A stretch of DNA of 64,000 bases from Psychroserpens sp. SPM9. Lineage in GTDB: Bacteria > Bacteroidota > Bacteroidia > Flavobacteriales > Flavobacteriaceae. The stretch covers positions 186,001-250,000 of the forward strand of contig NZ_JANZNR010000002.1 in the NCBI RefSeq assembly GCF_025153525.1. The letters are read 5' to 3'. The position numbers and the translations under genes were made by a program. This document shows, piece by piece, positions 1 to 64,000 of this stretch (position 1 is the first letter of the stretch; each line of letters starts with the position of its first letter). The notes beneath the pieces were generated by a model that ran no database searches, was not told the origin of the DNA, and saw nothing but the letters and a program-made list of their open reading frames with translations.

Positions 1-652
1 TTATCAAGTGATTTTCGTGTAGGTGTACGGCGAAGTCACAGTGCATTCCTTCATCACGGGAAATCAGTTCATTAGAAAATGTCAAACCTGGCATTAAACC
101 ACGTTTTTTCAACCAAAATATAGAACAAAATGATCCAGAAAAGAAAATACCTTCTACAGCAGCGAAAGCGATTAAACGCTCGGCGAAACTTGGAGATTCG
201 ATCCATTTTAATGCCCAATCTGCTTTCTTTTTAATCGCAGGAAAAGTTTCAATAGCATTAAAAAGCATGGCTTTTTCTTTCTCGTCTTTTACATAGGTGT
301 CAATTAACAAAGAGTAGGTTTCACTGTGAATGTTTTCCATCATGATTTGGAATCCATAGAAAAATTTGGCTTCACTATATTGAACTTCATTCACGAAATT
401 TTCAGCTAAATTTTCGTTTACAATACCATCACTAGCCGCAAAAAACGCTAATACATGCTTGATAAAGTAACGTTCATCATCGGTAAGTTTTCCTGTCCAA
501 TCGGTAATGTCTTGGTGTAAATCAATTTCTTCTGCCGTCCACATACTAGCTTCTGATTTTTTATACCATTCCCATAAATCATGGTGTTGAATAGGAAAAA
601 TCACGAATCGATCTTTATTTTCTTGCAAAATTGGTTCTACAACTTGAGACAT
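1..652 (-). CDS. nrdB: Ribonucleoside-diphosphate reductase small subunit (R2), C-terminus cut by window edge
   Basis: This is the beta subunit of class Ia ribonucleotide reductase; it holds the di-iron centre and tyrosyl radical used to make deoxyribonucleotides. Translating from the ATG at 652 down to base 1 gives 217 residues with no stop, so the 3' end lies outside the window. The metal-ligand pattern is complete for this part: Asp44 in EEID, Glu106 and His109 in ENIHSE, Glu167, and Glu201 and His204 in EGMH. Tyr113 sits at the radical-tyrosine position, four residues after His109. Full-length R2 has roughly 325 or more residues, so about a third is missing. The partner nrdA is expected downstream on the minus strand, outside the window. 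Confidence 0.96.
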
Positions 653-853
653 ATTAATTGGTTTTTTTTATTTAAAAATTAGCTGAAAAATTTAGTGTGA
701 TTTGGGACTAACAAAGATTCAAAAATGTATGAGATATTTCGGTATTTTTTACGAAACCTTTTCAACAAGTTTTTAACAATGTGGATTTTATAAAAAAATT
801 AAAGATTTGTTAAAAATATTTTTAATGTATTGATATTCAGTATTTTACAATTA

Positions 854-946
854 ATGTTCGAAAATCAAAAACGTAAGTATAATCCTGTTAAATATGCCTT
901 GGCAAGTGATGTTTACTGTAAGTTCACCATGTTAAAAATACGCTAA
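854..946 (+). CDS. Possible 30-residue basic small protein
   Basis: An ATG-to-TAA ORF of 30 codons lies 12 bases before a strong hairpin with a T-run, which is the arrangement of a complete short transcription unit. The product would be basic, starting MFENQKRKYN and ending KFTMLKIR, with one cysteine and no signal peptide or membrane segment. I do not recognise it. No good promoter (TTG-N20-TAnnTTTG) is visible in front of it, so it could equally be a chance ORF inside a small RNA that ends at the same hairpin. Confidence 0.3.
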   Translation: MFENQKRKYNPVKYALASDVYCKFTMLKIR

Positions 947-957
947 TAATTCCATAA

Positions 958-986
958 AAAAAGAGAGCAAAATTTGCTCTCTTTTT
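958..986 (+). terminator. Rho-independent terminator-like hairpin
   Basis: The arms AAAAAGAGAGCAAA and TTTGCTCTCTTTTT pair perfectly and end in a T-run on the plus strand. No standard gene precedes it on the plus strand; the only candidate is the 30-codon ORF at 854-946 or an unannotated small RNA. Confidence 0.65.
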
Positions 987-1056
987 ATCCCTAATAATTA
1001 ACTAAACTAACTAAAACTATTTACTAATAAAGTCATGTTAATTGAAATTAAGATTA

Positions 1057-1084
1057 AAAAAGTCAGGTTTGACCCTGACTTTTT
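1057..1084 (+). terminator. Second hairpin with T-run
   Basis: The arms AAAAAGTCAGG and CCTGACTTTTT pair over 11 bases around a six-base loop and end in Ts. It lies 70 bases behind the hairpin at 958-986 and about 250 bases before the LytTR regulator start. It could be a backup terminator, or a structure in the regulator's upstream region. Confidence 0.55.
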
Positions 1085-1337
1085 AATGATTAATAGCATT
1101 TAATCAAAAAGTGAATCCCCACGATCACTCTATTTTTTTGATTGGTCATCTTAATTTCAGTTCAAATATGATAAAATATCTTTGTCAAAATGTTTCAATT
1201 TGTATAGATGGTTGCAAAAAGTGTATACTTGGTAAGAGCCCATTACGAATACATACTTTAAAACACATTACACAGTAAATCGTGCTAACTATACATATTA
1301 CAGACAACCTATTACATTATATTCTATATTTGATATT

Positions 1338-2072
1338 ATGATTAAAGCAGTAATAGTAGACGACGAGCCAAAGGCTATTCAAGGGTTATCCTGGGAGCTT
1401 ACCAACTTCAGCAACGACATAGAAATTATAAAAACGTTTTCTAGTCCGGAAGAAGCTATTCAGTATTTAAATAAACATACGCCTGACTGTTTGTTTTTAG
1501 ACATCCAGATGCCAACGATGGACGGATTTCAGTTTTTAGAAAAGCTCACCAACAAAGATTTCCCTGTTGTTATTACAACCGCTTATGACGAATATGCGAT
1601 AAAGGCCTTAAAGCACGAGGCCATAGATTACCTATTAAAACCTATAGATTCTGACGACTTACAAGACACCATTCAAAAAATAAAAAAATACAATTCCAGA
1701 GTTATAAACGCTTCCAAAATAGAAGAGGTTTTAATGAGTTTTAACGAACGGTTCGACAAAAAGAAGATCACTATAAATACTGACGGAAAACTTATATTTT
1801 TAGATATTGATGATATTTTATTTGTTGAATCTGATGGCAACTACAGCACCATCGTTACCAGCAAACAACAAAACATTGTCATCACTAAAAAATTAAAAGA
1901 AGTGGATGCTATTTTACCCGAGCATTATTTTTTTAGAATTCATAACTCATTTATTATTAACTTGAATAAAATTAAAGAGTTCATTAAAAGTGAAGGTTAT
2001 GTCATTATGGAATCCAATCATAAAATTCCGGTAGCCCGACAGCGCAAATCTGATTTTTTAGAAAAACTATAG
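1338..2072 (+). CDS. LytTR-family response regulator
   Basis: This is a 244-residue two-component regulator of the LytR/AlgR class. Residues 1-120 form a receiver domain with the acidic pair Asp8-Asp9, the phosphoacceptor Asp55 in FLDIQMP, and the conserved Lys101 in YLLKP. Residues from about 145 to the end form a LytTR DNA-binding domain (FVESDGNYS, HNSFIINLNKI). It is followed after one base by a TPR/LytS-type histidine kinase, which is almost certainly its partner. The start is the ATG at 1338. A TATATTTG box at 1325-1332 is too close to serve this ATG unless the mRNA is leaderless. The target genes cannot be told from the sequence. Confidence 0.95.
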   Translation: MIKAVIVDDEPKAIQGLSWELTNFSNDIEIIKTFSSPEEAIQYLNKHTPDCLFLDIQMPTMDGFQFLEKLTNKDFPVVITTAYDEYAIKALKHEAIDYLLKPIDSDDLQDTIQKIKKYNSRVINASKIEEVLMSFNERFDKKKITINTDGKLIFLDIDDILFVESDGNYSTIVTSKQQNIVITKKLKEVDAILPEHYFFRIHNSFIINLNKIKEFIKSEGYVIMESNHKIPVARQRKSDFLEKL

Positions 2073-2073
2073 A

Positions 2074-4059
2074 TTGAAATACCCTAGTTTACATAAAATC
2101 CCTTATAATACCAATGTTGTATTGACTATGCTTTTGTTTTGTTTGATGCATTCAAGCTTAATAAACGCACAAGACCATACCAACTCAACATTTGATAGCG
2201 ACGTTACTACCTTACTATCACTAAAGCCAGTACACTATGCTTCGATTGACTCGCTGATTAAAACACATGCTCGAGACAGTCTCAAGATGAAGGCTTTAAT
2301 AAAAGACTCTAAAAGCCGCAATTATTTAGAAGGAGAAAGCTATGCGCTTAATGCATTGGGTGTAATTTACCGAAATGTTTCGCTGTATGAAGCCTCAATC
2401 AAAACACATGAAACTGCCAAAGCTATTGCTGATGAAGCTGAAAATATCGAGTTACAAATTGTAAGTCTTAATAATATTGGTGTGGCTTATCGCCGAATGG
2501 ATTTAGTAAAACCCGCATTAGACTTTCACACCAAAGCCTTAGATATTGCACGTTCTGTTAAAAACCCTTCGGAAACTATCTCTTATAATATTGCCGTTTC
2601 GCAAAATAGCATCGGGAATATTTATCTCATTTTAGACCAGTACGAACTCGCCTTAAAACAATTTGAAAAATCAATAGCGATTGAAAAAAAAGCCGGAAAC
2701 CGTTTAGGGCTGGCCATAAATTATCAAAATATTGGCTATGCTTACGAAGCTCAAGGCGAACTCGAAAATGCACTTCGTAATTACAAACTATCTTTAGAGT
2801 TTAACGAGCAAATTAATTCTAATTTAGGTCGTGTTATTTGCTATAACAGTATTGGACAAGTCTATATAAAACAGCGAAAATATATTGACGCTAAAGTGAT
2901 TATAGAAAAAGCCTTAAATAAAGCGCTTACGATTAACGATCAATTTTATATCGCTGCCTCTTATATTAATTTAGGTTGGGTTCAAAAGGAAATGGGAAAC
3001 CTTTCTACTGCGGAACGAAATCTTAAAAACGGATTAAAGGTCGCTAAACAATACAATCTCAACTTATCAATCGTTGAAGCCGATAAACACCTTTCAGATT
3101 TATACAATACAACCAACGACTATCAATCGGCTTTAGCACATTATAAAGAATCGGTTGAAGTTGAAAAAACCATCAATAACGATCGTAATTTACGCTATGT
3201 TAATGATGTGATTATTCAGTATGAGAATGAAGCAAAAAACAATGAAATTAAAGCGCTTGCCAGTGAAAATCAGATTGTAAAATCGAAGCTTGAACGCAAC
3301 AAAAAAATATTTTGGTACTCTATGCTGGCGCTTGCCATCATTGTTGGTGTGTTAGTTGGGTTATATCGCAACCGTCAACTGAGTCAGGAAAAACAAATCT
3401 TAACTCTAGAACAGGATATGTTGCGCAGTCAAATGAATCCGCATTTTATCTTCAATTCTTTAAATTCAATCAAGTTGTATATCATTAATAATGAAAAGGA
3501 AAATGCGGTGTATTACCTCAACAAATTCTCCAAACTTATTCGGAAAATTCTGGTAGCTTCTTCGGAAAAAGAAAACTCTTTAGAAGACGAACTCGACACC
3601 ATGAAACTCTATATGAACATTGAAAACATTAGATTTTCAAATGAAATAAACTTTGAAATTGAAGTAGATGATACCATTAATACGGCAAGTATCAAAGTAC
3701 CATCATTAGTCTTACAGCCCTTCCTTGAAAATGCTTTATGGCACGGACTCTCATCAAAGAAAGACGACAAGAAAATTGTATTGTACGTCTATAGAACTCA
3801 GGAAGATTTTGTAACTATTTCTATTACCGACAATGGGATTGGCAGGAAAGAAGCAGAAAAAATCAATCAGGACAAATTGCTTAAACGCAAATCTGTTGGA
3901 ATTGCCATAACCAAGGCACGATTAGCGAATTTCTCTAAAGGGTATACCAATGACTATAGTATTACCATTGAAGATTTATACGATGCTAATCAGCAACCCA
4001 TTGGAACACGAGTTATTGTCGATATTCCAACACGTTCTTCGGTGTTAAAAACTGCTTAA
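2074..4059 (+). CDS. TPR-repeat sensor histidine kinase (LytS/YehU type, His_kinase domain)
   Basis: This 661-residue membrane sensor kinase is the likely partner of the upstream LytTR regulator. Reading order: an export signal in the first ~33 residues, a periplasmic array of tetratricopeptide repeats to about residue 380, a coiled linker, one membrane helix near 412-431, then a His_kinase domain with His457 in NPHFIFNSLNSI and an ATPase domain (NALWHGL; DNGIGRKEA). The start is TTG at 2074, one base after the regulator's TAG, which suggests coupled translation. The first ATG (2128) would leave a signal peptide without its positive N-region, so TTG is preferred. The gene ends flush against the convergent next gene. 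Confidence 0.92.
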   Translation: MKYPSLHKIPYNTNVVLTMLLFCLMHSSLINAQDHTNSTFDSDVTTLLSLKPVHYASIDSLIKTHARDSLKMKALIKDSKSRNYLEGESYALNALGVIYRNVSLYEASIKTHETAKAIADEAENIELQIVSLNNIGVAYRRMDLVKPALDFHTKALDIARSVKNPSETISYNIAVSQNSIGNIYLILDQYELALKQFEKSIAIEKKAGNRLGLAINYQNIGYAYEAQGELENALRNYKLSLEFNEQINSNLGRVICYNSIGQVYIKQRKYIDAKVIIEKALNKALTINDQFYIAASYINLGWVQKEMGNLSTAERNLKNGLKVAKQYNLNLSIVEADKHLSDLYNTTNDYQSALAHYKESVEVEKTINNDRNLRYVNDVIIQYENEAKNNEIKALASENQIVKSKLERNKKIFWYSMLALAIIVGVLVGLYRNRQLSQEKQILTLEQDMLRSQMNPHFIFNSLNSIKLYIINNEKENAVYYLNKFSKLIRKILVASSEKENSLEDELDTMKLYMNIENIRFSNEINFEIEVDDTINTASIKVPSLVLQPFLENALWHGLSSKKDDKKIVLYVYRTQEDFVTISITDNGIGRKEAEKINQDKLLKRKSVGIAITKARLANFSKGYTNDYSITIEDLYDANQQPIGTRVIVDIPTRSSVLKTA

Positions 4060-4767
4060 TTAGCCTCCAAAAGCAGACATCATTGAGCCATATTTTGAAG
4101 CTTCAATTGAAAAGGTTGTTTTCTCTAAGCCCACACATTGCATTGTCATACTGTTTTTTGATTTCTTTTTATCTACATAAATCATTTCCATCATGAGTCC
4201 GTTGTCTGCATACTTTTTCATCCATTCAGGATTAAACCCTTTCGGCATTTTTTTGGCATTAGCCCCAAAAACCTGATTAAAACTAACTGGCACTTCATTT
4301 GTAATATAAAAAGTGATTTTCACGTCTTCATTTTCACTCACAAAACCTTCACAATCGAAGCCCATTATGGTTTTAGACTCTATCTTTTTAAAGGTATACG
4401 CTGAAGCATCTGTATCGCCTTTAAAATCGGAAGCTTTTAGTTTTGTTTTTTGTACAACTTTCTTACCCATCATCTCCATAAACATGGCCGAGATATTAAG
4501 CTTGTTATCCATCACCATAAACATCTTAGCATCTTCATTGGTTTTGGTCATTTCAGCAGAATCAAAACCAAAATAGGTCCCGCCTTTTTTTAAATAATAA
4601 TCAAAAGTCATATCGCCTTTTTTATGCGTCATTTTGAGTTTGTAGATATAATCAAAATCGTAGCTTGAAGGCAGTTCAATTTTAGAGGCTTTTTGAGAAA
4701 AAGCACTTTGAAAAAAGATGAAAAAAGTGATTAGAATAGTAAAATGTGTTATAGAATGTGATCGCAT
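4060..4767 (-). CDS. Secreted DUF4412-like protein
   Basis: This 235-residue exported protein starts with a clear signal peptide (MRSHSITHF, then a hydrophobic core ending SAFSQ). The mature part is Met- and Lys-rich and resembles DUF4412/GLPGLI-like proteins of Bacteroidetes, which have no established function. The frame stays open to a TTG at 4809, but the ATG at 4767 gives a sound signal peptide and is preferred. Its stop codon at 4060 directly abuts the stop of the convergent histidine kinase, and I see no terminator hairpin between them. The family assignment is moderate. Confidence 0.7.
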   Translation of the reverse strand: MRSHSITHFTILITFFIFFQSAFSQKASKIELPSSYDFDYIYKLKMTHKKGDMTFDYYLKKGGTYFGFDSAEMTKTNEDAKMFMVMDNKLNISAMFMEMMGKKVVQKTKLKASDFKGDTDASAYTFKKIESKTIMGFDCEGFVSENEDVKITFYITNEVPVSFNQVFGANAKKMPKGFNPEWMKKYADNGLMMEMIYVDKKKSKNSMTMQCVGLEKTTFSIEASKYGSMMSAFGG

Positions 4768-4885
4768 GAGTTCTGAAAATTTATAGATTAATTTATTGTA
4801 AATCTTCAATTTACGAATCCAATAATAAACTCAAAAGCCAAAATGTATATATGGTTTAAAATCCTGTGTAATTGGATGTCAATTT

Positions 4886-5452
4886 TCAACGGTAATTCTG
4901 AGCAACCTTTTCGAGCTCCAAATACCAATTTTCACCAAATTTTCTAATTAAGGCTTCTTTTACAAATTTATAAACGGGCACTTGTAATTCTTTACCTAAA
5001 GCACAGGCATCATCGCAAATTTCCCATTTGTCGTAATTAACAGCAGAAAATTCGGAGTATTCTTTAATACGAATCGGATACAAATGGCAAGATACTGGCT
5101 TTTTCCAGGAAATTTCACCTTGATTGTAAGCCTCTTCGATACCGCAAAGTGCTGTTTTTTTATCATCAAAAATCACATAGGCACAATCGGCTCCGTTGAT
5201 TAAAGGTGTCTCAAAATCACCAAAATCTGTAGTAATGTGGGTTCCTTGTTTTTCAATGGCATCAATACCTTCTTGGCGTAAAAATGGTTTTACTTTAGGG
5301 TAGATGGTCTTGAGTTTTTCAACTTCATCTGCATCAAGCGGAGCGCCTGCGTCGCCATCAATACAACAAGCACCTTTGCATGCCGATAAATTACATACAA
5401 AATCCTTTTCTATAATATCTTCTGAAACTATGGTTTTACCTAGTTGAAACAT
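4886..5452 (-). CDS. DUF3109 family cysteine-rich protein
   Basis: This 188-residue cytoplasmic protein matches DUF3109, a Bacteroidetes family related to YkgJ-type putative metal-chelating proteins. It has nine cysteines. One cluster is near the N-terminus (CNLSACKGACC); later come single cysteines in ADCAYV and ALCGIE, one in VSCHLYP, and two in ICDDAC. The spacing suggests a metal or iron-sulfur site, but no activity is established. It is transcribed away from marC, and the 105-base spacer holds back-to-back promoter-like boxes for both genes. Confidence 0.88.
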   Translation of the reverse strand: MFQLGKTIVSEDIIEKDFVCNLSACKGACCIDGDAGAPLDADEVEKLKTIYPKVKPFLRQEGIDAIEKQGTHITTDFGDFETPLINGADCAYVIFDDKKTALCGIEEAYNQGEISWKKPVSCHLYPIRIKEYSEFSAVNYDKWEICDDACALGKELQVPVYKFVKEALIRKFGENWYLELEKVAQNYR

Positions 5453-5478
5453 TTGATTTTAAGCTAAAATAATGAAGA

Positions 5479-5508
5479 CAAAAATAGGTAAACTTTACCA
5501 TTATTTAA
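5479..5508 (-). promoter_or_regulatory. Putative promoter for the DUF3109 gene
   Basis: On the minus strand a TTA (5508-5506) is followed after 19 bases by TATTTTTG (5486-5479), matching the Bacteroidetes -7 consensus TAnnTTTG. Transcription would start about 20 bases before the ATG at 5452. The -33 element is TTA rather than TTG, so the call is moderate. Confidence 0.45.
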
Positions 5509-5510
5509 CG

Positions 5511-5540
5511 TTATATATCTTACATAAAGACTTACTTTTG
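5511..5540 (+). promoter_or_regulatory. Putative promoter for the marC operon
   Basis: A TTA (5511-5513), 19 bases and TACTTTTG (5533-5540) fit the Bacteroidetes promoter layout, with transcription expected about 10 bases before the marC ATG at 5558. It lies back to back with the promoter-like site of the divergent DUF3109 gene. Confidence 0.5.
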
Positions 5541-5557
5541 CCGAAAATTCTCAAATC

Positions 5558-6151
5558 ATGGATATTCAATTAAATTTCAAGGAGATCTTAACCGCATTTA
5601 TGGTGTTATTTGCGGTCATTGATATTATAGGAAACATTCCTATTATTATTGATTTACGAAAGAAAGTTGGTCATATACAAAGTGAAAAAGCGTCAATAAT
5701 AGCTGGTGTTATTATGGTCTTCTTTTTATTTCTAGGAAAAACTATTTTATCCTTTTTAGGCGTTGGTGTCAACTCGTTTGCTGTGGCTGGTGCATTCATT
5801 CTGTTTTTTATTGCTTTAGAAATGATTTTAGGCATTACACTCTACAAACAAGACGAAAACACAGCTATGACTGCTTCTGTATTTCCATTAGCATTTCCTT
5901 TAATAGCAGGTCCAGGAAGCTTAACCACATTGCTGTCTCTAAGAGCTGAATTTAGAATTGAAAACATCATCATTGCGGTAATACTAAATGTTATTATTAT
6001 CTTTATCGTATTAAAAACCTCAGCTAAAATTGAGCGTATTATTGGTCAAAACGGAATCAACATCATTCGTAAAGTATTTGGTGTTATCTTACTAGCCATT
6101 GCAGTTAAACTATTTGCACATAACATCAAAGCGCTTTTTGAACTGGCATAA
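5558..6151 (+). CDS. MarC family integral membrane protein
   Basis: This 197-residue protein of the MarC/UPF0056 family has six hydrophobic segments, the usual length and topology. The family was once linked to multiple antibiotic resistance, but that role was not supported and its substrate remains unknown. Family features include the polar DIIGNIP stretch in the first helix and FPLAFPLIAGPGSL in the middle. It is the first gene of a tight operon: a 66-residue membrane protein follows after 9 bases, then a flavoprotein overlapping by one base. Confidence 0.92.
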   Translation: MDIQLNFKEILTAFMVLFAVIDIIGNIPIIIDLRKKVGHIQSEKASIIAGVIMVFFLFLGKTILSFLGVGVNSFAVAGAFILFFIALEMILGITLYKQDENTAMTASVFPLAFPLIAGPGSLTTLLSLRAEFRIENIIIAVILNVIIIFIVLKTSAKIERIIGQNGINIIRKVFGVILLAIAVKLFAHNIKALFELA

Positions 6152-6160
6152 TCTGGATTA

Positions 6161-6361
6161 ATGAAATATTTCACCATTCTATTTACTATTGTTGCTATTG
6201 GACTTATCGTATACAATGCGACCATGCTTGATTTTGACAGCCTGTTTGAAGGCGAAAGTGTTGTAGCACTAATCACAATCTTAGCTTCACTTTGCGGCAT
6301 TGCTTTATTACAATTATTACGATTATCTAAACGGGTCGACAAAAAATTAAAAGGAAAATAA
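6161..6361 (+). CDS. Small two-helix membrane protein, unknown function
   Basis: A 66-residue protein with two hydrophobic helices (about residues 2-20 and 33-53) and a basic C-terminus (KRVDKKLKGK). It sits between marC (9 bases upstream) and the FAD protein, whose ATG overlaps its TAA by one base. The tight packing supports it being a real gene. I do not recognise a family. Confidence 0.75.
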   Translation: MKYFTILFTIVAIGLIVYNATMLDFDSLFEGESVVALITILASLCGIALLQLLRLSKRVDKKLKGK

Positions 6362-6963
6362 TGTATGATGCTTTTATAATTGGTGGTGGCGCAGCTGGTA
6401 TGTCTTGTGCTTTAGTTTTAGGATCTGCAAAGTCTAAAGCTTTTGCCGAAAACAAACGTATTGCTATCGTGACGCATCAAAGAACATCACACTTACAAAA
6501 CGCTTTATTCAATAACGTTTTAGGTTTAGAGCCTGGAACTTTAGGTGCAGATATTCTTGAAAGCGGGAAAAAGCAACTCAGCAATTTATATGCACATGTG
6601 GAGCAGATTGCATCAGAAAAAGTAAAATCCGTGAAGCAAACCGACGGTCATTTTACCGTTATTACTAATAAAAACACATACCTATCTAAAATAGTAGTTG
6701 TTGCTGTAGGTTATACTAATTTATTAACTATAAAAGGCCTTGAAGCTTATGTTGAACCACACCCAAGAGCTGCTATTGAAAAAGACCGTATTTGGTTAAA
6801 AAATGACAATCACTTGGTGACTCATGGTTTATATGTTGCCGGAACATTAGCTGGCTGGAGAAGTCAATTTGCAATTGCTTCAGGAAGTGGCGCACAAGTA
6901 GCTACCGATATTTTAACGCTTTGGAATGACGGCAAGCAAACTAAGATCCACGATAAAATTTAA
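6361..6963 (+). CDS. Short thioredoxin-reductase-like FAD-dependent oxidoreductase
   Basis: A 200-residue flavoprotein of the pyridine nucleotide-disulfide oxidoreductase class. The N-terminal FAD-binding motif GGGAAGMSCALVLG (residues 8-21) and a C-terminal HGLYVAGTLAGW segment like the second FAD motif are present. The protein is far shorter than thioredoxin reductase (about 310 residues) and lacks both the NAD(P)-binding domain and the redox CxxC. Related short flavoproteins are often annotated as NAD(P)/FAD-dependent oxidoreductases with unknown substrate. It is the last gene of the marC operon. Confidence 0.85.
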   Translation: MYDAFIIGGGAAGMSCALVLGSAKSKAFAENKRIAIVTHQRTSHLQNALFNNVLGLEPGTLGADILESGKKQLSNLYAHVEQIASEKVKSVKQTDGHFTVITNKNTYLSKIVVVAVGYTNLLTIKGLEAYVEPHPRAAIEKDRIWLKNDNHLVTHGLYVAGTLAGWRSQFAIASGSGAQVATDILTLWNDGKQTKIHDKI

Positions 6964-6969
6964 ACATTT

Positions 6970-8598
6970 TTAGTTGCCACTGTTAGATGCTTCGAGTTCT
7001 AACTGTTCTTTTTCCCGACTTAAAAAGATGACTTCTTCAATCATATCGTCGGTTTCGTTAAGAATTTTTTCAGCAACATTACTTCCGTAGAGCTGTTGTG
7101 CTAATTCCGATTTGATTAGTCGTTTCATCTGATCGTAATAAGCTACAAAAGTGATGTTGGTACGTTCTTTTAAGTTAACAAAATCCTGAAATTTTAAAAC
7201 AATATCATCACTAACTTCAAAATTATTGATAAAATCGTCGACCTCGACACCTTTATAGATGCTTCGGTCTTTATCTAATTCGGTAAACACAAAATTACTG
7301 ATGTACTCACGACGCCTTAAGTAGTTTAGAGTTTCATTTTGAGCCGTGGTATTTAAAGGCACAAAGATGTCGGGGATAATACCGCCACCACCATAAACGA
7401 CTTTCCCTAGAGGTGTTTTGAACTTTAAAGAATCGGCAATTTGTATACTCTCAGGGTTTTCCAATTCGCCACTACTTAATCGTTTGTAGTAATCATTATA
7501 GTAATCGGTACTTTTCCCATTATCGTAAGGCCTTTGAATAGATCGACCTGTAGGCGTATAATATCTTGAAACTGTTAATCGTACTGCGCTTCCGTCTCCC
7601 AGAGACATTTCACGTTGCACCAAGCCTTTTCCGTAGCTACGACGCCCAACAATGGTGCCTTTGTCATTATCTTGAAGTGCTCCGGCAACAATTTCGCTTG
7701 CCGATGCCGAGCTTTCATTAATCAGAATATAAATATCGCCTTCTTCAAAATCACCATCATCTGTAGCAAAGCTTTTTTCAATTTTGCCTGTTTTGTTTTT
7801 GGTAAATAATATCAGTTTATCATCTTCTAAGAACTCATCAACAATCTGTTCTGCGATACCAAGAAAACCTCCTGGATTATCACGTAAATCTAGGGCCAAC
7901 TGGGTAGCACCTTGATCCTGAAGTTGATCTAAAGCCTTTTTAAATTCTTTATAAGTCGACTCGGCAAAACGATTAATTTTAATGTAACCTAACTTGTTGG
8001 TAAGCATATAAGCTGCATCAACACTTTTAATAGGAACCACATCGCGTTTAACCTTAAATTCTATTAGTTTATCTTCACCTTTTCGGAATACTGTTAGCTT
8101 TACTTTTGAACCTTTCTCCCCTTTTAGCTTTTGAATAATAGCATTGTTACTCCATTCTCTTCCGAAGATAGAATCGCCATCGGCCATTAAAATTCTGTCA
8201 CCAGCTTGAATACCTGCTTTTTCACTTGGACCGCCTTCAACCGTTCGTATAACGGTCACTGTATCATTATAGGTATAAAAATTAACACCAAGGCCCACAA
8301 AATCACCTTTCATATTATTGGTAACCCGTTCTAATTCACTTTTAGGAATATAAGTAGAATGTGGATCTAAGTTGTCTAGAATTCCGTTAACAGTAACATC
8401 GACGATGCTGTCTGTATTGACATCATCTACATATTCGTAGTCGATATAGTCTATGAGTCGGTTTAGTTTGTCTTTTTTGCTATTAGAGGTAAATAAACGA
8501 TCTGACGTATCGGTGAAATTTAATTTTCCGCCAATAAAAACACCAGCTGCAATAGCAACACCAACAATGAGTGGGATGTATTTTTTATCGAACGTCAT
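6970..8598 (-). CDS. S41 family C-terminal processing peptidase
   Basis: This 542-residue periplasmic serine protease of the CtpA/Prc class has an N-terminal signal anchor (about residues 8-25), a substrate-binding PDZ domain near 95-185, and the catalytic S41 core. The catalytic site is visible as the serine in ESSASASEI (about 297-301) and Lys324 in SYGKGLVQ, the Ser/Lys dyad of the family. Such proteases trim the C-termini of exported proteins. Its ATG directly follows the TAA of the dCMP deaminase gene, so the two are co-transcribed and probably translationally coupled. Confidence 0.94.
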   Translation of the reverse strand: MTFDKKYIPLIVGVAIAAGVFIGGKLNFTDTSDRLFTSNSKKDKLNRLIDYIDYEYVDDVNTDSIVDVTVNGILDNLDPHSTYIPKSELERVTNNMKGDFVGLGVNFYTYNDTVTVIRTVEGGPSEKAGIQAGDRILMADGDSIFGREWSNNAIIQKLKGEKGSKVKLTVFRKGEDKLIEFKVKRDVVPIKSVDAAYMLTNKLGYIKINRFAESTYKEFKKALDQLQDQGATQLALDLRDNPGGFLGIAEQIVDEFLEDDKLILFTKNKTGKIEKSFATDDGDFEEGDIYILINESSASASEIVAGALQDNDKGTIVGRRSYGKGLVQREMSLGDGSAVRLTVSRYYTPTGRSIQRPYDNGKSTDYYNDYYKRLSSGELENPESIQIADSLKFKTPLGKVVYGGGGIIPDIFVPLNTTAQNETLNYLRRREYISNFVFTELDKDRSIYKGVEVDDFINNFEVSDDIVLKFQDFVNLKERTNITFVAYYDQMKRLIKSELAQQLYGSNVAEKILNETDDMIEEVIFLSREKEQLELEASNSGN

Positions 8599-9030
8599 TT
8601 ATGCTTTTAAGTTTTCTATTAGTTCTAATTCAATGCCAGCCTTTTTTAAAAACTGCAATCCAGAATCGTCTTTATAACCTTCATGATATACAACTCGTAT
8701 AATACCCGCCTGATGGATAAGCTTGCTACACTCTTTGCAAGGCGACAACGTGATGTACAAGGTCGCACCTTTACAAGATTGCGTTGAAGCAGCCACTTTT
8801 AGTATGGCATTAGCTTCGGCATGTAACACATACCATTTGGTGTAGCCATCATCATCTTCACAATAGTTTTCAAAACCTGTTGGTGTTCCGTTATAACCAT
8901 CAGATATAATCATTCGGTCTTTAACAATTAAGGCACCAACCTGTTTACGTTTACAATGCGATAGTTTGCCCCATTCTTTAGCAATTCTCAAGTAAGCTTT
9001 ATCGTATCGTAGCTGTTTGTCTTTTGGCAT
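8599..9030 (-). CDS. dCMP deaminase (ComEB-like)
   Basis: A 143-residue zinc-dependent deaminase. The catalytic zinc site is intact: His70 and Glu72 in HAEAN, and Cys98 and Cys101 in SPCKEC. Such enzymes convert dCMP to dUMP for thymidylate synthesis. It is the first gene of a two-gene operon with the S41 protease, a pairing I recall from other Flavobacteriaceae. The intergenic region upstream (9031-9194) shows no convincing promoter match. Confidence 0.92.
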   Translation of the reverse strand: MPKDKQLRYDKAYLRIAKEWGKLSHCKRKQVGALIVKDRMIISDGYNGTPTGFENYCEDDDGYTKWYVLHAEANAILKVAASTQSCKGATLYITLSPCKECSKLIHQAGIIRVVYHEGYKDDSGLQFLKKAGIELELIENLKA

Positions 9031-9194
9031 TTATATAATTTATGACGCAAAAATTATTCCGAAGAAACCTTAATTAACGTCTATCATTAGGTTATTTTCT
9101 TTATGCTGAACATCAAATGTAATAATAATTCAAAATGTAATAGCCAATTATATGTTAGATAACGTTAAAGTTTTATCAAAATTGAGTTTGATTT

Positions 9195-9785
9195 TTAGGA
9201 TAGTAATTCGCTTTTAATGAGCATAGGAAGTACAAACCCGACAACAATTGCCGACATCACCATCACCCAATCCCGTTTTGAAAACCTAAAAAGTGTTTGG
9301 CATATAAAACTCAAAAAGATGATCAAGATGGCAACAACAAGTTGACCGACTTCTATTCCTAATCCGATTTCGATAATAGCAAGTAGCTTAGACTCAGACG
9401 CAGACACTAGAGTTTCAAAGGTAGATGAAAAACCAAAGCCATGTATGAGTCCGAAAAACAAAGTCACAAAAAACAACAAGCCTACTTTATTGCCGTGTGA
9501 CTTTTTACCTGCAGTAAACACATTAAATAAACCAATAATTAAAATGGTTATCAGGATTAAAAACTCTATAAACTTGACATTAATCGTAATAATATTATAG
9601 GTGGTTAATATCAAGGAGACACAATGACCAAGTGTAAAAACACTAACGAGTAATAAAACCCGTTTCCAGTCTTTAAATAGGTAAGGTACAGCGAGTACAA
9701 CTAAAAACAAAAGGTGGTCGTAGGCATTTAGATGAAGTACATGATAAACACCATCTTTAAAATTTGACAGAAAATCGTCAATCAT
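9195..9785 (-). CDS. HupE/UreJ-like membrane protein
   Basis: A 196-residue, six-helix membrane protein matching the HupE/UreJ_2 family. The family hallmark is the N-terminal HLNAYDHLLFL, with TLGHCVSLIL and LIHGFGFSSTFE further on. Relatives of HupE have been linked to nickel or cobalt uptake, but for this Bacteroidetes branch the substrate is not established. The reading frame is open to an ATG at 9860, but the ATG at 9785 (MIDDFLSNF) matches the usual family start, while the extra 25 residues look like untranslated sequence. No neighbour hints at a metal enzyme. Confidence 0.82.
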   Translation of the reverse strand: MIDDFLSNFKDGVYHVLHLNAYDHLLFLVVLAVPYLFKDWKRVLLLVSVFTLGHCVSLILTTYNIITINVKFIEFLILITILIIGLFNVFTAGKKSHGNKVGLLFFVTLFFGLIHGFGFSSTFETLVSASESKLLAIIEIGLGIEVGQLVVAILIIFLSFICQTLFRFSKRDWVMVMSAIVVGFVLPMLIKSELLS

Positions 9786-9947
9786 AATTTTTATTATTTG
9801 GGTTGAATCAAAGTTACGGTTTATAATTGAGGAAGAAAACAAAATAATCATGGCTTTCATCGATTAATTACCCATGAAATTCATTTTTTTTTATGATATT
9901 GTAATCTACTGTGTTATATTCGAAATCCTAACTTAACTTAAACTATT

Positions 9948-12900
9948 ATGAAGCACTTATTATCTGTTGCTACGATCTTTCTATGTCTTGTTTCTTTTGC
10001 TCAGGAAAAACTTCCGTTTATTGATTATGAAAGTATTCGGGAAATAGCTATTGAAAGCGAAACCAATAAAGAGTATGACAAAGCTATAGAAGCCCTAAAT
10101 CGCATTAGTAAAAATGATTCGACCTATTGTTCGGTATTGACCTCTAAATCGTATTATTCTATTCTTCAGCAAAAGTATGACGAAGCCATTGCCTTTACTG
10201 ATGAAGGTTTAAGTTTAAATTGTGACAGTGAGTCTACACTATATTTTTACATCAATAAAGGAGTTTCTCTTGCTAATACCGATCGTTTTGAAGAAGCCTT
10301 AGTAGTTTATAATAAAGCGCTAGAAATCTATCCGCGAAACGCAAAACTCTGGTACAATAAAGGTATTTCATTACAGCAGCTTAAAAAGGTACCTGAAGCT
10401 ATTGAAGCCTATCAAAACACAATTACCTATAATCCAATTCACAGAAATGCCCATTTACAATTAGGAAATATTTGCTACGAGCAACAGCTTATTTCTCAAG
10501 CATTAATGTGCTACAACATGAGCTTAATGATAGAACCCGATAGCGAACGTGGTTTTAACTTATTGAAATATTTAAATGAAATCGTTTCAACCAAAAACGA
10601 TCATGAGCCAAACCCAAATTTAACTGTTTCTAAAGATGATAATGCTTTTGAAGATATCGACTTGATTATAAATAACCGCGTTGTATTAGATACCGATTAC
10701 GATACTGGCAACAAAATTACCATCGCTTTAGTTAAGCAAAATCACGCCTTATTAGAACAACTAAAAGACATTGAAGGTCATGGTGATTTTTGGAGTAAGT
10801 TTTACATACCTTTTTATCAATGGATTGCTAGTGAAGGTCATTTTGACGACTTTACCTATACCTTAAACTATGCTATAAAAAATGAGGATTATAAAAAAGT
10901 CATCGAAAAAAACAAAGACAATGTAGATGGGTTTATTAAAGCTTTTGTGGCCAAATGGTATGACATTTTTACCAGAAATGGTGAAGGTTCTTTTGTTCAC
11001 AATTACGACGGTGGAATATTTCAGGCAGAAGGTCCTTTTAAGAATAATACGGTTACTGGTCACTGGAAATTTTACGACGCTAATGGGCGTCTATTAAGCG
11101 AAGGTGCTTATAATAAAAAAGGAGAGAGAAAAGACGATTGGAAATGGTATCATGACAATGGTAGTGTTAAAGAAATTGCCATCTATAAGGATGGAAAACT
11201 CAGCGGAAAAAACAAACTTTATTACGATGATGGCTCACCTTATATAATGGGTAACTCAAAAGATGGAGAATTTGAAGGCGACTATAAATATTATCTGAAA
11301 CAAGGTGGTTTAAAACAAAATAAGCAGTACAAAAACGGAAAGTTAAATGGTAAATACCTCGCGTTTTTTGATGTGGGTGAAGACTTGGTCGAATTTGACA
11401 TTGATTACAAAGATGGTTTGGTAGAAGGTGATGCTATAGAATATTATGCCAATGGTAAACAATATTCGGTTATTAACTTTAAAAATGGTAAACGTGATGG
11501 TAAGGAAACCCAATATTATAGAAACGGAAAAGTATCTATGGAAGCAACTTACAAAGACGATCAGCTTGAAGGTTCTTATATAACTTATCATAAAAACGGA
11601 GCTAAAAAAGATGTAGGACAAAGCAGTGAAGGCTATTTTGATGGCCCTTGGAAAACCTATTATGAAGATGGCACATTAGGTTCTGATTATATCTATAAAG
11701 ACGGACAACTTAATGAGACATATACCTCTTATGATAGAGACGGAAAAATAATTTCAGAATTTCAATATAGAAAAGGAGAAATTATAGGGTATAAATTCTA
11801 TGATAAATCGGGCGAAATCCTTTCTGAAAACCGTAAAAAAGGAGGTGAATTTTTCTACGAAGGCTACCATACTAATGGAAATAAATCTGGCGAAGGCCTC
11901 TATGATGTTAGAGGTGGTAAAGTTGGAGAATGGAAGTTTTATTCAGCTAATGGCGTCTTAAACGAAGAAGCGACTTACAAAGACAACGAACCTGTAGGCA
12001 TCGAAAAAACATATTATGATAACTCTGGTGATCTCCAAAGTATAAGTGAATATGATGACGAAAACAACAGAGTATTTTATCAATTCTATCATCCAGATGG
12101 TTCCTTAAAAACGCAAGGATGGTTTAAAAATGGTTACAAACATGGCGATTGGGAATTTTACTACATCGATGGCACCATTGAAGCCATTAACTTCTACCAT
12201 AAAGATCAATTGCATGGGGTTCAACAGTACTTTAATGTAGATGGCACTATAGATCGTGAAACGGCCTACGAATACGATTTATTACTTACCGAAAAGCAAT
12301 ACAATAATGCTGGAGAAGTCTACGAAACCTATTTATATAAAAGACCTGAAAAATCATATACTGTGGTCTCTAAATACCAAAATGGGAATAAAAAATCTGA
12401 AATGGATTATGTTAACGGCCAAAAACACGGCAATTACAAATTCTATAATTTCTACGGAAAAGTAACCATTACAGGCCATTATGTGAATGATGAAATGAAC
12501 GGAGAATGGAACTGGTATTTTGATAACGGACAACTTAGAATCAAGGAAACCTATGTGAATGGCGCTAATGATGGTCCTAAAAAACGCTATTATGAAAATG
12601 GTCAGTTAGAAGACGATTATTACTACGAAGAAGATGTTAAAAAAGGAACCTGGTTATCCTATTATGATAACGGTACTTTATACACCTCTACCGAGTATGC
12701 TTTTGACCAAAATCATGGTAGAAAAGAATTTTATAGTTCGTCAGGCAAATTACAACTTGTTAGATTCTATGACCAAGGACGATTAATTGGCTACAGCTAT
12801 TTGGATACGACAGGAAAAGAAAAAGAAATGATTCCTATCACCAATGAAACTGGACGAATAGAAGCCTATTACGATAATGGCAAACCCTCAAGAACCATGA

Positions 12901-13223
12901 CCTATTTAAATGGTGAAATTGATGGTGAGTATAAAGCTTATTATTATGATGGTACTTTAGAAAATCAAACCAATTATGAAAAGGGTGAATTTAATGGTCA
13001 AGATATTGAGTACTACGCTAATGGAAATGCAAAACTCAAAGAAGATTTAGTTTATGGCTATCGTCATGGTTTAACTGAAAAGTTTTACCCTAACGGAAAA
13101 CTAAAAGAGCGCATCAATTACCGTAACAACGAGAAGCACGGTGAAGTCACCTATTATGATGAAACTGGTAAACTCACTAAAACAGAGTACTATACAAATG
13201 GTTATGTCTATGAATCAAAATAA
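9948..13223 (+). CDS. Large secreted TPR plus MORN-repeat protein
   Basis: A 1091-residue exported protein. A signal peptide (MKHLLSVATIF, ending SFAQ) is followed by tetratricopeptide repeats at roughly residues 25-210, a linker, and from about residue 345 to the end some 30 short repeats of about 23 residues. The repeat pattern is YY-x-NG-x-L, a short strand, YKDG-x-x-x-G, as in MORN_2/YwqK-like repeats. These proteins are usually surface or periplasmic scaffolds with no known enzyme activity. The next gene, a DUF3857 transglutaminase, starts inside its last codons, so the two are coupled. No good promoter was found; the leader just before the ATG is AACTTAACTTAAACTATT. Confidence 0.85.
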   Translation: MKHLLSVATIFLCLVSFAQEKLPFIDYESIREIAIESETNKEYDKAIEALNRISKNDSTYCSVLTSKSYYSILQQKYDEAIAFTDEGLSLNCDSESTLYFYINKGVSLANTDRFEEALVVYNKALEIYPRNAKLWYNKGISLQQLKKVPEAIEAYQNTITYNPIHRNAHLQLGNICYEQQLISQALMCYNMSLMIEPDSERGFNLLKYLNEIVSTKNDHEPNPNLTVSKDDNAFEDIDLIINNRVVLDTDYDTGNKITIALVKQNHALLEQLKDIEGHGDFWSKFYIPFYQWIASEGHFDDFTYTLNYAIKNEDYKKVIEKNKDNVDGFIKAFVAKWYDIFTRNGEGSFVHNYDGGIFQAEGPFKNNTVTGHWKFYDANGRLLSEGAYNKKGERKDDWKWYHDNGSVKEIAIYKDGKLSGKNKLYYDDGSPYIMGNSKDGEFEGDYKYYLKQGGLKQNKQYKNGKLNGKYLAFFDVGEDLVEFDIDYKDGLVEGDAIEYYANGKQYSVINFKNGKRDGKETQYYRNGKVSMEATYKDDQLEGSYITYHKNGAKKDVGQSSEGYFDGPWKTYYEDGTLGSDYIYKDGQLNETYTSYDRDGKIISEFQYRKGEIIGYKFYDKSGEILSENRKKGGEFFYEGYHTNGNKSGEGLYDVRGGKVGEWKFYSANGVLNEEATYKDNEPVGIEKTYYDNSGDLQSISEYDDENNRVFYQFYHPDGSLKTQGWFKNGYKHGDWEFYYIDGTIEAINFYHKDQLHGVQQYFNVDGTIDRETAYEYDLLLTEKQYNNAGEVYETYLYKRPEKSYTVVSKYQNGNKKSEMDYVNGQKHGNYKFYNFYGKVTITGHYVNDEMNGEWNWYFDNGQLRIKETYVNGANDGPKKRYYENGQLEDDYYYEEDVKKGTWLSYYDNGTLYTSTEYAFDQNHGRKEFYSSSGKLQLVRFYDQGRLIGYSYLDTTGKEKEMIPITNETGRIEAYYDNGKPSRTMTYLNGEIDGEYKAYYYDGTLENQTNYEKGEFNGQDIEYYANGNAKLKEDLVYGYRHGLTEKFYPNGKLKERINYRNNEKHGEVTYYDETGKLTKTEYYTNGYVYESK

Positions 13224-15153
13224 AAACCTACATATTTACCTCTTCGTATTAACGTTTATCGCACTGCTCCCAAATTGCGCAAATGCCCAGTACACCAGAG
13301 AATTTGACCTGATAAAGAACAAATATCCTGATTCTAAAATTGTAAGGTTATTAGAGGATGTTAAAATTTCTGTGGCGTTAAAAGACAACGAGCTTGAGGT
13401 CAAACAATCCTTTATTGAAGAGGATTTATATCTAGATCAATCAGCCACATATGGCTCCAAAAGAACCTTGCGATTTTCTGCTTTTTTTGAACTGCAATCG
13501 GTAGAAGCCACCTCATACGAATACCGAGATGGCAAGTACAAAACCCATAAAGTAGAAGAGTTTCTGGAAAAAGATGAACTTGACGATTCCTTTCACGATG
13601 ATACAAAATCTCTAAACTTTATCTACCCGAATCTGTCTACGGGAAGCAAAACAAAGCTGGAATACACCGAAATTGTCAAAAACCCAAGATTTTTGAGTCC
13701 GATTTATTTTGGCGATTTCTTCCCAATTAAACAGAAAAAAGTCACACTGGTTGCCGATAAAGACATCACATTTAGATTTCAAGAATTCAATACCGAAGAT
13801 TACCATATCGCTTTTTCCAAAGAAGAAAAAAGAAATACTATAATTTATACTTGGGAAATTCTAGATGTCGACAAACACAAACATGAAGATAATGTACCAA
13901 GCTATCAACGCGTACTTCCGCATATCATACCCATAATTACATCGTACAAATCTAACGACCAAACAGTTAATTTGCTTCATGATGTTTCTGGGCTTTACCA
14001 ATGGTATTATTCGATGGTAAAAGACATCAATTTAAGCGAACCCGATCCTAATTTGGTGACTTTAACCAAAACCCTAATCAAAGATAAAACAACCGATTTA
14101 GAAAAAGCAAGGGCTATTTATTACTGGACACAGCAAAACATTAAATACATCGCTTTTGAATATGCTTTAGGTGGTTTTATTCCAAGGGAAGCCAACGATG
14201 TCTTCAAGAAAAAATATGGTGATTGTAAAGACAATTCAAGCATTCTGTATGAGATGCTTAAAATTGCTGGATTAGAAGGTCATTTAACATGGATAGGCAC
14301 ACGAAGCATTACCTATAGCTATAATGAGGTTCCTACACCCATTGTAGACAACCATATGATTTTATCTCTAAAACTTGATGGTAAAATTTACTTTTTAGAT
14401 GCTACAGGTCGTTATCTGCCTATAGAAATGCCTTCATCCTTTATTCAAGGTAAAGAAGCTCTAATTTCTAATGGCGAAACAAACTATGAAATTGTTGAAG
14501 TACCAGTTATGGACCCTAAATCCAATAGCTTTAAAGAAACCAACACGCTTGCATTAGAAGAGACCAATTTGACCGGACGTACAACCACTGAGATTTCGGG
14601 ATATTACAAGATTGATTTCTTTAATCAGTTAGAAGATGAAAACACGCCAACCAAAATTAAAGACTATTATACAACCAAATTAACCAAAGGTAATAACAAG
14701 TTTTTGGTTGATGATGTTTCAGAAAAAAACAAATACGATTATGATAAAAACTTAATTGTAGATTATACATTCAACATTAATGATTATGCTAAAAAATTAG
14801 GTGATGAAATTTATGTCAATCTCAATTTAAACAGAGATGCCAGTCACTATAAGTTTGAAAATAATCGCGAGAACGACATCGAAGTACGTTACAAAAGCTA
14901 TTACGATTATCAAACCACTTTAACCGTTCCAGAAGGCTATACTGTCGATTATATTCCAGAGAATTATGCTGTTTCAAACCCTTTTTTAGAGGCGACAATT
15001 AGTTACGAAAATATTGATAACAGTATTGTATACAAACATACTTTAGAAATGAAATTTTTAACACTTAATGCCCAAGAACAAAAAGAAGTGAATAGCGTCA
15101 TCAAGACCATAGAAAAAAATTACAAAGAGACCTTAGTCTTTAAAAAACAATAA
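13204..15153 (+). CDS. Secreted DUF3857 protein with intact transglutaminase-like site
   Basis: An exported protein of about 650 residues with a DUF3857 domain at the N-terminus and a transglutaminase-like fold in the middle. The Cys-His-Asp triad is present: Cys341 in YGDCKD, His384 in VDNHMI and Asp399 in FLDATG. Bacterial relatives may be peptidases or transamidases; the substrate is unknown. The frame opens at 13141, but ATG 13204 or 13210 gives a proper signal peptide (hydrophobic core, cleavage near NCANAQ); I use 13204. Either start overlaps the end of the MORN-repeat gene. A second DUF3857 gene follows after 9 bases. Confidence 0.88.
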   Translation: MSMNQNKNLHIYLFVLTFIALLPNCANAQYTREFDLIKNKYPDSKIVRLLEDVKISVALKDNELEVKQSFIEEDLYLDQSATYGSKRTLRFSAFFELQSVEATSYEYRDGKYKTHKVEEFLEKDELDDSFHDDTKSLNFIYPNLSTGSKTKLEYTEIVKNPRFLSPIYFGDFFPIKQKKVTLVADKDITFRFQEFNTEDYHIAFSKEEKRNTIIYTWEILDVDKHKHEDNVPSYQRVLPHIIPIITSYKSNDQTVNLLHDVSGLYQWYYSMVKDINLSEPDPNLVTLTKTLIKDKTTDLEKARAIYYWTQQNIKYIAFEYALGGFIPREANDVFKKKYGDCKDNSSILYEMLKIAGLEGHLTWIGTRSITYSYNEVPTPIVDNHMILSLKLDGKIYFLDATGRYLPIEMPSSFIQGKEALISNGETNYEIVEVPVMDPKSNSFKETNTLALEETNLTGRTTTEISGYYKIDFFNQLEDENTPTKIKDYYTTKLTKGNNKFLVDDVSEKNKYDYDKNLIVDYTFNINDYAKKLGDEIYVNLNLNRDASHYKFENNRENDIEVRYKSYYDYQTTLTVPEGYTVDYIPENYAVSNPFLEATISYENIDNSIVYKHTLEMKFLTLNAQEQKEVNSVIKTIEKNYKETLVFKKQ

Positions 15154-15162
15154 ATAACATCC

Positions 15163-17127
15163 ATGAAATTAGTATTTAATCTTTGCCTTGTCTGTTTTAT
15201 TAGCTTTAACCTTAGCCACGCACAACAACCATTTTACAAGTCGTATGATTGGGAGGCCAATCCCGAGTATACTGTTCAAGACCTTCACGATGAGAACATG
15301 GCAGGTATTAAAGAAAAAATTGTCTCAGAGTTTTATTTTGAAGGAGATGATTTAACTGAATACTTTTTAGAGCACAAAGTGTATTATCTGAATTCTGATG
15401 AAAAAATTGAAGCCTATAACAAAGTCTATTTGCCTTATGATTCGGAATCAAATTTAGAAATCAATAAAGCCAGAGTTATCACAGCTAAAGGCGAAATTAT
15501 TAATCTGGACGATTCAAAAATTCTAACTGCAACCGATTCTGAAACCAACAGAACCTATAAATATTTTGCTTTTGAAGGCATTGAAAAAGGAAGTTTTATA
15601 GAATACATTTACGTTGTGAAACGCTATCCTAATTACCGAGGAAAACGCATCAACCTTCAAGCCGATTACAACAAACTCAATGTGGAATTTGATTTATATG
15701 CGCCGTCAAACCTCTTGTTTAAATTTAAAAGTTTTAACGGTTTAGACGACGTGGTGAGAGATACGATTACAGAAGACAAAAAACACTGGTTTCTTAAATT
15801 AAATTCAGTAAAACTCTTAGAACCCGAAGAACTCGCCGTATATAATGCCGATAAAAAATTCTTGATTTATGCGCTAGATTCTAATACGGCTAGCCGAACC
15901 AGAGACATCACTTCCTATGCAAATGTGTCGCAAAATATTTATGATTTTTACAATAAAGAGCTTTCAAAAAAAGAAGTTTCAGAACTCAAAAAATTCTTAA
16001 AAGACATCGATTTTAAAGAAAGTGACGACATTGACACTAAACTCAGAGCCATAGAATCCTATATTAAAACTAATATTTTTATCGCGAACTCCAGTGGTGA
16101 TAAACTTTCGGAGTTATTAGACATTATAAAAGACAAGGTTGCTAACGATAGAGGCATCATTAAATTATACGCCAGTATTTTAAATTATCTCGACATTAAA
16201 AATGAATTTGTGTATACCTGCAGCCGTGAGTATATGCGATTTGATGAAGAGTTTGAAGCGAACAATTTCTTACAAGACATTCTGATTTATTTTCCAAAAA
16301 CAAAAACCTATTTATCGCCTACTGAAATTGATTCGCGTTATGGTTTTCCGCCAGCTTACCTAACAGATACTTATGGTTTATTTATTAAAGAAGTGGTTAT
16401 TGGTGACTTTAAATCTGCCGTCGGAAAAGTAAAATACATCCAACCTATAGCTGCCGAACACAATGTTGATAAAATGATTATTGATGTCACATTTGATGCT
16501 GATGATATTTCAAAAACGAACATAAAATTAGATCGTGCAATGTCGGGTTATTACGGTATGTACATTCATCCTTATATGGATTTAATACAGCCTGACAGTG
16601 AAAAAGAAATTTCTGAAGGCTTAGCAAAAAACCTAGATGAAGATGCTGAAATCACCAATAAAGTCATAAAAAACAGAGATTCTAAATTCTTCGGAATAAA
16701 GCCTATTCAATTTATAATTGACTTTAACTCGAGTAAATTTGTTGAAAAAGCCGGACGAAAATATCTATTTAATGTAGGTGATCTCATCGGAAGGCAACAA
16801 GAAATGTATCAAGAAAAAGAACGTGTGCTACCTGTTGAAAGCGAATTCCAACGAAGTTATTTCAGAACCATTAATATCACGATTCCTGAAGGTTATACCA
16901 TTGCGAATTTAGACGATATCACTATTAAAAACGACTATACAAAAGACGGAAAAGTATTGATGAGCTTTGATTCGTATTACGAGTTAAATGGCAATGTACT
17001 TACCATTACAGCCGACGAACATTACAGAATAAATCATATTGACACCAGCATTTATGAAGATTACAGAACCGTCATTAATAGTGCTGCCGATTTTAATAAA
17101 GTTACTTTAGTCTTAGAAGCGAAGTAA
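15163..17127 (+). CDS. Secreted DUF3857 protein with degenerate transglutaminase site
   Basis: A 654-residue exported protein with a signal peptide (MKLVFNLCLV, cleavage after SHAQ) and the same layout as the preceding gene: a DUF3857 domain, a transglutaminase-like core and a C-terminal beta-rich domain. Aligned by eye with its neighbour, the triad is lost: the Cys position is Arg in NDRGIIKLY, the His position is Gln in FLQDIL, and the Asp position is Ser in YLSPTE. It is therefore probably a non-catalytic partner of the first protein. It is the last gene of the operon; a hairpin terminator lies at 17182-17218. Confidence 0.85.
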   Translation: MKLVFNLCLVCFISFNLSHAQQPFYKSYDWEANPEYTVQDLHDENMAGIKEKIVSEFYFEGDDLTEYFLEHKVYYLNSDEKIEAYNKVYLPYDSESNLEINKARVITAKGEIINLDDSKILTATDSETNRTYKYFAFEGIEKGSFIEYIYVVKRYPNYRGKRINLQADYNKLNVEFDLYAPSNLLFKFKSFNGLDDVVRDTITEDKKHWFLKLNSVKLLEPEELAVYNADKKFLIYALDSNTASRTRDITSYANVSQNIYDFYNKELSKKEVSELKKFLKDIDFKESDDIDTKLRAIESYIKTNIFIANSSGDKLSELLDIIKDKVANDRGIIKLYASILNYLDIKNEFVYTCSREYMRFDEEFEANNFLQDILIYFPKTKTYLSPTEIDSRYGFPPAYLTDTYGLFIKEVVIGDFKSAVGKVKYIQPIAAEHNVDKMIIDVTFDADDISKTNIKLDRAMSGYYGMYIHPYMDLIQPDSEKEISEGLAKNLDEDAEITNKVIKNRDSKFFGIKPIQFIIDFNSSKFVEKAGRKYLFNVGDLIGRQQEMYQEKERVLPVESEFQRSYFRTINITIPEGYTIANLDDITIKNDYTKDGKVLMSFDSYYELNGNVLTITADEHYRINHIDTSIYEDYRTVINSAADFNKVTLVLEAK

Positions 17128-17181
17128 AAGAAATTTTTACTCAATTTAGGATGAACACTTTAGGTGTTGTGCACACAAAAT

Positions 17182-17218
17182 AAAAAAGCAAGCTTCGTAA
17201 TTTCGCTTGCTTTTTTTT
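17182..17218. terminator. Bidirectional terminator between the DUF3857 operon and tRNA-Leu
   Basis: The arms AAAAAAGCAAGC and GCTTGCTTTTTT pair around a loop of about 11 bases, and Ts follow on both strands. It can end the plus-strand DUF3857 operon and the minus-strand tRNA-Leu transcript. Confidence 0.8.
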
Positions 17219-17225
17219 GTATTTG

Positions 17226-17307
17226 TACTCAAGGTGGGAATCGAACCCACACTTCCGAAGAAACTGGATTTTGAATCCAGCGCGTCTACCAATTCCGCCA
17301 CTTGAGC
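17226..17307 (-). tRNA. tRNA-Leu (anticodon CAA)
   Basis: The minus strand folds as an 82-base tRNA of the leucine class. The acceptor stem pairs GCTCAAG with CTTGAGT (one terminal G-U pair) and has discriminator A. The D-arm region reads GGCGGAATTGGTAGACGC, the anticodon stem CTGGA/TCCAG encloses the loop TTCAAAA (anticodon CAA, reading UUG), and a long variable arm is followed by the T-arm GTGGGTTCGATTCCCAC. The 3' CCA is not encoded. Confidence 0.95.
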
Positions 17308-17393
17308 AATTTCGGACTGCAAAATTATAAAATAATTTATTACAATCAATTAAAAATAGTAGGTTTTATGCTTTTTCAGTCCAAATAAATTCC

Positions 17394-17401
17394 TAAATTT
17401 G
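17394..17401 (+). promoter_or_regulatory. -7 promoter element before prs
   Basis: TAAATTTG matches TAnnTTTG exactly, 50 bases before the prs ATG. The -33 position is T-rich but lacks a TTG. Confidence 0.45.
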
Positions 17402-17451
17402 CACCTCGTTAAAATAAAGCGTGTTAATAATACACAAATAATTCATTACCA

Positions 17452-18393
17452 ATGCCAAACGGAGCAACAGAAGCAAAAATTTTTGCTTGCGGACAAAGTA
17501 AAGAACTTGCAGAGAAAATCGCAGTAACTTTTGGTGCGCCTTTAGGTAATGTAATTACATCAACCTATAGTGATGGAGAATTCCAGCCATCTTATGAAGA
17601 ATCGATAAGAGGCACACGAATTTTTATCATTGGCTCTACACATCCTGGTCCAGAAAACTTAATGGAAATGTTGTTAATGATTGATGCTGCCAAACGTGCA
17701 TCGGCAAGACATATAACAGCAGTTCTTCCTTATTTTGGTTGGGCAAGGCAAGATCGTAAAGATAAACCTAGAGTCCCTATTGCCGCTAAATTAGTGGCAA
17801 AAATGCTCGAAGCTGCTGGTGCAACACGTATCATTACTATGGATTTACATGCCGATCAAATTCAAGGCTTCTTCGAGAAACCTGTTGATCACTTATTTGC
17901 ATCTACCATATTTTTACCGTATTTAAAATCATTAGCATTAGACAACCTCACCATTGCTTCGCCTGATATGGGTGGATCAAAACGTGCATACGCCTATTCT
18001 AAAGCCTTAGAAAGTGATGTTGTTATCTGTTACAAACAACGTGCTAAAGCTAATGTGATATCACATATGGAATTAATTGGTGATGTCACTGGAAAAAATG
18101 TAGTGCTTGTTGATGATATGGTAGATACCGCTGGAACTTTAACGAAAGCTGCCGATTTAATGATGGAAAAAGGTGCGCTTAGCGTAAGAGCTATTTGTAC
18201 ACATCCGATTTTATCTGGTGATGCTTATAAAAAGCTTGAAAACTCTAAATTAGAAGAATTAATTGTTACAGACTCTATTCCTCTAAAACAAAAAAGTGAT
18301 AAAATAAGAGTTTTAAGCTGCGCTAATTTATTTGCCGAAGTGATGCACAATGTACACTACAACAAATCTATTAGCTCTAAATTTTTAATGTAA
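17452..18393 (+). CDS. prs: Ribose-phosphate pyrophosphokinase
   Basis: A 313-residue enzyme that makes PRPP from ribose 5-phosphate and ATP for nucleotide, histidine and tryptophan synthesis. Visible family features are AKIFACGQSKELAEKIA at the N-terminus, the DLHADQIQGFF motif, and the PRPP-binding loop VVLVDDMVDTAGT. The length is standard. It is followed after 82 bases by the L25 ribosomal protein gene, an order found widely in bacteria. The spacer contains a small palindrome (GTTGATT, TTT, AATCAAC at 18417-18433) without a T-run, so read-through into the L25 gene is likely. Confidence 0.97.
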   Translation: MPNGATEAKIFACGQSKELAEKIAVTFGAPLGNVITSTYSDGEFQPSYEESIRGTRIFIIGSTHPGPENLMEMLLMIDAAKRASARHITAVLPYFGWARQDRKDKPRVPIAAKLVAKMLEAAGATRIITMDLHADQIQGFFEKPVDHLFASTIFLPYLKSLALDNLTIASPDMGGSKRAYAYSKALESDVVICYKQRAKANVISHMELIGDVTGKNVVLVDDMVDTAGTLTKAADLMMEKGALSVRAICTHPILSGDAYKKLENSKLEELIVTDSIPLKQKSDKIRVLSCANLFAEVMHNVHYNKSISSKFLM

Positions 18394-18475
18394 TTAAATA
18401 TAAACAATGAAAACAAGTTGATTTTTAATCAACGATATTTTCATAATACAATTAAGTAATAATAAATAAATAATT

Positions 18476-19135
18476 ATGAAATCAATTACAATCAATGGAT
18501 CTCAAAGAGAAAGCGTGGGCAAAAAGTCAACAAAGGCCTTACGTAATGCTGGTCAGGTTCCTTGCGTATTATACGGAGGAGACCAAAACGTGCATTTCTC
18601 TGCACCAGAATTGGCTTTCTCTAAACTTGTATACACGCCTAATGCGCATACAGTTGTGATTGCCTTAGACAATGGAGACACTTACGATGCCGTTTTACAA
18701 GACATCCAGTTTCATCCAGTAACCGACAGAATCTTACACATAGATTTCTACCGCTTATTTGAAGACAAAGAAATTGCTATGGATATTCCTGTACACGTTA
18801 TCGGAACATCTAGAGGTGTTTTAAATGGTGGTGTTCTTCGTAAGAACAGACGTAAATTAAGAGTAAAAGCATTACCTAAAAATTTACCAGATTTCTTAGA
18901 AGCTGATATTACTCCTTTAAAAATTGGTAACAAATTATACGTTACTGCATTAGAAGGTGAAGGCTATAAGTTATTACACTCTGATAATACAGTTGTTGTA
19001 CAGATTAAAACTGCTAGAACTGCTATTATTGATGATGAAGATGAAGAAGAAGATGAATTAGAAGAAGGAGCAGAAACAACTGCAACTGAAGGAGGAGAAA
19101 CTCCTGCAGCAGAAGCGTCTGAAACTCAAGAATAA
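18476..19135 (+). CDS. rplY: 50S ribosomal protein L25/general stress protein Ctc
   Basis: A 219-residue protein of the long L25/Ctc type, which binds 5S rRNA in the large ribosomal subunit. The N-terminal L25 domain (residues about 1-95, including [21 protein letters not shown]) is followed by the beta-barrel TL5/Ctc domain to about residue 180. A strongly acidic tail of Asp and Glu plus Ala/Thr/Gly repeats ends the protein, which is usual in Bacteroidetes. It is probably co-transcribed with prs and ends at the hairpin at 19158-19190. Confidence 0.95.
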
Positions 19136-19157
19136 ATCACTTATATTCTTTTAAATA

Positions 19158-19190
19158 CAAAAGCATTCTATTTATTTAGAATGCTTTTTT
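19158..19190 (+). terminator. Terminator after the L25 gene
   Basis: The arms CAAAAGCATTCTA and TAGAATGCTTTTTT pair around a short AT loop and end in a T-run on the plus strand, 22 bases after the L25 stop codon. Confidence 0.85.
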
Positions 19191-19294
19191 ATTTTTGAAC
19201 AAATAAATCATTAATACATTCTGCTATCTGGACGTTTATTTGTAACCTATTTAATTGGAACGCAACACCTCATCCTATTGCGCATGAAAATCCT

Positions 19295-19861
19295 ATGAAA
19301 AAATTTCTTATCGTTGGACTTGGGAATATTGGTGAAAAATATGCCAATACCAGACATAATATCGGATTCAAAATTTTAGATGCTTTAGCTGAAAAAGAAG
19401 ATTTAAAATTTGAAACTCTTAAACTTGGAGATGTCACTACCTATAAATTTAAAGGACGAACTTTTATACTTTTAAAACCGAGCACCTATATGAATTTAAG
19501 TGGTAAATCTGTACTCTATTGGTTAACTAAAGAAAAAATCCCATTAGAAAACTTACTCGTTATTACAGATGACTTAAATCTTCCCTTCGGAAACATTAGA
19601 CTTAAAACAAAAGGTAGCGATGGTGGTCACAATGGTTTAAAGGATATCCAAGACAAACTACAAACAACAAAATACAACCGATTTCGATTCGGGATAAGCG
19701 ACCAATTTAGCAAAGGCAGACAAGTTGATTATGTCTTAGGTGACTGGGACGACGACGAATCTCAAAAACTACCTGAACGCCTAGACAAGTCAATAGAGCT
19801 GATCAAATCTTTTGGAACCGCTGGCGTTAATAACACAATGAATACCTTTAATGGGAAATAA
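19295..19861 (+). CDS. pth: Peptidyl-tRNA hydrolase
   Basis: A 188-residue enzyme that releases tRNA from prematurely dropped peptidyl-tRNAs. The family motifs are intact: GLGNIGEKYANTRHNIGF with catalytic His21, KPSTYMNLSG, DDLNLPFG, and the GSDGGHNGLKD loop. The length is standard. Its stop codon touches the left arm of a bidirectional terminator. Its place just after the L25 gene follows a common prs-rplY-pth order, although a terminator and 160 bases separate it from the L25 gene. Confidence 0.97.
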   Translation: MKKFLIVGLGNIGEKYANTRHNIGFKILDALAEKEDLKFETLKLGDVTTYKFKGRTFILLKPSTYMNLSGKSVLYWLTKEKIPLENLLVITDDLNLPFGNIRLKTKGSDGGHNGLKDIQDKLQTTKYNRFRFGISDQFSKGRQVDYVLGDWDDDESQKLPERLDKSIELIKSFGTAGVNNTMNTFNGK

Positions 19862-19892
19862 AAAAAGAGAGACTTATGAGTCTCTCTTTTTT
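19861..19892. terminator. Bidirectional terminator between pth and the M43 protease
   Basis: The arms AAAAAAGAGAGAC and GTCTCTCTTTTTT pair perfectly around TTATGA, with T-runs on both strands. It serves the convergent pth (plus) and metalloprotease (minus) genes. Confidence 0.88.
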
Positions 19893-19914
19893 GTTTTATA
19901 CTAATAGAATTATG

Positions 19915-22005
19915 TTATTCTACAACAATCTTTTTCGTAATTTGTCTATCACCATCTTTAACAGTCACAAGATATAATCCAGATTGAACACTGTTCAATT
20001 TTACTGTTTGATTAAAATCTGAACCATTGACATAGGTGTTATTAAAAATTCGTCTTCCTCTAATATCATGAACATCTATAGCAATAGCGTTTCCAGAATT
20101 AGAATCTAATTTTACTGTAAATTCACCTTTGTTAGGGTTAGGGAAAATTGCAAAATTATCTAAGGTAAACTCATCGGTACTTAATGGTGCTTCTGCACAA
20201 ACTGTAACTGACCAATCTTTAAGAACGCCCGTATCTCCACCAAAGAAATCTGCTATTACAATAGTCCAATCTCCTTGCGATTCTATACCGCTAAAGGCTT
20301 CAAGAAGTTCGGTTGGAATATAAGTCCCCGTTTGATTATTACTACATTCATCTGTGCCAGGTAAAGGAATACCTTCATCATCGAAAGTGATATCAAAATT
20401 TGCTACACCAGGAGGACTTGAAACACTGCAATTACCTGACCACAATGTCAAAATATCTTCAGGAAATGTTCCCCCAGGAGGAATCACTCCTACTAATAAA
20501 TCACTAATCCAAGTATGTTCAATCTCTACATTTATAGTTACGCTTTCAATCATGGCTGCATCAGGAATATTCAAAACATGCTGTAAAATTTCTCCAGGGT
20601 TACCACCACTACCATCATCAATTGGTAAATCTAAGTTTTGAGCCGATTCATAGGTAATACATTGAATAGATGTACAGGTGTTTTTCAATAAAACATCAAT
20701 ACTTTCAGTAACACCGCCAGGAGATGAAGTCCCAGTAACTGTAATGGTATACTCACCTTCTGTTGTTGCTCCTAAATTTCCTACTGTCATTGTAAAGTCA
20801 CCATTTGAATTAACAGATGTTGGGCTAAACGCAACCGTAGCATTTGCAGGAAGTCCAATTGCAGAAAATGTAGTATTTTCAGTAAATCCAGATACAGTCG
20901 TATAGGTTAAATTGAAGACCGCTTGTGTGTCAATTGAAGGACAACTAAAAACAGGACTGTTATTAGCTGCTAAGTTAAATCCTGGAGAGGCAGGAGCACA
21001 AACTCCAGTCACAAAATCACTCTGTATACTTGCAACATAAGCATCAACAATGTTTGTTTGCCCTGCGCTAAACATATACATACATGCATCGTTAACATAA
21101 TCCATATAATTCATAGTTAATGCTGCCTGACCTGCAGTACAAGAAGCTACGCTTCCTGTTGTTGGACAACCATAAGTACTATTAGCAACTTCTGGAGTAT
21201 CAGCTATGCCATCACCACCATTACCACAAACACCGTTACCATCACCATTAAAGGTATGGTTTAAGTTATAAAAATGTCCTAATTCATGGGTTACTGTTCT
21301 ACCTAAGTTATAAGGTGCTTGAGGGATGACACCTGAAGCTCCAGAACCACATCCAGCTCCAGACCCAAAAGCATTGTTATCCATAGTTACGGCTTGACCA
21401 GCAGCAATACTTCCTCCAAGAGGTGAAAAACCTAAGGCACCAATGTTTCTTACAACAAAATTCATATATCCTGCCCAGTTAGAATCTAAATTATTTCCGC
21501 CACCAAAGTTATATCCAATAGTAATACATGGTTCGCCTTCAAGTAATTCTGGATCTAAACCGGTTGGGTGATTAGATACGGCTAAACAAAATTCAATATT
21601 TGCAACACCAGCTGTTGTATTTGGATAAAGAGACATCGCAGTATTCCACTGTGAAAAATCTGAATTTGTAGCAGTATAATCTGCATTTAATATATCAAGT
21701 TGGTTTTGTGCCAAAGCTTCTAAACAGTCTCTATCAGCTTCATTAGCTTCAGGGAAATGCACTGCCACAGGAATAACAATAGTACTTCCTCCACGTAAAG
21801 CAAAGTCTTCTTGAGACAGTCTTCGCTCAACCTCAGCCTTAAATTTAGCTTGAGTTCGTTCATATTCTTTAGCAAACTCAGGATCTTTCATTTGCTCTTC
21901 CATATATTCAACCATTCCACACGTTCTATCTTGGGCATAGGTAAAGCCAAGCATAAAAAATGCAAATGCAAATATTAAGGTTTTTGATAACGTAATTTTT
22001 TTCAT
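19915..22005 (-). CDS. Secreted M43-family zinc metalloprotease with P-domain and T9SS sorting domain
   Basis: A 696-residue extracellular protease. Order: a signal peptide (residues 1-24, ending TYAQ), a short propeptide, a cytophagalysin-type metzincin domain, a linker of Ig-like character near 340-445, a proprotein-convertase P-domain near 450-605, and a C-terminal type A sorting domain (FAIFPNPNKGEF to the end). Zinc ligands are His240, His244 and His250 with Glu241 in HELGHFYNLNH, and a Met-turn lies near Met301. Position 247 is Asn where the family usually has Gly. Export would be by Sec and then type IX secretion. It is a single-gene unit. Confidence 0.93.
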   Translation of the reverse strand: MKKITLSKTLIFAFAFFMLGFTYAQDRTCGMVEYMEEQMKDPEFAKEYERTQAKFKAEVERRLSQEDFALRGGSTIVIPVAVHFPEANEADRDCLEALAQNQLDILNADYTATNSDFSQWNTAMSLYPNTTAGVANIEFCLAVSNHPTGLDPELLEGEPCITIGYNFGGGNNLDSNWAGYMNFVVRNIGALGFSPLGGSIAAGQAVTMDNNAFGSGAGCGSGASGVIPQAPYNLGRTVTHELGHFYNLNHTFNGDGNGVCGNGGDGIADTPEVANSTYGCPTTGSVASCTAGQAALTMNYMDYVNDACMYMFSAGQTNIVDAYVASIQSDFVTGVCAPASPGFNLAANNSPVFSCPSIDTQAVFNLTYTTVSGFTENTTFSAIGLPANATVAFSPTSVNSNGDFTMTVGNLGATTEGEYTITVTGTSSPGGVTESIDVLLKNTCTSIQCITYESAQNLDLPIDDGSGGNPGEILQHVLNIPDAAMIESVTINVEIEHTWISDLLVGVIPPGGTFPEDILTLWSGNCSVSSPPGVANFDITFDDEGIPLPGTDECSNNQTGTYIPTELLEAFSGIESQGDWTIVIADFFGGDTGVLKDWSVTVCAEAPLSTDEFTLDNFAIFPNPNKGEFTVKLDSNSGNAIAIDVHDIRGRRIFNNTYVNGSDFNQTVKLNSVQSGLYLVTVKDGDRQITKKIVVE

Positions 22006-22245
22006 GGTATGATTTTAAATGTTAAGATTCTGTAAAAATATTTAAAAAAAGTTAAAAAAAGCGCTTGAAACCAAAGAAATTACAGCTTTTAAAGTGTTAA
22101 AAAACAGAATATCATACAATTTTGGAACTTCTATTGTCATATAATTCAGACCCTAATAAAATTGCTGACTTTATTTAGGTTTCGAATATTTCTTAACAAC
22201 TTTATTTTAAGAGGTCAAATAGCTATTTTTACAAAAAAATAACTT
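22006..22245. other. Divergent spacer between the metalloprotease and ribF
   Basis: This 240-base AT-rich region must carry promoters for both genes, but no full TTG-N20-TAnnTTTG match is visible. An imperfect hairpin (ACCCTAATAAA and TTTATTTAGGT around a nine-base loop, 22150-22180) is the only structure seen. Confidence 0.4.
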
Positions 22246-23172
22246 TTGAAGCCAAAAACCTCAAATACATCAACTCTTCAACCTTCGGTAATCACAATAG
22301 GAACATTTGATGGTGTACATATTGGTCATCAAAAAATTATCGAACGTTTAGTTAAAACCGGAAAAAAGAACCATTTGAAATCAATTGTGTTAACCTTTTT
22401 TCCGCATCCTAGAATGGTGCTTCAACCGGATTTTAAAATTCAACTTCTTCATACCATTCAAGAGCGCCAAAATGTTCTCAAACAATTTGGTCTCGACCAA
22501 TTGGTTATTAAAAAATTTACAAAAGCTTTTGCTAACCTATCTGCTCGCGATTATGTAAAAAATATTCTCGTTGATGAGCTAAATGCAAAACATATTATTA
22601 TTGGTTACGATCACCACTTCGGAAAAAACAGAACGGCAAACATTGATGACTTAAAAGCTTTTGGTGAAGAATTTGGTTTTGTTGTTGAAGAAATTTCAGC
22701 TCAAGATATTGAAGATGTTGCTGTAAGTTCAACAAAAATAAGGCAATCCCTTCTCGAAGGCGCTATTGAAACGGCTAACGCCTACCTAGGTTACCCTTAT
22801 TTTATAACTGGAACTGTAATTAAAGGGAAAGGCATTGGTAAAACACTTCAGTTTCCAACCGCTAATTTAGACGTTGAAAAAGCCTTTAAACTTATTCCAA
22901 AAAATGGCGTTTATGTTATAAAATCCATACTAGACAAGCAGCTTGTTTTTGGAATGATGAATATTGGTACCAACCCAACGTTTAATGAAAAGAAACAATC
23001 TATTGAAGTTCATTTCTTCGATATGGATAAAAACCTCTATGACCGTCAACTAAAAATTGAAATTATAAGCAGGTTACGAGATGAAGAAAAGTTTGAATCT
23101 GTCGAGCAATTAACAGCGCAGCTTCATTTAGATAAAGAAAATGCATTAGCATATATTCAAAAAATATCATGA
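22246..23172 (+). CDS. ribF: Bifunctional riboflavin kinase/FAD synthetase
   Basis: A 308-residue enzyme that converts riboflavin to FMN and then FAD. The N-terminal adenylyltransferase domain shows TIGTFDGVHIGHQK and the SSTKIRQSL segment. The C-terminal flavokinase domain (from about residue 185) shows GKGIGKTLQFPTANL and GVYVIKS. The start is a TTG at 22246: a TAA lies two codons upstream in frame and the next ATG is beyond residue 50, so TTG is the only reasonable choice. The stop codon overlaps the ATG of the HTTM gene (ATGA), showing translational coupling. Confidence 0.95.
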   Translation: MKPKTSNTSTLQPSVITIGTFDGVHIGHQKIIERLVKTGKKNHLKSIVLTFFPHPRMVLQPDFKIQLLHTIQERQNVLKQFGLDQLVIKKFTKAFANLSARDYVKNILVDELNAKHIIIGYDHHFGKNRTANIDDLKAFGEEFGFVVEEISAQDIEDVAVSSTKIRQSLLEGAIETANAYLGYPYFITGTVIKGKGIGKTLQFPTANLDVEKAFKLIPKNGVYVIKSILDKQLVFGMMNIGTNPTFNEKKQSIEVHFFDMDKNLYDRQLKIEIISRLRDEEKFESVEQLTAQLHLDKENALAYIQKIS

Positions 23173-24491
23173 CCAAATTTCTATTTAAACATATAGACAA
23201 TAGTGCACTTATTGTTTTTAGAATTTTGTTTGGGGCGCTTATTTTTTTAGAAAGCATTGGCGCCATATTTACGGGTTGGCTTAGAAGAACACTTGTAGAA
23301 CCCGACTTTACTTTTAACTTTATTGGTTTTGACTGGCTTCAAACACTTCAGGGCGACTGGATGTATGTACATTATGTACTTATGGGTGTTTGTGGCATCT
23401 TTGTTATGCTTGGCTACAAATACAGATTAAGTATGCTGAGTTTTACACTGCTTTGGTCTGCCACTTATTTTATGCAAAAATCATCCTATAATAATCACTA
23501 TTATTTTTTAATGATTTTAAGTGCCATAATGGTCTGTTTACCTGCCAACACCTATGCCTCTATTGATGCTAAGTTCAACCCCATTATAAAACGCAACTCA
23601 ATGCCTAACTGGTGTCGTTGGATATTCATCTTTCAGTTGTTTATTTTATACACCTATGCTTCAATTGCTAAAATGTATCCTGACTGGTTAGATTTGAGTG
23701 TTCCTGAATTATTGATGAAAAGTAAAAAGAACTATGTGCTCGTCGGAAATCTACTTCAGGAGAAATTTATGCATTACCTAATTGCTTATGGCGGGATTTT
23801 ATTTGACGGACTCATAATTCCGTTACTACTATGGAAGCGAACACGTAAAATGGCCTTTTTTGCTTCGATATTTTTTCACCTGTTCAATTCCTTTATTTTT
23901 CAGGTTGGAATTTTTCCGTATTTATCTTTAGCCTTTGCTGTATTCTTTTTTGAGCCTAAAACCATTCAAAAATTATTCCTCAAACAAAAGCCATTATATT
24001 CCGAAGCCTATCTGGAAATCCCAAAATATGCTTCAGTATTCAAAACGGTATTTATCCTCTATTTTATCATCCAAATAGCACTTCCTTTGCGCCATCATTT
24101 TATTAAAGGTGATGTATTATGGACCGAAGAAGGCCATCGCTTATCGTGGCGAATGATGCTTCGGTCTAAAAGCGGAAACACCAGTTTTAGAGTTGTTGAC
24201 AAAGCGACTAATGCAGTAACACAAATTAAACTGCAGGATTATCTTTCAAAAAAACAAATCCGATCCGTTAGTGCTAAACCCGATGTCATGTGGCAATTTG
24301 CACAAAAACTAAAACAGATTTATGCTCAAAAAGGCAAAGATGTTGAAGTTTATGTTAGGGCATTTGTAAGCGTCAATGGAAAACCGAGCCAACAATTAAT
24401 TGACCCTAAAGTTGATCTCGCTAATGAAGAATGGCATCATTTTAAACACCACGATTGGATTTTACTTCCAAATCAAGACGAGAATAACTGA
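23169..24491 (+). CDS. HTTM domain membrane protein (vitamin K-dependent gamma-carboxylase-like)
   Basis: A 440-residue integral membrane protein. The first ~290 residues hold several hydrophobic helices typical of the HTTM fold found in vitamin K-dependent gamma-carboxylase and bacterial homologues. The remaining part is a soluble domain (from about residue 300) with the conserved WTEEGHRLSWRMMLRSKSG segment. In bacteria the reaction is not established; carboxylation is only an analogy. It overlaps ribF by four bases (ATGA), so the two genes form one transcription unit. Confidence 0.88.
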   Translation: MTKFLFKHIDNSALIVFRILFGALIFLESIGAIFTGWLRRTLVEPDFTFNFIGFDWLQTLQGDWMYVHYVLMGVCGIFVMLGYKYRLSMLSFTLLWSATYFMQKSSYNNHYYFLMILSAIMVCLPANTYASIDAKFNPIIKRNSMPNWCRWIFIFQLFILYTYASIAKMYPDWLDLSVPELLMKSKKNYVLVGNLLQEKFMHYLIAYGGILFDGLIIPLLLWKRTRKMAFFASIFFHLFNSFIFQVGIFPYLSLAFAVFFFEPKTIQKLFLKQKPLYSEAYLEIPKYASVFKTVFILYFIIQIALPLRHHFIKGDVLWTEEGHRLSWRMMLRSKSGNTSFRVVDKATNAVTQIKLQDYLSKKQIRSVSAKPDVMWQFAQKLKQIYAQKGKDVEVYVRAFVSVNGKPSQQLIDPKVDLANEEWHHFKHHDWILLPNQDENN

Positions 24492-24500
24492 CAATTCCTT

Positions 24501-24508
24501 AAATTTGG
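24501..24508 (+). promoter_or_regulatory. -7 promoter element before serS
   Basis: TAAATTTG fits TAnnTTTG exactly, 58 bases before the serS ATG; a clear -33 TTG is missing. Confidence 0.4.
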
Positions 24509-24566
24509 CGTTTCAAAATAAACACCTGCTCATATCGTTTTGGTGTATTTAATATAGAATCATACC

Positions 24567-25835
24567 ATGTTACAAGTTGCATTTATTAGAGAACACAAAG
24601 ACACTGTCATCAACCGTTTAAAGAAACGAAACATTGACGCTTCTCAAATGATTGAAGATGTTATCACTTTAGATGAAGAACGTAGACAGTTACAAACCCA
24701 ATTAGATAATACCTTAGCTGAGTCTAATAGTATTTCTAAAGAAATTGGGCTTCTCTATAAATCGGGTAAGGCTGCTGAAGCTAATGTCTTAAAGGAAAAA
24801 ACAACGCAACTCAAAGAAGATTCTAAATCACTGAATGAGCAACTTAACGCTAAAACTGACGCGTTAAACCATTTGTTATACCAAATACCTAATGTACCTC
24901 ATGATAGTGTGCCAACAGGAAATTCTGATGAAGATAATGAAGAAATATACACCGAAGGTGATATCCCAAAACTTCATGACAACGCACTTCCCCACTGGGA
25001 ACTTGCTAAGAAATACGACATTATCGATTTTGAGTTGGGCACCAAAATTACAGGTGCTGGTTTTCCGGTTTATAAAGGAAAAGGAGCCCGATTACAACGT
25101 GCGCTTATTGCTTACTTTTTAGATAAAAACACAGCTGCGGGTTACACCGAATACCAATTGCCATTATTAGTCAATGAAGCCTCTGGTTTTGGAACGGGTC
25201 AACTTCCAGATAAAGAAGGCCAGATGTACCATGTAGGTGAGGATAACTTATATTTAATTCCGACAGCTGAAGTTCCTGGCACTAATCTTTTTAGAGATGA
25301 ATTAGTATCTGAAAACGATTTACCTATAGCTATTACTGGTTATACACCGTGTTTTAGAAGAGAAGCAGGAAGCTATGGTGCTCACGTTAGAGGTTTAAAT
25401 AGATTGCACCAATTTGATAAAGTTGAAATCTTAAGAGTAGAACACCCTGATCGCTCTTATGAGGCTTTAAACGAAATGGTAGACCATGTAAAAACTATAC
25501 TAAAAGAACTGAAACTGCCTTATAGAATTTTACGTCTTTGTGGTGGCGATTTAGGATTCACTTCAGTATTAACTTACGATTTTGAAGTCTTTTCTACAGC
25601 TCAAGATCGTTGGTTAGAAATTTCTAGTGTATCTAATTTTGAAACTTTTCAAGCTAACCGATTAAAATTACGCTTCAAAAACCAGGACGGAAAAACTCAA
25701 TTATGCCATACCTTAAATGGAAGTTCTTTGGCATTACCACGAGTTTTAGCAGGTATTTTAGAAAATTATCAAACCGAAGACGGTATCAAAATTCCAGAAG
25801 TTTTAATTCCATATACCGGATTTGACAAAATATAA
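24567..25835 (+). CDS. serS: Seryl-tRNA synthetase
   Basis: A 422-residue class II aminoacyl-tRNA synthetase that charges tRNA-Ser. The N-terminal ~110 residues form the antiparallel coiled-coil arm that grips the long variable arm of tRNA-Ser. The catalytic domain shows TAEVPGTNLFRDE, motif 2 in CFRREAGSYGAHVRGLNRLHQFDKVE (given in parts: CFRREAGSYG, RGLNRLHQFDKVE), and motif 3 in LNGSSLALPRVLAGILEN. The length is normal. A terminator hairpin lies just downstream at 25867-25910. Confidence 0.97.
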   Translation: MLQVAFIREHKDTVINRLKKRNIDASQMIEDVITLDEERRQLQTQLDNTLAESNSISKEIGLLYKSGKAAEANVLKEKTTQLKEDSKSLNEQLNAKTDALNHLLYQIPNVPHDSVPTGNSDEDNEEIYTEGDIPKLHDNALPHWELAKKYDIIDFELGTKITGAGFPVYKGKGARLQRALIAYFLDKNTAAGYTEYQLPLLVNEASGFGTGQLPDKEGQMYHVGEDNLYLIPTAEVPGTNLFRDELVSENDLPIAITGYTPCFRREAGSYGAHVRGLNRLHQFDKVEILRVEHPDRSYEALNEMVDHVKTILKELKLPYRILRLCGGDLGFTSVLTYDFEVFSTAQDRWLEISSVSNFETFQANRLKLRFKNQDGKTQLCHTLNGSSLALPRVLAGILENYQTEDGIKIPEVLIPYTGFDKI

Positions 25836-25866
25836 TTTGTAAGAATTTTACTTTATTTTATCGTTT

Positions 25867-25910
25867 AAATGCTAAAAAATGACGTCGTTCAACGATTTTT
25901 TAGCATTTTT
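25867..25910 (+). terminator. Terminator after serS
   Basis: The arms AAATGCTAAAAAAT and ATTTTTTAGCATTT pair over 14 bases around a loop of 14 and end in a T-run. Confidence 0.85.
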
Positions 25911-25971
25911 CTTTGTTTTTTAATATTTAATTATGATGTTAGTAAACCAAATAAGAACTAACCTACTTATT

Positions 25972-26113
25972 ATGAAAAACATCAAACGCATAGTACTGCT
26001 AGCGACATTAATCGTTATGGCAAGCAAAGTCTTTTTCTAAAAAACAGTCAATAGACATATACGACCTTAAAAAAAGCCAAAGCAGAATAACTGAATCATA
26101 TTGTAAAGAATAG
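25972..26113 (+). pseudogene. Frameshifted gene for a small secreted peptide
   Basis: An ATG at 25972 opens a signal-peptide-like sequence (MKNIKRIVLLATLIVMASKV) that stops at 26038-26040 right after a run of five Ts. The next frame continues open to a TAG at 26111-26113 and reads SKKQSIDIYDLKKSQSRIT and so on, ending SYCKE. Removing one T would join both parts into a peptide of about 46 residues with a signal peptide and a polar tail. A strong terminator follows at 26140-26171, as expected for a complete gene. I read this as a single-base insertion in a homopolymer: a real pseudogene, programmed slippage or a sequencing error. Function is unknown. Confidence 0.6.
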
Positions 26114-26139
26114 ATTAATAGCACATTTATTTTGTTGGT

Positions 26140-26171
26140 AATGCCTAAACCTGTGTTTAGGCATTTTTTTT
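26140..26171 (+). terminator. Terminator after the small-peptide gene
   Basis: The arms AATGCCTAAAC and GTTTAGGCATT pair perfectly around CTGT and run into eight Ts. Confidence 0.88.
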
Positions 26172-26248
26172 GCATTTCATCGAATTAATTATAAAAACAT
26201 TCACAATATCTAGACATTGCATTTGTTATATTTACACAAACAATTGGT

Positions 26249-28024
26249 ATGAAGCAGTATTTGATCATCGCATTTTTGTTGATTTTTGGCAGTAGCTTTT
26301 CTCAGAGCGAACAATTAGCAGAGGACTATTTTAATCGTGGCGAGTTTGAAAAAGCACTCCTATCGTACCAAAAACTCAACGAGAAAAAAAACAACTCTAA
26401 ATACATTTATAAAATTATTGAGACCCTTCAGCAGCTGGAACGTTATGACGAAGCCAAAGACGTCATCTTGAAACGACTGAAGCAAATCAATTACCCTGGA
26501 CTTATTGTTGAATTGGGCTATAATTACCAATTAATGGATAGTTTAGGTCAAGCCAATAAATACTATAAAGAGGCTTTACTTAAAATTGAAGAAAAGCCAA
26601 CATCCACTTACGGAATAGCCAAAAAATTTGAAGACCATTCCCTTTTAGATCTTGCCTTAGAAGCTTACAAAAAAGGCATGCAAATCGATCCGCAATTTAA
26701 TTTCAACTTGCAAATGGCTCGTATCTATGGAGAACAAGGTAATATCGAGCTATTGTTTTCCAACTATATCGATTATATCGAAGTTAAACCTAATTTTCTC
26801 AGTAATGCAAAACGTGCTTTTAGTGATTTTGTTTCAGAAAATAAAGAGAATGAAAACAACCTTATTTTAAGAAAACTATTGCTTAAAAAATTACAATCAA
26901 ATCCCGATCCCTATTGGTATGATTTATTGAGCTGGTTATACATTCAGCAAAAAGAATACAACAAAGCCTTTACACAAGAAAAAGCGCTCTATCGTAGAAA
27001 TCCCGAAAGCTTGAGTCGCATTCTGGATTTAGCACTAACAACCGTCAAGGAAAAAGAACAAGACATTGCCAATTCTATTTTTCAGTTTGTTTTAGATAAT
27101 TCTCAGGATATCGAAACCTTGCTAACAGCGCATCAGTACATTCTCGAAATGGAAATTGAAACAGCTGATGCAAAACAACTTGAAGACATCGATAAAAAGT
27201 TTAATGACTTATTTACCCAATATGGGAAATACGAGCAAACCATTGCTTTACAAATTGCCTACGGAAATTTTCTCGCTTTCAATAAACATCAACCTAAAGA
27301 AGCCAGTAATTTCTTGAAAAAAAGTTTAGACTTACAATTATCCACTTTTCAGGAAGCGACTGTAAAACTTAAATTAGGTGATATTCTTGTTTTTCAGGAG
27401 CGCTTTAATGAAGCGTTAATCTATTACACACAAATTCAAGCCAACCTTAAAAACAGTACTATTTCTCAAGAGGCGCGCTTTAAAGTTGCTAAAACCAGTT
27501 ATTATAAAGGCGATTTTGATTGGGCCGAATCACAGCTTAAAATTTTAAAATCTTCAACATCACAGTTAATTGCTAATGATGCATTAGAATTAAAGTTACT
27601 CATTTCCGATAATAAAGATGAAGACTCATTACAAACGGCTTTAAAGCTATATTCTAAAGCGGACTTGCTTTCTTTTCAAAATAAAAATAGCGAAGCGATT
27701 GCGCTCTTAGATAAAATTTTGACTGAGCACAAAGGAGAAACTATTGAAGATCAGGCCTTATTTATGCAAGCTAAATTGTTTGAAAAAACCAAACAAATCG
27801 ACAAGGCTGTGGCGAGTTACGAATATATCATCGCTAATTATAGAGATGAAATTTTAGCAGATGACGCCTTATATTTCTTAGCCGAACTTAATCAAAATGA
27901 ACTCAATCAACCCGAAAGAGCCAAAGAACTTTACGAAAAAATTATTTTTGATCACGAAGACAGCATCTACTTTATTGAAGCCCGAAAACGCTTCAGACAA
28001 TTACGTGGAGATGCTATAAACTAA
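26249..28024 (+). CDS. Secreted tetratricopeptide-repeat protein
   Basis: A 591-residue exported protein with a signal peptide (MKQYLIIAFLLIFGSSFSQ) followed by TPR-like helical repeats along nearly the whole length, such as AEDYFNRGEFEKALLSYQKL near the start and a C-terminal set resembling the BamD/YbgF type (ALFMQAKLFEKTKQIDKAVASYEYI, in part). Such proteins serve as protein-binding scaffolds in the periplasm. The specific partner is not evident. An acetyltransferase gene follows after 12 bases and probably shares the transcript. Confidence 0.88.
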   Translation: MKQYLIIAFLLIFGSSFSQSEQLAEDYFNRGEFEKALLSYQKLNEKKNNSKYIYKIIETLQQLERYDEAKDVILKRLKQINYPGLIVELGYNYQLMDSLGQANKYYKEALLKIEEKPTSTYGIAKKFEDHSLLDLALEAYKKGMQIDPQFNFNLQMARIYGEQGNIELLFSNYIDYIEVKPNFLSNAKRAFSDFVSENKENENNLILRKLLLKKLQSNPDPYWYDLLSWLYIQQKEYNKAFTQEKALYRRNPESLSRILDLALTTVKEKEQDIANSIFQFVLDNSQDIETLLTAHQYILEMEIETADAKQLEDIDKKFNDLFTQYGKYEQTIALQIAYGNFLAFNKHQPKEASNFLKKSLDLQLSTFQEATVKLKLGDILVFQERFNEALIYYTQIQANLKNSTISQEARFKVAKTSYYKGDFDWAESQLKILKSSTSQLIANDALELKLLISDNKDEDSLQTALKLYSKADLLSFQNKNSEAIALLDKILTEHKGETIEDQALFMQAKLFEKTKQIDKAVASYEYIIANYRDEILADDALYFLAELNQNELNQPERAKELYEKIIFDHEDSIYFIEARKRFRQLRGDAIN

Positions 28025-28036
28025 GCTCCTTCATTT

Positions 28037-28549
28037 ATGATTATTGCTGAAACCAACCGCCTTCTCATTTCTAAAATCACAGTTGAAGATGCTCCTTTCA
28101 TTTTAGAGTTAATGAATACTCGAGGCTGGATTACTTATATTGGAGACAGAAATGTCAAAACTGTAAAAGACGCTGCAACATACATTAAAAACAATCAGCT
28201 TAAGGCTTACCAAACCAATGAATTTGGTTACTATAAAGTTCAATTAAAAGCCGAAAACTTAAAACCTATTGGTTCTTTTGGTCTCTTAAAAAGAGAACTC
28301 TTAGAACATGTTGATATCGGTTTTTCTTTACTTCCTGATTATCATGGTAAAGGCTATGGATTTGAAGGTGCCACTGCCATCATGGAACTTGCTAAAAACA
28401 CATTCAATATTAAAACCTTATACGCCATAACGCTACCAATAAATAAACCCTCCATACATCTGTTGGAAAAATTAGGCTTATCTTACCAAAAAACAGTAAA
28501 ACCCTTTGGAGACGACGAGGAACTTCTGTTATTTGCAAAAAATTTATAA
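28037..28549 (+). CDS. GNAT acetyltransferase, RimJ/RimL type
   Basis: A 170-residue N-acetyltransferase of the Acetyltransf_3 group. The beta-alpha-beta acetyl-CoA-binding core is seen in IGFSLLPDYHGKGYGFEGA, and the C-terminal region NIKTLYAITLPINKPSIHLLEKLG is typical for the family. Members acetylate ribosomal protein N-termini, amino acids or small molecules; the substrate here cannot be told. It follows the TPR protein by 12 bases. A short palindrome of the repeat family described elsewhere lies just after its stop codon. Confidence 0.9.
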   Translation: MIIAETNRLLISKITVEDAPFILELMNTRGWITYIGDRNVKTVKDAATYIKNNQLKAYQTNEFGYYKVQLKAENLKPIGSFGLLKRELLEHVDIGFSLLPDYHGKGYGFEGATAIMELAKNTFNIKTLYAITLPINKPSIHLLEKLGLSYQKTVKPFGDDEELLLFAKNL

Positions 28550-28552
28550 TAG

Positions 28553-28581
28553 TGTCATTCTGCACTTGCAGCAGAATTCAC
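28553..28581. repeat. Extragenic palindrome, CTGAA-type family (divergent copy)
   Basis: ATTCTGC and GCAGAAT pair around ACTTGCA, preceded by GTC and followed by TCAC. This matches the layout GTCAT-TCTG...CAGA-AT-TCAC of the other copies at 42373-42402, 47222-47299 and 51561-51630. Confidence 0.55.
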
Positions 28582-28594
28582 AAAAATAATTACA

Positions 28595-28921
28595 ATGATT
28601 ATATATAACGTCACTATAAACATAGACGATTCTGTTCATAATCACTGGTTAGAATGGATGAAAACCGAACATATTCCGCAGGTTTTAGGAACCGGAAAAT
28701 TTGAAAAAGCTACATTTTCACAAGTCTTAGTTGAGGAAGAAATGGGCGGACAAACCTATTCGGTGCAATACTTTTCCTATTCAAGAGAAGCTTTAGACGC
28801 TTATTATAGAGAAGATGCCGAACGACTAAGATCTGAAGGTCTTAAAAAATTCGCAGATAAAATGCTTGCATTTAGAACCGAACTTCAAATTGTTGATGAA
28901 TACAAAGTAAAATTTAAATAA
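28595..28921 (+). CDS. DUF4286 family protein
   Basis: A 108-residue cytoplasmic protein matching DUF4286, a ferredoxin-like alpha/beta-barrel family of Bacteroidetes with no known function. Recognisable segments are [19 protein letters not shown] at the start and [18 protein letters not shown] in the middle. It ends two bases before the GTG of rsmA, so the two are co-transcribed and probably coupled in translation. This pairing is one I recall from other Flavobacteriaceae. Confidence 0.88.
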
Positions 28922-28922
28922 C

Positions 28923-29717
28923 GTGACCAATCACCATCAAGTAAAAGCGAAAAAACATTTAGGTCAACATTTCTTGACCGACGAATCAGTGGCGCAAGAC
29001 ATTGCAGATACCTTATCGCTTCAAGGGTATAAACACGTTCTCGAAATTGGTCCAGGTATGGGTGTTTTAACCAAATACTTACTTCAAAAACCCATCACAA
29101 CCCATGTGATAGAAATCGATAATGAATCGGTTGATTACCTTAAAGCCAACTACCTTAATTTGGCTAATCGGGTTTATGAAAAAGACTTTTTAAATTATGA
29201 TTTGACCCAAATTTTTAAGGACGAACCATTCGCAATCATAGGAAATTTTCCGTACAATATCTCAACACAAATCGTATTTAAAACCTTAGAAATGCGAGAT
29301 CAAATTCCAGAATTTTCAGGAATGTTTCAAAAAGAAGTAGCGCAACGTATTTGTTCAAAAGAAGGCTCTAAAGTTTATGGCATTCTTTCAGTTTTAACCC
29401 AAGCCTTTTACGATGCCGAATATTTATTTACGGTGCCTCCAACGGTTTTTAATCCGCCTCCAAAAGTAGATTCTGGAGTGTTACGACTCCAGCGAAAAGA
29501 AAACTACAGCTTACCGGTAGATGAAACCTTATTTTTTAGAGTTGTAAAAACTGCTTTTCAACAACGCCGAAAAACATTACGTAACAGTTTAAAAACTTTC
29601 AATCTTTCAGATAATTTAAAAGCAAATGTTATATTTGGCAAACGTCCAGAGCAGTTGAGCGTTGAATCTTTTTTAGAATTAACGCAACTCATTGAAAACG
29701 ACGAGAATCAAGATTAA
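28923..29717 (+). CDS. rsmA: 16S rRNA (adenine1518-N6/adenine1519-N6)-dimethyltransferase
   Basis: A 264-residue SAM-dependent methyltransferase (KsgA) that dimethylates two adenines in the 3' hairpin of 16S rRNA during small-subunit assembly. Motifs in order: [12 protein letters not shown], the SAM-binding [11 protein letters not shown], and the catalytic NFPYNIS. The start is GTG at 28923, one base after the TAA of DUF4286. The next gene, mgtE, starts 38 bases after its stop and may share the transcript. Confidence 0.96.
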
Positions 29718-29755
29718 TCATTGGTCATTTCAGCTAAAGTAAACATCACAACTTC

Positions 29756-31126
29756 ATGATCGAAGAAAAAGAGCATAATCAATTTGAGCTTACCGATGCC
29801 CTCATCGAGCAGGTTGAACTTTTTGTCGAAACCGAAAACGACAAAGAGCTTAAACGCCTTCTCAATGAATACCATCATGCAGATGTTGCCGAAATACTCG
29901 ATGAATTAGATCTCGAAGATTCGGTATATGTGATTAAGTTGCTGGATTCGGAAACCACTTCTGATATCCTGATGGAACTCGATGAGGACACCAGAGAAAA
30001 AATTCTTAAAAATCTTTCGGCTAAAGAAATTGCAGAAGAAATTGAAGAGCTGGACACCGATGATGCGGCAGATATGATTGCCGAACTTCCCGAAGATCGA
30101 CAAGCCGAAGTTATTTCTAAAATTGCCGATGAAGAACATCGTGATGAAATTACCGAACTTCTTACTTACGACGAAGACACTGCAGGTAGTTTAATGGCAA
30201 AAGAGCTTGTGAAAGTCTATGAAACATGGACTGTTGCCGGCTGTTTACGTCGTATTAGAGGACAGGCAAAAGAAGTCACCAGAGTACATTCTATCTATGT
30301 GGTGAATAAAGAAGAAAAGCTTATTGGCAGACTCTCATTAAAGGATTTGATTGTTGCTAAAAGTGAGCAGAAAATAGCCGATATCGCTAAAGATAATGTC
30401 GATTTCGTTCATGTTACTGATGATGTTGAAGATGTGGCTAAAGTCATGTCTAAATACGATTTGGAAGCCATTCCGGTTGTTGACGATAAACAAACGTTAT
30501 TAGGTCGAATTACCATTGATGATATTGTAGATGTTTTAAAAGAAGAAGCCGATAAAGATTATCAATTAGCAGCAGGTATTACTCAAGATGTCGAAGCCGA
30601 TGATACCGTTTGGGAACTCACAAAAGCACGCTTACCTTGGCTGGTACTTGGTCTCTTTGGTGGTTTGGGTTCTGTGTTTATCATGAAAGGCTACGAAGAC
30701 ATTATGGAAACTGTTCCATCCTTGTTTTTTTACACACCGCTTATTGCCGCTATGGCTGGAAATGTTGGTGTTCAATCCAGTGCGATTATTGTCCAAGGTC
30801 TCGCTAATGATAATGTAAAAGGGAGTATTATAAGCAGGTTGATTAAAGAAGTAGGCCTGAGCTTAATCAACGGATTTGCACTAGCGCTCCTCGTTATATT
30901 ATTCGGGTTTGCCATTGGACAAGATAGTACCGAAAGCCTCGCTATTGCCGTCTCGATGATGAGTGTCATTATCGTTGCCGCTTTGGTTGGCACCTTTGTC
31001 CCAATCATTTTAGATAAACGAGGCATTGATCCAGCAATCGCCACAGGTCCTTTTATTACCACAAGTAATGATATTCTAGGAATTTACTTGTTTTTTGTAC
31101 TTTCGGGACTCATTATCGGATTCTAA
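29756..31126 (+). CDS. mgtE: Magnesium transporter MgtE
   Basis: A 456-residue Mg2+ channel. Order: a cytoplasmic acidic N-domain (residues about 20-135, rich in Glu/Asp repeats such as EIAEEIEELDTDDAADMI), a pair of CBS domains (about 140-265) that sense Mg2+, a connecting helix, and five membrane helices (about 290-456) with GGLGSVFIMKG and the signature PLIAAMAGNVGVQSSAI. The rsmA-mgtE order is one I recall from other Flavobacteriaceae. I see no magnesium riboswitch upstream, so gating by the CBS domains is the main control visible. Confidence 0.95.
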   Translation: MIEEKEHNQFELTDALIEQVELFVETENDKELKRLLNEYHHADVAEILDELDLEDSVYVIKLLDSETTSDILMELDEDTREKILKNLSAKEIAEEIEELDTDDAADMIAELPEDRQAEVISKIADEEHRDEITELLTYDEDTAGSLMAKELVKVYETWTVAGCLRRIRGQAKEVTRVHSIYVVNKEEKLIGRLSLKDLIVAKSEQKIADIAKDNVDFVHVTDDVEDVAKVMSKYDLEAIPVVDDKQTLLGRITIDDIVDVLKEEADKDYQLAAGITQDVEADDTVWELTKARLPWLVLGLFGGLGSVFIMKGYEDIMETVPSLFFYTPLIAAMAGNVGVQSSAIIVQGLANDNVKGSIISRLIKEVGLSLINGFALALLVILFGFAIGQDSTESLAIAVSMMSVIIVAALVGTFVPIILDKRGIDPAIATGPFITTSNDILGIYLFFVLSGLIIGF

Positions 31127-31129
31127 TTT

Positions 31130-31223
31130 GGGCGTTTGCTACGCCACAAAAGCGTCGTATCACTGCGCTTTCCGTTGCAATCTTTTGTCTACACAAAAGG
31201 ATTTCCACTACAATCGCTAACGC
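31130..31223 (+). repeat. REP-like extragenic element, copy A
   Basis: A 94-base noncoding element begins GGGCGTT and ends CTAACGC, so GCGTT and AACGC form short terminal inverted repeats. Internally it has TCTTTTGTCTACACAAAAGGATTT, a small hairpin (CTTTTGT and ACAAAAG). Copy B lies at 60667-60758 in the opposite orientation with the same ends. It resembles GGGCGTT...TAACGC intergenic repeats that I recall from many Flavobacteriaceae genomes. Confidence 0.65.
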
Positions 31224-31262
31224 AAAACTTTGTAACTTTAGACACACTAAAGTCATTTCAGT

Positions 31263-31628
31263 ATGAAACCTATTAATCTTAAAGAAAAACATAGCTTGTT
31301 TACTAAACAATGGCATCCGCATCGCATTGCAATGGTTGATGATATGCAAGTCATTCTGGCTAAAATAAAAGGAGAATTTGTATGGCATAGTCATGAGCAT
31401 GAAGACGAGTTATTTCAAGTCCTTAAAGGCACCTTATATATGCAGTTTAGAGATCGCACCGAAATCGTAAATGAAGGTGAAATAATCGTGGTTCCTAAAG
31501 GCGTTGAACATAATCCGTCAACTAAAGATGGTGAAGAAGTTCATCTATTGCTATTCGAAAAACGCGACACAGCTCATACAGGAAATGTTGAGCATGAACG
31601 CACTCAAACCAAATATCCAGAACTATAA
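31263..31628 (+). CDS. Cupin domain protein
   Basis: A 121-residue single-domain cupin. The metal-binding motif 1 is seen in WHSHEHEDELFQVLKG (three His and a Glu) and motif 2 in VVPKGVEHNPS. Small cupins of this kind range from sugar isomerases to dioxygenases and storage folds, and no substrate can be named. It stands alone between a REP-like element and a dehydrogenase gene 49 bases downstream. Confidence 0.88.
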   Translation: MKPINLKEKHSLFTKQWHPHRIAMVDDMQVILAKIKGEFVWHSHEHEDELFQVLKGTLYMQFRDRTEIVNEGEIIVVPKGVEHNPSTKDGEEVHLLLFEKRDTAHTGNVEHERTQTKYPEL

Positions 31629-31677
31629 ATACAATTAACGCCCTACTGAACTAGTTTTAGTAGCTCAATATTTGACC

Positions 31678-32619
31678 ATGAAAATCCTGCACTTAGATAG
31701 CAACCATCCTTTACTTATAGAACAACTCAACGCCTTAGGCTTTACAAATGATGAAAATTATACCGCTTCAAAAGAGGAAATTGAGCGCATAATTGAGCAT
31801 TATGATGGCTGTATCATTCGCAGTCGGTTTAAAATCGACAAGTTCTTTTTAGATGCCGCAAAACAACTCAAATTTATAGGTCGTGTTGGTGCGGGTTTAG
31901 AAAATATCGATTGTGATTATGCTGAAAAAAAGGGGATTAAACTCATCGCTGCGCCTGAAGGCAATCGCAATGCCGTTGGCGAACATAGCTTAGCACTGTT
32001 ATTATCACTTTTTAACAAACTAAATAAAGCAGATAGGGAAGTTAGAAACGGACAATGGTTACGAGAGGCTAATCGCGGACTAGAACTCGACGGAAAAACC
32101 ATCGGGCTAATAGGCTACGGAAATATGGGAAAAGCCTTTGCAAAAAAACTTCGAGGGTTTGAGGTGGAGGTACTTTGCTATGATATTAAATCCAATGTTG
32201 GAGACGCCAATGCCACTCAGGTCTCATTAAAAGAGCTTCAAGAAAGAGCCGAAGTGTTGAGTTTACACACTCCCGAAACTCCACAAACCATTCACATGGT
32301 AAATTCAGCGTTTATCAACGGCTTTACTAATCCGTTTTGGCTAATCAATACAGCACGAGGTAAAAGTGTGGTAACAAAAGATTTGGTGGCTGCTTTAAAA
32401 TCTGAAAAAATCTTAGGAGCAGGATTAGATGTTTTAGAATATGAAAAATCATCGTTTGAAAATTTATTTACATCAAAAATGCCCGACCCTTTCCAATATC
32501 TTATTACTGCAGAAAACGTAATATTGACACCGCATGTTGCTGGCTGGACCATGGAAAGTAAAGAAAAACTGGCTCAAACCATTGTAGATAAAATCAAATC
32601 CTTTTTCGTTAATAGTTAA
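31678..32619 (+). CDS. D-2-hydroxyacid dehydrogenase (phosphoglycerate dehydrogenase-like)
   Basis: A 313-residue NAD-dependent dehydrogenase. The substrate domain is at the N-terminus; the dinucleotide fold shows IGLIGYGNMGKAFAKKL near residue 140. The active-site Arg is in NTARGKSVV, and the catalytic Glu and His follow in GLDVLEYE and TPHVAGWT. It resembles the SerA core without a regulatory ACT domain, so it could be phosphoglycerate dehydrogenase for serine synthesis, but other hydroxyacid substrates are possible. The frame extends to a TTG two codons earlier; the ATG at 31678 is taken as the start. Confidence 0.9.
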   Translation: MKILHLDSNHPLLIEQLNALGFTNDENYTASKEEIERIIEHYDGCIIRSRFKIDKFFLDAAKQLKFIGRVGAGLENIDCDYAEKKGIKLIAAPEGNRNAVGEHSLALLLSLFNKLNKADREVRNGQWLREANRGLELDGKTIGLIGYGNMGKAFAKKLRGFEVEVLCYDIKSNVGDANATQVSLKELQERAEVLSLHTPETPQTIHMVNSAFINGFTNPFWLINTARGKSVVTKDLVAALKSEKILGAGLDVLEYEKSSFENLFTSKMPDPFQYLITAENVILTPHVAGWTMESKEKLAQTIVDKIKSFFVNS

Positions 32620-32706
32620 AAAATAGGATGATTAAAAACCTAATACCTAAGCAATTCTTCGCGGAGCTTTAAGTGACACTACGATGATTTTTTTTACTTT
32701 TAAACT

Positions 32707-33117
32707 ATGAAAAAAACCATTCTTGTTTTTGGATTACTCATTTTAGCATTACTGTTACTTTTTCAGTTTAGTAAGTATGCTGTGATTTCTGGGGATTTAA
32801 ATTCTGAAATTGCCATTGCGCTTATTGCAATTGTTTTTTTCTTTGTTGGTGTGTATCTCAACAAAAAAAGTCTTCAAAAACAAACCCATACTTCCGTAGA
32901 AATAAATCATAGAAAAATAGAAGATTTAGACATCAGTAAGCGTGAATATGAAGTGCTTATAGGAATTTCCGAAGGACTCTCAAATAAAGAAATTGGAGAA
33001 AAACTTTTTGTATCTGAGAGTACCGTAAAAACCCATGTTTCTAATCTGCTTTCAAAATTAAATGCAAAACGTCGCACACAAGCCTTACAAATTGCAAAAG
33101 ACCTTAATATCATCTAA
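32707..33117 (+). CDS. Membrane-bound LuxR-type transcriptional regulator
   Basis: A 136-residue protein with two N-terminal membrane helices (about residues 3-20 and 31-52) and a C-terminal LuxR/GerE helix-turn-helix (about 72-136), including SKREYEVLIGISEGLSNKEIG and ESTVKTHVSNLLSKL. It has no receiver domain. Membrane-anchored LuxR proteins of this form are common in Flavobacteriaceae next to DUF4199 genes, as here. It probably controls the DUF4199 gene downstream; direct repeats in the intervening spacer are candidate binding sites. Confidence 0.88.
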   Translation: MKKTILVFGLLILALLLLFQFSKYAVISGDLNSEIAIALIAIVFFFVGVYLNKKSLQKQTHTSVEINHRKIEDLDISKREYEVLIGISEGLSNKEIGEKLFVSESTVKTHVSNLLSKLNAKRRTQALQIAKDLNII

Positions 33118-33133
33118 AAAAAACAGTATTCCC

Positions 33134-33167
33134 ACTAAAGTATGAGCCGTTTGGTACTAAAGTATGA
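33134..33167 (+). promoter_or_regulatory. Direct repeat ACTAAAGTATGA x2, possible operator
   Basis: The 12-mer ACTAAAGTATGA occurs at 33134-33145 and again at 33156-33167, exactly 22 bases apart (two helical turns), in the spacer between the LuxR-type gene and DUF4199. Repeats on one face of the helix are what a dimeric LuxR-type protein could bind. No TTG-N20-TAnnTTTG promoter could be placed confidently around them. Confidence 0.4.
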
Positions 33168-33223
33168 CTGCCGTTTTAGAGGATAAATTTACTTTTGGCT
33201 TACTAATTAAAATCATTCACATC

Positions 33224-33685
33224 ATGAAACGAACTGTTCTAAAATTTGGTCTTTACGGACTCCTAACAGGCTTTGTTATTTTCACTTTACACTTAGTTTT
33301 AGGGATTAAAAACCTTGACTATTCAACCAATGAAATATTAGGCTATATTTCAATATTTCTATCGCTTTCTTTTATCTTTTTTGGCATAAAGCATTACAGA
33401 GATCGTGTTAACAATGGCGTCATTTCCTTTGGTAAAGCTCTTGGAATAGGCGTTCTAATATCACTACTTGTTGGCTTGGGAATTGCTTTTGCTGATTTTA
33501 TTTATACGCAATTTATTGATCCGTCCTTTTTTAGCCAATATGAACAACAACTTATTGAACAAGGAAAAGCCGATGAAATTATCAAAATGACAAGTACAAC
33601 TGCTGCCTTATTTATGCTGGTACTTGTGACTATTATCGGATTTATTATATCTTTAATTTCTGGATTAATCCTTCAACGAAAATAA
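33224..33685 (+). CDS. DUF4199 membrane protein
   Basis: A 153-residue membrane protein with four hydrophobic helices (MKRTVLKFGLYGLLTGFVIF first) and a polar loop between helices 3 and 4 (DPSFFSQYEQQLIEQGKADE). It fits DUF4199, a family of Bacteroidetes without a known function. The frame runs back to 33164, but the extra 20 residues are out of character, so the ATG at 33224 is taken. It is followed after 11 bases by a DUF1801 gene and then a VOC gene, probably as one operon. Confidence 0.85.
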   Translation: MKRTVLKFGLYGLLTGFVIFTLHLVLGIKNLDYSTNEILGYISIFLSLSFIFFGIKHYRDRVNNGVISFGKALGIGVLISLLVGLGIAFADFIYTQFIDPSFFSQYEQQLIEQGKADEIIKMTSTTAALFMLVLVTIIGFIISLISGLILQRK

Positions 33686-33696
33686 AATTCTATACT

Positions 33697-34155
33697 ATGC
33701 AATACGACGCTAATTCACCCGAAGACTATATCAGCCAGGTTCCTGAGGAACGTCAAGATGCTTTAAAAAAATTAAGACAAGTAATAAAAGAGAATCTTCC
33801 AAAAGGATTTGAAGAAGGTATGATTTATAAAATGATTGGATTTTATGTACCGCACTCAGTTTATCCCAACGGATATCATTGCGATCCTAAAACACCACTG
33901 CCTTTTATGAGTTTTGCCTCCCAAAAGAACTCAGTTAACCTTTATCACAGTGGGATTTATGCAAAAAAAGAATTGCATGATTGGTTTGTTGGTGAATACC
34001 CAAAACACTGCAAGCGTAAATTAGACATGGGCAAAAGTTGTATTCGTTTTAAAAAACTAGACGAAATTCCTTATGACTTAATTGGTGAGCTTACAAGGAA
34101 AATGTCTGTAGAAGAATGGATCAATATTTATGAAACCGCATTAAATAAAAAGTAA
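33697..34155 (+). CDS. DUF1801 domain protein
   Basis: A 152-residue cytoplasmic protein of the DUF1801 (YdhG-like) family, seen in SPEDYISQVPEERQDALKKL at the start and MGKSCIRFKKLDEIPYDLIG near the end. Structures are known for relatives of this family, and some are called iron chaperones (frataxin-like), but that role is not shown for this branch. It sits in an operon behind DUF4199 and directly before the VOC gene, whose ATG comes right after its stop. Confidence 0.87.
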   Translation: MQYDANSPEDYISQVPEERQDALKKLRQVIKENLPKGFEEGMIYKMIGFYVPHSVYPNGYHCDPKTPLPFMSFASQKNSVNLYHSGIYAKKELHDWFVGEYPKHCKRKLDMGKSCIRFKKLDEIPYDLIGELTRKMSVEEWINIYETALNKK

Positions 34156-34542
34156 ATGAAAAAAAGAGTTACAGGGATTGGAGGCTTATTTTTTAAGTCT
34201 AAAAATCCAAGCGCATCAAAAGATTGGTATCAAAAGCATTTAGGCTTTAATACCGACGATTATGGTTGTACATTTTGGTGGAAAGATAAAGACAGTAAAG
34301 ACTGCTCAACACAATGGAGCCCATTTAAAGACGACACCAAATATTTTGAGCCTTCTAAAAAAGACTTCATGTTTAATTATCGTGTAGACAATTTAAAAGA
34401 ATTGTTAGCAACCTTAAAAGAAGAAGGTGTTACAATAGTTGGCGACATGGAAGAATACGACTACGGAAAGTTTGGCTGGATACTGGATAATGAAGGTAAT
34501 AAAATTGAACTCTGGGAACCTATAGACCAAGCATTTAAATAG
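34156..34542 (+). CDS. VOC family protein (glyoxalase/bleomycin-resistance fold)
   Basis: A 128-residue protein with the paired beta-alpha-beta-beta-beta modules of the vicinal oxygen chelate fold: GGLFFKSKNPSASKDWYQKHLG at the N-terminus (shown here in part: FFKSKNPSASKDWYQ) and FGWILDNEGNKIELWEP at the end. The Glu of IELWEP is the usual metal-ligand position. Such small proteins act in detoxification or antibiotic binding; no substrate can be named. Its ATG follows the DUF1801 stop without a gap, so both are coupled. Confidence 0.87.
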   Translation: MKKRVTGIGGLFFKSKNPSASKDWYQKHLGFNTDDYGCTFWWKDKDSKDCSTQWSPFKDDTKYFEPSKKDFMFNYRVDNLKELLATLKEEGVTIVGDMEEYDYGKFGWILDNEGNKIELWEPIDQAFK

Positions 34543-34750
34543 TTATGTTGTAACAAATGAGTCTTCTCAGCTACTTATAATTTACAGGCTTGCGATAACC
34601 ACACAAAACCTATGAATACAGGTGATGAAAACGGCTTCTGGTTTAGTTACTAATCCTATAAATAGGTTTGGAAATGGCGGTTTGGAAAAAATATAATTTT
34701 ATTTGAGCAATTTTATTAACTTTAACACTTAACCATAAACTAATATTACA

Positions 34751-35239
34751 ATGGCTGACGACAATAAAAATTTGAGTGATGATCTTAATGATATGTTAGG
34801 AGACGCTAAAGATACTGCCAAACGAGCAGGTGACAAGATAAGTAGTTCTGCTAAAGAATTTTCTGAAGATGCTAAAGAGTTTGCAAATGAAGCCAAAGAA
34901 AAGGCTAGCGAATTTGCAGACGACGCTAAAGAAGTTTTAAGTGATGGAAAAAACGTAGCCATCATAGCTCATATAACGATCATCGGATTTATTATTGCTT
35001 TAGTGATGAATGGCAGTAACAAAACAGACTATGGTTCATTTTATATCAGACAAATGCTAGGTTTGTGTATTTTGAGTCTTAGTATATGGGTGTTAAGTTT
35101 AATTGTACCCCTTTTAGGCTTTTTATCCTTACTTACCATCATTCTTTGGATTATGAGTTTAATAGGAGCCCTAAGCGGAGAAAAAAAGCCAGTATTTTTA
35201 CTTGGCGAACAATTTCAGGAATGGTTTAAATCCATATAA
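34751..35239 (+). CDS. LEA/YtxH-like N-terminus fused to a three-helix membrane domain
   Basis: A 162-residue protein in two parts. Residues 1-67 form a charged amphipathic helix with repeated Ala-Lys-Glu-Asp segments (AKDTAKRAGDK, AKEFSEDAKEF, AKEKASEF), like late-embryogenesis-abundant or YtxH-type stress proteins. Residues 68-162 form three hydrophobic helices resembling DUF4870-like membrane proteins. It could be an envelope stress protein, but I do not recognise a characterised homologue. It is a single gene ended by a hairpin at 35245-35272, and the 208 bases in front hold nothing I can name. Confidence 0.7.
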   Translation: MADDNKNLSDDLNDMLGDAKDTAKRAGDKISSSAKEFSEDAKEFANEAKEKASEFADDAKEVLSDGKNVAIIAHITIIGFIIALVMNGSNKTDYGSFYIRQMLGLCILSLSIWVLSLIVPLLGFLSLLTIILWIMSLIGALSGEKKPVFLLGEQFQEWFKSI

Positions 35240-35244
35240 ATAAA

Positions 35245-35272
35245 GAGCCAGAACTAATTTCTGGCTTTTTTT
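35245..35272 (+). terminator. Terminator after the LEA-like gene
   Basis: AGCCAGAA and TTCTGGCT pair around CTAAT-like sequence and run into seven Ts, just behind the stop codon at 35239. Confidence 0.82.
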
Positions 35273-35287
35273 AGATATTTTAACATC

Positions 35288-35324
35288 GTAATATTGCAAT
35301 ATTACAATAACATAATTATCTTTA
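35288..35324 (+). promoter_or_regulatory. ArsR promoter with overlapping palindromic operator
   Basis: GTAATATTGCAATATTAC (35288-35305) is a perfect 18-base palindrome. The TTG inside it (35294-35296) is followed after 20 bases by TATCTTTA (35317-35324), one base off TAnnTTTG. The palindrome therefore overlaps the -33 element of the promoter for the ArsR gene at 35342, as expected for autorepression. Confidence 0.72.
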
Positions 35325-35341
35325 CACCAAAATTAACTACA

Positions 35342-35665
35342 ATGGGAGTTACAAAACGATTTATTTACACCGATGGTATTAATGAAATAGCCAATATTGC
35401 CAAAGTATTTGCTCATCCAGCACGCGTTTCTATTCTAAAATATATTAGCGAACAGGAAGGTTGTATCTGTAATGACTTAGTTGATGAAATTGGCTTATCT
35501 CAAGCAACCATATCACAACATCTTAGTGTTATTGGTAATGCTGGATTATTAAAAGGTCGATTTGAAGGTAAAAAAAAATGTTACTGCCTCAATCTTGAAC
35601 GCTTTAAAGAGTTTCAAATTTTGCTTAATTCTTTCTTTATAAAAACCTCATCCAACTGCTGTTAG
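35342..35665 (+). CDS. arsR: ArsR-family metalloregulator
   Basis: A 107-residue winged-helix repressor (DNA-recognition region LSQATISQHLSVI). Three Cys pairs are visible: Cys41 and Cys43 in GCICNDL, at the place of the CxC arsenic site of classic ArsR; Cys80 and Cys82 in KKCYCLN; and Cys106-Cys107 at the very C-terminus. The frame extends to 35294, but that start would sit inside the promoter and operator; ATG 35342 is taken. It leads an operon with DUF6428 and an arsenate reductase, and likely represses itself through the palindrome at 35288-35305. Confidence 0.9.
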   Translation: MGVTKRFIYTDGINEIANIAKVFAHPARVSILKYISEQEGCICNDLVDEIGLSQATISQHLSVIGNAGLLKGRFEGKKKCYCLNLERFKEFQILLNSFFIKTSSNCC

Positions 35666-35685
35666 TTAACCTAAATTTTAATACT

Positions 35686-36195
35686 ATGAAAACACAAGAA
35701 CTATTCTCAATATTAGAACAACATCAAGAGAAATCTTTACTTTTTGAATACGCTCCAAATGCATTTGTTGGCGCTAATTATCACATTACCGAAGTCAAAC
35801 ATCTCAAAATAGATGCTGTAGACTGTGGTGCGCAAACCGATTCATGGAATGAAACAATAATCCAATTATGGGAGAGTCCGTTAGAAATTTCTAAAACAAC
35901 TTATATGTCTGTTTTAAAAGCGCTGGGGATTCTTAAAAAGGTCGGACAAATGAAAGCTTATGATTTGAATGCGGAAGTTAAATTTGAATACTCCAATTCT
36001 TCATTTCATACAGCACAACTTTTTGTTAACGACTTTAAAATTGAAAATCAAAACCTCATTTTTCAATTAGGCGTACAGAAAACAGATTGTAAGGCTAAAG
36101 AATTGTGTGGCCTTCCAGAAACCGTAACACAAACATTAGATAAAGCTAAAGAAAAGGTTGAATCTTGTTGTTCACCTCAAAGTGGCTGCTGTTAA
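35686..36195 (+). CDS. DUF6428 family protein of the ars operon
   Basis: A 169-residue cytoplasmic protein of DUF6428, a family I recall from the neighbourhood of arsR and arsenate reductase genes in Bacteroidetes. No enzyme motif is visible. The C-terminus carries two Cys pairs (ESCCSPQSGCC), which suits binding of arsenite or another soft metal and echoes the Cys-Cys end of the ArsR encoded just upstream. It follows arsR after 20 bases and precedes arsC after 13. Function is not established; metal carrier or sensor helper is my inference. Confidence 0.78.
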   Translation: MKTQELFSILEQHQEKSLLFEYAPNAFVGANYHITEVKHLKIDAVDCGAQTDSWNETIIQLWESPLEISKTTYMSVLKALGILKKVGQMKAYDLNAEVKFEYSNSSFHTAQLFVNDFKIENQNLIFQLGVQKTDCKAKELCGLPETVTQTLDKAKEKVESCCSPQSGCC

Positions 36196-36208
36196 AACTC
36201 AATTTATT

Positions 36209-36625
36209 ATGAAAAATATACTTGTTCTCTGTACAGGAAATTCTTGCAGAAGCCAAATGGCTCATGGCTATTTTAACCATTTTGCAAGCGATAAAGCTTC
36301 AATATATAGTGCCGGAATTGAAACTCACGGATTAAATCCAGGTGCTGTTGCCATTATGAAAGAAGATGGTATTGATATTTCTAACCACACGTCTAACCAT
36401 GTCGATGAATATGCCGATATCGATTTTGATTACATTTTAACTGTTTGTGATCATGCGAACGAAAATTGTCCGTTCATTCCAAGTAAAAGCGCCTTAAGAC
36501 TTCATCATAATTTCTTTGATCCTTCTAAAGTAACTGGAACTGATGATGAAAAACATGCTGCCTTTTTAACTGCGAGAAATGAAATTAAAAACTATGTTGA
36601 GGCTTTTATAAGTAAATACCTTTAA
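36209..36625 (+). CDS. arsC: Arsenate reductase, thioredoxin-coupled (low-molecular-weight phosphatase fold)
   Basis: A 138-residue enzyme that reduces arsenate to arsenite. The P-loop is CTGNSCRS with catalytic Cys8, and Cys80 and Cys87 in VCDHANENCP correspond to the cysteine relay of the Staphylococcus-type ArsC. This makes it an arsenate reductase rather than a plain tyrosine phosphatase. The ORF opens at 36158 inside the DUF6428 gene, but ATG 36209 gives the standard start (MKNILVLCTGNS). The operon contains no arsenite pump (ArsB or Acr3) in this window. Its stop overlaps that of the convergent next gene. Confidence 0.92.
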   Translation: MKNILVLCTGNSCRSQMAHGYFNHFASDKASIYSAGIETHGLNPGAVAIMKEDGIDISNHTSNHVDEYADIDFDYILTVCDHANENCPFIPSKSALRLHHNFFDPSKVTGTDDEKHAAFLTARNEIKNYVEAFISKYL

Positions 36626-37641
36626 TTGTCATCTAAGCCATAATTAGAAGGCAATAAATCGCCAATACGTTGGTTTCCCATGATACCACTAAATAACAGT
36701 TCTGTGATGGGAAGATAGTTTCCGTATTGATCAACATAAAAGTTGGCAACCAAGGGCTGTAATACAGATTGGTCTTTCATGTCAAATAAAATATCAACTG
36801 TCGATTTTAAGGTCACTTTTTTAAATGGAGAATCAGGCATAGTTTCTACATTAAAAAATGTCCATTCGTCTACTTGAAACTTTTCATGAAAGATATCAAA
36901 TCCTTCGTCCCTAAGAGATTTACGATAAAGTGAACGCATAAAATGTTGAATAGATCCGCGATAAGCCTTCGTTCTGTTTTTGATGAGTTTTGGCTTTTTT
37001 TCGGGACTTAAATCTTTATAGAAAGAAGTGCCTGTAAACAAAACCGAATGTGTGGTATACCGATCTGTTTTAGCATCGAGATACCTAAACTCAATTTCAA
37101 AATCTGCTATATCGTACGCAATTTCATAGTGCAACTTTTTATTCTTTATTAAAACTGGTCGCTTTGCATTTACGGTCAAGGTTTGATCCTTTTTATTATA
37201 ACGCAGAATCAAATCATCTTCGTTGAGAATTCTACACGATTTTGAAAACTCAGAAAAACCTAAAAACTCCTTTCTAAATATTCTGAGTTTTTGTTTGCGA
37301 GTCAAACCATCATTGGCATCAATAACCACTTCATCTAAAGTGTGCAAGGCTTCTTTTAAGCTAACATTAATGCTGCTTAAACTTCTATAATCTGAAATAA
37401 AGACCGTATCATAGCCTATGTAAGAAATCACAAGGTTGGATTGAATCGCATCAGAATATTCAATAGAAAATTCACCTGAATCATTGGTAGTTGTGCCGAT
37501 CGTGGTATTGTCAAAATAAACAGATACCGACATTAAAGGTGCCTTAGTTTTAAGATCAACAACTTTACCTGTTAAAGTTTGCGCGTGTAGCAATGGCGCA
37601 AAAATAAGTCCTAGAATAAGATACCAAAACTTAGTCCTCAT
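36622..37641 (-). CDS. Secreted protein with CarboxypepD_reg-like domain
   Basis: A 339-residue exported protein with a signal peptide (MRTKFWYLILGLIFAPLLHAQ, in part: YLILGLIFAPLLHA). Residues about 22-105 form a carboxypeptidase regulatory-like beta-sandwich (LTGKVVDLKTKAPLMSVSV, SGEFSIEYSD), and the rest is a beta-rich domain of unknown function. The same first domain starts many TonB-dependent receptors, but no barrel follows here. Its start overlaps the end of the acyltransferase gene by 11 bases, making it the last gene of a four-gene minus-strand operon. Confidence 0.85.
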   Translation of the reverse strand: MRTKFWYLILGLIFAPLLHAQTLTGKVVDLKTKAPLMSVSVYFDNTTIGTTTNDSGEFSIEYSDAIQSNLVISYIGYDTVFISDYRSLSSINVSLKEALHTLDEVVIDANDGLTRKQKLRIFRKEFLGFSEFSKSCRILNEDDLILRYNKKDQTLTVNAKRPVLIKNKKLHYEIAYDIADFEIEFRYLDAKTDRYTTHSVLFTGTSFYKDLSPEKKPKLIKNRTKAYRGSIQHFMRSLYRKSLRDEGFDIFHEKFQVDEWTFFNVETMPDSPFKKVTLKSTVDILFDMKDQSVLQPLVANFYVDQYGNYLPITELLFSGIMGNQRIGDLLPSNYGLDDN

Positions 37642-39463
37642 TACTTCCCGAAAATTTACGTTCCAACTCTGCCTGAAACTCTTCCATGACAGGTTTTACG
37701 GTACTTTCAGGTAAATCGGCAATTTTAATATACATCAACCCATCAACCGAATTATTAAATAAAGGGTCAACATTAAAGGCAACGAGTTTTGCATTCTGTT
37801 TGATATACTTTTTAAGTAAAACCGGTAGACGTAATGCTCCTGGTTCTACTTCGTCAATAATTTTATCAAACTTGTTTAAATCAGCTTCAGCTTCATCAAA
37901 AACAAAATCTTTATCGGCATCTTTTAATTTGACCTTAAACTCTTTCTTCGGACGTACATATTGTGCCACATAAGGGTCGTAATAATGAGATTTCATAAAC
38001 TCAATCATCAAAGACTTAGAGAAGTTAGAAAACTGATTACTAATACTCACGCCTCCAATTAAGAATTTATGTTCAGGGTAACGTAAAGTCGTATGTACAA
38101 TGCCTTTCCACAGTAAAAATAAAGGCATTGGTTTTTGTTGGTATTCTTTAATGATAAATGCTCGGCCCATTTCAATAGACTCACTCATCATTTTGTGTAA
38201 TTCTGGTTCAAACCTAAATAGATCTTGCAGGTAAAACCCATCAATACCATAGCGTGCATAAATCTTAGACCCTAAGCCCATTCTATAGGCTCCAGCTAAT
38301 TGTTTGGTTTCTGTATCCCATAAAAACATATGGTGATAATAGGTGTCAAAACTATCTAAATCTATCGCCTCGTTGGTTCCTTCTCCAATGGCTCTAAAAG
38401 TAATTTCACGGAGCCTTCCAATCTCATGAAGAATATTAGGAATATGCTCTGGAGGTGTTAAATATACTTCGTAATTTTTACTGACTAACAATCGGAAATC
38501 ACCTTGACGCAAGACTTCAACTTCTGCTGCCATTTTTTCAACACTCACCGAACCTACAATACGTTTTGGTGGTTTTGCTGGAGGCTTTAAAGTATTAGAA
38601 ATATTATCTAAAATTTTCGGCTTGTCTTCAAAAGCATTAGACAGCATATAGGTTTTTCGTCTTATAAATTCTGAAAAATCAGATAAGGTTTCATGTTCTT
38701 TTTGATCGCTTACCGAAATTGGTCTTCCTATTCGCACCTTGATGACTCTGTTTTTTTGTGTCAATAATTCTGAAGGTAATTTTGCAGTTCTAAAAGTGTC
38801 ACTAATTTTAGACAATTTATAAAACAACTTACTGTTTTTAGCATGAAAATAAATAGGAACCACAGGAACTTCGGCCTTTTTTATCAATTTCATAGCGGCT
38901 TCTTCCCAGGGCTTATCAACCACTAATTTGCCATCTTTATAAGTCGACACTTCGCCAGCCGGAAACACACCTAAAGGATGACCTTCCCGTAAATGCAATA
39001 TGGCATTTTTAAAACCTGCAATGCTTGACTTAACATCTTTTCTATCTTCAAACGGGTTCACAGGCATGATGTAAGGCTTTAATGGCTCAATACGATGCAA
39101 AAGAAAATTAGCTATGATTTTGAAATCTTTACGCTGCTCAATCATGAGCTTTAACAATAAAATCCCGTCAATACCTCCTAACGGATGGTTAGAAACAGTG
39201 ATGTATGCACCATCTTTTGGGAGGCGTTTTAGATCTTCTTCAGGAATCTCAAACTTAATTTGAAAATCATCTAAAATAGCATCTAAAAACTCGCCATCGC
39301 TTAAATGTTTATTGCGTTTATAAATTCTGTTAAGTGTAGAAATTTTTAAAACCTTCATCAACAACCATCCAACAAAAGTGCCTAAAAAGCCATACTTATC
39401 AGCATGAATTGCTTTGGCTACTTCTTTTGCGGTAACTAATCCTAAATCTTGTTGTTTGGTCAT
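37631..39463 (-). CDS. Bifunctional acyltransferase: PlsC-like plus N-acyltransferase (OlsF-like)
   Basis: A 610-residue fusion. The N-terminal half (about 75-280) is a hemolysin-like lysophospholipid acyltransferase with the catalytic motif VSNHPLGGIDG and the GVFPAGEVS motif. The C-terminal half (about 310-560) is a GNAT-like N-acyltransferase (hemolysin/Acetyltransf_5 type). This architecture matches OlsF, which makes ornithine lipids from an amino acid in two acylations, and related Bacteroidetes enzymes for glycine lipids. Which amino acid is used here is unknown. It lies 22 bases behind aspartate kinase. Confidence 0.82.
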   Translation of the reverse strand: MTKQQDLGLVTAKEVAKAIHADKYGFLGTFVGWLLMKVLKISTLNRIYKRNKHLSDGEFLDAILDDFQIKFEIPEEDLKRLPKDGAYITVSNHPLGGIDGILLLKLMIEQRKDFKIIANFLLHRIEPLKPYIMPVNPFEDRKDVKSSIAGFKNAILHLREGHPLGVFPAGEVSTYKDGKLVVDKPWEEAAMKLIKKAEVPVVPIYFHAKNSKLFYKLSKISDTFRTAKLPSELLTQKNRVIKVRIGRPISVSDQKEHETLSDFSEFIRRKTYMLSNAFEDKPKILDNISNTLKPPAKPPKRIVGSVSVEKMAAEVEVLRQGDFRLLVSKNYEVYLTPPEHIPNILHEIGRLREITFRAIGEGTNEAIDLDSFDTYYHHMFLWDTETKQLAGAYRMGLGSKIYARYGIDGFYLQDLFRFEPELHKMMSESIEMGRAFIIKEYQQKPMPLFLLWKGIVHTTLRYPEHKFLIGGVSISNQFSNFSKSLMIEFMKSHYYDPYVAQYVRPKKEFKVKLKDADKDFVFDEAEADLNKFDKIIDEVEPGALRLPVLLKKYIKQNAKLVAFNVDPLFNNSVDGLMYIKIADLPESTVKPVMEEFQAELERKFSGSNED

Positions 39464-39485
39464 GAGCGTAAATGTACTAAATAAA

Positions 39486-40736
39486 CTACTTAGTTACGAT
39501 TTGAATGGTTTCTTGAGTTAATTGTTTCAATAGCAGTTCTTTGCCTTGTTCTATAGCCGAAATTGACTGCTTATCATAATGTCTAACAGTATAGAGACTC
39601 ACATTTTCATTAAATGTTACCTTAAATTTTGCTTTTAAATGCTGTAATAGTCGATCGAGATTATTATACGTATTATCAAAACACACCGAAAAGCTAATCG
39701 CCGAATTTTGAATCACATCGACTTTCATTTTATACAAATGCAATAATTTAAATATTTCACTAATATTTTCTTCAACAATATAACTGAAATCTAATGATGA
39801 TAAGGACACCAATACCTGGTTTTTTTTCACGATGTAACAGGGAATATTCGGCTCTATTCCGAAGCCTTTACCAACACGTGTGCCTGCGTCTTTCGGATTT
39901 AAAAACGACTTCACAAACAACGGAATTTCCTTTTGTTGTAACGGCTGCAAGGTTTTAGGGTGAATAACAGAAGCACCATAAAAAGCTAGCTCTATAGCTT
40001 CTCTATAGGAAATACTGTTAAGTAATTGAGCATTGTCAAAATAACGCGGATCGGCATTTAAAACACCTGGTACATCTTTCCAGATTGTAACGCTTTCGGC
40101 GTTTAAACAGTAAGCAAAAATAGCTGCTGTATAATCACTTCCTTCTCGACCTAAAGTGGTTGTAAAATTATTGGCATCACTTCCTAAAAACCCTTGAGTT
40201 ATATTAAGTTGATTGGTATCAAAATTTAATTTAATCGCACTTTGTGTTTGTTCCCAATCTACATTAGCACGACGGTAATAATCATCGGTTTTAATAAATT
40301 CCCGTACATCTAACCAGTTATTTTTAAGTCCGATATCATTAAGATAAGCACTAATAATAGTGGTTGATGTCAATTCTCCAAAGCCAATAACCTGATCATA
40401 CACGAAATTATAATCTGGAGATTTATTTCGATTTAAAAAATAATCTAAGTCTTCAAAAATTGAAGCGACGTTTTTATAAATTGGATGCTGCGGATTTTCA
40501 AAAAGTCCTAAAAGGATATCGTTGTGGTAGGTTTTAACCTCTTGAAGTGCATTTGGTAAAGCTGGTTTATTATCAAAATAGTTTTTGATAACCAGTTCCA
40601 GAGCATTGGTTGTTTTACCCATGGCCGAAACGACCACTAATGTGTTATCATGACCTACTTCTTGTAGTACTGAGGCTAGGTTTTTAACCCCTTCTGCATT
40701 TTTTACAGAAGCGCCTCCAAATTTAAATACACGCAT
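39486..40736 (-). CDS. Aspartate kinase, monofunctional
   Basis: A 416-residue kinase that phosphorylates aspartate, the entry to lysine, threonine, methionine and diaminopimelate synthesis. The amino-acid-kinase domain shows VFKFGGASVKNAEGVKN at the N-terminus, GREGSDYTAAIFA and VWKDVPGVLNADPR-like text (TIWKDVPGVLNADPR). The C-terminal ~110 residues are a shortened regulatory part with little ACT similarity visible. It is not fused to homoserine dehydrogenase. It starts one base after the stop of a GNAT gene and precedes the OlsF-like gene. Confidence 0.93.
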   Translation of the reverse strand: MRVFKFGGASVKNAEGVKNLASVLQEVGHDNTLVVVSAMGKTTNALELVIKNYFDNKPALPNALQEVKTYHNDILLGLFENPQHPIYKNVASIFEDLDYFLNRNKSPDYNFVYDQVIGFGELTSTTIISAYLNDIGLKNNWLDVREFIKTDDYYRRANVDWEQTQSAIKLNFDTNQLNITQGFLGSDANNFTTTLGREGSDYTAAIFAYCLNAESVTIWKDVPGVLNADPRYFDNAQLLNSISYREAIELAFYGASVIHPKTLQPLQQKEIPLFVKSFLNPKDAGTRVGKGFGIEPNIPCYIVKKNQVLVSLSSLDFSYIVEENISEIFKLLHLYKMKVDVIQNSAISFSVCFDNTYNNLDRLLQHLKAKFKVTFNENVSLYTVRHYDKQSISAIEQGKELLLKQLTQETIQIVTK

Positions 40737-40737
40737 G

Positions 40738-41217
40738 CTAAATATTTACTATATAATTTTCAATTCCTTCTTCATTAAGCTGCACCACAAACCAGTCGCG
40801 CTTGACATCGGCTCCTTTCTTTTCATAAAAAGAAATCGCAGACGTATTCCAATCAATAACTTCCCAGCCAATCCGTCTAACACCTAAGCTTTTTCCATAT
40901 TTTACAACGGTATCCAGCAATGCTGTTCCAAGGCCTGTACCTCTTTTTTGCTGACTTACAATTAAATCTTCTAGGTGAAGTACTGGCCCTTTCCAGGTAG
41001 AAAAACGGTTATAAACTAAGGCTATTCCTTCGATTACGCCGTCACATTCTGCAACAAAACAAACAAACTGTTCTGGGGATTCGAAACCTCCTTTTTCTAA
41101 ATCTTCAACCGTAACTTTAACAGCCTCTGGTTCTTTTTCAAAAACAGCAAGTTCAACAATGAGCTCTAAAACTCTTGGCATGTCACTTTTTACGGCTTTT
41201 CTAATGGAAAATGTCAT
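40738..41217 (-). CDS. GNAT acetyltransferase
   Basis: A 159-residue N-acetyltransferase. The acetyl-CoA motif A is VSQQKRGTGLGTALLD, followed by GVRRIGWEVIDWNTSAISFYEKKG. It resembles diamine/thialysine N-acetyltransferases, but the substrate is open. It leads the operon with aspartate kinase (gap of one base). On the minus strand a TATATTTG box (41240-41233) lies 16 bases before the ATG and is a probable -7 element, without a clear -33. Confidence 0.9.
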   Translation of the reverse strand: MTFSIRKAVKSDMPRVLELIVELAVFEKEPEAVKVTVEDLEKGGFESPEQFVCFVAECDGVIEGIALVYNRFSTWKGPVLHLEDLIVSQQKRGTGLGTALLDTVVKYGKSLGVRRIGWEVIDWNTSAISFYEKKGADVKRDWFVVQLNEEGIENYIVNI

Positions 41218-41284
41218 TGATTTTCTTTAGCCCAAATATAGTTTAAACTTGAGAATTTAATCCTATAATTATTTAACGAAAACG

Positions 41285-41314
41285 TTGTCGTTGACTAAAA
41301 AAATAAGATATTTG
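41285..41314 (+). promoter_or_regulatory. Putative promoter for fbp
   Basis: A TTG (41285-41287), a 19-base spacer and GATATTTG (41307-41314) fit the Bacteroidetes promoter with one mismatch in the -7 element. Transcription would begin about 12 bases before the ATG at 41333. Confidence 0.5.
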
Positions 41315-41332
41315 TAAAAACTCTCACACTAC

Positions 41333-42337
41333 ATGTCTAGAAAAAACCAAACACTGGGTGAATTTATTATCGAAAACCAATCGTCTTTTAAATACACTTC
41401 TGGTGAATTATCGCGTCTTATAAATTCTATTCGATTAGCTGCTAAGGTAGTGAATCACGAAGTTAACAAAGCTGGTTTAGTTGATATTATTGGCGCTGCC
41501 GGTGACACTAATATTCAAGGCGAAGACCAACAAAAACTGGACGTTTACGCCAACAATAAATTTATACAAACCATGACCAAACGTAATATTGTTTGTGGTA
41601 TTGCTAGTGAAGAGGAAGACGATTTTATTTCAATCAATAGTCAGGATGAAAATCATCAAAATAAGTATGTGGTTTTAATTGACCCTTTAGATGGTTCTTC
41701 AAATATAGATGTTAATGTCTCGGTAGGAACAATTTTTTCTATCTACAGACGAGTAACACCTGTTGGAACACCTGTAACTCTCGAAGATTTTATTCAAAAA
41801 GGAAATCAGCAAGTAGCTGCTGGATATGTGGTTTACGGCACTTCGACTATGATTGTTTATACTACAGGTGATGGTGTAAATGGCTTTACTTTAAACCCAG
41901 CAATTGGTACGTTTTACTTATCGCATCCTAATATGCAATTCCCTGAAGACGGGAAAATTTATTCGGTAAATGAAGGCAACTATATTCACTTTCCGCAAGG
42001 AATTAAAAACTATATCAAATATTGCCAAATGGAAGAAGGTGACCGACCTTATACCAGTCGCTATATAGGCTCTTTAGTATCTGATTTTCATAGAAATATG
42101 ATTAAAGGCGGTATTTATATGTACCCTAAAAGCTCACAAAATGCCGAAGGTAAATTGCGTCTGCTTTACGAATGCAATCCTATGGCATTTATTGCAGAAC
42201 AAGCGAATGGTAAAGCGAGTGACGGATTTACCCGTATTATGGACATTCAGCCTACTGAACTTCACCAACGTGTCCCTTTTATTTGTGGTAGTAAAAACAT
42301 GGTTGAAAAAGCTGAAGAATTTATGCGTAATGCATAA
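41333..42337 (+). CDS. fbp: Fructose-1,6-bisphosphatase, class I
   Basis: A 334-residue gluconeogenic enzyme that removes the 1-phosphate of fructose 1,6-bisphosphate. The metal-binding signatures are EEEDDF near residue 92 and [19 protein letters not shown], and substrate contacts lie in [13 protein letters not shown] and GGIYMYPKS. Length and motifs are standard. It is a single-gene unit ended by a hairpin shared with the convergent TerB-like gene. Confidence 0.96.
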
Positions 42338-42339
42338 AA

Positions 42340-42363
42340 AAAGCCACTTTATCAAGTGGCTTT
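42340..42363. terminator. Bidirectional terminator between fbp and the TerB-like gene
   Basis: AAAGCCACTT and AAGTGGCTTT pair around TATC. The T-run is longer on the minus strand (seven Ts), so it mainly ends the minus-strand TerB-like gene. Confidence 0.8.
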
Positions 42364-42372
42364 AACTTCTTT

Positions 42373-42402
42373 ATGAGATTCTGAAACAAGTTCAGAATGA
42401 CG
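42373..42402. repeat. Extragenic palindrome, CTGAA-type family
   Basis: ATTCTGAA and TTCAGAAT pair around ACAAG (42378-42398), flanked by GAG and GACGA. The 21-base core and its right flank are identical to the copy at 47275-47299, making an exact dispersed repeat of 27 bases. Confidence 0.75.
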
Positions 42403-42409
42403 ACATTAA

Positions 42410-42841
42410 TTATCTATTCATCGTTTTAATTTCTTCAGTAAAAGTGTCTAAATCCACACCGTTGCTTACAAGCGTTAAGGCTTTATCGACAACATATTTT
42501 ACGTTTTCCGTAGAAAAACCTAATCCAATAGCGATTTTACGCATGACGATCTCTTCGTGATCGCCTTTAATGTGATCGACATAAACCATACGTGCTAAAT
42601 CATACAAGCGTTCTAATCTCAAATCGTAAGATGTTGGCGGATTTATAGGATGTGATTTATAGTCTTTTAAAATATCTGCATAATCACTTTCACTAATATC
42701 CAAACGTCTCGCTAAACGATCTAAAAATGCTTTCTCTTCGTCTGTTATAATTCCGTCGTCCATAGCAACTCTTACAATAGATGCAAAGTGGTCTTCGTTT
42801 CGTTTTTTAAATCCGCTATCAAATAAATCTGAAAATGACAT
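42410..42841 (-). CDS. TerB-like protein
   Basis: A 143-residue all-helical cytoplasmic protein resembling the tellurite-resistance TerB fold, with acidic clusters in VAMDDGIITDEEKAFLDRLA and YVDHIKGDHEEIVMRKIA. No other ter genes are near, so tellurite resistance is not implied. The frame is open to 42865, but the promoter just upstream would start transcription near 42857 and MSFSDLFDSG at 42841 is the natural start. It is transcribed away from mfd. Confidence 0.82.
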   Translation of the reverse strand: MSFSDLFDSGFKKRNEDHFASIVRVAMDDGIITDEEKAFLDRLARRLDISESDYADILKDYKSHPINPPTSYDLRLERLYDLARMVYVDHIKGDHEEIVMRKIAIGLGFSTENVKYVVDKALTLVSNGVDLDTFTEEIKTMNR

Positions 42842-42862
42842 ATAATTTCTTTTTTGGTGGCA

Positions 42863-42893
42863 CAAAGATAGTTGTATTAAAACATTTTAACAA
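42863..42893 (-). promoter_or_regulatory. Promoter for the TerB-like gene
   Basis: On the minus strand TTG (42893-42891), exactly 20 bases and TATCTTTG (42870-42863) match the Bacteroidetes consensus in full. Transcription would begin about 16 bases before the ATG at 42841, which fixes that ATG as the start. Confidence 0.72.
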
Positions 42894-42938
42894 TAGGAGA
42901 TGGCACAAAAATTTTATATTTGCACAAAATAAAATGCC

Positions 42939-45900
42939 TTGAGTAAATCCATTCTCTCGCAAACGTACGTACAGGCTTTGCAAACGCAAAATCTGCAAAC
43001 TACTATTGCCCAAACTAAGGCAAAACTCCATCTCAAAGGTCTTGTTGGCTCTTCTCTTTCACTGGTGATAACTGAAACTTTTAAAGCGTCAGATCTACCA
43101 TTTTTATTAATTTTTAATGATAAAGAAGAAGCGGCATTTTACCTCAACGATTTAGAAGTTTTGCTCAACGATAAGGATGTTTTGTTCTATCCTGGAAGCT
43201 ATCGTAGACCCTATCAAATTGAAGAAACAGACAATGCTAATGTGCTCCTTAGAGCCGAGGTTTTAAACCGTATCAACTCACGGAAAAAACCAGCAATTAT
43301 TGTCACCTATCCTGATGCGCTTTTCGAAAAAGTGGTAACCCGTCGTGAACTCGAAAAAAACACACTAAAAATTGCCGTTGGCGATGAATTATCGCTCGAT
43401 TTTGTTAACGAAGTCTTGTTTGAATATAAATTCAAGCGTGTTGATTTTGTTACCGAACCTGGTGAATTTTCGGTTCGTGGTGGTATTGTTGATGTGTTTT
43501 CATTTTCGCATGATGAACCTTACCGTATCGAGTTTTTTGGAGATGATGTAGATAGCATTAGAACCTTTGATGTAGAAACACAACTCTCCACAGAGCAAAT
43601 CAAAAAAATTGGAATTATTCCTAATGTCGCTAATAAGTTTTTAGAGGAAAGCAGACAAAGTTTCTTAAAATACATTGCACAAAAAACCGTTGTATTTTCA
43701 AAAAACACAGACCTTCTGTTTTCCAGAATTGAGGAATTCTTCGGAAAAGCTGAAGAAGCATTTAAAGCGCTGTCTTCCGAATTGAAACATTCTAAACCTG
43801 AAGAATTGTTTTGCAATTCCGAATTATTAAAACGTCAACTCCTAGAGTTTAGCCTAGTTGAATTTGGTTCAACACGTTTGTTTTCCGAAGACATTATTGA
43901 ATTTAACACGACGCCTCAGCCTACATTTAATAAGCAATTTAACCTATTAATTGAAAATTTAAACACGCATCACAATAAAGGCTACACCAATTATATTGCA
44001 TGTTCTAGCGAACAGCAAGCAAAGCGTTTTCACGATATTTTTGAAGACGTTGACGACGACGTGCATTATCAAACTATTGTCGTTTCCTTATACCAAGGAT
44101 TTATAGATCATACTCAAAAAATCACCTGTTATACCGATCATCAAATCTTTGAACGTTATCATAAGTTTCATCTTAAAAATGGCTATGCAAAAAAACAAGC
44201 CATTACACTTAAAGAACTTACCAATTTAGATGTTGGTGATTATGTGACACATATTGATCATGGTATTGGAAAGTTTGGCGGACTCCAGAAAATTGATGTG
44301 GAAGGCAAAAAGCAGGAAGCCATAAAACTGGTTTATGGTGAACGAGATGTATTGTATTTAAGTATTCATTCCTTACATAAAATTACTAAGTTTAATGGTA
44401 AAGACGGAAAGCCTCCAAAGGTTTACAAACTTGGTAGCAAAGCTTGGAAAACGCTAAAACAGAAAACAAAATCTCGCGTTAAAGAGATTGCGTTTAATCT
44501 GATAAAAGTTTATGCCAAACGAAAGCTTGAAAAAGGCTTTCAATATCAACCCGACAGCTACCTTCAACATGAACTTGAAGCCTCGTTTATTTATGAAGAC
44601 ACACCTGATCAAATCACATCTACTGCCGATATTAAGGCCGATATGGAAAGTGAACGTCCTATGGACCGACTCGTTTGTGGTGATGTAGGTTTTGGAAAAA
44701 CAGAAGTCGCTATTCGAGCTGCCTTTAAAGCTGTTGACAATGGCAAACAGGTTGCTGTTCTAGTACCAACCACTATTCTCGCCTATCAGCATCATAAAAC
44801 CTTTACCGAACGGCTCAAAGATTTCCCCGTTACTGTTGATTATCTCAACCGTTTTAGAACCGCTAAAGAAAAACGAGAAACCCTAGAGAAACTAGAAAAA
44901 GGTCATGTCGATATCATAATTGGAACCCATCAGTTGGTCAATAAAAATGTAAAATTTAAAGACCTCGGATTGCTTATTGTTGATGAAGAACAAAAGTTTG
45001 GTGTCGCTGTAAAAGAAAAGCTAAAAACCCTTAAGGAAAATGTAGATGTGCTGACCTTAACAGCAACGCCTATTCCTAGAACTTTACAATTTAGCCTCAT
45101 GGCTGCACGTGATTTATCGGTGATTACAACACCACCTCCAAACCGTTATCCTATCGAAAGTCATGTGATACGATTTAATGAAGAAACCATTAGAGACGCC
45201 GTTACTTATGAGATACAGCGTGGCGGACAAATATTTTTTATACACAATCGAATTGAAAACATCAAGGAGGTTGCCGGAATGATTCAACGCTTGGTACCTG
45301 ATGCAAAAATTGGGATTGGCCATGGACAACTGGATGGTAAAAAACTGGAACAACTCATGCTCGCTTTTATGAATGGAGAATTTGATGTATTAGTAAGTAC
45401 TACTATTGTAGAAAGCGGATTGGATGTTCCTAATGCGAATACCATTTTTATCAATAATGCCAATAATTTTGGTTTAAGTGATTTGCATCAAATGCGAGGT
45501 CGTGTTGGCCGAAGTAACAAAAAAGCATTCTGTTATTTTATTACGCCAGAATATTCGGCAATGACAAATGACGCCAGAAAACGTATTACGGCTTTAGAAC
45601 AGTTTACCGAACTAGGAAGTGGTTTCAATATTGCAATGAAAGACTTAGAAATTCGTGGTGCTGGTGACTTACTGGGTGGTGAGCAAAGTGGATTTATTAA
45701 TGATATTGGTTTTGATACGTATCAAAAAATATTAAACGAAGCAATTGAAGAACTTAAAGAAAATGAGTTTAAAGATTTATATCAAGACGACGGAAAAGAG
45801 AAAAATTATGTTAAGGATATTACCATAGATACCGATTTTGAATTGCTGTTCCCTGATGATTATGTCAATAATATTACCGAACGATTAAATCTCTATACCA

Positions 45901-46268
45901 AACTCAATGCGCTTAAAACGGAAGAAGAACTTCAAACTTTTGAATCTGAAATTCTAGACCGTTTTGGTGAATTACCAATCCAGGTGATTGATTTACTAAA
46001 CAGTGTTCGGGTGAAATGGATTGCGACTAAAATAGGTCTGGAGAAAATCATCATGAAAAAAGGGCGATTTGTGGGTTACTTTATTAGCGATCAACAAAGC
46101 GGATTTTATCAAAGTCATCAATTCACTAAAGTTTTACAATATGTACAAACCCATCCCAAAGAATGTAAAATGAAAGAAAAACAAACACGAAATGGGTTGC
46201 GATTACTCCTTACTTTTGAACATATCAAATCGGTTAAGCAGGCTTTAAGCAGACTTCAGGAACTATGA
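42939..46268 (+). CDS. mfd: Transcription-repair coupling factor
   Basis: An 1109-residue DNA translocase that removes stalled RNA polymerase and recruits UvrA. Order: a UvrB-like N-terminal module (to about 330), a CarD-like RNA-polymerase-interacting domain near 430-510 (VGDYVTHIDHGIGKFGG), the helicase core with Walker A GDVGFGKTEVA (about 581), DEEQ box, and TTIVESGLDVPNANT, then the TRCF domain. The start is TTG at 42939; the nearby ATG at 42934 hits a stop after one codon. A TATATTTG box lies at 42915-42922. The stop overlaps the next ATG (ATGA). Confidence 0.97.
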   Translation: MSKSILSQTYVQALQTQNLQTTIAQTKAKLHLKGLVGSSLSLVITETFKASDLPFLLIFNDKEEAAFYLNDLEVLLNDKDVLFYPGSYRRPYQIEETDNANVLLRAEVLNRINSRKKPAIIVTYPDALFEKVVTRRELEKNTLKIAVGDELSLDFVNEVLFEYKFKRVDFVTEPGEFSVRGGIVDVFSFSHDEPYRIEFFGDDVDSIRTFDVETQLSTEQIKKIGIIPNVANKFLEESRQSFLKYIAQKTVVFSKNTDLLFSRIEEFFGKAEEAFKALSSELKHSKPEELFCNSELLKRQLLEFSLVEFGSTRLFSEDIIEFNTTPQPTFNKQFNLLIENLNTHHNKGYTNYIACSSEQQAKRFHDIFEDVDDDVHYQTIVVSLYQGFIDHTQKITCYTDHQIFERYHKFHLKNGYAKKQAITLKELTNLDVGDYVTHIDHGIGKFGGLQKIDVEGKKQEAIKLVYGERDVLYLSIHSLHKITKFNGKDGKPPKVYKLGSKAWKTLKQKTKSRVKEIAFNLIKVYAKRKLEKGFQYQPDSYLQHELEASFIYEDTPDQITSTADIKADMESERPMDRLVCGDVGFGKTEVAIRAAFKAVDNGKQVAVLVPTTILAYQHHKTFTERLKDFPVTVDYLNRFRTAKEKRETLEKLEKGHVDIIIGTHQLVNKNVKFKDLGLLIVDEEQKFGVAVKEKLKTLKENVDVLTLTATPIPRTLQFSLMAARDLSVITTPPPNRYPIESHVIRFNEETIRDAVTYEIQRGGQIFFIHNRIENIKEVAGMIQRLVPDAKIGIGHGQLDGKKLEQLMLAFMNGEFDVLVSTTIVESGLDVPNANTIFINNANNFGLSDLHQMRGRVGRSNKKAFCYFITPEYSAMTNDARKRITALEQFTELGSGFNIAMKDLEIRGAGDLLGGEQSGFINDIGFDTYQKILNEAIEELKENEFKDLYQDDGKEKNYVKDITIDTDFELLFPDDYVNNITERLNLYTKLNALKTEEELQTFESEILDRFGELPIQVIDLLNSVRVKWIATKIGLEKIIMKKGRFVGYFISDQQSGFYQSHQFTKVLQYVQTHPKECKMKEKQTRNGLRLLLTFEHIKSVKQALSRLQEL

Positions 46269-47125
46269 AAGATGGGCATTTAAAACATGTTTTATGGCTT
46301 AGCGTTGCGACTATTTTAATTAGTACTTCGGGCGCCTTAGGCAAGTTTATCGCAATGCCAATTCCTGTGATTATTTGGTGGAGAAGTGCAATAGCCACAG
46401 GGTTTTTATTTATTCTATGCCGTTATCAAAAGATAGACTTCCGAATTAATTCCAGTCAAGACAGACTTACCTTTTTTATTTCAGCAGTGCTTTTTGGAGC
46501 TCACTGGATTACCTATTTCTACGCTTTAAAATTATCTAATGTGGCTATTGGAATGCTGTCGCTTTTTACTTTTCCTGTCATGACGGCTATTTTAGAACCT
46601 TTGTTTTCAAAGGTAAAATTTGACCCGATGCATTTGGTACTTGGCGGATTGGTTTTGGTTGGCATTTATTTTTTAGCACCTGATTTTGATTTGGAAAGCT
46701 CGCAATTAAAAGGCGTATTATTTGGCTTGGTTTCGGCGTGTTGCTATGCCATTAGAAACTTACTGTTAAAGCAGCGCGTGGCTGCCTATAATGGAAGTCT
46801 TTTAATGTTCTTTCAGGTAGCAATTTTAACGGTACTATTGGCCCCATTCTTATTTGTAATGGATTCTTCAGCAATAGAAACGCAATATCCCTATGTGCTT
46901 CTGTTAGGTTTGGTTACTACAGCTGTTGGTCATACGCTATTTATCAATAGTTTTAAATACTTTAAAGTGAGTACAGCGAGTATTATTGCTAGTACACAAC
47001 CTGTTTTTGGAATCATCATTGCGTTTTTCTTTCTGAATGAAATTCCGACACTAAACACCTTTTTAGGTGGAACCTTAATTATTTCGACAGTTATTATCGA
47101 AAGTATCCGATCAAAACAAAAATGA
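46265..47125 (+). CDS. EamA/DMT-superfamily transporter
   Basis: A 286-residue membrane protein with ten hydrophobic helices in two EamA repeats (about 8-135 and 147-280). It is of the drug/metabolite transporter type, usually an exporter of metabolites or amino acids; the substrate cannot be told. Its ATG overlaps the mfd stop codon by four bases, so translation is coupled. No terminator of the classic kind is visible; the following spacer holds repeat palindromes. Confidence 0.92.
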   Translation: MKDGHLKHVLWLSVATILISTSGALGKFIAMPIPVIIWWRSAIATGFLFILCRYQKIDFRINSSQDRLTFFISAVLFGAHWITYFYALKLSNVAIGMLSLFTFPVMTAILEPLFSKVKFDPMHLVLGGLVLVGIYFLAPDFDLESSQLKGVLFGLVSACCYAIRNLLLKQRVAAYNGSLLMFFQVAILTVLLAPFLFVMDSSAIETQYPYVLLLGLVTTAVGHTLFINSFKYFKVSTASIIASTQPVFGIIIAFFFLNEIPTLNTFLGGTLIISTVIIESIRSKQK

Positions 47126-47221
47126 TAAAGAATAAAATTCAGATATTTGGCTTGATATTTGAAATTGAACACCTGTTTAAAAATTATATTTATCTGTTTT
47201 TCTCATGACACTGTTAGGTCT

Positions 47222-47299
47222 CCCTGAATTTATTTCAGGGTCACATTCAGTAGATAGACATAAGTTTTTATGTGATTCTGAAACAAGTTCAGAATGACG
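47222..47299. repeat. Composite extragenic palindrome, CTGAA-type family (two units)
   Basis: CCCTGAA/TTCAGGG (47222-47240) and ATTCTGAA/TTCAGAAT (47275-47295) are two hairpins of the same type, joined by a third stem TCACAT/ATGTGA (47241-47246 with 47270-47275). This looks like two head-to-head units forming one long imperfect palindrome between the DMT transporter and the thioredoxin-like gene. The second unit is identical to the copy at 42373-42402. Confidence 0.7.
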
Positions 47300-47331
47300 A
47301 ATATTATAATAGTAAATAAAAATTAATACCC

Positions 47332-48642
47332 ATGAAAAAACTCTTATTAGCGCTGGCACTTATTCCTACATTTATTTGTGCTCAAAATAGCATTAGTGGC
47401 ACCTTTTCACCTGCCAAAGATTATACCTATGCGTTTCTTTACCACGCTACACCAACGGGAGCCGAATATGTGGATCGTGCCGAGCTTTCTGAAGACGGTA
47501 ATTTTAGTATCACCTTAGATTCTACAATGAATCCTGGTATTTATAAAATTGTATACGCCATTCCGCCAGAAGAAAATAATTTCGACTTTATCTATAATGG
47601 CAAAGAATCAATCGGATTCACATTTAATTTAGACAAGGGATTAGAATTTACCGATAGTCGCGAAAACAAAATGTGGGCTTCGTACATTAAAAGTATGGAA
47701 ATGGTCAACTTAACACTGAGTAATTTTTACACTCAGGAAAGTACCGACAAGAAAGCTTATATGGAGATTATTAAAACCTTAAGTGATACCCAAAAGGCTT
47801 ATGAAGAGTCTTCTGAAGATTTACTCGCATCGGTATTTGTAAAAGCCAATACACCTTATATCCCAAAAGGCTATGAAGATTTATCAAGCTATTCAAAACA
47901 TCTAAAAAGCAGTTATTTAGACCATGTTGATTTTGGAAACACGTTATTACAAAGCTCCGATTTTCTTATTGAACGTGTTTTGGCCTATGTCTTCGGAATG
48001 ACTGCAAATTCTAGTAACGATACCTATAAAGCCGATGTTGACAACTTAATGGCTCAAATTGGAGGCGGTCATATTCAATTGAAAACGATTTTATATGAAA
48101 TGATCTGGAGACGATTTAAAGATATGGATAATGCCGAAGTTGCTAACTATATTACTAATACATACTTGTTAGAACTAAGTCAGCAAACAGGTTATGACCA
48201 CCTTACAAAGGAATTATTGGCCTACAAAAACAATGCGCTAGGTAACAAAGCTATAAATTTTGATTTGGCCATTACCAAAGACGGAAAAACCATCACCACA
48301 ACATTACACGATTTAGATATTGCTAATCAATATTTAGTGATTTTTTGGAGTAGTACTTGTGGTCATTGTCTTGACGAATTGCCTAAAGTAAAAGCACTAC
48401 TTGCTAATAACAAATCTATTAAGGTCATTGCTTTTGGGTTAGAAGATGAGGCCGACAACTGGCAAAAGAAAATTGCAGAATATCCAGATTTTATACATGT
48501 TCTCGGACTAGAAAAATGGGATAACCCAACGGCAAATGCCTATGGTATCGAATCGACACCATCGTATTTTATATTAGATAAAGACAAAACTATTACAGCA
48601 AAGCCTTATGATGTTGAGGCATTGGAGAAGATTTTAAATTAG
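47332..48642 (+). CDS. Exported TlpA-like thioredoxin-fold protein
   Basis: A 436-residue exported protein with a signal peptide (MKKLLLALALIPTFICAQ). The N-terminal ~110 residues resemble the DUF4369-type beta domain, the middle is helical, and residues from about 305 to the end form a thioredoxin fold with the redox motif CGHC in FWSSTCGHCLDELPKV and the cis-Pro in ESTPSYFILD. It probably reduces or forms disulfides, or serves cytochrome maturation-like roles, in the periplasm. The partner is unknown. It is a single gene ended by the hairpin at 48708-48733. Confidence 0.88.
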   Translation: MKKLLLALALIPTFICAQNSISGTFSPAKDYTYAFLYHATPTGAEYVDRAELSEDGNFSITLDSTMNPGIYKIVYAIPPEENNFDFIYNGKESIGFTFNLDKGLEFTDSRENKMWASYIKSMEMVNLTLSNFYTQESTDKKAYMEIIKTLSDTQKAYEESSEDLLASVFVKANTPYIPKGYEDLSSYSKHLKSSYLDHVDFGNTLLQSSDFLIERVLAYVFGMTANSSNDTYKADVDNLMAQIGGGHIQLKTILYEMIWRRFKDMDNAEVANYITNTYLLELSQQTGYDHLTKELLAYKNNALGNKAINFDLAITKDGKTITTTLHDLDIANQYLVIFWSSTCGHCLDELPKVKALLANNKSIKVIAFGLEDEADNWQKKIAEYPDFIHVLGLEKWDNPTANAYGIESTPSYFILDKDKTITAKPYDVEALEKILN

Positions 48643-48707
48643 GTTCTTTTAGCTACATTTCGATTTCGTTAAGTGTAACTATGCTATAAATGATAGTTTA
48701 AAACAAA

Positions 48708-48733
48708 AAAAGCGCAACAGAGTGTTGCGCTTG
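48708..48733. terminator. Bidirectional terminator between the TlpA-like and LysM genes
   Basis: AAGCGCAACA and TGTTGCGCTT pair around GAG; the minus strand continues with seven Ts, the plus strand with GATTTTTT. Confidence 0.82.
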
Positions 48734-48751
48734 ATTTTTTATACCTAAAAC

Positions 48752-49261
48752 TTAATCCAAGCTAGGAATTCGTAATACCTGACCAGGATAAATTTTATCA
48801 GGATCGGTTAGCATTGGTTTATTGGCTTCAAAAATTTCAGGATATTTCATCGCATTACCATAATAATGCTTTGCGATTTTACCTAAAGTATCACCACTTT
48901 CAACGGTGTGAAACTGAGCTTCGGGCTCAACATGTTCAACGGTCATTTGATCGTCTACTATAGAAATTCCAGCCGTATTACCAACTACTAAAACTACTTT
49001 TTCTTTAGTGGCTTGATCGTAAGCCATACCAGATATTCTAGCCTTATCATCATCTACAAATATTTGTAAACCGTCTACCTGTAATTGTAAGTCGGTAATC
49101 GTCTCTTCCAAATTTCGAGCGGCTGCTTCTTCTAATCGTAATTCGGCTGCATCTGCCTCTCTTCGTGCTTTTGCTCTTGCTTCAGCTGCTTCTTCTTCAG
49201 TTGTTTTTCCTATGCCGAAGACTTTAGCGCCTGCATTTTTAATGAATGAAAATAGTCCCAT
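48752..49261 (-). CDS. BON-LysM protein (Kbp/YgaU-like)
   Basis: A 169-residue protein with an Ala/Glu/Arg-rich N-terminal helix, a BON-like domain (about 52-105: ITDLQLQVDGLQIFVDDDKARISG in part) and a C-terminal LysM domain (about 118-167: HTVESGDTLGKIAKHYYGN, ending PGQVLRIP). The layout matches E. coli Kbp (YgaU), a cytoplasmic potassium-binding protein; there is no signal peptide here either. Potassium binding is inferred from this similarity only. It is a single-gene unit. Confidence 0.9.
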   Translation of the reverse strand: MGLFSFIKNAGAKVFGIGKTTEEEAAEARAKARREADAAELRLEEAAARNLEETITDLQLQVDGLQIFVDDDKARISGMAYDQATKEKVVLVVGNTAGISIVDDQMTVEHVEPEAQFHTVESGDTLGKIAKHYYGNAMKYPEIFEANKPMLTDPDKIYPGQVLRIPSLD

Positions 49262-49412
49262 GTTTGTTTGATTTTAAATTAGTATTCAGTCCTTGTAAAG
49301 TTGGCGAAATTTTGTGTCAATTCCAATTAATATCTACAACTTCATTAGTTAAGACACCTGCTTGAGGCTTTAGGTCACTTTAAGAAGAATGCTTTTAAGA
49401 ATTTATAAAAGC

Positions 49413-49449
49413 AAAACGCCCATCTCAAGTACATGAGATGGGACGTTTT
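49413..49449 (-). terminator. Terminator after the duplicated-domain lipoprotein gene
   Basis: CCCATCTCA and TGAGATGGG pair over nine bases and the stem extends with AAAACG/CGTTTT around one bulged A. It stands downstream of the minus-strand gene 49476-50426, with GCGTTTTGCTTTT following on that strand. Confidence 0.72.
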
Positions 49450-49475
49450 TGGGAGACTAAATAACCAACCAAAAT

Positions 49476-50426
49476 CTAGCTCCTTGTATTCACCCGTGGG
49501 TTATCTTTTTTAGCAGTTTTCTGCTTACGTTTTTTCAACTTAGAGGTTCCAGAAAGACGTTTGCCTGAAGCATCGGCTTCTCTTAAGAATTGAATGTATC
49601 CGCGTCCTGTAAATTCATATACAGTTTCAGACGACGGATGGAATAATTCTATCCTCTGATCATTAATAACGCTCAACTCGAAGTATTCATTGTCGAAGAA
49701 GTCATAATCTAATGTTAATGTTTTCAGATACATGTTTCCGCTTATATCTCCAACACCATAAACCCCTGTATAATCCCAGTAGATATTATCTGGATTTCCA
49801 ATGTTTACATCTTGAGAGCTTCTAAATTCAGAATCATTTCCGCCTGCTAAAAACTGTAAGTAGTTTTCTTCATCAAACTCATTAATAGCTCCAAAATCAC
49901 TGGTATATGTTTTTTCCCATGCTTCGTATTCTTGTAAGAAATAGTGAATATTATCATAGAATACAAAGTCATAATCAAACGTACTTCTTTGGTAACCGTT
50001 TAAAAAATACGAGGTATCATTAAATGGGTTGTATAATTCGATGGTATTATTGTCGATTTGATACACATCAAAGGTTTCATAGCCATCAATATCATGATTA
50101 ACGTCTAATATCATATTGTAAGCATCATAGGTTCCAACGTCGATTCCATAGCCATTACCTTGACTACCAAAACCAACTAAATTATTATTAGCATACAGTA
50201 CGCCGTTTCTAAACGATAAGGTAAATGCAATTTGTAAAAACGGGGTTTCACCATTTCCTAAAGTTTGATTGATATCAACATACCAAAGCTCATAGGAATT
50301 TAATAACTGATGTAAAGAAATTCCAGGCTGATTGTCAAAATCGTTGATAATAACCTCATCTGTATAACAAGATGTAAATAGTGTTGCTGTTAAAGCAAAG
50401 CTTAAAAGTATTTTTATCGTTCTCAT
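49476..50426 (-). CDS. Lipoprotein of unknown function with two repeated domains
   Basis: A 316-residue lipoprotein: the signal peptide ends in the lipobox LFTSC with Cys20 as the lipid-bearing residue. The mature part is very rich in Asp, Asn, Tyr and Phe and consists of two similar halves. The end of the first half, FDVYQIDNNTIELYNPFND, lines up with FELSVINDQRIELFHPSSE in the second. A strongly basic tail (KLKKRKQKTAKKD) closes the protein. I do not recognise a family. It is a single gene with its own terminator. Confidence 0.75.
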   Translation of the reverse strand: MRTIKILLSFALTATLFTSCYTDEVIINDFDNQPGISLHQLLNSYELWYVDINQTLGNGETPFLQIAFTLSFRNGVLYANNNLVGFGSQGNGYGIDVGTYDAYNMILDVNHDIDGYETFDVYQIDNNTIELYNPFNDTSYFLNGYQRSTFDYDFVFYDNIHYFLQEYEAWEKTYTSDFGAINEFDEENYLQFLAGGNDSEFRSSQDVNIGNPDNIYWDYTGVYGVGDISGNMYLKTLTLDYDFFDNEYFELSVINDQRIELFHPSSETVYEFTGRGYIQFLREADASGKRLSGTSKLKKRKQKTAKKDNPRVNTRS

Positions 50427-50523
50427 AATCTTCCGTTTTTTGATTTCTATGTATTAGATTTCAAAACGCGTGCCAAAAACGAAAGTCTATGGATTTCTCT
50501 TCGTAAAAAGCGTATAAAATGCT

Positions 50524-50531
50524 TATTTTTG
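50524..50531 (+). promoter_or_regulatory. -7 promoter element before gpsA
   Basis: TATTTTTG fits TAnnTTTG, with a TTC at 50500-50502 (21-base spacer) as a weak -33, and the ATG 26 bases downstream. Confidence 0.4.
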
Positions 50532-50556
50532 GATAACCAAAATTGATAATCCATTT

Positions 50557-51558
50557 ATGAGTCAACCATTAAAATATGCAGTTTTTGGCGCAGGAAGTTG
50601 GGCAACAGCCATTGTAAAGATGCTTTGCGAAAACTTAGATGAAGTTGGTTGGTACATGCGTAGCGTATATACCAAAGAGCATTTATTAAAAGAGCAACAC
50701 AACCCAAGTTATCTAAGTTCTGTAGAATTTAAAACAGAACAACTCAAACTGAGTAATGATATCAACGATATTGCTGAATGGGCCGATATATTGATTTTTG
50801 TGATTCCATCGGCTTTTATTCATTCGGAATTAGAAAAGCTGACTGTTGATATTTCTGAAAAAACGATAGTTTCGGCAGTCAAAGGGATCATGCCCGAATC
50901 TGGTTTATTGGTAGGCGAACATTTCCACGATATTTATCACATTCCGTTTGAAAATATTGCAGTGATTGCAGGACCTTGCCATGCTGAAGAAGTAGCACTC
51001 GAACGCTTATCGTATTTGACCATTTCTTGCGCCAATGCCGAAAAAGCGCAAACCATAGCCAATGCCTTATCTAGTGATTATATCAAAACCAAAATTAGTG
51101 ATGATGTTATTGGGACAGAATATGCTGTAATGCTTAAAAACATTTATGCGATTGCTGCCGGAATTGCTCACGGTTTGGGTTATGGTGATAATTTTCAAAG
51201 TGTATTGATGAGTAATGCGATTCGGGAAATGAAACGTTTTATCAAAAAAATGCACAAGATGAAACGCAATATCAATAACTCTGCCTATTTGGGAGATTTA
51301 CTGGTAACAGGCTATTCGACATTTTCAAGAAACAGGATGTTTGGAAACATGATAGGGAAAGGTTATACCGTAAAATCGGCACAAATGGAAATGAATATGG
51401 TTGCCGAAGGCTATTACGCTACCAAAAGTGCGCATTTACTAAACCAAAAGAATAAAAAGAAAACACGATTACCTATAATAAATGCGGTTTACGATGTACT
51501 CTATGAAAATAAAGATCCTAAAAAAGTCTTTAAAAAATTAACCGATAAACTGGATTAA
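50557..51558 (+). CDS. gpsA: Glycerol-3-phosphate dehydrogenase (NAD(P)+)
   Basis: A 333-residue enzyme that reduces dihydroxyacetone phosphate to glycerol 3-phosphate for phospholipid synthesis. The dinucleotide fold shows FGAGSWATAIVKML, and the catalytic region shows AGPCHAEEV, VMLKNIYAIAAGIAHGLGYGDN and the Lys within LKNIYA. Length is standard. A composite palindrome behind the stop codon separates it from the convergent small gene. Confidence 0.95.
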   Translation: MSQPLKYAVFGAGSWATAIVKMLCENLDEVGWYMRSVYTKEHLLKEQHNPSYLSSVEFKTEQLKLSNDINDIAEWADILIFVIPSAFIHSELEKLTVDISEKTIVSAVKGIMPESGLLVGEHFHDIYHIPFENIAVIAGPCHAEEVALERLSYLTISCANAEKAQTIANALSSDYIKTKISDDVIGTEYAVMLKNIYAIAAGIAHGLGYGDNFQSVLMSNAIREMKRFIKKMHKMKRNINNSAYLGDLLVTGYSTFSRNRMFGNMIGKGYTVKSAQMEMNMVAEGYYATKSAHLLNQKNKKKTRLPIINAVYDVLYENKDPKKVFKKLTDKLD

Positions 51559-51560
51559 TC

Positions 51561-51630
51561 TTTTTGTCATCCTGAACTCGTTTCAGGATCTCACGCTAGC
51601 AAAATCTGCATCTAGTGTGAAATGACAAAA
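51561..51630. repeat. Composite palindrome, CTGAA-type family, between convergent genes
   Basis: An outer stem TTTTGTCAT/ATGACAAAA (51562-51570 with 51622-51630) encloses two hairpins: ATCCTGAA/TTCAGGAT (51569-51589) and TCACGCTAG/CTAGTGTGA (51591-51599 with 51612-51620). The sequence fits the same GTCAT-CCTGAA...TTCAGG-AT-CTCAC unit as the other copies. It lies between two convergent stop codons and may act as a bidirectional terminator. Confidence 0.75.
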
Positions 51631-52026
51631 TCATTTTACCAAAACCCCTTTTAACTGCATTAAAGGAATGGTTTGTAACGCTTTTGTATTAATGGTATTT
51701 TTTCTGAATAAATACGATTTATCAAACATTTGATTCCCTTCAAAAAAGGTCACTTTAAAGGTGTTGTTTAATTCTAAAACCTGCTCTTGTAAATACTCAA
51801 TTTTAGCATAACTTCTGGCTGGCAATTTTGAAATGGTATGACGCATTGGTGGTGTCATTTTGGTATCGGTATATCCTTGAGACACGATAAGAACGGTTTC
51901 TAAATCCTTATCTGTATTATTAATGATGTAGGCATTCCAGTCTTTGGTTTTGTATTCGATATGCTCTTCTTGAACAACAGCTACATGTACATCTTTTACT
52001 TGGGGAATTTGAATGTCTTTTTTCAT
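51631..52026 (-). CDS. Conserved small protein, function unknown
   Basis: A 131-residue soluble protein with alternating beta-like segments (WNAYIINNTDKDLETVLIV, FKVTFFEGNQMFDKSYLFR). No catalytic motif or signal peptide is seen. I recall similar proteins in Flavobacteriaceae that carry a misleading phenylalanyl-tRNA synthetase label because they sit near pheS; nothing in the sequence supports such an activity. It starts 17 bases after the TetR gene and may be the tail of the efflux operon. Confidence 0.75.
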   Translation of the reverse strand: MKKDIQIPQVKDVHVAVVQEEHIEYKTKDWNAYIINNTDKDLETVLIVSQGYTDTKMTPPMRHTISKLPARSYAKIEYLQEQVLELNNTFKVTFFEGNQMFDKSYLFRKNTINTKALQTIPLMQLKGVLVK

Positions 52027-52043
52027 GTCACAAAAATACTAAA

Positions 52044-52637
52044 CTATTCAAAATATACATTAGAATACGTATCGCTCGCTACACCTTGCAAATTGTAAAT
52101 CACCATATGTTTTAAAAGGGCTTCTTTTGAATACATTTCAAAAAGATTATTGTCTTTAAACAATAGGTTATCAACCCTAAAAAAATAAATCTTAACCAGT
52201 AAATCTATATCGGTTTGAGGTTTTAAATCACCTTGCTGTTGCGCTTTTTTTAATAAAACACTAACGATGTTATTGGATAGGTCTTTAGAATAATCATTAA
52301 ATAATTTAAAGGCTTTAGGATAATATTTTTCTAATCCAAAAAGGAAAGAGGGCTTAAAGTATTTTAAATACTCAAACCCTCTCTGGTAAATTAATATAAC
52401 ACTCAAAATAGGGTCTTTACCATTGCTATTAATCAACCTATTTATGTCTTCTGTATACGCATTTAATAAACTTTCGATACTTGCGGTTACAAGCGCTTCT
52501 TTATTTTTAAAAAATGAGTATATCGTTTTTTTAGAAATACCAAGTTCTTTTGCTAATTCATCTAATGTTACATGTTTACTACCAAACTTTGTGAATTTGG
52601 TTATGGCACATTGTAATAATTCGCTTTTGGTAGTCAT
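52044..52637 (-). CDS. TetR/AcrR-family transcriptional regulator
   Basis: A 197-residue regulator. The N-terminal helix-turn-helix is LDELAKELGISKKTIYSFFKNKEAL (in part: GISKKTIYSFFKNKEAL), followed by an all-helical ligand-binding domain without clear family residues. It starts 9 bases after the stop of the outer-membrane efflux gene, so it is transcribed with the RND operon rather than from its own divergent promoter. Repression of the pump in the absence of a ligand is the usual role of such regulators. Confidence 0.9.
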   Translation of the reverse strand: MTTKSELLQCAITKFTKFGSKHVTLDELAKELGISKKTIYSFFKNKEALVTASIESLLNAYTEDINRLINSNGKDPILSVILIYQRGFEYLKYFKPSFLFGLEKYYPKAFKLFNDYSKDLSNNIVSVLLKKAQQQGDLKPQTDIDLLVKIYFFRVDNLLFKDNNLFEMYSKEALLKHMVIYNLQGVASDTYSNVYFE

Positions 52638-52646
52638 AATAATTTT

Positions 52647-54065
52647 CTATTTCCATCCGCCACCAAGTGCTTCGTATAAATCTACTATAGATACTAATTG
52701 CTGTAGTTTACTATCTATAATATTAAGCTCAGCACTTAATGCACTTTCTCTAGCGGTTAGTAAATCTAAATAGTTCGCATATCCATTTTTAAGTAACTCT
52801 TCTGAATTGGCTTCAGCAGTACGCAAAGCTTCGACTTCATTTTTTCTGAATTCAAATTTTTTGACTTCAGACTCATAACTAAAAAGTGCATCAGACACTT
52901 CGCTTCCTGCAACTAACAAGGTTTTTTGAAATTCTAATAAGGCTTGTTCTTGTTGCGCAATAGCCACTTCTTTTTGAGTTTTAAGCTGTCGCTGATTAAA
53001 GAGTGGTTGTGTGATTCCGCCTACTAAATTTGCAAATAAAGAGTTGGTATTAATCAAATTGTCTAACTCTAAACTTTCAAGTCCTCCGGAAGCCGTTAAT
53101 GTTAATGACGGATACAGATTACTTCTAGCGACATTGGTTAATTCAAAAGACTGAATTAAGCCATATTCTGCAGCAATAACATCCGGTCTGTTGCGTAATA
53201 ATGTTGTTGAAATACCTAGTTTAATATCCTGTTCAATACTCTGAATATCTAAACGACTTCTCTCAAAATGTTGTGGCGTCTTTCCTAATAAAATACTTAG
53301 CGTGTTTTCGGTTTTAAAAATAGCGGTTTCAATATCTACCTGTAAAGCCTTTGCACTATTGTATTGCGCAATATTTTGATCTACTGCCACTTGTGTTACT
53401 TGTCCGGCGTCCTTTAATGCCTTGATCGTTCTCACACTACTGTCTCTGGTAATAATGGTTTGCTTGGTCACTTCTAACTGCGCATCTAAAGCCAATAAGC
53501 TATAATATGTGTTAGCAATACTAGAAACCAACTGAGTTTTTACAACCTGATGTCCTGCCACACTTTGTAAATAAGCGGCTTGAGTTGCTCTTTTATTACT
53601 TCTTATTTTTCCCCAGATGTCTGCTTCCCAAGACAAGTTTGCTGTAATATCATAGGTGTCTATACCTCCACTAAATAGAGCGCCAAACTGACTGTTTTCA
53701 GACAATTCCTGATGTGTCGCATTAGCACCAATACTAACAGAAGGCAAGTAACCTGCTTTGCCTTGTTTTGCATAGGCTTCGGCTGCTATTATTTGCTGAA
53801 GTGCGATACGTACATCCATATTGTTTTGTAATCCTTCTTCTATATATTGCTGAAGGTATTGATCGGTAAACAAATTTTTCCAGGATACATCTGCCATAGA
53901 AATGCTATCTGCAGGCAGGTTTTCTGTTCTGTAAAGCGCTTCGGTTTCGATGTTTAATTCTGGTCGTGTATAATCTTGTGCTACAAAACAACTTTGCAAC
54001 GTCATGGCAACAATTAACAACAATGTTGCTTTACTAAAATTTCTATGTGTTATCATTGATTTCAT
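52647..54065 (-). CDS. Outer-membrane efflux lipoprotein (NodT/OprM type)
   Basis: A 472-residue TolC-like channel of an RND pump. The signal peptide ends with the lipobox LQSC, so the mature N-terminal Cys is lipidated. Two OEP repeats follow (about 60-245 and 270-470), with family segments such as NLSWEADIWGKIRSNKRA, TLLRNRPDVIAAEYGLI and a C-terminal coiled coil. It starts three bases after the RND permease stop, giving a fixed gene ratio. Confidence 0.93.
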   Translation of the reverse strand: MKSMITHRNFSKATLLLIVAMTLQSCFVAQDYTRPELNIETEALYRTENLPADSISMADVSWKNLFTDQYLQQYIEEGLQNNMDVRIALQQIIAAEAYAKQGKAGYLPSVSIGANATHQELSENSQFGALFSGGIDTYDITANLSWEADIWGKIRSNKRATQAAYLQSVAGHQVVKTQLVSSIANTYYSLLALDAQLEVTKQTIITRDSSVRTIKALKDAGQVTQVAVDQNIAQYNSAKALQVDIETAIFKTENTLSILLGKTPQHFERSRLDIQSIEQDIKLGISTTLLRNRPDVIAAEYGLIQSFELTNVARSNLYPSLTLTASGGLESLELDNLINTNSLFANLVGGITQPLFNQRQLKTQKEVAIAQQEQALLEFQKTLLVAGSEVSDALFSYESEVKKFEFRKNEVEALRTAEANSEELLKNGYANYLDLLTARESALSAELNIIDSKLQQLVSIVDLYEALGGGWK

Positions 54066-54068
54066 TGT

Positions 54069-57000
54069 TTAAGCTTCAATAGTTTGTTCTGTTGATTTAC
54101 GAGATACTTTTTCTTGTAACCACTGAAATAGTATAAATAGAATCGGAATGATAAAGACTCCTAATATCGTTCCTATAAGCATGCCTCCTGCGGCTCCTGT
54201 TCCGATTGAATTATTTCCTTCAGAACCAACGCCTTTAGCTAATACTAATGGCATTAATCCTAAAATAAAAGCAAACGAAGTCATTAATATAGGTCGTAAT
54301 CGTGCTTTGGCACCATGTATGGCTGCATCAACGATACTTTCGCCATTCTTTCGTCTTTGCAAGGCAAACTCTACAATTAATATGGCGTTCTTGGCGAGTA
54401 ATCCAACAAGCATAATTAAGGCAATCTGGAAGTAGATGTTGTTTTCTAATCCGAAGAACTTCGTACTTATATAAGCACCAAAGACACCAAATGGTAATGA
54501 TAATACCACAGCAAATGGTAATAAGTAACTTTCATACTGCGCACTCAATAAGAAGTACACAAACAAAATACTTAACGCAAAAATAAATACCGTCTGGTTT
54601 CCTGCATTTACTTCTTCTCGTGTTAAACCAGAATAGGCAACCGTGTAATTACTTGGCAGTTTTGCCACTTCTTCTTCAATAACTCTAATAGCATCACCTG
54701 TACTGTAACCATCATTAGTTGCTCCAGTAATAGAGGTCGAATTGAATAGGTTAAAACGCGTCACCGATTGTGGTCCATACACTCTTTTTAGAGTTACAAA
54801 CTGTGTAATAGGAGTCATTTCACCTGTATCTGTTCGCACATACATACTATTTAACGCATTTTCATCTGCTCGGTCTTCTGGTAAAGCTTGAATATATACT
54901 CTAAACTGCTTTCCGAATCTAGAAAAGTCTGAAGCATAGACACCACCAATGTAGCCTTGTAAGGTTGAAAAAATACTGTTTACTGAAACGCCTTTTTCTT
55001 TAGCCAGAGGCACATTAACTTCCATTTCATATTGCGGATAATTCGTGTTGAAAGAAGAGGTCGCATACTTAATTTCCGGATGACTCATTAAAGCCATTGA
55101 AAAATCTTTATTGGCTTTATCTAAATCGGTAAACTCACCTCCAAACTTATCTAATAAATTAATCTCAAACCCTGAAGAGTTACCAAAACCACGAATACTT
55201 GGTGGTGAGAAAAAGATAATATTAGCATCAGGAATCGTTGCTGCCACACCAAATAATTGTCCGGTGATAGCTTGTGCCGACAATGATGGATCTTCACGAT
55301 CTTCCCAATCTTCCAGCTTTATTATTCCAAAACCAAAGTTACTCCCTGCACCACTAATTAAACTTCTACCTTTAATGAAGTTTACAGCATTAATACCTTC
55401 GATGCCTTCTATCTTATCATAAAGTTTTCTCGCTACTGCATCTGTACGATCTAATGAAGCTCCTGGAGGTAATTCGATATTTGCGAAAATAATTCCTCTG
55501 TCTTCATTAGGCACAAATCCTGTAGGCGTCGTTGTTGATGCCCAGTAAATTCCAATTCCTGCAATCACTAAAAGCAATACAGATACTATTTTTCTTTTGT
55601 ATAAAAACTGAAGTGATTTTCCGTATCGATCAATAGTCGCATTAAATCCGCGATTAAATAAGGTATAAAAACGTTTCAGAGGGCTTTTTCCTTTTATTTC
55701 TTCGTCATCTTTATGAGATTTTAATAATAAGGCACATAATGCCGGACTCAAAGTAAGGGCATTCACAGCTGAAATCAAGATGGCAATAATTAAGGTAATA
55801 CCAAATTGCTCGTAGAAAACTCCTGTTGGACCTGTTACAAATGTCACCGGAATAAATACTGCAGCCATGACTAAAGTAATTGAGATGATGGCTCCAGAAA
55901 TTTCATTCATAGCTGTTAATGTTGCTTTTTTCGGATTGTGCTCACCTTCATCCATTTTGGCATGAACTGCTTCTACAACCACTATAGCATCATCTACCAC
56001 AATACCAATGGCGAGTACTAATGCAAATAGCGTTAGCAGGTTAATAGAATAGCCAAAAACATTGAGGAAGAAGAACGTTCCGATAATTGAAACTGGCACA
56101 GCAATTGCCGGAATCAAAGTAGATCTAAAATCTTGTAAAAAGATAAATACAACCAAGAATACCAGTAAAAAGGCTTCCAATAAAGTTGTTATTACTTTAT
56201 CTATAGACGCATCTAAAAACAAACTGGTATCGTAGGGCACGAAAATATCTAAGCCTTCCGGAAGTTCGGCCTTAACCGACTCTAAAGTCACTTTTATATT
56301 TTCAATAATCTCCTGTGCATTAGAGCCTTTGGTTTGAAAAATCCCCATAAATACCGCAGGATGTCCTTTACTCATCGCATTTGCCGAATAAGACTGTGCG
56401 TCTAACTCGATGGTTGCCACATCTTTTAAACGTAAAAACTCACCATTACCTAAGGCTTTGATAACGATATCACTGTATTGAGATTCATTTTTAAATCGCC
56501 CACTATAGGTTAGCGTATATGAAAATGATTCCCCATTATTTTCACCTAATGATCCTGCTGCAGCTTCTAAGTTTTGTTCAGCTAAAGCTGCCGTAATATC
56601 TGAAGGAATTAAATTGTAAGCTGCTAATTTTTCAGGGTTTAACCAAATACGCATCGCATAATCTTGTTGTGAGAATACACTAACATCTCCAACACCACTA
56701 ATACGTTGCATTTGCGGAATAACGTTAATTTTTAGGTAGTTCTGAATAAACGTAGCGTCATAATCGTCACTTTCAGAATACATTGAAATGAACATCAAGG
56801 CACTGGTTTCTTGCTTTTGTGTAACAACACCTGTTTGTGTTACTTCCGATGGAAGCAATGGTGTGGCTCTGGCGACGCGATTTTGTACGTTTACAGCAGC
56901 AATATCAGCATCTATTTCCTGATCAAAATAGACTGTAATTTCTGCAGTTCCGTTGTTGGAAGCTGTAGAGGTGATATAGGTCATTCCTTCTACACCATTG

Positions 57001-57206
57001 ATTTGTTCTTCAATAGGAATGATAACACTTTCTAAAACCGTTTCGGCATTGGCTCCAGTATAACTTGCTGACACTTTAATTGTTGGTGGCGCAATATCTG
57101 GATATTCTTCTATTGGTAAACTCGTTATACTGATAACTCCTAGTATAACTATGATAATAGAGATTACTGTTGAAAGTACTGGTCTTTCAATAAATGTTTT
57201 TAACAT
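54069..57206 (-). CDS. RND multidrug efflux permease, HAE1 type
   Basis: A 1045-residue inner-membrane proton-driven exporter of the AcrB class with 12 membrane helices and two large periplasmic loops. The proton-relay Asp pair is present in GIVVDDAIVVVEAVH (helix 4). The N-terminus is typical (FIERPVLSTVISIIIVI, SLPIEEYPDIAPP). HAE1-type pumps export hydrophobic drugs, dyes, bile salts or detergents; the range here is unknown. It lies between the adaptor and outer-membrane genes. Confidence 0.95.
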   Translation of the reverse strand: MLKTFIERPVLSTVISIIIVILGVISITSLPIEEYPDIAPPTIKVSASYTGANAETVLESVIIPIEEQINGVEGMTYITSTASNNGTAEITVYFDQEIDADIAAVNVQNRVARATPLLPSEVTQTGVVTQKQETSALMFISMYSESDDYDATFIQNYLKINVIPQMQRISGVGDVSVFSQQDYAMRIWLNPEKLAAYNLIPSDITAALAEQNLEAAAGSLGENNGESFSYTLTYSGRFKNESQYSDIVIKALGNGEFLRLKDVATIELDAQSYSANAMSKGHPAVFMGIFQTKGSNAQEIIENIKVTLESVKAELPEGLDIFVPYDTSLFLDASIDKVITTLLEAFLLVFLVVFIFLQDFRSTLIPAIAVPVSIIGTFFFLNVFGYSINLLTLFALVLAIGIVVDDAIVVVEAVHAKMDEGEHNPKKATLTAMNEISGAIISITLVMAAVFIPVTFVTGPTGVFYEQFGITLIIAILISAVNALTLSPALCALLLKSHKDDEEIKGKSPLKRFYTLFNRGFNATIDRYGKSLQFLYKRKIVSVLLLVIAGIGIYWASTTTPTGFVPNEDRGIIFANIELPPGASLDRTDAVARKLYDKIEGIEGINAVNFIKGRSLISGAGSNFGFGIIKLEDWEDREDPSLSAQAITGQLFGVAATIPDANIIFFSPPSIRGFGNSSGFEINLLDKFGGEFTDLDKANKDFSMALMSHPEIKYATSSFNTNYPQYEMEVNVPLAKEKGVSVNSIFSTLQGYIGGVYASDFSRFGKQFRVYIQALPEDRADENALNSMYVRTDTGEMTPITQFVTLKRVYGPQSVTRFNLFNSTSITGATNDGYSTGDAIRVIEEEVAKLPSNYTVAYSGLTREEVNAGNQTVFIFALSILFVYFLLSAQYESYLLPFAVVLSLPFGVFGAYISTKFFGLENNIYFQIALIMLVGLLAKNAILIVEFALQRRKNGESIVDAAIHGAKARLRPILMTSFAFILGLMPLVLAKGVGSEGNNSIGTGAAGGMLIGTILGVFIIPILFILFQWLQEKVSRKSTEQTIEA

Positions 57207-57228
57207 GACAAATAGAGGTGTTGGTTAT

Positions 57229-58359
57229 TTAATTTCTAAATAATGTAGTTACAGGTTCAATGGCGTCTTCAAACGCTGTTTCTTGAGGCGAAATTGCCAT
57301 CCCATTTCTAAGTTTGCCAACTCCTGATACGACAATCTTATCGTTAGTGGTTAAACCCGATTCGACGACATATAAATTATCTACTGTACCTTGAACTTTT
57401 ATAATTGAAGTGGTGATTTTATTCTCCTCTCCAAGTTTAAAAATCATGATGTTTCCTTGTTGTTCGAAGGTTGCCGATTGCGGTACAACTAAAGCGTCTT
57501 TGTATTCGATAGGAAATCTTATTTTACCACTGTTTCCATTGGTTAAAATTTCGTTAGGATTATTAAAAGCGGCTCTAATTTGAATGGTTCCAGTACTTTG
57601 ATTTATTTGACCTGTACTGGTTTGAATGCGTCCTTTTTCAGAATATTCTTTACCATTAGCTAAAATCAAAGTTAGATCTGGTGAATTTTTAATACGCTCA
57701 GCTTTGCTTTTGCCTTCAGAGCGTTGTAAGTGGTCAATATACTGGGCTTCGTTAAAACTAAAAAAAGCATAGACCTGATCAATTTCACTCACGGTCGTTA
57801 AAGGTGTGGTATCACTAGGACTAATTAATGCACCTTCTCTAAAATTAATTGCGCCTACATAACCGTCTATCGGGCTTTTAATCGTTGCATAACCAATATT
57901 GGCTGCAACACTGCTGTAATTTGCCTTGGCTTGTTCCAAATTAGCTTTTGCAGTCTCTAGTTGCACAGGGCTAATGATGTTTTTTTCCACAAGTGGAATC
58001 AACTTATTGACTTCTACCTGCGCTACGTTTACAAGCGCTTTTGCAGCTCCAGCATCCTGGCTTAAAGACTGTGTTTCTAATTTAAACAAGGCTTGGCCTT
58101 TATGTACTTTTTGACCTTCGTCTACAAATACTTTTTCAATATAGCCCGACGTTTTGGCTCTAACATCACTGTTTACAATACCTTCAATTGTAGCAGGATA
58201 TTCTGTAAAGCCTGTGACTGTTTTAGATTCTAATTGCGTGACAGGATATGTTGGAATTGGTGCCTCAGCCGCAGATTTATTTTGTTCGCTGTTACCACAA
58301 CTTACAATAACTAAGAATGCACTTAGTGATGCTATTATATTTAATTTGGTATGTTTCAT
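57229..58359 (-). CDS. RND efflux periplasmic adaptor lipoprotein
   Basis: A 376-residue membrane-fusion protein of the AcrA type. A lipobox (VIVSC) anchors it. The barrel-sandwich lipoyl-like halves are VRAKTSGYIEKVFVDEGQKVHKGQALFKLE and the matching YATIKSPIDGYVGAINFREGALI (both abbreviated), separated by a short coiled-coil hairpin, and followed by beta-barrel and membrane-proximal domains. It follows the regulator gene after 11 bases and precedes the permease by 22. Confidence 0.94.
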   Translation of the reverse strand: MKHTKLNIIASLSAFLVIVSCGNSEQNKSAAEAPIPTYPVTQLESKTVTGFTEYPATIEGIVNSDVRAKTSGYIEKVFVDEGQKVHKGQALFKLETQSLSQDAGAAKALVNVAQVEVNKLIPLVEKNIISPVQLETAKANLEQAKANYSSVAANIGYATIKSPIDGYVGAINFREGALISPSDTTPLTTVSEIDQVYAFFSFNEAQYIDHLQRSEGKSKAERIKNSPDLTLILANGKEYSEKGRIQTSTGQINQSTGTIQIRAAFNNPNEILTNGNSGKIRFPIEYKDALVVPQSATFEQQGNIMIFKLGEENKITTSIIKVQGTVDNLYVVESGLTTNDKIVVSGVGKLRNGMAISPQETAFEDAIEPVTTLFRN

Positions 58360-58370
58360 TTTAATTGGTT

Positions 58371-58871
58371 TTAAAGCTCAAATTTTCTATTAATTAACTT
58401 TGTTTTTAATGCTACTATGGAAGCTGTGGCTTCATCAATAAATTTGATATAATCATTATGAAAATTTAAATCAAATCTTTCGTCTTGATTAACTACCTTT
58501 TCATTATTTATGGTTTCTTTATAATCTTTGATTTCTAAATGTAGTTCTCTAACCGCTTGCCATTCGTTTATAAGGTTATCCATATGTTGAACCACTGAAT
58601 CTCTATTGATTATAAAATATTTTTTTCGATCACCTGTTTTGGTGAAATACTCAATTTTATTTAAATCTTGTAGATGATTAAGATGTGTTGAAATTGTGCT
58701 TTTGCTTGCACAAAGTACAGTTACCATTTCTTCAAAAGTGGCGCCTCTTTTACCTGTAAGAATGACATAAGCCAATATACGAGCGGCTACTGGCGCTAAA
58801 CTTTCTCTAGTTTCTAAATGCACCCCTAGTTTTTCTACGAGTCGCATTTTTTCTTTGCATATATTATCCAT
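58371..58871 (-). CDS. GbsR/MarR-family regulator
   Basis: A 166-residue winged-helix regulator of the GbsR branch of the MarR superfamily: GVHLETRESLAPVAARILAYVILTG (in part: SLAPVAARILAYVILTG) leads into the HTH TFEEMVTVLCASKSTISTHLNHLQ. The C-terminal half is a helical dimer arm. It is the first gene of the RND operon. A palindrome (58949-58968) overlapping its promoter is a likely operator, so the protein probably represses its own operon. Confidence 0.9.
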   Translation of the reverse strand: MDNICKEKMRLVEKLGVHLETRESLAPVAARILAYVILTGKRGATFEEMVTVLCASKSTISTHLNHLQDLNKIEYFTKTGDRKKYFIINRDSVVQHMDNLINEWQAVRELHLEIKDYKETINNEKVVNQDERFDLNFHNDYIKFIDEATASIVALKTKLINRKFEL

Positions 58872-58934
58872 TTGTCTTAATTATTTTACTGCTGTTTCTC
58901 AACAAAAATTAGGAATCTAGTCTAAATTTCAATG

Positions 58935-58968
58935 CAAATATACATTTAGGTTCGGAACTAACCGAACC
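58935..58968 (-). promoter_or_regulatory. Promoter and palindromic operator of the RND efflux operon
   Basis: GGTTCGG-AACTAA-CCGAACC (58949-58968) is an inverted repeat with perfect seven-base arms. On the minus strand TATATTTG (58942-58935) fits the -7 element, and the -33 position falls inside the palindrome (TTC at 58966-58964, 21-base spacer). The location suits a repressor such as the GbsR/MarR protein encoded 64 bases downstream. Confidence 0.62.
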
Positions 58969-58997
58969 AAACGAAGTTAATTTGTTGTTAAATAAAA

Positions 58998-59022
58998 AAA
59001 GCCAACTGAAACAGTTGGCTTT
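58998..59022 (-). terminator. Terminator after pheS
   Basis: AAAGCCAACTG and CAGTTGGCTTT pair around AAA, and seven Ts follow on the minus strand, 20 bases behind the pheS stop. Confidence 0.85.
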
Positions 59023-59042
59023 AAGGTATATTTTAATACATA

Positions 59043-60062
59043 CTATAAAGCAGATTTAAACTGCTCTAAAAAACGCACATCATTTTCACTTAATAAGCGA
59101 ATATCACTAATTTGATGCAGCAATAAGGCGATACGATCAATTCCCATTCCGAAGGCAAAACCTGAATAGGTTTTAGAATCGATGCCACAGTTTTCTAAAA
59201 CGTTTGGATCAACCATACCACAACCCATAATTTCTAGCCAACCTGTGCCTTTGGTCATTTTATAATCGGTTTCGGTTTCTAGTCCCCAATACACATCGAC
59301 CTCAGCACTTGGCTCAGTAAATGGGAAATACGATGGGCGTAATCTGATTTTAGATTTGCCAAACATTTCGGTAGTGAAATACTGAAGGGTTTGTTTTAAA
59401 TCGGCAAAACTCACGTCTTTATCAATGTATAAACCTTCAACCTGATGAAAGAAACAATGGGAACGTGCCGAAATCGCTTCATTACGAAACACACGTCCGG
59501 GGGAAATAGTACGAATTGGCGGTTTATTATTTTCCATATAACGCACTTGAACCGAACTGGTATGCGTCCGTAATAAAATATCGGGATCGGTTTGAATAAA
59601 AAACGTATCCTGCATATCGCGTGCTGGGTGATATTCGGGTAGGTTTAAAGCGGTAAAGTTATGCCAGTCATCTTCAATTTCTGGGCCTTCACTCACATTA
59701 AAACCAATACGTGAAAAGATATCTATGATTTGATTTTTAACTAAAGAAATTGGATGACGTGCCCCAATCTCAATAGGTTCTCCAGGACGTGATAAGTCAC
59801 CATATACGCCACCAGAGTCTTCATTATTTTCTAACTCTTCTTTTAAACCATTAACTTTAGCTTCCGCTATTTTTTTTAACTGATTAATGGTTTGACCAAA
59901 CTCTTTTTTTTGCTCGTTAGCCACATTTTTCAACTCGCCATAAAACTCTTTTAAGAGTCCTTTAGAGCCTAAATATTTAATACGGAATGCTTCAACCTCT
60001 TCTTTAGACTGGGTTGTAAATGCTTCGGCTTCTTCAATGAGTTCTTTTATCTTATCTATCAT
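59043..60062 (-). CDS. pheS: Phenylalanyl-tRNA synthetase alpha subunit
   Basis: A 339-residue class II synthetase subunit that, with PheT, charges tRNA-Phe. The N-terminal ~85 residues are a coiled-coil arm for tRNA binding. The catalytic core shows HPISLVKNQIIDIFSRIGF, the motif 2 region RTISPGRVFRNEAISARSHCFFHQVEG (in part: RVFRNEAISARSHCFFHQ), and motif 3 FGMGIDRIALLLHQI. pheT is not within the window next to it. It is a single-gene unit with its own terminator. Confidence 0.97.
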   Translation of the reverse strand: MIDKIKELIEEAEAFTTQSKEEVEAFRIKYLGSKGLLKEFYGELKNVANEQKKEFGQTINQLKKIAEAKVNGLKEELENNEDSGGVYGDLSRPGEPIEIGARHPISLVKNQIIDIFSRIGFNVSEGPEIEDDWHNFTALNLPEYHPARDMQDTFFIQTDPDILLRTHTSSVQVRYMENNKPPIRTISPGRVFRNEAISARSHCFFHQVEGLYIDKDVSFADLKQTLQYFTTEMFGKSKIRLRPSYFPFTEPSAEVDVYWGLETETDYKMTKGTGWLEIMGCGMVDPNVLENCGIDSKTYSGFAFGMGIDRIALLLHQISDIRLLSENDVRFLEQFKSAL

Positions 60063-60103
60063 GATACCTAAAAATGAAACGCAAATTTAAGGATTTTAAA
60101 AGC

Positions 60104-60132
60104 AAAAAACTCCTTGAATGAAGGAGTTTTTT
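60104..60132 (-). terminator. Terminator after the lipocalin-like gene
   Basis: AAAAAACTCCTT and AAGGAGTTTTTT pair perfectly around GAATG, with T-runs on both strands; it ends the minus-strand gene at 60156-60563. Confidence 0.85.
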
Positions 60133-60155
60133 GTTTATTATAAATAATGCTTTTC

Positions 60156-60563
60156 TTAGTCTCTAATAAAGACGTCTCGGTATACAATACCATCTTCAAC
60201 GTCATCAAAAAACATGGTATCACCTTCAAAGCCTACTTCTTGTACATAAGTATCACCTTCAGATGTGGTCGAATATAAACCTCCACCAAGGTTTTCCCAT
60301 GTTCCAGATACTGAATATTCTAACTCACAATTCCCATCCAAATTTGATTCGTAGATAAAGGTTGTAAAGGTTCCGTTGTTAGAAATATCGAGAGTTGTTT
60401 CATATTCGCAGTCTTCTAAAACAATTTCTTCACCATCTTCAAAAGATCCAAATAATTTCCAGTTTCCAGCAAATTGATCTTGTCCAGAACCACTATCTTC
60501 GTCACTACTACAAGAGGTAAATACTAGAGTAAAAATGGCTGCCAATAACATAATTTTTTTCAT
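60156..60563 (-). CDS. Small lipocalin-like lipoprotein
   Basis: A 135-residue lipoprotein: signal peptide with lipobox VFTSC, then an acidic linker (SSDEDSGSGQDQ) and a beta-rich domain starting FAGNWKLFGSFEDGE, which fits the lipocalin-like families common in Bacteroidetes. Two internal cysteines (EDCEYE, NCELE) could form a disulfide. No ligand is known. A TAGATTTG box (60597-60590, minus strand) lies 27 bases before the ATG as a probable -7 element. Confidence 0.85.
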   Translation of the reverse strand: MKKIMLLAAIFTLVFTSCSSDEDSGSGQDQFAGNWKLFGSFEDGEEIVLEDCEYETTLDISNNGTFTTFIYESNLDGNCELEYSVSGTWENLGGGLYSTTSEGDTYVQEVGFEGDTMFFDDVEDGIVYRDVFIRD

Positions 60564-60666
60564 AATAATACATTTTAAGGTTAAGTTGGCAAATCTAAAA
60601 AAAATTATTTAAGTAGGATATTTCTTTCACAAAATATCAATGAATTGCCTAGGATTATAAATGTCT

Positions 60667-60758
60667 GCGTTAAGGATGGAGGTACTGTGGAGCTCCTCAA
60701 AGAGAGCGACTACCGAGAGCCTGCCGCGCTGTAGTATAAACGAAAGCGAGGAACGCCC
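60667..60758 (-). repeat. REP-like extragenic element, copy B
   Basis: Read on the minus strand this 92-base noncoding element starts GGGCGTT and ends CTTAACGC, the same ends as copy A at 31130-31223 (GGGCGTT...CTAACGC) and nearly the same length, while the middle differs. GCGTT and AACGC at the tips pair. It occupies most of the 201-base gap between the lipocalin-like gene and the small protein gene. Confidence 0.62.
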
Positions 60759-60764
60759 AAAGCA

Positions 60765-61121
60765 TTAGTCAATAAATTGTGTATCTAGAAAATAATTAAC
60801 AATAGCATCTTTCATTAAAATGCTTTGCTCACCTGCTTTTAACGGTGGCAATTCTTCTTTGATTTTGTAATGTGGCCAGCCATCGTCATCGACAAAATCG
60901 AACTCGTAATACCCATAAGGCGCTAGTAGTTTACAAATGGCAATGTGCATTAAATCGAGTTTGTGATCTTTTTTAAACTTACGATCTAATTGCCCCAATT
61001 CTTGGACACCAATAAGATAAATTATAGCATCTAAATCTAAAGGATCTCCATCAGAAAATCGCGCAGATAATTTCTCTACAATTGCATCCCAACGCTGTTT
61101 TAACTGCTCATCTCTTGCCAT
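60765..61121 (-). CDS. Conserved Bacteroidetes protein, function unknown
   Basis: A 118-residue cytoplasmic protein (MARDEQLKQRWDAIVEKLSARF at the start, shown in part; YYEFDFVDDDGWPHYKIKEELP later). I have no named family for it, but such short proteins next to cvpA are familiar from Flavobacteriaceae. It is divergent from cvpA; a TAACTTTG box (61154-61147, minus strand) may be its -7 element. Confidence 0.75.
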   Translation of the reverse strand: MARDEQLKQRWDAIVEKLSARFSDGDPLDLDAIIYLIGVQELGQLDRKFKKDHKLDLMHIAICKLLAPYGYYEFDFVDDDGWPHYKIKEELPPLKAGEQSILMKDAIVNYFLDTQFID

Positions 61122-61208
61122 ATCTCAAGTTCAAAATCTAGGTTGGCAAAGTTACATAAACTATGTGATGCTTTTTAGCGTTATTTATATAAAATCGTAA
61201 AAATTATG

Positions 61209-61216
61209 TAGGTTTG
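61209..61216 (+). promoter_or_regulatory. -7 promoter element before cvpA
   Basis: TAGGTTTG matches TAnnTTTG, with TTA at 61185-61187 after a 21-base spacer as a -33-like element and the ATG 16 bases downstream. Confidence 0.45.
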
Positions 61217-61232
61217 TTAAAACGAACTAGGG

Positions 61233-61763
61233 ATGACAGTAATTGATATTATTTTAGGAGCGCTTTTGTTATTTGGGCTTATACGAGGGTTTATGAAAGG
61301 GCTTTTTGTAGAAGTGGCGTCACTTGTGGCTCTCGTGGCTGGTGTTTATGGTGCGATTCACTTTAGTAATTTTGCTGCTGAATTTTTAGACAGTAAGCTT
61401 GATTGGGATGAAAAATACATCAATATTGTAGCCTTTGCCATTACGTTTGTTATTATCGTCTTAATAATTGCACTTGCAGGAAAAGCCCTTACTAAATTAG
61501 CTGATTTTGCTGCACTTGGGATTTTAAATAAATTACTAGGCGGCGTGTTTGGGGCTCTTAAAATAGGCTTAATTTTAAGTGTTTTGCTTATTGTTTTCGA
61601 TACGATGAATAATTCTATTCCTTTTGCTGATGAAGAAGATCTGGAAGATTCTATTTTATACCAGCCTGTGAAAGGATTGGCGCCCATGATTTTCCCGAGT
61701 ATTTTAAATAAAGGGAAAGATGATCCTGCTGATGACCCTGATGAAGCAACATCTGAAGCATAA
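61233..61763 (+). CDS. CvpA family membrane protein
   Basis: A 176-residue protein with four hydrophobic helices and an acidic C-terminal tail (KGKDDPADDPDEATSEA). The family signature is DIILGALLLFGLIRGFMKGLFVEVASLVAL (in part: LIRGFMKGLFVEVASL). CvpA relatives are named for colicin V production and have been linked to envelope homeostasis and biofilm; the mechanism is not known. It is a single-gene unit. Confidence 0.9.
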   Translation: MTVIDIILGALLLFGLIRGFMKGLFVEVASLVALVAGVYGAIHFSNFAAEFLDSKLDWDEKYINIVAFAITFVIIVLIIALAGKALTKLADFAALGILNKLLGGVFGALKIGLILSVLLIVFDTMNNSIPFADEEDLEDSILYQPVKGLAPMIFPSILNKGKDDPADDPDEATSEA

Positions 61764-61794
61764 AAAAACTGCCTATTGACATAGACAGTTTTTT
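61763..61794. terminator. Bidirectional terminator between cvpA and carbonic anhydrase
   Basis: AAAAAACTG-c-CTAT and ATAG-a-CAGTTTTTT form a stem with one internal mismatch around TGAC; T-runs are present on both strands, between convergent genes. Confidence 0.82.
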
Positions 61795-61815
61795 AAGGTA
61801 TTAAATGTTGTTGTT

Positions 61816-62445
61816 TTAAAGCATTTCTACTTTTCCGGTGTGTAAACTGTAAACACCTCCAACAATTTTTATTTCTCCATTGTCTTCCATTTCGGTTAGA
61901 ATCTGACTTTTTTCACGAATACGCTCAATGGTTAATTTTACATTATTCTCTACAGTTTTAGCGACAAATTCTTTATTCGAGGAATTGGCTTCACCATCAA
62001 CTTCATTGGCTGATTTTCTAACGGCTGGCATGATATTGTCTAACATCGCTGTAATATTTCCTAATTCTACACCATCACAGGCTGCTTTAACAGCTCCACA
62101 GCTTTCGTGACCTAAAACTAAGATCAACTTACTACCTGCGACATTGCAAGAGTATTCTAAGCTTCCTAAGATATCTGTATTTTCAAAATTCCCAGCAACT
62201 CTTGCGACGAATACATCACCTATAGCTTGGTCTAATACTGTTTCTACAGGTACGCGAGAGTCGATACATGATAATACAACAGCTTTTGGAAATTGCCCTC
62301 CAATCGTTTGATTCACTAATGCTGAATTATCTGTGGCTTGAGAATTTCCGTTTACAAAACGGTTATTTCCTTCTAATAAATCTTGTAATACACCGTTTGG
62401 TGTTAATGCGCTTTGTGCGTCTTTTGTTATTGCAATATTCTTCAT
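61816..62445 (-). CDS. Beta-class carbonic anhydrase
   Basis: A 209-residue zinc enzyme that interconverts CO2 and bicarbonate. The zinc ligands and catalytic dyad are present: Cys60, Asp62 and Arg64 in LSCIDSRVP, and His113 and Cys116 in GHESCGAV. It lies 11 bases behind the SulP transporter gene on the same strand, so both are made together; a bicarbonate importer feeding or fed by the anhydrase is the natural reading. Confidence 0.94.
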   Translation of the reverse strand: MKNIAITKDAQSALTPNGVLQDLLEGNNRFVNGNSQATDNSALVNQTIGGQFPKAVVLSCIDSRVPVETVLDQAIGDVFVARVAGNFENTDILGSLEYSCNVAGSKLILVLGHESCGAVKAACDGVELGNITAMLDNIMPAVRKSANEVDGEANSSNKEFVAKTVENNVKLTIERIREKSQILTEMEDNGEIKIVGGVYSLHTGKVEML

Positions 62446-62456
62446 TTTAAATTTTA

Positions 62457-64000
62457 TTAATATTCATCTTTTACATTTAACTTAATCCATCTTAAACATT
62501 CCTTAAAGGAGTTAAAAATATGGTCTTCAGAAATAAAATCTGGTATAATATCGATACGTTCCATCATATATCGAGGTTGTTTTAACAGATTTACAAATAC
62601 GACATCGATACCTTTAGCTTTTAATTCTTGAAGCATGTCTTCCATAGCATACAACCCTGATTGATCCATATACTGCATTCTACCTAGACGTAAAATAACC
62701 ATAGATGCCGTATCTGGAATTTGTAAGGTCAATTGCTGGAAATCTGATGTTGAACCAAAAAACAATGGTCCTTTTAGGTGTTTAATAAACACTTCTTCTT
62801 TTAATTTATCTGGAAATTCAGACTCATCAGCCCAGGCTTCTTCTTTTAAGGGTTTCACGTCAGAGCGTTCGGCAGTGAGGTCACCAATTTTCTTCATGAA
62901 CATTAACGACGCAATTACGAGTCCGATACCCACTGCATAAACCAAATCCCAAAAAGAAGAAAGTACCAAAACAACGAGCATAATAAGTACTTCTGAACTC
63001 AATTTAAGTGGTCCGAATTTAATATCTTTAGGTAATGCTGGTATGGCACGTAAGCCTTTATAATCCATCACACCAATACCAACGGTAATTAATATTCCTG
63101 CTAAAACTGCTGCTGGAATTTGTGATGCAACTGGTGCTAATGCTAATAAGATAAAAAACAACAAAACACCAGCAATCATTCCTGAGAGCTTGGTTTTTCC
63201 TCCTGAATTGATATTCACTACCGTACGAATCGTTGCTCCAGCTCCAGGAATACCTCCAAATAACGCTGCGATACTATTACCTATACCTTGCCCAACCAGT
63301 TCTTTGTTTGGCTGATGCTTGGTTTTTGTCATATTATCGGCAACAACACTCGTTAATAGCGAATCGATAGCGCCTAATAAGGATAAGGTAAGTGCCGTAA
63401 AAATATAGGGCGTAATACTACCCAGACTAAAATTGGTAAAGATTTCGGTCTTTAGTTCAGGAAGTCCTTGTGGGATTTCAGGAATAGGACGATAATCTAA
63501 GTTAAAGAGTATGGCTACTGCCGACATGACAATGAGGGCGACTAGTGTACTCGGAATCTTAGTTGTAATCCGTTTAAATCCGTAGATAATAAAGATGGTT
63601 CCAAGAGCTAATAGTAATTCTAACCAGTTAATATTTTTAATGGCTCTTGGCAATACTTTTAAGGCTCCCAAAACACCTGAGGCTTCTTTAGCTGCTAATG
63701 TTTGAGATTCTTTTAAAATATCATCTTGGCTGATTTTCTCTGCTCTAGTAATGGTTTCTTTAAAATTTTCAAGAACTAAAATACCTTCACCTGCTTCTTC
63801 TTTAAGAATGTTTTCCAGAATAACTTCTTCGGCTTGTGGTTTGTATTGATTTACAAAGTCGACATCCTCTTTAGGATAATAACCTATAGATGGCAAAATT
63901 TGTGTCACCAAAATAATCACACCAATAGCGGTCATAAATCCAGAGACTACAGGATAAGGAATATACCGAATGTATTTTCCTAAACCAATGGCACCCAAAC
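62457..64000 (-). CDS. SulP/SLC26 anion transporter with STAS domain, N-terminus cut by window edge
   Basis: An inner-membrane anion permease, open to the window end at 64000; the visible 514 residues begin inside the membrane part (LGAIGLGKYIRYIPYPVVSG), so roughly the first 90-110 residues are missing. The membrane region carries the family stretch GAGATIRTVVNINSGGKTKLSG, and the C-terminal STAS domain has MQYMDQSGLYAME. A hydrophilic insertion of about 80 residues (EDVDFVNQYKPQAEE onward) lies between helices. Coupling to carbonic anhydrase suggests bicarbonate, as for BicA, but sulfate is possible. Confidence 0.92.
   Translation of the reverse strand, partial: LGAIGLGKYIRYIPYPVVSGFMTAIGVIILVTQILPSIGYYPKEDVDFVNQYKPQAEEVILENILKEEAGEGILVLENFKETITRAEKISQDDILKESQTLAAKEASGVLGALKVLPRAIKNINWLELLLALGTIFIIYGFKRITTKIPSTLVALIVMSAVAILFNLDYRPIPEIPQGLPELKTEIFTNFSLGSITPYIFTALTLSLLGAIDSLLTSVVADNMTKTKHQPNKELVGQGIGNSIAALFGGIPGAGATIRTVVNINSGGKTKLSGMIAGVLLFFILLALAPVASQIPAAVLAGILITVGIGVMDYKGLRAIPALPKDIKFGPLKLSSEVLIMLVVLVLSSFWDLVYAVGIGLVIASLMFMKKIGDLTAERSDVKPLKEEAWADESEFPDKLKEEVFIKHLKGPLFFGSTSDFQQLTLQIPDTASMVILRLGRMQYMDQSGLYAMEDMLQELKAKGIDVVFVNLLKQPRYMMERIDIIPDFISEDHIFNSFKECLRWIKLNVKDEY

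Follow-up and report, generated by a model that had tools for sequence, protein, structure and literature searches.

Linked genes for an apparently exported repeat protein, a predicted DUF3857 enzyme and its homologue predicted to be catalytically dead, usually kept together across a bacterial class

Introduction

Three long genes that follow each other in the genome of Psychroserpens sp. SPM9 raise the question of whether their products work as one machine in the cell envelope, and which part each of them would play. The window, meaning the whole stretch of DNA analysed here, comprises 64,000 nucleotides. From its letters and open reading frames, an original prediction proposed a surface module at 9948-17127, in which a giant protein with TPRs and about 30 MORN-like repeats is joined by two proteins with transglutaminase-like folds and is perhaps cross-linked or processed by the enzyme. 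Here, we compare the three genes and their products with those of other genomes. The reading that we put forward, with moderate confidence, is a repeat scaffold that would hold an enzyme and a pseudoenzyme, all of them exported and likely located in the periplasm.

Locus layout and borders

The three genes lie head to tail on the plus strand, as first described. We call the TPR/MORN-like gene A, the two DUF3857 genes B and C, a sister pair found in other genomes B'-C', and the PRPP synthetase gene prs. The features of the locus are:

9948..13223, + strand: gene A, apparently exported protein of 1091 aa with TPRs, a middle domain and a MORN-like array (ORF, Pfam, comparison of 45 full-length A)
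10245..10562, + strand: best-scoring TPR repeats of A, residues about 100-205 (Pfam TPR_1, TPR_2, TPR_19)
10974..13193, + strand: MORN-like array of A, residues about 343-1082, 31 units (Pfam and script fit; length constancy)
13210..15153, + strand: gene B, apparently exported DUF3857/Transglut_core/DUF3858 protein with Cys339-His382-Asp397 (ORF, Pfam, alignment)
15163..17127, + strand: gene C, apparently exported full-length B homologue of 654 aa without the catalytic Cys, a predicted pseudoenzyme (ORF, Pfam, alignment)
17175..17220, + strand: terminator-like hairpin with T run directly 3' of C (-14.5 kcal/mol, z -3.66 against shuffles)
17225..17307, - strand: tRNA-Leu (caa), right-hand border of the module (tRNA call)

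Read from the ATG at 13210, B has 647 aa, and the 650 residues given previously correspond to a start at 13201. In the same frame, a GTG-started ORF of 670 aa extends back to 13141. With the start at 13210, A and B overlap by 14 bases, and 9 bases separate B from C. A divergent HupE/UreJ-like gene lies to the left of A, and prs follows on the right, beyond the tRNA-Leu. The hairpin after C is missing from the list of the pattern scan, and a promoter scan returned 35 sites, with 35.5 expected, and is thus uninformative. Including B and C, the same genome carries five DUF3857 genes; of the other three, two form a pair on contig 11 and one stands alone on contig 36.

Conservation of the gene order

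Full-length A was detected in 11 of the 120 genomes of a family sample (own genome included; three further genomes gave partial matches only), in eight more genomes of an order sample (246) and in five more of a phylum sample (345). Two named genomes, Arcticiflavibacter luteus and an uncultured Psychroserpens, also carry it, and one locus (L086) gave a partial MORN match. These searches scored the best candidates per genome, up to six in the family, three in the order and two in the phylum sample. The result "not found" for 109 of the 120 family genomes therefore refers to the best few candidates and is not proof of absence.

The neighbourhood survey, which the original prediction had proposed as a check, came out in favour of one module. 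B directly follows A in all 26 full-length A loci, window included, and in 25 of them C comes next, on the same strand and contig. In G016, the one exception, contig ends interrupt the module, with A-B at the end of one contig and C at the end of another. A contig of 3.9 kb (L026) was left out of these counts. When the first ATG is taken as the start, the gaps range from -104 to +60 bases between A and B (25 cases), and from -38 to +100 between B and C (24 cases). Within the family sample, full-length A occurs in exactly the 11 genomes whose C has at least 42% identity. The flanks mostly differ. Among 140 flanking ORFs (three per side), look-alikes were confined to three close groups of loci (L047/L048/L051; L074/L075/L076; the window with L084/L085) and to four scattered families of two to six members. 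Hence, the linkage of A, B and C is not a matter of regional synteny.

A search with C yields a sample that was not chosen on A. In the class sample, 28 of 149 genomes, own included, matched C at 1e-30. From these, 24 C loci were fetched, leaving out the own genome, G376 and G449, which had already been seen, and G121, which has a B'-C'-like pair (L132). A, B and C are contiguous in 19 of the 24. Three loci (G769, G784 and G692) have B-C without A in the fetched stretch, and in two (G697 and G760) C stands apart from B. Profile searches of these two genomes located a full-length A-B on another contig of G697, and B in two pieces on two other contigs of G760. With all candidates scored, profile searches found no full-length A in G760, G769, G784 and G692. 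An adjoining A is also absent from the sister pairs; among ten C' loci, B' adjoins in eight, L042 is cut by a contig end and no B' was found in L046. Throughout a bacterial class, the three genes are thus mostly found together. Since B-C pairs exist without full-length A, and B'-C' pairs without A beside them, A is not essential to the pair.

B and C, a predicted enzyme and a predicted pseudoenzyme

B matches DUF3857 (37.6 bits, cut-off 24.6), Transglut_core (31.7, cut-off 23) and DUF3858 (27.3, cut-off 27) in Pfam. For C, DUF3857 (52.3 bits, cut-off 24.6) is the sole domain above its cut-off, and Pfam gives no match to Transglut_core. Both are thus DUF3857 proteins, and this domain is found at E <= 0.01 in 10 of 11 B-type and 9 of 11 C-type members. 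Transglut_core reaches the same threshold in 11 of 11 B-type versus 2 of 11 C-type members. Compared profile to profile, B and C align over 588 columns with an hhalign probability of 99.6%.

The Cys339-His382-Asp397 triad is complete in 49 of 49 B proteins (27 of 27, and 22 of 22 further ones) and in 8 of 8 B'. The aligned catalytic Cys occurs in none of 51 C (0 of 27 and 0 of 24) and in none of 10 C'; the sets of 27 B and 27 C count a second B-C pair, in G057. At the other triad positions, C has the His in 2 of 51 and the third-place Asp in 8 of 51 proteins, never both, so that each retains at most one triad residue. With Transglut_core above cut-off and the triad in place, B classes by sequence as a catalytic member of the transglutaminase-like superfamily, and C, in which the triad is lost, does not. 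For B, the intact triad in a transglutaminase fold predicts amide hydrolysis or transfer.

C is, as read from its sequence, a full-length homologue of B that lost catalysis, a pseudoenzyme, because the aligned Cys is lacking throughout and the homology extends over the full 588 columns. The transglutaminase-like folds proposed for both proteins are upheld by this homology, but only B retains the catalytic residues. The idea of two enzymes therefore falls, and C as a second enzyme was rejected. A related possibility is that C is still catalytic, with an active site that has moved or is of another kind. C has nearly invariant residues of its own, including R355, D361, R392 and a C-terminal stretch (A642-K646), and 4 of 51 C proteins carry a Cys two columns ahead of the aligned catalytic place. 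Such a site would have to do without a Cys conserved at 95%, as C has none, and the sole Ser so conserved, S604, is near the C-terminus. We regard a relocated site as very improbable, and continue with C as a pseudoenzyme.

Live and dead members in other DUF3857 arrays

A phylum sample of 61 genomes contains 22 with DUF3857. Besides two A-B-C loci, we found 15 tandem arrays, pairs or triplets, including the contig 11 pair of the own genome and one B'-C'-like pair. In 15 of 15, exactly one member carries the catalytic Cys, next to one or two members without it. The motif of the live member is GDC, or ADC in the contig 11 pair; the live second gene of L134 was counted by its GDC motif alone. In the 14 live members aligned, the third catalytic residue is Glu (12) or Asp (2). 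Six DUF3857 genes stand alone, three without the Cys (L003, L138, L142) and three with GDC (L139, L140, L141), and GDC is also kept in five longer DUF3857 proteins. The one of these five that was scanned for domains, L143 (1239 aa), joins TPRs to DUF3857, Transglut_core and DUF3858, and thus unites an A-type with a B-type part in a naturally fused protein. A few hits were left unclassified (G371, G375, G366 C5, G361 C3/C7 and G381 C18).

These arrays bear on whether C needs B at all. C could be a binding protein in its own right, which has retained the fold alone and functions separately from B; the tandem order would then be a relic of duplication. The two genomes in which C lies away from B would agree with this, and so would the single genes without the Cys. 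We nevertheless consider it doubtful, as live and dead members are paired in each of the 15 other arrays, and in the B-C and the B'-C' clade alike. A dead twin that acts together with its live neighbour remains our preferred reading. In more general terms, live/dead pairing means that DUF3857 proteins, named after a domain of unknown function, are best studied as pairs and not as single enzymes.

Origin of the module

A quick tree of 66 C-type proteins unites all C proteins of the A-B-C type in a single clade (support 99). The A-less and split cases are nested inside it, and B'-C' lie outside. It is likely that A joined an existing live/dead pair once, and that a few losses followed. The alternative history, with one loss of A in the B'-C' line, would also fit this tree.

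The combined A+B+C tree broadly follows the prs tree, with G216, G050, G016 and G120 as discordant rows. For this reason, descent with frequent loss seems to be the main mode, and recent horizontal transfer is not favoured as the main story. The distance matrices of A, B and C correlate with each other at 0.94-0.95, and with that of the unrelated gene prs at 0.79-0.86. Since prs also correlates, the agreement between the three largely reflects shared ancestry.

Repeats and near-fixed length of A

In Pfam, A matches TPR families and MORN_2, the latter with 141.9 bits (cut-off 29.6), and six MORN_2 repeats pass singly. Our script fitted 31 MORN-like units to residues 343-1082, three of which score poorly, so the earlier count of about 30 repeats was fair.

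The length of A is nearly constant. In 45 full-length A proteins, the part from W282 to the end measures 807-836 residues (mean 815.6, sd 5.9). Compared with the A of the window, 42 of the 45 have no internal indel of at least 12 residues, at identities down to 23%. In the remaining three (L179, L183 and L184), 23-25 residues are inserted, as many as make up one unit. The insertion aligns at residue 935 in L179 and at 819 in L183 and L184, so that a single event or two separate ones may lie behind it. The C proteins of these three loci group in one clade with that of L186, a locus with no adjoining A.

The identity of single units is less stable. The unit at the same position was the best match for 28 of 31 units in one close orthologue among the eight tried, and for just 3 to 13 of 31 units in the seven others. 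The units are therefore not individually recognisable at great distance. This test of register leans on the alignment, and the length result is independent of register. A MORN protein of the own genome (363 aa), used as a control, matches other proteins mostly via its C-terminal end; at least five matches, own included, cover most of its length, in open frames of 366-404 aa. We state the constancy of array length for A alone. AlphaFold models based on three-sequence alignments (window and two loci) had a mean pLDDT of 35 for A and 36 for C, too low to draw on.

What could such an array be for? Along the lines of the original prediction, A might be the substrate, a repeat scaffold that B would cross-link or cleave, and C could then present it. 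The constant A-B linkage and the fold of B are in line with this, and the accessible text on LapG, a periplasmic enzyme of a related kind, describes the cleavage of an adhesin that is encoded nearby (PMC4241560). An obligate substrate is nevertheless not borne out, given the three of 24 C loci with B-C and no full-length A, which argue against A as the sole substrate, and the B'-C' pairs that have no A beside them. Moreover, the array positions conserved to at least 95% in 26 A proteins are Gly and one Asn, with no Gln or Lys, although a substrate need not conserve those. Overall, A as substrate appears unlikely to us, and cross-linking of A itself by B is possible but not favoured, because the pair persists without A. 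The repeats, their near-constant total length, the linkage to B and C and the TPR fusion in L143 suggest that A is a scaffold.

Export and location

Signal-peptide-like N-termini were detected with a hydrophobicity script in 22 of 26 A, 25 of 26 B and 26 of 26 C proteins, so that all three products look exported, as predicted. In three of the four failures in A (G186, G178 and G223), the frame directly preceding the start used encodes a hydrophobic stretch that ends in AQS, and the start of A is therefore misplaced there. In the A of G509, the script flagged an additional hydrophobic stretch.

The surface location fared differently. The script found a lipobox in 0 of 78 A, B and C proteins, and no sorting domain is among the Pfam matches of A. 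A, B and C would thus be soluble, exported proteins, and the periplasm, as the simpler reading, is the most likely location.

A model for the module

The reading of one envelope machine passed the test of adjacency, with all A-B pairs on the same strand, and agrees with export. A second enzyme and an obligate substrate role of A are not supported, and the surface is a less simple reading than the periplasm. The sequences show the linkage, the export signals, the triad of B, its loss in C and the near-constant array length; from there we infer a physical complex, its activity and a division of labour as follows. The products of A-B-C may form an enzyme assembly that is soluble, exported and most likely located in the periplasm. 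B would be a transglutaminase-fold cysteine enzyme whose reaction, cleavage or acyl transfer, takes place at an amide bond in a protein or peptide of the envelope. Pseudoenzymes often regulate or direct active partners, and we propose by analogy that C, as an old, catalytically dead partner, binds B or the substrate of B and acts as a regulator or substrate presenter. A would be a TPR-MORN solenoid that docks and places the B-C pair.

A bolder version would see here a new class of envelope machine. The MORN array, its length under selection, would serve as a periplasmic ruler or bridge and bring an obligate pair of enzyme and pseudoenzyme to a set distance or junction, and tandem DUF3857 genes in general would be live/dead pairs on different scaffolds. 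At roughly 1 nm per unit, as estimated from strand spacing, 31 units would span about 30 nm if straight. We offer this only tentatively and think it rather unlikely. In any case, the very small change in array length over class-level divergence makes A well suited to the question of what MORN arrays measure or hold. The module itself is compact, apparently exported and class-wide, and A, B and C can be deleted one at a time.

Comparison with known systems

Among the matches listed from open-licence literature, which leaves most subscription papers outside, we did not find the A-B-C module described. In the same literature, no text combined DUF3857 with MORN, or YwqK with transglutaminase, and the only match for MORN repeat and Bacteroidetes was a review on colorectal cancer. 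DUF3857 itself is merely named, as a gene beside lolA, in the accessible part of one paper (PMC6341742).

No known anti-phage defence system was recognised, as PADLOC gave no match for A, B or C at E <= 0.01.

A shares MORN_2 repeats with YwqK-type proteins. A YwqK antitoxin is defined by a partner toxin gene next door and a cytoplasmic location. Unlike this type, A has a signal-peptide-like N-terminus, TPRs and the linked B-C, and its neighbourhood consists of HupE/UreJ, B, C and PRPP synthetase. Because A looks exported, and given these neighbours, it was rejected as a YwqK antitoxin. The best NCBIfam match of A is the LIC20035 family adhesin (NF033566, E 7.7e-34), at 117.2 of the 250 bits of the equivalog cut-off, and A is thus not assigned to it. 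The TPRs of A match designed TPRs and O-GlcNAc transferase structures, and two of its MORN stretches match the SET7/9 methyltransferase (E 3e-5 and 6e-5), in each case as a likeness at the level of repeats only.

For B, the only PDB match of the profile at E <= 0.01 is 3kd4 (E 3.2e-6), a "putative protease" of the DUF3857/DUF3858 type, and it spans only profile positions 120-355. The C profile had no match in PDB at E <= 0.1.

The closest functional parallels are LapG and HvyA. B is not a member of their family (BTLCP), as its Pfam matches at E <= 0.1 are DUF3857, Transglut_core and DUF3858 only. At 272 residues, HvyA is also unlike B in size, the accessible text describes neither a dead twin nor a MORN scaffold for LapG and HvyA, unlike A-B-C, and the term DUF3857 does not occur in it (PMC4241560). 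The likeness lies in the kind of protein and the place of action. To prevent capsulation, HvyA depends on its Cys-His-Asp triad, and LapG, as mentioned, is a periplasmic enzyme that cleaves an adhesin; like B, as far as its signal-peptide-like N-terminus and triad suggest, both are exported transglutaminase-like proteins that act on the cell envelope (PMC4241560, in the part accessible).

Genomic surroundings of the module

One possible hot spot for integration is the tRNA-Leu(caa) site next to the gene for PRPP synthetase. Near this same tRNA gene lies A-B-C, the gene of the exported TPR and MORN-like repeat protein (A) and the two DUF3857 genes, in the window and in two close relatives, with further ORFs lying between the module and the tRNA gene in both relatives.

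Window 17225-17307: tRNA-Leu(caa) gene

In G045, a same-genus genome in which A was not found, the tRNA-Leu(caa) gene next to that for PRPP synthetase overlaps an ORF whose product carries a Recombinase domain (PF07508, 42.1 bits; cut-off 21.1) (L088 2584-3842).

Variants of the module

G057 carries B-C-A-B-C (L057 3012-14283), the extra, diverged B-C pair preceding A. Directly 3' of C, G768 encodes a 312-aa TPR protein (L169 8450-9388) with a signal-peptide-like start, which matches the TPR part of the A profile.

Two DUF3857 genes have the GDC motif, which holds the catalytic cysteine of live members; by eye, no obvious signal peptide was seen at the N-terminus of either frame.

L139 1454-3523: DUF3857 gene with GDC motif
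L140 1469-3496: DUF3857 gene with GDC motif

Around the sister pairs without A (B'-C'), gene size and order are alike in loci L037-L045. In L041, the one locus of these that was scanned, the neighbours are AMP-binding, Rce1-like, MenC-like and fatty acid hydroxylase genes.

L041 5416-13642: B'-C' locus
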